21,198 nt of DNA, from the IMG/VR virus record IMGVR_UViG_3300017528_000016, positions 1-21,198 of that record. One strand, given 5' to 3'. Below the pieces are notes generated by a model that saw only the letters and a list, made by a program, of their open reading frames with translations, was not told the origin of the DNA and did not search any database. This document shows, piece by piece, positions 1 to 21,198 of the stretch. Position numbers and translations under genes: made by a program. Source of the DNA: a virus. The first letter of the stretch is position 1; each line of letters starts with the position of its first letter.

Positions 1-942
<942 letters not shown>

Positions 943-943
<1 letters not shown>

Positions 944-1419
944 CAGGCCCTCCCCCGCAGTCGGTATGCGCCGACGACGCGGCGCTCCCACTTTCCGCCG
1001 AGCGAGTTCTCGACGACCGCGCCGCGCGGCTCATACGCGTGGATAACGTAGCGCGGCACCTCGGCGCTAACGATCCCGAAGTGCATCGGCTCTTTCACGA
1101 ACGTGAAAAGCAGAATATCGCCGAGCCCGACCTGCGACAGATAAAGGCGGTCCAGATAGATGCGGCAGGCTTCGAGCAGGTCGGCGGGCTTCGGCAAGCG
1201 CCCGTAACCGCGGAAGCGCTGATCGCGTAACCACGCCGCCGCCTCCGGTATGCCTAGCGAGAGCGCGACGCCGGCGACGAGCCCGATGCAATCGCAGCCG
1301 ACGCCCCGCAACGATGCCTGGTGCATGAACGGCGTCCCGACCCAGGCCCGCGCCTCGGCTACGACGGCCGCGCCGGAGAAAGGCTCCCGCGGTACGAACT
1401 GGCGCGCGAGCGGGATCAT
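943..1419 (-). CDS. NlpC/P60-family tail-tip cell wall peptidase
   Basis: This 158-residue protein is an NlpC/P60 cysteine peptidase of the type found in phage tail tips (GTA gene 14-like). It probably cuts peptidoglycan stem peptides during DNA entry. The catalytic cysteine is in the motif GCDCIGLV (Cys44), preceded by the typical WVGTPF segment at residues 27-32. A conserved histidine lies in MHFGIV (His113), with a further histidine in VIHAYEPRG (His127). The frame is open upstream to 1485, but the ATG at 1419 overlaps the hub stop as ATGA and gives the normal family N-terminus, so I chose it. The position directly after DUF2460 and DUF2163 genes matches the GTA tail-tip order. No signal peptide is seen, as expected for a virion-borne enzyme. 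Confidence 0.9.
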
Positions 1420-2957
1420 TGCTTGCCCACTTGCATCAGCTTGTCCAGGCCCGGCACGTACGGCTCGCCCCGGAAGTTGATCCAATTGATGAACCGCGTC
1501 TGGCAGGTCGAGAAGCTATAGTCGCAGCCCGCGTTGAGCGTGTACGTGTCTCCGATCTGGCACGCGTAGGGCATCGGCAGCTCGAGCGTGAGCTGGCCCG
1601 GCACGTAGCTCTGCACCTCCATCTGGTTCAGCGGGGCGTTGCCGGCGTTGTTGCCGCTGGTGAACGTGATCACGCCGTTGTCGAAAAACCCGCTGCCGCT
1701 CCCGAGCGGGGTCACGGTCCCGCCGCTGGTATAGGCCGGGAAGTTCGTCGTATCGACGGGCAGGTCGAAACTCAGGAGGTTCCCGGCGACGTTGTTCGCG
1801 ATCGTCACGACGTTGACATTGGTCATGCCTAGGACGCCGCTGATCGTGACCGGCGCGCCCGATACCGTACCGACAGGCAGCGGCGTCGAGAGCGTGACGT
1901 GTCCGGGATTAGCGCGCGTGATCGCGGAGATCGTCGCGCCGCCGCTCGGGCCCGGCTCGGTGCGGCCGGTATCGTAGAGCGTGCGGTTATCAGTGCCGAC
2001 GCCGGTCAGCGTGCCCGTGACAGCGAGCGGCAGGATCGTAGTCCAGGTCACGCCGCCGTCGACTGTCGTACCGCCCACGGCGGTATTCCACGCCGGTTCG
2101 CTACCGCCGCTGGTGCCCGCTACCGAAGCGTAGAACCAGCGCCCGTTGGGTACGGTCGGCTTGACGAGCCCGCCGAGCGCGGCATCGCCGTTGAGCTGCG
2201 CGTAAGAGGTCGCCGCAGTCCACACCGGCGGGTTGAAATCGACCTTGCACAGAGGCGAGCCGAGCGTGGTCCGGCATGACGGCGCGGTCAGCTCGCCGAT
2301 GACGCGCGTATAGGCCTGGGTCAGGCCGCGCAATTCGGCCTTGAAGTTCGCCCGCTCTACGGTCGCTTCTCCGAGATTGCCGACGCGATAGATCAGCGCG
2401 CCCATGCTCGTGTTGTAGAAGAGCGTGCCCGTAGCCGGAGTCGCGGGCGAACCGGCGACGGTGTAGGTAAAATGCGTCGGGTTCGTGACCGTGATCACGG
2501 CGCTGACGTTGTATGCGGACTGGTCCGCGCCGCCTATTACAAGCGTGTCGCCTGTTGCTAGGGCTTTGGTCGACGCAACCGTCGCCGTAGCGGTCGTACC
2601 GCTGCGCGTGATCGACGTGATCGGGATGGGGATGAAAAAATCGGCCCAGTTGACCAGCGAGAGTTGGATCGCCGCGAAGTCCCAGATACCCGCCGTCAAG
2701 TCGGGATCGGTCAGCGACGGGGCGGCCAGCGGCCCCTGCGCCTCGAGGTTATCGACGTTCAGCGCCCCCGAGGTCGCAATGTCCGTGCGCTGATAGCCGA
2801 CGTTCGCATGGTAGGTCACGGCGCCGATAACGATATCCCGGTCGAGATCGGTAAAGCCGACGACCGTACCGTCGCGCTGCGTAACTTTCCATAGCGTGCA
2901 GAACGTGCCCGCCGCCGCCGCGAGCGCGCGCTTGAACGCTGGCGTACAGGTGATCAA
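1416..2957 (-). CDS. Tail hub protein, DUF2163 family (GTA gp13-like) with inserted domains
   Basis: This 513-residue protein has the two ends of the DUF2163 family. The N-terminal part (residues 1-108) contains TPAFKRAL, TLWKVTQRDG and GFTDLDRDI. The C-terminal part (about 425-505) contains SGNNAG, EVQSYVPGQLTLELPMPY, GCDYSFSTC and NFRGEPYVPG. A conserved cysteine motif lies near 225-245 (PSCRTTLGSPLCKVDFNP). Three modules interrupt the core. Two are Ig-like segments at about 113-182 and 342-418, resembling the domain often annotated in phages as E1_FCCH. The third is a tryptophan-rich segment at about 246-308 (WTAATSYA, VPNGRWFYA, SEPAW) resembling carbohydrate-binding insertions. I chose the TTG at 2957 because it overlaps the upstream stop as TTGA and yields the family N-terminus. 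The frame continues to 3521, but that part overlaps the DUF2460 gene and is not coding. It probably builds the baseplate hub between the distal tail protein and the peptidase. Confidence 0.85.
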   Translation of the reverse strand: MITCTPAFKRALAAAAGTFCTLWKVTQRDGTVVGFTDLDRDIVIGAVTYHANVGYQRTDIATSGALNVDNLEAQGPLAAPSLTDPDLTAGIWDFAAIQLSLVNWADFFIPIPITSITRSGTTATATVASTKALATGDTLVIGGADQSAYNVSAVITVTNPTHFTYTVAGSPATPATGTLFYNTSMGALIYRVGNLGEATVERANFKAELRGLTQAYTRVIGELTAPSCRTTLGSPLCKVDFNPPVWTAATSYAQLNGDAALGGLVKPTVPNGRWFYASVAGTSGGSEPAWNTAVGGTTVDGGVTWTTILPLAVTGTLTGVGTDNRTLYDTGRTEPGPSGGATISAITRANPGHVTLSTPLPVGTVSGAPVTISGVLGMTNVNVVTIANNVAGNLLSFDLPVDTTNFPAYTSGGTVTPLGSGSGFFDNGVITFTSGNNAGNAPLNQMEVQSYVPGQLTLELPMPYACQIGDTYTLNAGCDYSFSTCQTRFINWINFRGEPYVPGLDKLMQVGKQ

Positions 2958-3562
2958 GCGATATCCCGCACTTCGATGATCTTCAACTGCTGCCAATTCA
3001 GCAGCGCGCCGGTCGACTCGTCCGGCCCGAGCTTCGGCATATCGTCGGCGAAGCGGCAGGGGATATCGAACGAGCCGGTCCAACTCGTCGGGGTGCCGCT
3101 CGCTACGGTCACGATCCCGGTCGTGTAGTCGACGACGGGCGAGGCCCCGCCGGTGACGGCGACCGTCGGCGATAGCGGCTTCTGGATGATCTGGTCGCGC
3201 GTCAGGCCGCCATAGGAATAGCGCTTGTACATCTGGAACGTGGTCGAGGTCAGCATCGTAAAAACGCCGCTGCCGTTGTTCATCGACTCCGTATAGTCGC
3301 GGAAATCCTTGAACCGGAAAGCGAAGAGTTGCCCGTAGCAGACGTTGAAGAACGCGACGAGCGCCGACTGATTGAAGGCCGCGTTGGGCACGTTCTGCGA
3401 CATGAAGGCGTTGGAGATTTCCCACTCGCCGCGCGCCTGCGACCATGCGGCCGTGCGCGTCTCGTCGCCGCCGTAGGTCTCGATGACGTTCGTCTTGAAC
3501 CCGCGACCGCCGACGGCCCAATAGGCTATGAACTCCGGAAACCGTGGGGATTCGATGAACAT
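2954..3562 (-). CDS. Distal tail protein, DUF2460 family (GTA gp12-like)
   Basis: This 202-residue protein matches the DUF2460/TIGR02217 family: an N-terminal FPEFIAYWAVGG-type segment, then ETYGGDETR, ARGEWEISNAF, and FFNVCYGQLFAFRFKDFRDY, and a C-terminal FDIPCRFADDMPKL. Members form the distal tail ring that joins the tail tube to the hub. The ATG at 3562 shares one base with the tape-measure stop (TAATG), and its own stop overlaps the next start (TTGA). Length and order (tape measure, DUF2460, DUF2163, NlpC) agree with GTA-like siphophages. Nothing looks truncated. Confidence 0.9.
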   Translation of the reverse strand: MFIESPRFPEFIAYWAVGGRGFKTNVIETYGGDETRTAAWSQARGEWEISNAFMSQNVPNAAFNQSALVAFFNVCYGQLFAFRFKDFRDYTESMNNGSGVFTMLTSTTFQMYKRYSYGGLTRDQIIQKPLSPTVAVTGGASPVVDYTTGIVTVASGTPTSWTGSFDIPCRFADDMPKLGPDESTGALLNWQQLKIIEVRDIA

Positions 3563-6174
3563 TAGAGATTCCTCGCTGCGCCGCGGCGCACGCCGATGCT
3601 GGCCGCCGCCGCGATTTGCGTCTGCGTGCGCGTATCCACCGGGCCGGTTATGTTGAAGTGATTGTGTATCGCCATGCCGCCGCCGATCCCAGGCCTGTTG
3701 TACGCCGCCGGGATGACCGCCTCGCCCTTGTGTACGAATGCGAGCGTGTCCTGCGGCACGTACGGCGTACCGACGTCGAACGAGGCGAGGCCGCCGACCA
3801 GATCGCCGAAACCGAAGCCGCCACCGCCAGAAAACAGGCCGCCGACACCGCCGCCGAGCGAACTCGCGGAGCTCGCCGCGAGCGCCGCAGTATTCGCGGT
3901 GATCGCGCTCGTTAGCAGAGCAAGCGCGCTCGTATTCGCCGTCTCGGCCGCGATCTGCGGCGTAGCGCTGCCGCCACCGAAGCCGAGCGAGCCGACTAGC
4001 TTCGAGATGAAATCCCCGCCGCTAGTACCGGCCCCGAAGAACTGCTCCGTGACTTTGTTCGCCGCAATCTTGACGAGCGCGTCGTCGAGTTGCTTCAGCG
4101 CGTCGAGCATTGTCTGCTTCCAGCTTTTCGCGCCCGTAACCAGCGCCGCGAGCGTGTTGCTTATGCTCGACGTGATCGCGTCCTGCGCCTGGATGGCGTA
4201 CTTTTCGCGCTCCAGAACGGCGGCGTTGTCGATCTGCGTTAGTTGCTTCTGATACTCTTGCTCGACCTTGAGCAGTTGCGCTTTGAGTTCCGCGAGCTTT
4301 GTCGGGTCGCTATTGGGGTCGGCGGCCTCCGCTGCGATCCGCGCATTTATCCCATCAACCTCGGCCTGGAATGACTGGGCGATAAACTGCTTCTCGATCG
4401 CTAGTCGCTGCGTTGCGCTGATCTGCTTCAGCGATACCGCCTGATCGGCGGCCAGCTTGTTCATTTCGATATCGTGCTTCGCGGTTGCCTCTTGCGCCTT
4501 CAGCTCAATGTCGGCGATCTTGTTGCGCTGGTCCGCGAGTTGCTGCCGTAGGTCGACGAGTTTCTTGTACGCCGCAGCGGCTTGGACGGATTCGGCACCG
4601 TAGCGCTGGACGACGGCGTCGTATTCCTTCTGCTCGATGGCGATCTTCGCGTCGATGTTGTGCCCGAGCGCCGCCTTCTCGTCTTCGAGCTTGCCGAGAT
4701 ACGCGGCGAACGCGGCCTGCTGCACCTTGCGTTCCGAGTCGTAATACTTGTTCTGGACTTCCTGCCGGTCCTTGGCCGATAGCGTCGCGAATTCTAGGAC
4801 TTGCGCCCAGTAGTCGCGCGTCATGTCCTCGGACCACGTCTCGAAGCTGCCTTGCTGTATCTTGAGGTTGTTGTATGCGCTCTCGGAGGCTTTCAGTACC
4901 GCGTCCCAGCCGCCGATATCGGACGCGGCGGCGGTCTTCGGCTTGGGAACGAACGAGTCCTTCCCAGTACCAAGCGGCCCCGGCCCTGGTTTGCCAGGAC
5001 CGCCAGCGCCACCGAGTAGCGCGAGCCGCTTTTGCAAATCGGCTTCCATGCCGAGAATTTCGGCATTGCCTTCGAGTTGGATGCGCTCGCGCTTCTTCAT
5101 GCCGGCGTCCCAGATAGCGGAAGCCGCAGCCCAGCCGTCCGTGAACAGCGCCTTCGCGGCAGCCCAATAGGTAGCCTCGGAGACAAGGTTTTGCTGGTCG
5201 AGATTCTTGAGCTTTGCCGAGAGTTCGGCGAAACCGTTCGCGACGAAGTCGGTCGTTACCAGAAGGCCGGTCATCACCTTGATGAACACCTGCGCTGCCG
5301 CAGGCCCCGTCTCGTTGAAATACTTGGCGAGGTTCTGCAAGTGCGGGATGACCTTAACGCCGATCTCGTCGGCTGTGATGCCGATCATTTCCTTGAACGC
5401 GCCGACCTCGATCTGGTACTGCCGGAGTTGCGCCTGCTTTTCCGGGCCGAACTCCACGTTCATGTCGGCCATCAACTGCCGCGCGCGCTCCTGCGCCGCC
5501 GGCAGGATGACGATCATCCGGTAGACCTCTTCGACGCTGCGGCCGAAGAATTGCAGCGCGAACTCGGCTTGGTCAGTGCCAGCTTTAAGCTGCTGCATCC
5601 GCGTGAACGCGTTCTGCATGATCGTGTCGAGCGGCAGCAGCGAGTTCGTCGAATCGCGGGTAGCGATTTTGTTGCGGTTGAACTCTTCCTCGTTCGACTT
5701 AAGTTGCCGCGCCATCTTCAGCGCGAGGCCCGTATACGCTTCGGCGCTGCTGCCGGCGATCCGCAGCGCGATGGCGAACTCCGTCGCCTTGTCGCTCGCC
5801 ATCCCCATGACGTTTTCGAGCGTCGTCACCTCCTTGTTGAACTCTATGAGGTGGCTGACCATCGCCGAGAAGAGCGCGCCGCCCGCGAGCACGGCGCCAA
5901 CCGCGGCAAGCTTAGTGCTGAACTGCTCGACGAGGCTATTGATACTGCCGAAGCGCAGACGGACGTTTTCGTGCAGCGCCGCGAACGCCGCCGACATACC
6001 GTCCGTATGTTCCTTAACGGCGCCATGCGTCTTTGCCGACTGCTCGGTGAATTTGACTAGCGCACGCTGCATCGCATCCAGGGAGTTAGCTATGGACTGC
6101 TGCGCGTTCTCCATACCGCTCGTCGCGGCCGATGTGTCGGCGCCTAGTTTTACCTGGACGGAATCGTCGGCCAT
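3562..6174 (-). CDS. Tail tape measure protein
   Basis: At 870 residues this is the longest gene in the window. It is largely alpha-helical, with long heptad-like stretches at about 330-390 and 500-680. A hydrophobic segment lies near residues 90-112 (AAVGAVLAGGALFSAMV), and Gly/Ala/Phe-rich segments near 760-800. Such proteins set tail length, fill the tail tube and help DNA cross the inner membrane. The C-terminus carries HNHFNITGPVDTRT, a beta segment common at the end of proteobacterial tape measures. It lies directly after the chaperone frames, one base past the stop of the frameshift extension, with AAAGG 7 bases before the ATG. No lytic transglycosylase or peptidase domain is apparent. 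Confidence 0.92.
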   Translation of the reverse strand: MADDSVQVKLGADTSAATSGMENAQQSIANSLDAMQRALVKFTEQSAKTHGAVKEHTDGMSAAFAALHENVRLRFGSINSLVEQFSTKLAAVGAVLAGGALFSAMVSHLIEFNKEVTTLENVMGMASDKATEFAIALRIAGSSAEAYTGLALKMARQLKSNEEEFNRNKIATRDSTNSLLPLDTIMQNAFTRMQQLKAGTDQAEFALQFFGRSVEEVYRMIVILPAAQERARQLMADMNVEFGPEKQAQLRQYQIEVGAFKEMIGITADEIGVKVIPHLQNLAKYFNETGPAAAQVFIKVMTGLLVTTDFVANGFAELSAKLKNLDQQNLVSEATYWAAAKALFTDGWAAASAIWDAGMKKRERIQLEGNAEILGMEADLQKRLALLGGAGGPGKPGPGPLGTGKDSFVPKPKTAAASDIGGWDAVLKASESAYNNLKIQQGSFETWSEDMTRDYWAQVLEFATLSAKDRQEVQNKYYDSERKVQQAAFAAYLGKLEDEKAALGHNIDAKIAIEQKEYDAVVQRYGAESVQAAAAYKKLVDLRQQLADQRNKIADIELKAQEATAKHDIEMNKLAADQAVSLKQISATQRLAIEKQFIAQSFQAEVDGINARIAAEAADPNSDPTKLAELKAQLLKVEQEYQKQLTQIDNAAVLEREKYAIQAQDAITSSISNTLAALVTGAKSWKQTMLDALKQLDDALVKIAANKVTEQFFGAGTSGGDFISKLVGSLGFGGGSATPQIAAETANTSALALLTSAITANTAALAASSASSLGGGVGGLFSGGGGFGFGDLVGGLASFDVGTPYVPQDTLAFVHKGEAVIPAAYNRPGIGGGMAIHNHFNITGPVDTRTQTQIAAAASIGVRRGAARNL

Positions 6175-6175
6175 A

Positions 6176-6475
6176 TCAATGCCTTTGCGCTAGCTGTCGC
6201 GCGGTCACGGACTGCCACTCGTCCGGCCGCGGGAAGCGCTTGATATTCTTGGTCAGCGCCGCGTTATCCAGCGGGCGCACGGGCGCGCGCGAGACGGGCA
6301 GCGCTTGGCGCGGGTCATCGGCTTTCACGCCGGCCTGCTTCGCGAGCGCGCGGTTGATCGCCGCGACGCGCGGCAGCGTACACGCTTCGCCGATGTATTC
6401 CCACGTCCAACCGGTCGCAAGCGCGACATTGGCGTAAAGCTCCGGCCAGTCTACGGGCTGGCCGGAATCGGCTCC
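6176..6475 (-). CDS. Tail assembly chaperone, -1 frameshift extension (gpT-like part of gpGT)
   Basis: This 99-residue frame has no ATG, GTG or TTG start. Upstream it opens only after a stop inside the preceding gene, so it is best read as the -1 frameshift extension of the gene at 6451-6807. The joined product would be 210 residues (111 plus 99). The segment PVDWPELYANVALATGWTWEYIGEA followed by TLPRVAAI is typical of the second tail chaperone of GTA-like and lambda-like phages, written here as recognition of its spaced W, LY, TGW and TLPR motifs. The shift would occur on a run of five G at 6474-6478. In lambda, gpGT recruits tube subunits to the tape measure, and this frame lies immediately before the tape measure gene. 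Confidence 0.85.
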   Translation of the reverse strand, partial: GADSGQPVDWPELYANVALATGWTWEYIGEACTLPRVAAINRALAKQAGVKADDPRQALPVSRAPVRPLDNAALTKNIKRFPRPDEWQSVTARQLAQRH

Positions 6476-6478
6476 CCC
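6441..6478 (-). promoter_or_regulatory. Programmed -1 frameshift signal of the tail chaperone
   Basis: In the zero frame the codons are AAG GGG GAG. A -1 slip of the GGG-reading tRNA within the five-G run keeps full pairing. Seven bases downstream is a perfect 9-bp stem (TCCGGCCAG with CTGGCCGGA, 6458-6466 and 6441-6449) with an 8-base loop that contains the zero-frame stop TAG. Spacing and stem strength fit known -1 frameshift signals. The slippery run is not a classical X XXY YYZ heptamer, because GAG in the A site does not re-pair well. Confidence 0.8.
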
Positions 6479-6807
6479 TTCGTGAACTCGATCCCGCTCG
6501 CGGTGCAGATCACGTCGATCACGCGCATCGCGTTGCCCATGTCGATCAGTTGGAGCAGCTCATCAAGTGTCAAGTCGGGGTAATTGCGTCTGAGCGAAAT
6601 ATGGATCACGCCAGCCGCGTAGCGTAGGACTTCCTCGGGCGGCTTGCCCGCGAGTCGTTGTCTAGCCTCGCTAAGCATCGGCATGGCTTCCTGCACGCCG
6701 TCCAGGTTGAACGGCGGCGCGACGAAGTCCACGCCCCCGAGGTTGAGCGCCGTCCCCGGTATCTTGCCGGGAACGGGCGCGTATTTGCTGCCGTTGTGCT
6801 CGCTCAC
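6451..6807 (-). CDS. Tail assembly chaperone (gpG-like)
   Basis: This 118-residue acidic, helical protein sits between the tail-tube and tape-measure genes, the position of lambda gpG. It has a Pro/Gly-rich N-terminus (VAPPFNLDGVQEAMPML) and a helical middle including DLTLDELLQLIDMGN. The start is GTG at 6807, without a clear Shine-Dalgarno sequence, and may depend on coupling to the tube gene, which ends 9 bases upstream. The frame ends at TAG 6451, inside the loop of the frameshift hairpin. Family assignment rests mainly on position, size and the frameshift architecture. Confidence 0.85.
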   Translation of the reverse strand: MSEHNGSKYAPVPGKIPGTALNLGGVDFVAPPFNLDGVQEAMPMLSEARQRLAGKPPEEVLRYAAGVIHISLRRNYPDLTLDELLQLIDMGNAMRVIDVICTASGIEFTKGEPIPASP

Positions 6808-6816
6808 GGCGCGCGG

Positions 6817-7611
6817 CTATGAAGTAAATGCGAACTGCTGCACGACGTTGTTCGAGTCCGCGAAGCAGGAAATCTCGAAATCCGGAATGACGAAATCGTC
6901 GTTTTTGAAGTCCATCGTCAGCTTGGTGGCGACGCATTTCGGGAACCGGCGCCAGATCGTATTGCCCTGCCGCGAGTTGAAGAACTGCGCCGAGAACACC
7001 GGCACCTGTCCCATCGGGATGTTGTTGATGGTCATGATCTGCCCGGTCGCAGGCAGCGCCGCGTTCGAGTATTCGTAGCTGATAAATACCGTCTTGCCGA
7101 CATCGAGGTCCGAGAACTGATACGTCGCGCCGCTCGAGCCGACGCCGGTTACGAGCGCGTACTGCCCGCTCGTCGGGCTGCTCGCAACCCGCGTATACGG
7201 CTGGCCGTTCCCGTCCTGCACTCCCTGATCCGATACGTATATGCCGCTCGCCGGGTTCGGTACGACAACGTCGACGGCCGTCGCGCCGACTCCGGTCGGG
7301 ATCACGTGGCCCGCGGTATCGGCGACGATCGCATGATAGCCGCGCGAGAGTCCCTGCCCGTAGTAAAGCGAGTTGAACAGCGGCGCGTTGATCTCGGCCT
7401 GCTTGCATTTGATCATCAGCTTCGCCTTGCCGCGGCCGATATCGACGGCGTACTGGTTCTGGCCGAAGAGCTCCTTGATCTCCGCCGAGTCGTCGATCGT
7501 TATGTCCTGCACGATCCCGAACTCGATCGGCGACGGGATCGCGATCGCGGTGCCGCTGGCGTCGAAGAGCGGAGTAGCGAAGAGAACGCCTGCCCCAAAA
7601 TAGTCGATCAT
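6817..7611 (-). CDS. Major tail tube protein
   Basis: This 264-residue beta-rich protein lies between the neck genes and the chaperone, which is the tail-tube position. Visible features are an N-terminal YFGAGVLFATP, a segment GIVQDITIDDSAEIKELFGQ typical of tube proteins, KAKLMIKCKQAEI, and a C-terminal FPKCVATKLTMDFKNDDF. The region around residues 110-190 looks like an inserted beta domain. The ATG at 7611 overlaps the previous stop as ATGA. The product should polymerise into the hollow tube around the tape measure. Confidence comes from size, composition and order. Confidence 0.85.
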   Translation of the reverse strand: MIDYFGAGVLFATPLFDASGTAIAIPSPIEFGIVQDITIDDSAEIKELFGQNQYAVDIGRGKAKLMIKCKQAEINAPLFNSLYYGQGLSRGYHAIVADTAGHVIPTGVGATAVDVVVPNPASGIYVSDQGVQDGNGQPYTRVASSPTSGQYALVTGVGSSGATYQFSDLDVGKTVFISYEYSNAALPATGQIMTINNIPMGQVPVFSAQFFNSRQGNTIWRRFPKCVATKLTMDFKNDDFVIPDFEISCFADSNNVVQQFAFTS

Positions 7612-7829
7612 GGTTCGATACTCCTTGCCGGCTTGTCCGGCGGTTCATGGTTGCTCAAGACGTAAACGTAGCCGCCGCCGGCCACGCGCTCTTTGCTGAT
7701 CGTAACCGCGCCCGGCCCGTAACGGGTAGAGAGCCGGAAGAGGGCCGCGTAAATCGCAGCGCCGGCCGGGCCTCCGATCGGTATCTTCGGGCCGCTCGGT
7801 ATTTCTCGCGCACGGTCGCCGTCCATCAT
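7608..7829 (-). CDS. Small conserved-looking protein of unknown function (neck/tail region)
   Basis: I do not recognise this 73-residue protein. It has a Gly/Pro-rich start (SGPKIPIGGPAGAAIY), then a short helix (ALFRLSTRYG) and a predicted hairpin (AVTISKERVAGGGYVYVLSN). It looks like a compact folded domain. The ATG at 7829 overlaps the tail-terminator stop as ATGA; a second ATG immediately follows and could be used as TGATG. Its stop overlaps the tail-tube start. Tight coupling on both sides and the position between terminator and tube suggest a tail-assembly or virion role, but this is inference from context only. Confidence 0.75.
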   Translation of the reverse strand: MMDGDRAREIPSGPKIPIGGPAGAAIYAALFRLSTRYGPGAVTISKERVAGGGYVYVLSNHEPPDKPARSIEP

Positions 7830-8281
7830 GGCACCAGGATCGAGAGCACGGCGACGAGGTGCGACTTCTCCTGGAGCAGACCCTCGTAGGGCTTGATATC
7901 CGGCTCGATGTAGACGCGGTCCACGAGGCCGCCTAGCGTCTGCACGCCGTTTGGCGTCCCCGGGTTCGTAATCACGTCGTCGATGGCATCCGCAGCCGCA
8001 TTCAGCGCCGCAGCGGGTAGCGCAGCCGTCGGGTCGCTGATCGCAAAATAGGCGATATACGCGACCATGAGCACGCGCTTCGGCGAGAGCCCGCGCACCT
8101 CGACCTTGCGGGCCTCGGGCAGTTGGAACGTGAAGAGCGCCGGACACGCGGCGTCCGCAACCTCGGCTGCGGGGCGCAAGTAGCGGCCGGTGGTGACGAA
8201 GATCGATTTGACGACCGCATCCGCAGTGATCAGATCGAAGAGCGCTTGGTAAATCTTCTCGCGCACGATCCGGTTCGCCAT
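7826..8281 (-). CDS. Tail terminator / tail completion protein
   Basis: This 151-residue protein has the size, helix-then-beta composition and position of siphophage tail terminators (lambda gpU / HK97 gp10-neighbour class). It starts with a helix (VREKIYQALFDLITAD). A central segment CPALFTFQLPEARKVEVRG follows, then a hydrophobic strand (VLMVAYIAYFAIS) and a helical DAIDDVITNP. Near the C-terminus is TLGGLVDRVYIEPDIKPYEGLLQ, a pattern frequent in these proteins. Tail terminators form a hexameric ring that stops tube growth and joins tail to head. The ATG at 8281 shares one base with the upstream stop (TGATG). The frame continues upstream to 8590 but would overlap two other genes. Confidence 0.8.
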   Translation of the reverse strand: MANRIVREKIYQALFDLITADAVVKSIFVTTGRYLRPAAEVADAACPALFTFQLPEARKVEVRGLSPKRVLMVAYIAYFAISDPTAALPAAALNAAADAIDDVITNPGTPNGVQTLGGLVDRVYIEPDIKPYEGLLQEKSHLVAVLSILVP

Positions 8282-8442
8282 CAAGCCACCTTCGGCCGCG
8301 GCGGAAGCCAGCCGCCGAGCATGCGGTATGGCGGCAACCCGTATAGTAGCCGCACCGCCGTCGACAGCGGTCGCGGCACGACCAAATACGGCACGTAGCC
8401 GCGGCCGATCAGGAACTGGTACATTTTTGGCGTCGGCTTCAT
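8281..8442 (-). CDS. Very small protein, unknown function
   Basis: A 53-residue frame fits exactly between the gp10-like and tail-terminator genes, with ATGA overlap at its start and TGATG at its end. It is basic and rich in Pro, Leu and Tyr (YVPYLVVPRPL, YGLPPYRMLGGWLPPRP). There is no clear transmembrane segment and I recognise no family. The exact coupling at both ends, and the absence of another frame filling the gap, are the evidence that it is translated. Confidence 0.65.
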   Translation of the reverse strand: MKPTPKMYQFLIGRGYVPYLVVPRPLSTAVRLLYGLPPYRMLGGWLPPRPKVA

Positions 8443-8936
8443 ACCTTAAGCGCCTCGCGAGCGCCGCGCTGGAGCGCTGCCGAGAGTTGGGTAATGATCG
8501 TCGGCCGCATCTCGAAAAGAGCGGGCTCGAGAAACTTCCGCGGCGCCTGGGCCGGTATCCGGGCCGACATACGGAAGAGCACTTCGCCACCGATCGTAAA
8601 GCGCAGCGCCTTGGCGTTGACCGGCCGCACCGTGTGCGCCGCGATCCCGCGCTCCCACATCACGCCGTAACTGACATTGGTCCCGACGTAGTAGATCGAG
8701 GCATCGGCGGTCGACTCGAAGCGCGACATGGATCCGGGCGCGCCGCGGCTAATAGACGCGCGCAGCCGCCCCGTCTGGACGCGCAAGACCTCGCCGGTCA
8801 GCTTGCGCTTGACGCGCGCCTCGAGCTCGAATCCTAGCTTCTGCACGGTCAGGTCGACCGCAGCCTTCATGCGCGCGGGTATCTGGCCCATGCGCGCGAT
8901 GAGCTCCTTGTCGCCGATGAGAACGCCGGAGATCAC
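8439..8936 (-). CDS. HK97 gp10-like neck/tail-completion protein
   Basis: This 165-residue protein matches the HK97 gp10 family. It has an N-terminal helical part (MGQIPARMKAAVDLTVQKLG), then VKRKLTGEVLRVQTGRLRASI, the family hallmark with a conserved TGRLR. Next come YYVGTNVSYGVMWERG and PAQAPRKFLEPALFEMRPTI, the second hallmark (R-FL-PAL). Such proteins act at the head-tail junction. The start is GTG at 8936, overlapping the previous stop as GTGA; the open frame upstream to 9194 overlaps two small genes and does not fit the family. Its stop overlaps the next ATG. Confidence 0.9.
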   Translation of the reverse strand: MISGVLIGDKELIARMGQIPARMKAAVDLTVQKLGFELEARVKRKLTGEVLRVQTGRLRASISRGAPGSMSRFESTADASIYYVGTNVSYGVMWERGIAAHTVRPVNAKALRFTIGGEVLFRMSARIPAQAPRKFLEPALFEMRPTIITQLSAALQRGAREALKV

Positions 8937-9088
8937 AGGCCGCGCGCGCCGATCAGGAGCGACAGCGTCCAGAACGCCAGCCCGGCGGCGACCAGCCGCA
9001 TCCGGTAAGGCTCGATTGGCGGCTGCCACGCGAACGCGGCAAAGGCGAACAGTACGAACGCGAAAACGATCAGGATAGTACCTAGCAT
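8933..9088 (-). CDS. Small two-helix membrane protein
   Basis: This 51-residue protein has two hydrophobic segments, residues 2-21 (LGTILIVFAFVLFAFAAFAW) and about 32-47 (LVAAGLAFWTLSLLIG). A polar hinge (QPPIEPYRMR) links them. The pattern fits a small inner-membrane hairpin protein. The start is supported by a full AGGAGGT five bases before the ATG at 9088, one of the strongest ribosome sites here. I know no family for it. It follows another small membrane protein by 9 bases, and its stop overlaps the gp10-like start. Membrane proteins in a neck-gene cluster are unusual; a lysis or superinfection role is possible but unproven. Confidence 0.8.
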   Translation of the reverse strand: MLGTILIVFAFVLFAFAAFAWQPPIEPYRMRLVAAGLAFWTLSLLIGARGL

Positions 9089-9097
9089 AGCAACCTC

Positions 9098-9256
9098 CTA
9101 TAGCCTGCCGAGCAGCAGCAGGATAAGCACGACGACGAGGATCACGCCGATAATAGAACTCGGCCCGTAGCCCCACGCCGCGCTGTGCGGCCACGTCGGG
9201 AACGCCCCGACGAGGATCAAGATCAGGATGACGATTAGAACTATGCCTACGCTCAT
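9098..9256 (-). CDS. DUF3309-like small membrane protein
   Basis: This 52-residue protein looks like DUF3309: two hydrophobic stretches (IVLIVILILILVGAFP and IIGVILVVVLILLLLGRL) around a polar centre with PTWPHSAAWGYGPS. DUF3309 proteins are very short membrane proteins of unknown function, usually seen as bacterial chromosomal genes. The ATG at 9256 overlaps the connector stop as ATGA. It forms a pair with the membrane protein at 8933-9088. Placement inside the neck cluster suggests capture from a host genome or a phage membrane function expressed late. Confidence 0.85.
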   Translation of the reverse strand: MSVGIVLIVILILILVGAFPTWPHSAAWGYGPSSIIGVILVVVLILLLLGRL

Positions 9257-10305
9257 GGGGCCACCGGCGCGACGCGCCTGTATTGGTTGAGAACGCCTTG
9301 CGCGCGCGCGGTAATCGCGGCGTTGACGAAGGTGATCGTCTGCTGCTCTATGCCTTGCGAGAGCACGCCGATGCGATCGCGGTATTTGAACCAGTCCCCG
9401 ATCATGTCCACGGCCGCCTGCTCGAGATCGAACGGCACATAGCCGTAGGATAGAAGGACCGGAGCTCCGGCGTCGGCTGCGGCGAAATAATAGACGCCGT
9501 TCGGGTCGACCGAATACTGGCCGACTGCGAGCGACGCGCCGAACGCCCGCGGCGATAGCGGCGTGCCGTCGGCGTAGGTTACACCGCGGTCCCCGGCATT
9601 CCAGTGGGCCAGTGTGAGCAACACGTACGGCGCTGTGCCGGGGATAGTCTGCGGTTCGTTCGCTACGAGGAAGCCTGCCGAATACGAGAGCGCGACGTTC
9701 GCAAACCCGCGCGAGAAGCAATACAGGCCGGAGAGCATTACGCGGTTGACGTCGAAGGTATAGCCCGCCGGTCCGCCTTGCCAGCCGAAGCCGATGAAGT
9801 TCGAGTTCGAGCCGACGCCGAGCGCGGGCCGCGGCGGGATGGTTATACCATCCACCGTAAGAGCCGCGACCGAGGTCACGGGGTATTGGAGCGGGAGCAG
9901 CGCTTGGCCGCCGTTGCCGCTGCGCGTCTCTGCGTAGGCCTGGTTGCGCACCGTGCGGTTGATTACGTTCTGGATGTACGTCGAAACGGCCGAGATCAGC
10001 CGCGCGACGAGCGGGTCCGAAACGCCGACCAGACCGCCGCCGGTGTAGGCGCCGGCAAGCGTCGTGTCGACGGGTATCGTGAAGTTGAGCGCGTCGATCT
10101 TGGTAATCGTCCACGCCGCGTTGACGCCGGATATCCCCATCGCGCCGTCAATCGAATACGCGCCGCCGTTCAGGAGCGGCGTCTGCGGCGCGCTCGCGAG
10201 CGTTACCTGCGCCGGGTTGGCGTTGGTGATCGCAGCAATGCCGAACCCCGAAAGGCCGAGCCATTCCTTTACGTGCGCGAGCGTGGTCAAGTCGCCTGGG
10301 TTCAT
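9253..10305 (-). CDS. Head-tail connector (gp6-like) with inserted Ig-like domain
   Basis: The 350-residue protein starts like a gp6-type connector (TTLAHVKEWLGL). The connector helix resumes at residue 97 (SDPLVARLISAVSTYIQNVINR) and continues with TRSGNGGQALLPLQYPVTSVAALTVDG as spaced motifs. Near the C-terminus are PFDLEQAAVDMIGDWFKYRDRIG and a final helical tail. Between residues 21 and 95 a beta-rich module interrupts the helical core; it resembles modules in the hub at 1416-2957. Connectors attach below the portal as a dodecameric ring. The ATG at 10305 lacks a clear Shine-Dalgarno sequence, and the upstream gap holds a terminator-like hairpin, so its translation start signal is unclear. 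The stop overlaps the next ATG. Confidence 0.85.
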   Translation of the reverse strand: MNPGDLTTLAHVKEWLGLSGFGIAAITNANPAQVTLASAPQTPLLNGGAYSIDGAMGISGVNAAWTITKIDALNFTIPVDTTLAGAYTGGGLVGVSDPLVARLISAVSTYIQNVINRTVRNQAYAETRSGNGGQALLPLQYPVTSVAALTVDGITIPPRPALGVGSNSNFIGFGWQGGPAGYTFDVNRVMLSGLYCFSRGFANVALSYSAGFLVANEPQTIPGTAPYVLLTLAHWNAGDRGVTYADGTPLSPRAFGASLAVGQYSVDPNGVYYFAAADAGAPVLLSYGYVPFDLEQAAVDMIGDWFKYRDRIGVLSQGIEQQTITFVNAAITARAQGVLNQYRRVAPVAP

Positions 10306-10318
10306 GGGTTAGGTTTAG

Positions 10319-10393
10319 AAAAAACCCGCAGCGAGCGAGGGGATTGCGCTGTCGGTCAGGGAGGAGGAGCCCGACATAGCACGCTCGCCGCGG
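10319..10393 (-). terminator. Terminator-like structure after the major capsid gene
   Basis: On the minus strand the arms CCGCGGCGAGCG (10382-10393) and CGCTCGCTGCGG (10326-10337) form a 12-bp stem with one G-T pair. It is followed at once by G and six T (10319-10324). The 44-base loop contains a second perfect 6-bp hairpin (TGTCGG/CCGACA, 10371-10376 and 10350-10355). The form is that of an intrinsic terminator, though the loop is longer than usual. Placed behind the capsid gene it could be a partial terminator giving more capsid than tail mRNA, or it could protect the 3' end. Confidence 0.65.
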
Positions 10394-10416
10394 TTCGTCT
10401 AAGTTGATGGCCGACG

Positions 10417-12066
10417 TTAGCTCTTGACTCCTGTGATCACACCGTATGCGGGCGGGAAATACATCTGCAAGACGGCGTCGAAATACACGCCGAGCGTGCG
10501 CTGCATCGTGACCACCGGCCAATCGACCTGCCAGTAATCGCGACGGCAGAGCTTGCGGATGATATTGGGCACGTTCGAGAGCGGGTACGGGTTCGTGCGC
10601 GAATAGAAGATGATCGTCCCCGCGGGGATAAACGGGTGCACGTGCACGTCCAGGAACGGATTGCCGAAGCCGATCGGGTTGACGTAGCGCTTGAGCACCG
10701 TCGAAGCGTTGAGCCCGCCCTCGCTGGATGAGCCGAGGAAGAACGGCGCCATGTTGGTGTTACCCGTCAGCACGATCGCCGCGGCAGCCAGCATATCCTT
10801 GACGTTCATGTAAATGTCCGTCGGGACGAGCCGGAAGTTGTTATACATCGAGATCAGCGCGTTGTTCCACTCCGTGATCTGCCCCGAACCCGCGCCGGCG
10901 GAGGTCAGCGCTGCGCCGCCGAGGTCGGCGACGTAGCTGCCGCTGCCGGGGGCGAGGATTTGGGTCAGCAGGCCGTCGTAGTTCAGCGTATTGGTCGATG
11001 TATCCGTCGCCGGCAGCGCCGTTGCGGCCTGCCCGGTGGAGTTGAGCGACGTGATCGTGACCGCCGGGTAGCCGGTGATCGCGACGAGCTTCTCGCTACC
11101 CGCCGTCAGGCCCGCATACCAAGCGTAGCCAATCGCGCCGTTGGTCTTCGCGACTGTCGCGGTGATCGAAGCGTGGTTCGTGCCGCCGCTGACATTGATC
11201 GCCCCGGACGCCGCCGACTGGATTCCCGAGAAGCCCTGGATCAGGTCCGTCGAGCCGTCCAGGTTGGAGCGCGTGTACGGCAGTTGCACCAGCCCGCCCG
11301 CCGGGACCGCAGCCGCGCCCGTGCCGGTGACGGTCGGGAACGTCGAGGTCTGCATCCCCATGTAGGTCAGCGCGACGACGATGACGCTGTACGTCGAGCC
11401 GTCCGCCAGCGTGCCGCCGGTCAATACGGCGGTGCCGGCCGGGGTCGCTGCCGTGCCGAGCAAGAGCGACGAATTGCCGCCGATGTCCAGCCGCTCTTCG
11501 CCTTCCATCGTGCCTTGCAGGGTCGTGGTCGCGGCGAGCGCCATCAGGTCTTCGAACGTGACCGCGGCGAGGTACGCCTGTTCGGTCACGAAGTTGTCCA
11601 GGCCCGAGGTGCGGAATGGCGCCGTCTTGTCGACAACCGTTTGCGCCATTGCCGGGCCGCGGTGGCCTTCCGACAGCCCGATGTTGATATTGCTCGGGTT
11701 GATCGCGGTCAGCGCGCGCCAGTTCGATTGGATACCCGTCCCGCCGGTGACGCGCGGAATCTGGTTGCGAAAGATCGTCGTGACCGGGTAGAGCAGCCGC
11801 GCGCCCTGCTCGAGGTCGTACTGCGCGAGGCCCGACGTGGCCGAGCCGGGCTGCGTAAACGCCTTCTGCATCTGCCCGTGCGGGCCGCCGTATGTTTTTT
11901 GCAGATACTCGCCGGTAAGCACCTTCGGCGTACCGTCGTCGGCGAACAGCGCCGATTTCATCGTGACGATGGCCTTGGCGATCTTCTCGGGGTCGTTGCC
12001 GATGCTCGGGTGCCACGGCACGCCCTTGAACAGTTGCAGTACGTTGTTGCTTACGTTCGCATCCAT
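10417..12066 (-). CDS. Major capsid protein (HK97-like fold with inserted domain)
   Basis: This 549-residue protein follows the protease-scaffold gene and has a strong AGGAG nine bases before its ATG. The core segments include LLYPVTTIFRNQIPRV, a helix TEQAYLAAVTFEDLMALAAT at about 161-180, and the C-terminal part PTDIYMNVKDMLAAA, GFGNPFLDVHVHPFIPAGTIIFY and QRTLGVYFDAVLQMYFPPAY. These fit the large capsid proteins of this phage type. Residues of about 205-350 are Gly/Thr/Ala-rich and beta-like, with a fibronectin-like end (AIGYAWYAGLTAGSEKL); this looks like a surface domain inserted into the HK97 fold. The family usually has about 300-400 residues, so the insertion explains the extra length. 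Confidence 0.88.
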   Translation of the reverse strand: MDANVSNNVLQLFKGVPWHPSIGNDPEKIAKAIVTMKSALFADDGTPKVLTGEYLQKTYGGPHGQMQKAFTQPGSATSGLAQYDLEQGARLLYPVTTIFRNQIPRVTGGTGIQSNWRALTAINPSNINIGLSEGHRGPAMAQTVVDKTAPFRTSGLDNFVTEQAYLAAVTFEDLMALAATTTLQGTMEGEERLDIGGNSSLLLGTAATPAGTAVLTGGTLADGSTYSVIVVALTYMGMQTSTFPTVTGTGAAAVPAGGLVQLPYTRSNLDGSTDLIQGFSGIQSAASGAINVSGGTNHASITATVAKTNGAIGYAWYAGLTAGSEKLVAITGYPAVTITSLNSTGQAATALPATDTSTNTLNYDGLLTQILAPGSGSYVADLGGAALTSAGAGSGQITEWNNALISMYNNFRLVPTDIYMNVKDMLAAAAIVLTGNTNMAPFFLGSSSEGGLNASTVLKRYVNPIGFGNPFLDVHVHPFIPAGTIIFYSRTNPYPLSNVPNIIRKLCRRDYWQVDWPVVTMQRTLGVYFDAVLQMYFPPAYGVITGVKS

Positions 12067-12118
12067 GTTATCGGACTCCTGCGAAAGCGCTTACGGTTGG
12101 GTGGATGGTTGATCGGAA

Positions 12119-13792
12119 CTAGCTAATGAGCTCGTTGACCGCCTTTGCAACCGGGTCGGCCGGCGCGTCGTTGGTCTTGCGTTCGGTTTGTGGATCGGAC
12201 CGCGCGACTTCCTTGGCTACCGTGCGCAGCATGATGTGGGGTACCGGCATCTTCTTGAACTGTTCGACGATGGCGGTCAATTCGGTGACGCGCGCCGAGA
12301 GGTCGGCGACCTTCGCCAGCCCTTCGGTCTGCGCGGACTTCGCGCTCTCGGCGTTGCACTCGGCGCCCATGCTCGCGGCATGGTCGTGTATCGCCTGCAT
12401 CATGTCGGCGTGCGCCTTGGGCATCGCCTTGGCAACTAGCGCGTCCTGCAATGCCTTGACGGCCTTATCGACCGTCTCGCCGGGCTTCACGGCCGCCGCG
12501 CGTTCCTCGACGGTAAGCTGCTCGGAAGCGAGCTTGAACAGGTCCGCGAACGGCATCGCCGCAAACGACTTGCGCAGCGTACCGGCGCGCGCCGCGGCCT
12601 CGAGCGCTTCCTCGATCTCGTCATCCGCGCCGACGCCCGCGCCTGCCTTGAGCTCTGCCAAGCACTCGTCGGCCTCCTCGGCGCTCATGTCCTTGAATAC
12701 GGCAATCGCGTCCGCGAGCACGTTGCGCAGCTTCATCGGCACAGGCGAATCGTCGCCCTCGGCCTCGAGGTCGTACTGCGCGCTGCGGCAGACCCCGGCG
12801 AGGCATTCGATGCACTCGGCAAAGTTCTGCACGCTCCACATACCCTTCTTGAGCGCGATCTCGGTCGTAACCGTCTTCTCGCCGTCCTTGGTCCATGCGT
12901 CCGGGAGCTTGTCCGTCGCGCCGAGCGCCTTGGCGCGCTTGATGATGTGCGCCTTCGCCGCGGCCTTGTCCTTGGCGCGGCCGAATGCGCGCACCGCATT
13001 CTCAAGGTCGCCCACGCTCTTGATCGGGAACGAGCCGTCGGGCAGGGCCGCGCCTTCCTTGGCCGCCGCCTTGCGTTCGTCGCTGGAAAACTCGCGCTTG
13101 GCCGCCTCGAGCTTCTCGATCTCTTCGACGGTCGCGAGCATATAGCGCTCGGCCTTCGCTAGCGCCTCCGCAGCGACGGACTTCTGTACTAGTTCCATCG
13201 CCGCGCCGATCGACACGCCGTTGTCGGCGAGCAGCTTCGCGAACGCATCCGCCTGCTCGGGCGAACCCTCGACTTTGATCTCCTGCACGAACGCGCGCTT
13301 CTCGATACTACCGTCCGCCTTGATTACGTCGAAGAACCGCGCCGTAGGAATGCAAGGGTTATCGACAAGCGATATTTCTGAGGGTCGCGCGACGTAACGC
13401 TTAATCGTCCGGTCGCCTATCTGCTCGCTGACCTTCTCGCCGACATAGTCGCCCCCCATTGAGAATCCCGTATAAACCCCCTCTTCGCATTTCTTCCACT
13501 CGTTGTCGTCGACGACCTTCGTGCCGATATCGAACGCTTTATCCGCGTCGTTCGCGTTGAGCGCGATTAGCTTGCCGGCCGCTACCTTCCCATGCATCGC
13601 GCGCAAGTTCCCGAGCGACTTGCCATCGGTCGCATCGGATATCGTCTTCGACCACTCCATGAAATAGGGCTTGGACTTCTCGTAGTCGAACATCTCGTCG
13701 ACCTTGTCCGGCACTTCGTGCGCAGCACGGCCCCAGACCTCGCGACGGGCGACGTCGATCTTGGTGATCGGTACGAACAGATTCATTCCCAT
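12119..13792 (-). CDS. Capsid maturation protease fused to scaffold-like domain (XkdF-like)
   Basis: The 557-residue product appears to join three parts. Residues 1-155 resemble XkdF/U35-type prohead serine proteases: a KIDVARREVWGRA strand, a MHGK motif that could supply the histidine, GVYTGFSMGG, and SEISLVDNPCIPTARF that could supply the serine. About 250-300 is a DUF6582-like segment (SFPIKSVGDLENAVRAFGRA then AAAKAHIIKRAKALGA). The rest is acidic, Ala-rich and helical, with a coiled-coil-like end, as expected for a scaffold that is digested on maturation. A perfect AGGAG sits 7 bases before the ATG at 13792. The gene directly precedes the capsid protein. Which residues are catalytic is inferred from pattern only. 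Confidence 0.82.
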   Translation of the reverse strand: MGMNLFVPITKIDVARREVWGRAAHEVPDKVDEMFDYEKSKPYFMEWSKTISDATDGKSLGNLRAMHGKVAAGKLIALNANDADKAFDIGTKVVDDNEWKKCEEGVYTGFSMGGDYVGEKVSEQIGDRTIKRYVARPSEISLVDNPCIPTARFFDVIKADGSIEKRAFVQEIKVEGSPEQADAFAKLLADNGVSIGAAMELVQKSVAAEALAKAERYMLATVEEIEKLEAAKREFSSDERKAAAKEGAALPDGSFPIKSVGDLENAVRAFGRAKDKAAAKAHIIKRAKALGATDKLPDAWTKDGEKTVTTEIALKKGMWSVQNFAECIECLAGVCRSAQYDLEAEGDDSPVPMKLRNVLADAIAVFKDMSAEEADECLAELKAGAGVGADDEIEEALEAAARAGTLRKSFAAMPFADLFKLASEQLTVEERAAAVKPGETVDKAVKALQDALVAKAMPKAHADMMQAIHDHAASMGAECNAESAKSAQTEGLAKVADLSARVTELTAIVEQFKKMPVPHIMLRTVAKEVARSDPQTERKTNDAPADPVAKAVNELIS

Positions 13793-13802
13793 CGCTAAAC
13801 TC

Positions 13803-14015
13803 CTATCGAGCGGCCAGGATCAGCGGGCCGTTCGCCCGCGCTGCGCCGACTTCTGGCGCAATCTCGCGCCGGTTGACCCGTATCAGGTGCATAATCGTCA
13901 TCTCGTGATCGTCGCTGCTTTCGCTCGGCCCCGTGCAGCACGGCTCGCCCGGCGCGTCGTAAGTAAAGAGCTTCGCGCAGACCGGGCAGCGGAAGGTATA
14001 GCTAGCTGTATTCAT
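13803..14015 (-). CDS. Small zinc-ribbon-like protein
   Basis: The 70-residue product begins MNTASYTFRCPVC and contains CPVC followed by PGEPCCTGP, a set of four cysteines that could bind zinc, although the second pair is adjacent (CC). After that comes DDHEMTIMHLIRVNRREI. Similar short cysteine proteins occur beside phage head genes, and none has a function I can name. I chose the ATG at 14015; the frame runs up to 14066 but that segment overlaps the preceding gene and looks non-coding. The start overlaps the upstream stop by 14 bases. The protease gene begins 10 bases after its stop. Confidence 0.75.
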   Translation of the reverse strand: MNTASYTFRCPVCAKLFTYDAPGEPCCTGPSESSDDHEMTIMHLIRVNRREIAPEVGAARANGPLILAAR

Positions 14016-14331
14016 ACCCCGAGATCGTCGCGATGCATTGCGTGCCCGTGCCGTTGCTGCTCGCATCGATCGCGTGCGCGCTATTGGTCGGCGTGATGAT
14101 CCAGCCGTTGATAACGAGCGGCGAGAGCGGCGACTGCGGCACCGTCGCGGCCATGATCCGCGTGCCCGCCGCGTCCGCGCCGAGCGCGACCGTCAGCGTG
14201 ATCGACGCCGCGTTGGCGATGGCGTTGATCGTGCGGATGATGCCGAAGCCGCCAGCGGGCGATACATACGCCGTCGGCGTGCTCGTCATCGCGCCGGTAG
14301 GGATCAGTACTTTCGGGATTGCGGTAGCCAT
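14002..14331 (-). CDS. Small putative virion protein, unknown family
   Basis: This 109-residue protein is beta-rich and Thr/Ala/Ile-rich (IPKVLIPTGAMTS, AYVSPAGGFGIIRTINAIAN, ASITLTVALGADAAGTRI, LVINGWIITPTNSAHAID). The alternation of strands resembles short beta-sandwich proteins that phages encode near the portal or tail, for example decoration or fibre-binding proteins. I cannot assign a family. The ATG at 14331 follows the MuF stop with no gap, and GAGGAAGG about 7 bases upstream is a good ribosome site. No signal peptide or membrane segment is seen. Confidence 0.8.
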   Translation of the reverse strand: MATAIPKVLIPTGAMTSTPTAYVSPAGGFGIIRTINAIANAASITLTVALGADAAGTRIMAATVPQSPLSPLVINGWIITPTNSAHAIDASSNGTGTQCIATISGYEYS

Positions 14332-15129
14332 CTATGCGCCTTCCTCGGTGTAGTCGACGACCGGCGAGATCACGCACCGGCAATTCGGGTGGGCCGGCGG
14401 CGCATCGTCGCCGCTCGGGTAGTCGTCATCGAGCGGGAGTACGCCGTCGCCGTCGACGCCTGCGGCGGCGTTGTCCAGGCAATCCTCCTCGACGAGATCG
14501 TCCTCGGCGGTGATCCATTGCTTCGCCGCAACGGCGCCGCTCGCCTTGTAGCCCGAGAGCGCGCCGGCGTTGGCCGCCATCTGCGTCTCGGTGCGCGCGA
14601 TCGTCATGGCGCGCTCATCGGAGAAGCCGTAGCTGTCGGCAATAGCGCCCGCGAGTTTGTCGTTCGACCAGCCGCCTTCGATCGCATCGCTGACGGCGCC
14701 GCGTAGAAAGTCGCGCGTGGAATCATCGATTGCCCACTGAGCAGACGGGTTCTCCACGAGCCGCCCGAGCCCGTCGTAACGCATCCCGACGAGTTCAGCC
14801 GCGCGATCGCGAGCGTAAGCCTGTGCATAAGCGTTAACGATGCCTGTAGCGCCCTCCGCCGCCAGCACATCGATTCCAACCTGTTCAAGCGCCGCATAGC
14901 TTCCGTCCGCCACGATCGCTTCGAGGATGGGGCCGATATCGCCAACGAGTACGGACCAGCCGGCAAAGTCAACGCCAGCGAGCACGCGGTCGATCGCATC
15001 AAGCTCATCCTGTGAGAGTTCAGCTTTGCCAAGCCGGGCGCGCTCGCGCGCGATCTGCGCGGCGAGCTTCGGCGCTTGGGCGCGGAAGAAAGAGCGGATG
15101 GTTTTGGCGAGCTCATTGCGCTTGGTCAG
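14332..15129 (-). CDS. MuF-like head morphogenesis protein, unusual start (CTG or frameshift from portal)
   Basis: The C-terminal part is MuF/SPP1 gp7-like: MTIARTETQMAANAGALSGYKASG, KQWITAEDDLVEEDC and HPNCRCVISPV, given as spaced family marks. The N-terminal helical part (KTIRSFFRAQAPKLAAQIA, then ELDAIDRVLAGVDFAGW) is also typical, so translation must begin upstream of 15000. Yet the frame has no ATG, GTG or TTG between the upstream in-frame stop (15197-15195) and the internal GTG at 14985, which would remove about 48 family residues. Two routes remain. One is a CTG at 15129 overlapping the portal stop as CTGA (265 residues). The other is a -1 frameshift from the portal at 15183-15189 (841-residue fusion). 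MuF proteins are minor head proteins placed inside the capsid. Confidence 0.85.
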   Translation of the reverse strand: MTKRNELAKTIRSFFRAQAPKLAAQIARERARLGKAELSQDELDAIDRVLAGVDFAGWSVLVGDIGPILEAIVADGSYAALEQVGIDVLAAEGATGIVNAYAQAYARDRAAELVGMRYDGLGRLVENPSAQWAIDDSTRDFLRGAVSDAIEGGWSNDKLAGAIADSYGFSDERAMTIARTETQMAANAGALSGYKASGAVAAKQWITAEDDLVEEDCLDNAAAGVDGDGVLPLDDDYPSGDDAPPAHPNCRCVISPVVDYTEEGA

Positions 15130-16856
15130 TAGCGATCGGCGCCCGCTATCAAGTGCAACGAGCGTGCGGCGCCCCGTAGACCTTTTCCCACCTTACCGGC
15201 GACCCCCGGCGCCGGCGGCTGTCCCGGTCCGGGCTTCGGCGCGAGCGCGGCTTGCGCCTTGATCTTGTCCTGGTTGCGCTTGTCTTCGTCCTGCTGCTGG
15301 TCCGGCGGCAGCACGGTCGCGGTCACGGTCGCCGCGAAGTTCGGCATGTCCATCTGCGCGCGCATATCGTCGCTCATCGGCTCTTCGCCGAGCTTGGCAC
15401 GGACCTCGTCCGGGTGATAGACCTTCGCGTCCGTGTACATCTTGAACCGCGTCGCCTCTTCCACCGGGTCGGTCGACTCCTCCTCGTCCCAGCGAAAGAC
15501 GAGATCGCGCCGCCCATACTTGACGCGGATCAGGTGATTGAAGAGGTCCGCGATGTAGCTCGCATACGGCAGCGTGCCCTCTTCCTTCTGCTGCTCGGCG
15601 TGCGTCTGCCCGCTGGCGCGGTTCATCATCTTCACGAACGGCATCGGCGAGAGCCCGAAGCCGAAGCAGAGAATACGGATAACCCATTCGTCCGTGGCGT
15701 CGGTCAGCGCCTCTTTCTTCGCTTCGTACGGCGCTGTCTTACCACCGGGCAGGAACCGCACGCCGCGACGGTTAGCCAGATTGCCGACCAATACGGAATC
15801 AAACCACGCCTGAAACTGCGCGATCATGTCCGGGTTCCAACTATCCGGCGTACCGACCATCATGTCTGGGATGCTCCCCGCCGTGTAGAAATCGAGCAGG
15901 AAATCCTCGCGCTTGGTCGCGATCTCGATCGTGCGGATGATCCACTCGCACGCGCTGTAGCCGTAAGGGATATCGACCCGCGGGCTGCGCGGCTTGTAAA
16001 GCAGCTCCGGATACTGCTGCCCGCTCGGGTCCGTCGGTATCGGCTGGCCCTTCGGCACGGGCTGGATGTAGTCGACCGCCGGCAGGCCGTGGAGTACTTG
16101 CTGATATGCGGGCCCGAACTCCGGCGGCGGGATGCGCCCGTCCGCCATGATCTTCGGCGCGAACTTCGAGCCGTCGAGGATTTCGATCGAGTAGAGGTCG
16201 CCGCCGTACGTCGGCCGCAGCCATAGCGCCGGGGCGTCGTACACGATCACTTGCTCGAGCAGCAGCTTGGTCCAGTCGTACCACGTATGTGCGCGGTCCG
16301 GGTACGCGAGCATATCCTCGATCGCGTCCATGTCCGCATCGCGCGCGCCCTTCTGCCCCGACTTCTTGTCCCGCGGGCCGATGCTCCACGACATCGTCGT
16401 GACTTCGTCCTTTACGCGCTCGATCATGATGCGGACCAAGTCGAACTCGGAGAGCGCTTTCAGGATCGGGAAGCCGACCTTCAGGCCCGTGCGCGGCGTG
16501 ATCCTCGTATTCCAGCCGGGCGGAAAGTCCCACTTGCGGCCGAGCGCGCCCATGTCCAGCGGCTGCGCGATCGGCTGTAACGGCTGCTGCGGCGGGAAGA
16601 GCACGCGGCCGGCATCAGCGCCGAGGATGCGGATCGCGAGCGCGGCGGCAAGACGATAGCCCGTGCCGCGGTTGCCGTAGCCGCCGGCGACCATCGGTAC
16701 GCCCGACGGCGCGCCGAGGTATGAGCCATCGGTCGGGAGCTGGGGCGCGAAGAGCGGCGTCTCCGTGCCCGGCATCTGCGAGAGCGCGCCGCGATAGGCG
16801 TCGAGCTGTACCGGCGTCGGGTACTCGAACGGCTGCGAGGTAGTGGCGCGGGCCAT
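15126..16856 (-). CDS. Portal protein
   Basis: The 576-residue protein has portal-like segments: FPILKALSEFDLVRIMIERVKDEV, MSWSIGPRDK, DWTKLLLEQVIVYDAPALW, a helical LLDFYTAGSIPDMMVG, DSWNPDMIAQFQAWFDS, and VKMMNRASGQTHAEQQKEEG. Those marks are spread over residues 130-450. The C-terminus is Pro/Gln-rich and ends in a basic Gly-rich tail. Portals form the dodecameric ring through which DNA is packed by TerL. The ATG at 16856 overlaps the stop of the preceding small frame (TGATG). At codon 557-558 there is a G GGA AAA slippery heptamer, after which a -1 shift would enter the MuF frame; normal reading adds 18 residues and stops. Confidence 0.92.
   Translation of the reverse strand: MARATTSQPFEYPTPVQLDAYRGALSQMPGTETPLFAPQLPTDGSYLGAPSGVPMVAGGYGNRGTGYRLAAALAIRILGADAGRVLFPPQQPLQPIAQPLDMGALGRKWDFPPGWNTRITPRTGLKVGFPILKALSEFDLVRIMIERVKDEVTTMSWSIGPRDKKSGQKGARDADMDAIEDMLAYPDRAHTWYDWTKLLLEQVIVYDAPALWLRPTYGGDLYSIEILDGSKFAPKIMADGRIPPPEFGPAYQQVLHGLPAVDYIQPVPKGQPIPTDPSGQQYPELLYKPRSPRVDIPYGYSACEWIIRTIEIATKREDFLLDFYTAGSIPDMMVGTPDSWNPDMIAQFQAWFDSVLVGNLANRRGVRFLPGGKTAPYEAKKEALTDATDEWVIRILCFGFGLSPMPFVKMMNRASGQTHAEQQKEEGTLPYASYIADLFNHLIRVKYGRRDLVFRWDEEESTDPVEEATRFKMYTDAKVYHPDEVRAKLGEEPMSDDMRAQMDMPNFAATVTATVLPPDQQQDEDKRNQDKIKAQAALAPKPGPGQPPAPGVAGKVGKGLRGAARSLHLIAGADRY
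15138..15189 (-). promoter_or_regulatory. Candidate -1 frameshift signal at portal/MuF junction
   Basis: The heptamer GGGAAAA (15189-15183) is in the portal frame as G GGA AAA, which fits the X XXY YYZ rule; lambda gpG/gpGT uses the close G GGA AAG. Nine bases downstream a 6-bp stem is possible between GGCGCC (15168-15173) and GGCGCC (15138-15143) with a 24-base loop. A -1 slip enters the MuF frame only a few codons after that frame's TAA stop (15197-15195), so nothing blocks it. Confidence 0.5.
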
Positions 16857-16939
16857 CAGACGGGCTTCATGACCAAATCGCGCAGCACCTGGAGGAACGT
16901 CCTGGGCGCGTAAGCAGGGGTTGCCGATTTCTTCGCCAT
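16856..16939 (-). CDS. 27-residue mini-protein upstream of the portal
   Basis: This short frame (MAKKSATPAYAPRTFLQVLR plus 7 residues) has an ATG one base after the previous stop, with GGGGC about 8 bases upstream. It ends in TGATG, sharing a base with the portal start. The product is basic with a short possible helix (FLQVLRDLVMK). It may act mainly as a leader that couples portal translation, or be a real mini-protein. No function is known to me. Confidence 0.55.
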   Translation of the reverse strand: MAKKSATPAYAPRTFLQVLRDLVMKPV

Positions 16940-16940
16940 G

Positions 16941-17141
16941 TCAGTGCCCCATGCCGAAAGCGCGATTCGGTACCGTGGGCAGCGCCGGCATATCGCGCGG
17001 TGTCAGCGCGGCAATCAACGCCCCTTGCATCCGCACGATCTCGCCGAGCCGAGCCAGAGCTTCGGTAAGCTCCGCGAGCGCGTATGCGAGCTGCGCGAGC
17101 TGGCGCTCATGCCGCGCATTGCGGTAGACGGCGGCTGTCAA
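16941..17141 (-). CDS. Small helical protein, unknown function
   Basis: The 66-residue product is mostly one long amphipathic helix with leucines and alanines at heptad-like spacing (QLAQLAYALAELTEALARLG, then EIVRMQGALIAAL). A short proline-rich tail follows (PRDMPALPTVPN). It starts at TTG 17141, which overlaps the preceding stop as TTGA, and AAAGG lies about 7 bases upstream. It could oligomerise with the coiled-coil protein encoded just before it or with the collagen-like proteins. I recognise no family. Confidence 0.65.
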   Translation of the reverse strand: MTAAVYRNARHERQLAQLAYALAELTEALARLGEIVRMQGALIAALTPRDMPALPTVPNRAFGMGH

Positions 17142-17344
17142 TGCTTGCCTTTCGGGAGGTGCAGCGTACCGCCGCCAGCGCCGCTAGGCGGATCCCCGGC
17201 GCCGACAAACTGAGGCGACAGGAGCGCCGCGCGTTGCTGCTCTCGCTTCTCAAACGCCTCCATCTTGGCGCGTAGCGTCCGAACGTCGGCCTCCAGCGCA
17301 TCGAGCCGTTCGTACGGCGTAATCGGAGGCACGCGCTCGTTCAT
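17138..17344 (-). CDS. Small coiled-coil protein, unknown function
   Basis: This 68-residue protein has an N-terminal Pro-rich segment (ERVPPITPYERL), a coiled coil at about 12-42 (DALEADVRTLRAKMEAFEKR), and a Gly/Pro-rich C-terminus (GAGDPPSGAGGGTLHLPKG). The ATG at 17344 overlaps the stop of the third collagen-like gene as ATGA. The frame runs further upstream to 17650, but that part is antisense-like reading of collagen repeats and is not chosen. Its place next to collagen-like genes suggests a trimerisation or attachment partner, which is inference. Confidence 0.7.
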   Translation of the reverse strand: MNERVPPITPYERLDALEADVRTLRAKMEAFEKREQQRAALLSPQFVGAGDPPSGAGGGTLHLPKGKH

Positions 17345-17613
17345 GGCCCAGTCGGCCCTGTGGTACCCGTGGACCCTGTCGCCCCGGTCGCGCCGACGGT
17401 CCCCGCCGTACCGCCGGTGCCGCCGACAGCGCCCGTAGGGCCGGTAGGACCGACGCCGCCGACCGAGGCCGCGACGTAGAAGCCCGCGCTGAGCAGCGAA
17501 GGCACCGCGTTGTCCGGCACCGTAACCTGGCCGCCGACGACCGGATAAAGCACCCCGTCGCTGCCATACGCGCTCGAGACGCCCGCCGGGGCTTTCAGCG
17601 TAACGGTCGTCAT
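17341..17613 (-). CDS. Collagen-like protein 3 (short)
   Basis: A 90-residue product with the shared N-terminal domain (residues 1-51, with [27 protein letters not shown] and LLSAGF). About 13 Gly-X-Y triplets follow, mostly Gly-X-Thr ([20 protein letters not shown]). It ends right at the last triplet, with no C-terminal knob. Start and stop both overlap neighbours as ATGA. It is the shortest of the four family members in the window. Collagen-like rods of this kind could be capsid or neck fibres, since the genes lie between terminase and portal. Confidence 0.82.
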
Positions 17614-18020
17614 CCGATGATCCCCGTACCGCCGGTCGAGCCGGTAGCACCCGTTGCGCCGGCAGGCCCGAGCGGTGCCGCGCCGGTTACGCCGGTCGTG
17701 CCCGTCGTACCCGTACCGCCGACCCCGCCGATATGTCCGCCCGCGCCAGCTGCCCCGGTATTTCCGGTAAGGCCCGTCACGCCGGTGGTCCCGGTGCCGC
17801 TGATATGCCCCGCCGCGCCTGCGGCGCCGGTTGCCCCGTTCGCCCAGTTCCAGCCAGCGAAGAGCAGCGCCTCGCTGTAGGCCGCTGGCGGGATCACGAG
17901 CAACCGCCCGCCGCTGACCGCCGTCGCCGGGTACATGATGCCGTCCGCGCCGAGCACCTGCGTTACCGCGATCGAGGCCGCCGATGCGGGGAGGAAAAGC
18001 CGATAGTTGCCGTCGCTCAT
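17610..18020 (-). CDS. Collagen-like protein 2
   Basis: The 136-residue product has an N-terminal beta-rich domain of about 61 residues ([40 protein letters not shown]). Some 25 collagen-like triplets follow, with three short interruptions (GHISG, GHIGG and AAPLGPAG). Unlike its neighbours it starts after a 24-base gap, with GGAG seven bases before the ATG at 18020, so it can be initiated independently. Its stop overlaps the next start as ATGA. The N-terminal domain aligns by eye with those of the other three collagen-like proteins but diverges more. Confidence 0.82.
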
Positions 18021-18044
18021 GCGTCGCTCCGGTTAGGGTTCGGC

Positions 18045-18418
<374 letters not shown>

Positions 18419-18422
<4 letters not shown>

Positions 18423-19852
18423 CGCGAAAGCCCTTTCGTTGGCGCGCCGGGGAAGCCGGTCTGCGTGGTCGTGAAGGAAGAGGGGAGCAGCGTCCCCGCC
18501 GGCGGCTGGACTTGCTTGCCGGCGAGGTCGCGGTAGAAGTTGAAGACGCCCAAGCCCGACTCGTCAGAGAGTTCGGTCAAGGCCCAGACGAGCGCGTCCA
18601 TGCGGTCCGGCGAATACGGCGACGTCAACGGATCGTAGTCGCACATCTGGTCTTCGAGTTGCGGGAACGAACCGACGTGGTGCACGCGGCCTTGCTCGTA
18701 GAGCGCGGCAATCGGCTCGGCGCGGATCATCTTGCCTCGGCTAGCGGTGACGGCTTTGTAGCTGACGTTCTGGTCGACCGTGCGAATGGTCAACTCGACC
18801 ATATCGCCGCCATTGTTCACCTCGGCGACGAGGCGATCAGCCTTGCGATCGTGATACAAGCGCACCGCAGCGCGCGCCCAGGCTTCCGGCGATGCGCGCA
18901 AGCTGACATCGTCAAGCACGTAGAACGCGCCATCAAGGCTGCGTCCGCACGCGATGATCCCGGCCTCGTCGCTATCCTCTCTGTTCGTGACCGGCGGATC
19001 AACCGCGACGACAATGCGCCGCATCGCCGGCGCTTCTGTAACGCGGCTGGCGTCGATCTGTGCGCGCTGCCATAGCGCGCCGGGGTTGTCCTCGAGCAAC
19101 TCGGCATTGAGCTCCTGCCGCCCTAGTCGCGTACCCTCGTACTTGCGGATGATGGTCGAGTAGAACGTGCCGGCGAGGTTGGCGCGGTTCGCGTAGGTAT
19201 CGCCGCCGGTAATCACCGTCGCCGGATCGCGCATCAGCGCCTTGACCATCGGCGTCGGCCGCGGCGTTGTCGTTACGACCGCTTGCGGCGATGATCCAAG
19301 CCGCAGGCCGAGCTGCGCTTGATCCCATGACTCCGGATAGCGCCAAGCGGCGATCTCGTCTGCCCAGAGCTTCTCGTGCTGCTTACCGCGCAAGCGCTCG
19401 GGCTCGTCTGCGGTAAATATCAACGACCGAGAACCGTTCGGCCAGCGTAATTGCCGATCGACATAGCGCGGCCGCTCATGGTTCGGGCACACAGCGAGGA
19501 TACCGCTCTCGCCCTGGATCATGATGTCGCGCGCATCGTCGAGCGTCGCGCCGATGAGGTTGACATAGCGGAACTTGCGCGACCACGCCCGCACCTGCTC
19601 AGCTCCGGCGCGCGTCTTGCCGAAGCCACGACCAGCCTTGAGCAGCCAGAAGGTTTTACTACCCGCGGCGAATTCTGCCGGTGGTAACTGCTCTGCGCGC
19701 GCCCAGAAATTCCAGTCGAAGAGCAGCGCGGAGAGTTGCTCATTGGAGAGTTGCTCCGTCGCTTTCCGAACTATTTCTGGCGGCAAAGACCGAACCCAAT
19801 CGGCCGAGAAGCGCGTCCCTGGCGTCATCAACTGCGATAGGGATTGGGTCAC
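18419..19852 (-). CDS. terL: Terminase large subunit
   Basis: The 477-residue protein carries the full TerL set. The ATPase has a Walker A-type motif at about 73-80 (AGRGFGKT), a Walker B-type motif at 161-166 (KLWADE), and the coupling motif VTTTPRP at 193-199. The RNase H-like nuclease shows VVAVDPP with Asp285, LVAEVNNGG with Glu344, and [12 protein letters not shown] with Asp416 and Asp419. It pumps DNA through the portal and cuts concatemers. The N-terminus (LPPEIVRK...[16 protein letters not shown]) matches GTA-type terminases, so coding must reach at least residue 23. Starts are GTG 19852 or ATG 19828; neither has a strong ribosome site. Either choice overlaps the small subunit frame by 89-113 bases. 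Confidence 0.95.
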
Positions 19853-20054
19853 CGTTCGGCCCGCTGACGTGCGACTCGACCGGGATCAAACGCCCGTACA
19901 GCTTGTAGAAGTCTGTCTGGTTTTCCTTGGCCCATTTCTTCAGCGCTTCGACGCCGCCTAGCTCGAGGAAACATTGCGAGAAATTCTCGCGCGCGTCCTT
20001 GGCCTTGTTCGGCGTGCCCTTGGTCCTGCCGCCGGTCTTGCGTCCGAGTGCCAT
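19740..20054 (-). CDS. Probable terminase small subunit
   Basis: This 104-residue protein is basic at its start (GRKTGGRTKGTPNKAKDARE), a pattern common in small DNA-binding proteins just upstream of TerL. A helical part follows (FSQCFLELGGVEALKKWAKE, DFYKLYGRLIPVE) and then a flexible tail. Small subunits recognise the packaging site and regulate TerL. Size, charge and location support the call, but the family is divergent, so it could be another DNA-binding late protein. The ATG at 20054 has a weak GGA upstream, and a small hairpin (20065-20081) lies just before it. The last 113 bases overlap TerL in another frame. Confidence 0.75.
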   Translation of the reverse strand: MALGRKTGGRTKGTPNKAKDARENFSQCFLELGGVEALKKWAKENQTDFYKLYGRLIPVESHVSGPNGDPIPIAVDDARDALLGRLGSVFAARNSSESDGATLQ

Positions 20055-20090
20055 CTATTTCCAGTCTACTTCGCACGTAGAAACAGGCGT

Positions 20091-20120
20091 AAAAAAGCCG
20101 CGAAGCCAAGGGCTTGCGGC
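20091..20120 (-). terminator. Intrinsic terminator upstream of terminase
   Basis: On the minus strand, GCCGC-AAGCC pairs with GGCTT-GCGGC (10 bp, one bulged C) around a 3-base loop, followed by six T at 20091-20096. This is a textbook intrinsic terminator for leftward transcription. It lies between the candidate promoter and the terminase genes, so full late expression would require readthrough. Confidence 0.88.
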
Positions 20121-20124
20121 ATAC

Positions 20125-20138
20125 GTTTCACGGGAAAC
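20125..20138. other. parS-like palindrome
   Basis: The sequence GTTTCACGGGAAAC differs at one position from the 14-base core of the bacterial ParB-binding site parS (GTTTCACGTGAAAC). It sits in the longest non-coding gap. It could also simply be a hairpin of the leader RNA, since GTTTC and GAAAC pair around 4 bases. Confidence 0.35.
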
Positions 20139-20190
20139 CTTGCGCACTGCGCGCTCCAACGGCGGGGCGGGCTGCTGCCGTTAGGGAAGC

Positions 20191-20220
20191 GTTATATAAC
20201 GGTTCGTTCGGTCGTGTAAA
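20191..20220 (-). promoter_or_regulatory. Candidate sigma70-type promoter for the late operon
   Basis: On the minus strand TTTACA (20220-20215) and TATAAC (20196-20191) are separated by 18 bases, each one mismatch from the -35 and -10 consensus. The -10 lies inside a perfect 12-base palindrome, CGTTATATAACG (20190-20201), which might be an operator. It lies just after the replication gene and before the terminated leader and terminase. Confidence 0.6.
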
Positions 20221-20240
20221 GTTTTTTCGGCGTGCGGCGG

Positions 20241-21014
20241 TTATAACGCGACGATCTTGTTGCCGTTACGGTCGCGCGGGTCCGCGGGGTCGTAGCGATA
20301 CGGGAGCTCGTCTTCCCAACGCCGGCCATTAAGCCACGAAGCCGGGTAGGGGACGAACTTACCGGCGTCTTTGGTCCAGGCTTCGGACTTCGCTTGCGCT
20401 TCGACGGCGCGGAGGATGGCGGCGAGCAGGGAGGTATCGGGGTCGATTTTTGCCCAGGCCTTGGAGGCTGCGGCCTTTGCCGAGCGGCGCGGATAGGCTG
20501 ACCAGAAACGCGCGAAGCCGTCAGGCTCGCGCAAGAGGGTTTTACTTCCTACTGCATACTGCTTACTGCTTGGGCTAACATTGCTAACAGCCGCTAACTC
20601 AATGTTAACATTGTTAACAGAGTTAACAGGTTCAGGAGATTGCTTCTCGGCGCGTCGCGTGGCCATGTATTGCCGCATATACTCGCGCCGATCGTCCTCG
20701 TTGCGGAGCGCCCGGTACTTCGCATAATTGACGATTTGCCAGCCCCAGGCGCGGTTATCGGAGAGCCGCGTTATCCGGCGCCCGTTTTGGTCTGGCGACC
20801 GGCTCTCTGCGTCTGGCTGCTCGAGCGCAGCGATGCCGACGGCGATGATCTCGATCGGGATCGTCGTCCGGCGCGAGATCGCTTCCTGGGTCATGTCGAC
20901 GATACCGTCCGGGCTCGCGAGGATCAGGAGTTGTTGCAGCGCAACGACGGCCTGCCACGGGCCTTTAGTGGCCAGCGTCCCGTCGAACATACTGCCGAAA
21001 ACCTTGACGTACAT
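20241..21014 (-). CDS. Replication-initiator-like protein (winged-helix N-terminus, phage O-type C-terminus)
   Basis: The 257-residue protein has a helical N-terminal part (GSMFDGTLATKGPWQAVVAL, DMTQEAISRRTTIPIEII) resembling the helix-turn-helix domain of phage replication proteins. A polar Ser/Asn/Glu-rich linker follows (about 111-165). The C-terminal block has ARFWSAYPRRSAKAAASKAW and VPYPASWLNGRRWEDE, typical of replisome organiser or helicase-loader proteins. It probably binds the origin and recruits the helicase encoded just upstream. The linker-coding DNA contains short repeats that may be the origin itself. The ATG at 21014 follows a 41-base gap rich in GTTAAC, with GGGGCG before the start. 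No promoter is obvious. Confidence 0.8.
   Translation of the reverse strand: MYVKVFGSMFDGTLATKGPWQAVVALQQLLILASPDGIVDMTQEAISRRTTIPIEIIAVGIAALEQPDAESRSPDQNGRRITRLSDNRAWGWQIVNYAKYRALRNEDDRREYMRQYMATRRAEKQSPEPVNSVNNVNIELAAVSNVSPSSKQYAVGSKTLLREPDGFARFWSAYPRRSAKAAASKAWAKIDPDTSLLAAILRAVEAQAKSEAWTKDAGKFVPYPASWLNGRRWEDELPYRYDPADPRDRNGNKIVAL
20543..20570 (-). repeat. Four tandem 7-base repeats in the replication gene
   Basis: Plus-strand units at 20543, 20550, 20557 and 20564 read TACTTCC, TACTGCA, TACTGCT, TACTGCT. They lie next to the GTTAAC iterons, inside the linker-coding part of the replication gene. The period of 7 is not codon-phased, so protein repetition does not explain it. Confidence 0.7.
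20574..20628 (-). repeat. Iteron-like GYTAACA repeats, candidate origin
   Basis: Six copies of GCTAAC or GTTAAC start on the plus strand at 20574, 20583, 20593, 20604, 20613 and 20622, with steps of 9, 10, 11, 9 and 9 bases. The last three are GTTAACA. The stretch is markedly more AT-rich than its surroundings. Phage origins are often placed inside the initiator gene as such iterons (lambda O is the model). Confidence 0.65.
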
Positions 21015-21023
21015 GTTCGCCCC

Positions 21024-21043
21024 GTTAAGTTAACTGTTAACAG
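21024..21043 (-). repeat. GTTAAC cluster before the replication gene
   Basis: In the gap ahead of the replication gene are GTTAAG (21024), GTTAAC (21029) and GTTAAC (21036), the last inside the palindrome CTGTTAACAG. They match the core of the iterons at 20574-20628, so the same protein may bind both sites and repress its own gene. Confidence 0.55.
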
Positions 21044-21055
21044 TATAGCCATATT

Positions 21056-21198
21056 TCAGCGATTTGGCGGCTCGAAGTAGGTACCGGTCACGCGATCGTA
21101 CTTCAGGCCGACGGTACCGACCCGGCCGATATGCTTGAAGCGCACCTTCTGGACGTGGATTTCTACGTCCTGACAGCCGTCCGTCGGGTCGCGGTGGA
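21056..21198 (-). CDS. Replicative helicase C-terminus (DnaB/RecA-type, partial)
   Basis: Only the last 47 codons are in the window; the gene enters from the right edge and stops at TGA 21056. The visible end includes DPTDGCQDVEIHV, VRFKHIGRVGTVGLKYD and TGTYFEPPNR. The pattern of a basic strand, Gly-x-x-Gly-x-x-Gly-Leu and a final TG-x-(Y/F) turn is that of DnaB-family and related hexameric helicases at their C-terminus. It lies 41 bases upstream of the initiator-like gene, as expected for a replication module. The ATPase motifs are outside the window, so a related RecA-fold ATPase remains possible. Confidence 0.7.
   Translation of the reverse strand, partial: HRDPTDGCQDVEIHVQKVRFKHIGRVGTVGLKYDRVTGTYFEPPNR

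What the first reader, a model, noticed from the sequence alone, without database searches (positions are those of the whole stretch)
15126..15200. Portal and MuF genes may be joined by a programmed -1 frameshift
The MuF frame has no ATG, GTG or TTG before 14985, yet MuF-like coding sequence clearly extends upstream of it. In the portal frame there is an exact slippery heptamer G GGA AAA at 15189-15183, close to lambda's G GGA AAG. A GGCGCC/GGCGCC stem can form 9 bases downstream. The -1 frame opens only two codons before the heptamer (TAA at 15197-15195). The shifted product would be an 841-residue portal-MuF fusion made alongside the 576-residue portal, so a few MuF domains would be placed inside the capsid at the portal ring. 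The alternative is a CTG start at 15129 overlapping the portal stop. I do not know of a described portal/MuF frameshift.
Basis: partly seen in the sequence, partly recalled or inferred. Interest (0 to 1): 0.82.

Follow-up and report, generated by a model that had tools for sequence, protein, structure and literature searches.

The report
Frameshift-made portal–MuF fusion in phages
Many phages of this kind carry a conserved ribosome-slippage signal at the join of two capsid genes, so one message probably gives both a plain DNA-gate (portal) protein and a few copies with an extra internal (MuF) domain; sequence comparison supports this strongly, but no experiment has tested it.

Summary
On the minus strand the portal ORF (16856-15126) carries an in-frame G GGA AAA (15189-15183); MuF lies in the -1 frame, open from one codon before the heptamer, with no ATG/GTG/TTG before 14985. 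All near relatives that have MuF next to the portal, but L018, keep a slippery heptamer although both proteins have diverged.

The comparison goes well beyond the window. Of 46 deduplicated relatives with MuF in the -1 frame, 32 have a classical in-frame slippery heptamer in the overlap (1.4 expected). All 22 that lack a canonical MuF start have one, against 10 of 24 that have a start. Only 2 of 33 relatives without a detected MuF do. Shifted products align without a break to natural in-frame portal-MuF fusions, and the stretch between slip site and portal stop encodes the MuF motif only in the -1 frame.

In-frame fusions also keep slippery codons at the join (KK coded A AAA AAN: 32/55 there, 5/127 elsewhere), suggesting a reverse, dnaX-like wiring. 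A CTG start may coexist. The proposed GGCGCC stem is not supported; a conserved upstream GGGGGU is a candidate stimulator. I found no published portal/MuF frameshift in the papers searched.

The parts
15126..16856 (-). portal protein ORF, 576 aa, 0 frame
   Evidence: Pfam PF04860 E 1.1e-11; phrog_2662 positions 22-465, E 2.6e-55
15183..15189 (-). slippery heptamer G GGA AAA in the portal frame
   Evidence: conserved in L004/L001, L005, L006, L008, L022, L023, L257 and L242
15202..15207 (-). GGGGGU, Shine-Dalgarno-like element 12 nt upstream of the heptamer (candidate stimulator)
   Evidence: best 1% of anti-SD pairing in W, L001, L005, L006; kept at 12 nt in that clade and 15 nt in L022/L023; the encoded PGV is conserved too, so not decisive
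14332..15192 (-). MuF open frame (-1 relative to portal); opens after TAA 15195-15193, no ATG/GTG/TTG before 14985
   Evidence: Pfam PF04233 E 5.4e-14; phrog_2662 positions 484-712, E 3.1e-28
15139..15153 (-). MuF N-terminal motif LDSGR (family form I/L-D-x-D/E-R), in the -1 frame upstream of the portal stop
   Evidence: motif in the -1 frame 12/33, other frames 0/33, 0.09 expected
15127..15129 (-). CTG overlapping the portal stop TGA (15128-15126): possible weak reinitiation start for free MuF
   Evidence: CTGA kept in L001/L005/L006, TTGA in L017/L022/L023
14335..16856 (-). predicted -1 frameshift product, 841 aa portal-MuF fusion (558 portal residues + 283 MuF residues)
   Evidence: one unbroken match of 803 bits to a profile of natural in-frame fusions
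18419..19852 (-). terminase large subunit (context: head module)
   Evidence: phrog_979 E 2.3e-39
12119..13792 (-). likely head maturation protease (context)
   Evidence: weak PHROG matches phrog_9427, phrog_34096
10417..12066 (-). probable major capsid protein by position (context)
   Evidence: phrog_13692 E 2.5e-108, function unknown; capsid role inferred from gene order

Best explanation
Most ribosomes translate the portal gene to its TGA and make the 576-aa portal. A minority slip back one base when GGA and AAA of G GGA AAA are in the P and A sites, read on in the MuF frame, and make an 841-aa portal-MuF fusion. Fusions enter the portal ring with plain subunits, so a small number of MuF domains are placed at the portal inside the capsid. 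In the wider family the slip site, not the frame of MuF, is the conserved feature: where MuF is in the -1 frame slippage makes the fusion, and where MuF is in frame slippage would make a truncated portal. Shown: conserved site, frame, motif and product homology. Inferred: that slippage happens, its rate, incorporation in the ring, and function.
For: (1) Near relatives keep G GGA AAA in frame with MuF in -1, despite rare codons. (2) 32/46 deduplicated -1-split loci have a classical heptamer in the overlap, 1.36 expected, maximum 9 in 200,000 simulations; 22/22 without a canonical start, 10/24 with one, p=1e-5. (3) Heptamers differ (GGGAAAA, AAAAAAG/A/C, CCCTTTN, TTTTTTT, GGGAAAG), yet 30/32 are all-purine or all-pyrimidine, the shift-prone rule measured in E. 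coli (PMC4066793). (4) Portals without a detected MuF: 2/33. (5) Shifted products match a profile of natural fusions across the junction in 31/32; the -1 reading beats the 0-frame reading in 21/22 and the +1 reading in 21/22; MuF motif upstream of the stop only in -1. (6) In-frame fusions keep slippery codons at the join: KK 32/55 vs 5/127, PF 4/8 vs 1/85. (7) Fused/split states change 19 times by parsimony on the portal tree, 11 of them forced by well-supported branches.
Against: No experiment. G_GGA_AAA was called inefficient in earlier E. coli work (PMC4066793). No conserved downstream RNA structure at split sites. CTGA at the portal stop is also conserved, and 10 loci with a heptamer also have an NTG start near the stop. 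Loci are related, so counts are not independent.
Confidence: 0.85

Rival explanations
1. MuF is a separate protein started at the CTG that overlaps the portal stop (CTGA), by termination-reinitiation; the heptamer is incidental.
For: NTGA overlaps with ATG/GTG/TTG are common among split relatives, and CTGA is kept in the window's closest relatives.
Against: CTG is a weak start. TAT TGA would give a TTG start silently in both frames, yet the four clade members examined keep TAC TGA. Some heptamer relatives end in TAA or TAG with no start nearby (L039, L053, L145, L234). A CTG start omits the conserved motif upstream. Heptamers are about 24-fold over chance.
Confidence: 0.1
2. Both are used: frameshifting makes a portal-anchored MuF, and reinitiation makes some free MuF.
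For: 10 of 32 heptamer loci also have a canonical start near the portal stop, including L017, L022 and L023 close to the window.
Against: In the window the start would be CTG, with no evidence that it is used.
Confidence: 0.25
3. The two frames are joined by transcriptional slippage, not ribosomal slippage.
For: In relatives with A-type sites, runs in the split class are 8-10 A, long enough for RNA polymerase slippage.
Against: The window and its clade have only A4 after G3, and other relatives have CCCTTTN; these do not suit polymerase slippage.
Confidence: 0.04
4. Sequencing or assembly error, or a decayed fusion gene.
For: Relatives exist as intact in-frame fusions.
Against: The same split is found in the window and several distinct contigs of its clade; errors would go both ways, but all heptamer splits are -1 and the four +1 splits have no classical (A/T-type) heptamer; MuF stays conserved.
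Confidence: 0.01

Closest known systems
Lambda gpG/gpGT tail-assembly chaperone -1 frameshift (G GGA AAG) and relatives
   Same: -1 slip at an X XXY YYZ heptamer near the end of the upstream gene makes a minor C-terminally extended product beside a major short one; site and frame conserved more than sequence
   Different: Different genes (portal and MuF, head module), different product role; relatives also occur as in-frame fusions that keep the slip site
dnaX tau/gamma frameshift
   Same: In-frame fused relatives carry A AAA AAG/A with a -1 stop a median of 12 codons later, so slippage would make a shorter product from the same gene
   Different: Different genes; only inferred here; no conserved hairpin shown
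In-frame portal-MuF fusion genes (phrog_2662; Brevundimonas phages Strzyga and Polewnik; Arthrobacter phage Sonali; Microbacterium clusters EA3/EA5/EA8/EB, PMC7302621)
   Same: Same two domains in the same order; shifted window product aligns end to end with such fusions
   Different: Here MuF is in the -1 frame and needs recoding
SPP1 gp6 portal / gp7 MuF
   Same: MuF protein targeted inside the capsid by the portal in 1-2 or a few copies (PMC5576092, PMC6316719)
   Different: SPP1 uses two separate genes and non-covalent binding
Lactobacillus phage A2 and T7 capsid frameshifts
   Same: Frameshifting gives an extended minor form of a virion head protein (A2 cited in PMC10885494; T7 from own knowledge)
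   Different: Major capsid protein, not portal

Membership tests
Programmed -1 ribosomal frameshifting | X XXY YYZ heptamer in the 0 frame inside the overlap, with the -1 frame open | tested here: met
Programmed -1 ribosomal frameshifting | Site conserved beyond coding need across homologues | tested here: met
   codon-choice test
Programmed -1 ribosomal frameshifting | Stimulatory element (upstream SD or downstream structure) | tested here: inconclusive
   SD-like GGGGGU conserved in the window's clade, no general downstream structure
Programmed -1 ribosomal frameshifting | Measured trans-frame product | not testable with these tools
   needs reporter assay or mass spectrometry
Portal-MuF fusion family (phrog_2662) | Portal and MuF parts both match, colinear with natural fusions | tested here: met
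Lambda G/GT tail chaperone frameshift | Genes are tail assembly chaperones upstream of the tape measure gene | tested here: not met
   genes are portal and MuF; the tape measure is at 3562-6174
Translational coupling (NTGA reinitiation) | Canonical ATG/GTG/TTG start overlapping the upstream stop | tested here: not met
   window has CTG; met in some relatives
dnaX-like frameshift to a truncated product (in-frame fused relatives) | In-frame slippery site kept by codon choice | tested here: met
dnaX-like frameshift to a truncated product (in-frame fused relatives) | -1 stop soon after the site, closer than chance | tested here: inconclusive
   median 12 codons, only slightly closer than chance (p=0.04)
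Transcriptional slippage | Homopolymer run of about 9 or more | tested here: not met
   window has A4; relatives of the A type have A8-A10

The most novel reading that the evidence does not exclude
A phage family regulates the portal : portal-MuF ratio with one conserved slippery site whose wiring flips in evolution. Where MuF is in the -1 frame slippage adds MuF (lambda G/GT-like); where MuF is in frame slippage removes it (dnaX-like). A one-base indel swaps the roles while both products are still made. This would be a general way to set how many portal subunits carry an internal capsid or cargo domain.
Probability: 0.6. Interest if true: 0.85.

Novelty: new variant of a known kind. Interest (0 to 1): 0.76.

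Why it matters
The portal is a single 12-subunit ring, and phages that bring MuF inside the head need only one or a few copies. A frameshift-set fusion would give a translational way to fix that number and break the ring's symmetry. MuF domains also carry toxin or effector domains in other phages, so the same logic bears on how cargo is loaded. It also corrects annotation: such portals lose a C-terminal domain, and such MuF genes are called too short or missed. The repeated switching between fused and split forms around a kept slip site would be a natural experiment on how recoding sites evolve.

Tried and rejected
GGCGCC stem: can form but is no more stable than chance and is not conserved. 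General downstream structure: split sites mean z 0.04; in-frame fused sites -0.56, weak. AlphaFold model of MuF from five sequences: mean pLDDT 44, discarded. Single-protein genome-contig scan: one relative, an in-frame fusion in Neisseria sicca. Whole-genome draws (1,137 genomes): the handful of prophage relatives were in-frame fusions or had no detected MuF, and no heptamer was found near their portal ends. Cultured phages: the close relatives inspected are in-frame fusions or annotated as single portal genes. Papers: portal/frameshift/MuF searches found no described portal-MuF frameshift; only open-licence papers are held. Sequencing error and transcriptional slippage were considered and set aside for the window (see rivals).

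Full report
What was checked. The window is a 21,198-base virus record. On the minus strand it has a head module: terminase (18419-19852), portal (15126-16856), MuF (open frame 14332-15192), a likely maturation protease (12119-13792) and a likely capsid protein (10417-12066).

First surprise: relatives are fused. One PHROG family, phrog_2662, matches both the portal (profile 22-465) and the MuF frame (profile 484-712), so natural members are single portal-MuF proteins. The Brevundimonas phages Strzyga and Polewnik are such in-frame fusions. Portal-MuF fusions are described for Microbacterium phages (PMC7302621).

The window's clade. IMG/VR contigs with portals about 69% identical to the window all keep AAG NTG GGA AAA with MuF in -1 and no canonical start at the stop. 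L022 and L023, and L257 which is 57% identical to L023, keep the heptamer too; L018/L256 in the same group has an ATG start and no heptamer. GGA and AAA are minority codons in these portals (8.5% and 20%). Two relatives of this group with no MuF after the portal (L255, L021) have no slip site.

The family. I collected 321 sequences (320 loci and the window) by portal and MuF similarity and classified them with profiles. After deduplication: 89 in-frame fused, 46 split with MuF in -1, 4 split in +1, 2 other. Of the 46, 32 have a classical heptamer (X XXY YYZ, Y = A or T) in frame in the overlap; the in-frame rate in portal bodies (24/20,829) predicts 1.36, and 200,000 simulations never exceeded 9. 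Every one of the 22 without a canonical start within -45 to +30 of the portal stop has a heptamer; of 24 with a start, 10 do (p = 1e-5). Portals without a detected MuF: 2 of 33. Sites are GGGAAAA (7), AAAAAAG (9), AAAAAAA (8), AAAAAAC (1), CCCTTTC/T/A (5), TTTTTTT (1), GGGAAAG (1). All-purine or all-pyrimidine heptamers are by and large the shift-prone ones in E. coli (PMC4066793); 30 of 32 are of that kind.

The stretch between slip site and portal stop is read in the MuF frame. In fused relatives MuF begins with KK...PIDRDRPAV-like sequence. In split relatives the same motif appears in the -1 frame upstream of the portal stop, for example KK AITPLDPERKSLL (L017), KK AFTPIDQERAAV (L053), KK IPRIDRNRKLV (L068), and LDSGRRSLL in the window. 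The motif is there in -1 in 12 of 33, never in the other two frames, with 0.09 expected after shuffling portal codons. Against a profile built only from natural fusions, shifted products align as one block across the junction in 31 of 32, and the -1 reading scores higher than the 0-frame tail in 21 of 22 (median 8.8 bits, p = 5e-5). A MuF started at the CTG would lack this part.

Second surprise: in-frame fusions keep the slip site. 55 of 89 have an in-frame heptamer at the join. In GC-rich ORFs, Lys-Lys pairs at the join are coded A AAA AAN in 32 of 55 cases, elsewhere in 5 of 127 (p = 8e-16); Pro-Phe pairs C CCT TTN 4 of 8 against 1 of 85. So the nucleotides, not only the amino acids, seem selected. 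A -1 slip there would end a median of 12 codons later and give a portal without MuF. On the portal tree the fused and split states change 19 times by parsimony, 11 forced by well-supported branches. I read this as one conserved recoding site that yields both products in either wiring. The relatedness of sequences makes the p-values too strong; the contrast is large enough that I trust its direction.

Stimulators. No general downstream structure was found at the split sites. In the window's clade GGGGGU, complementary to the anti-SD, lies 12 nt upstream (15 nt in L022/L023). It is a candidate of the dnaX kind, but the encoded Pro-Gly-Val is conserved as well.

Mechanism and role. The simplest account is ribosomal -1 slippage giving a minor fusion that takes its place in the portal ring. 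SPP1 gp7, the studied MuF, binds the portal and is present in 1-2 or a few copies, and virions without it are less infectious (PMC5576092, PMC6316719). A weak site such as G GGA AAA would suit a low copy number; this is inference. For A8-A10 relatives polymerase slippage may act instead or as well; it does not suit the window's site.

Novelty. Programmed -1 frameshifting in phages is well known in tail chaperones, and in some major capsid genes. I found no described portal-MuF case in the papers held. I therefore call it a new variant of a known kind. The novelty lies in the gene pair, the ring-stoichiometry implication, and the flip between two wirings.

Noticed in passing
[quoted passage not shown] A noncanonical frameshift is possible.
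   Followed up: partly
window 17610-18020 and 18045-18422, minus strand: Two short collagen-like Gly-X-Thr repeat proteins lie between terminase and portal; a similar repeat frame follows the portal in relative L255, which has no MuF there.
   Followed up: partly
L154, L157 (near the portal end): AT-rich relatives use T TTT TTT as the slip site, with the -1 frame opening exactly at it; their contig names suggest isolate genomes.
   Followed up: no
L039, L053, L145, L234: Relatives whose portal stop is TAA or TAG and whose MuF has no start at the stop: the cleanest cases for frameshifting without a reinitiation rival.
   Followed up: partly
L092 versus L074/L082: A split locus with no heptamer lies among nearly identical in-frame fusions, so it may be a recent or erroneous frameshift.
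   Followed up: no
NC_049478.1 gene 3 (L095): The portal-MuF fusion of Arthrobacter phage Mufasa8 is annotated as MutT/NUDIX hydrolase in RefSeq.
   Followed up: no
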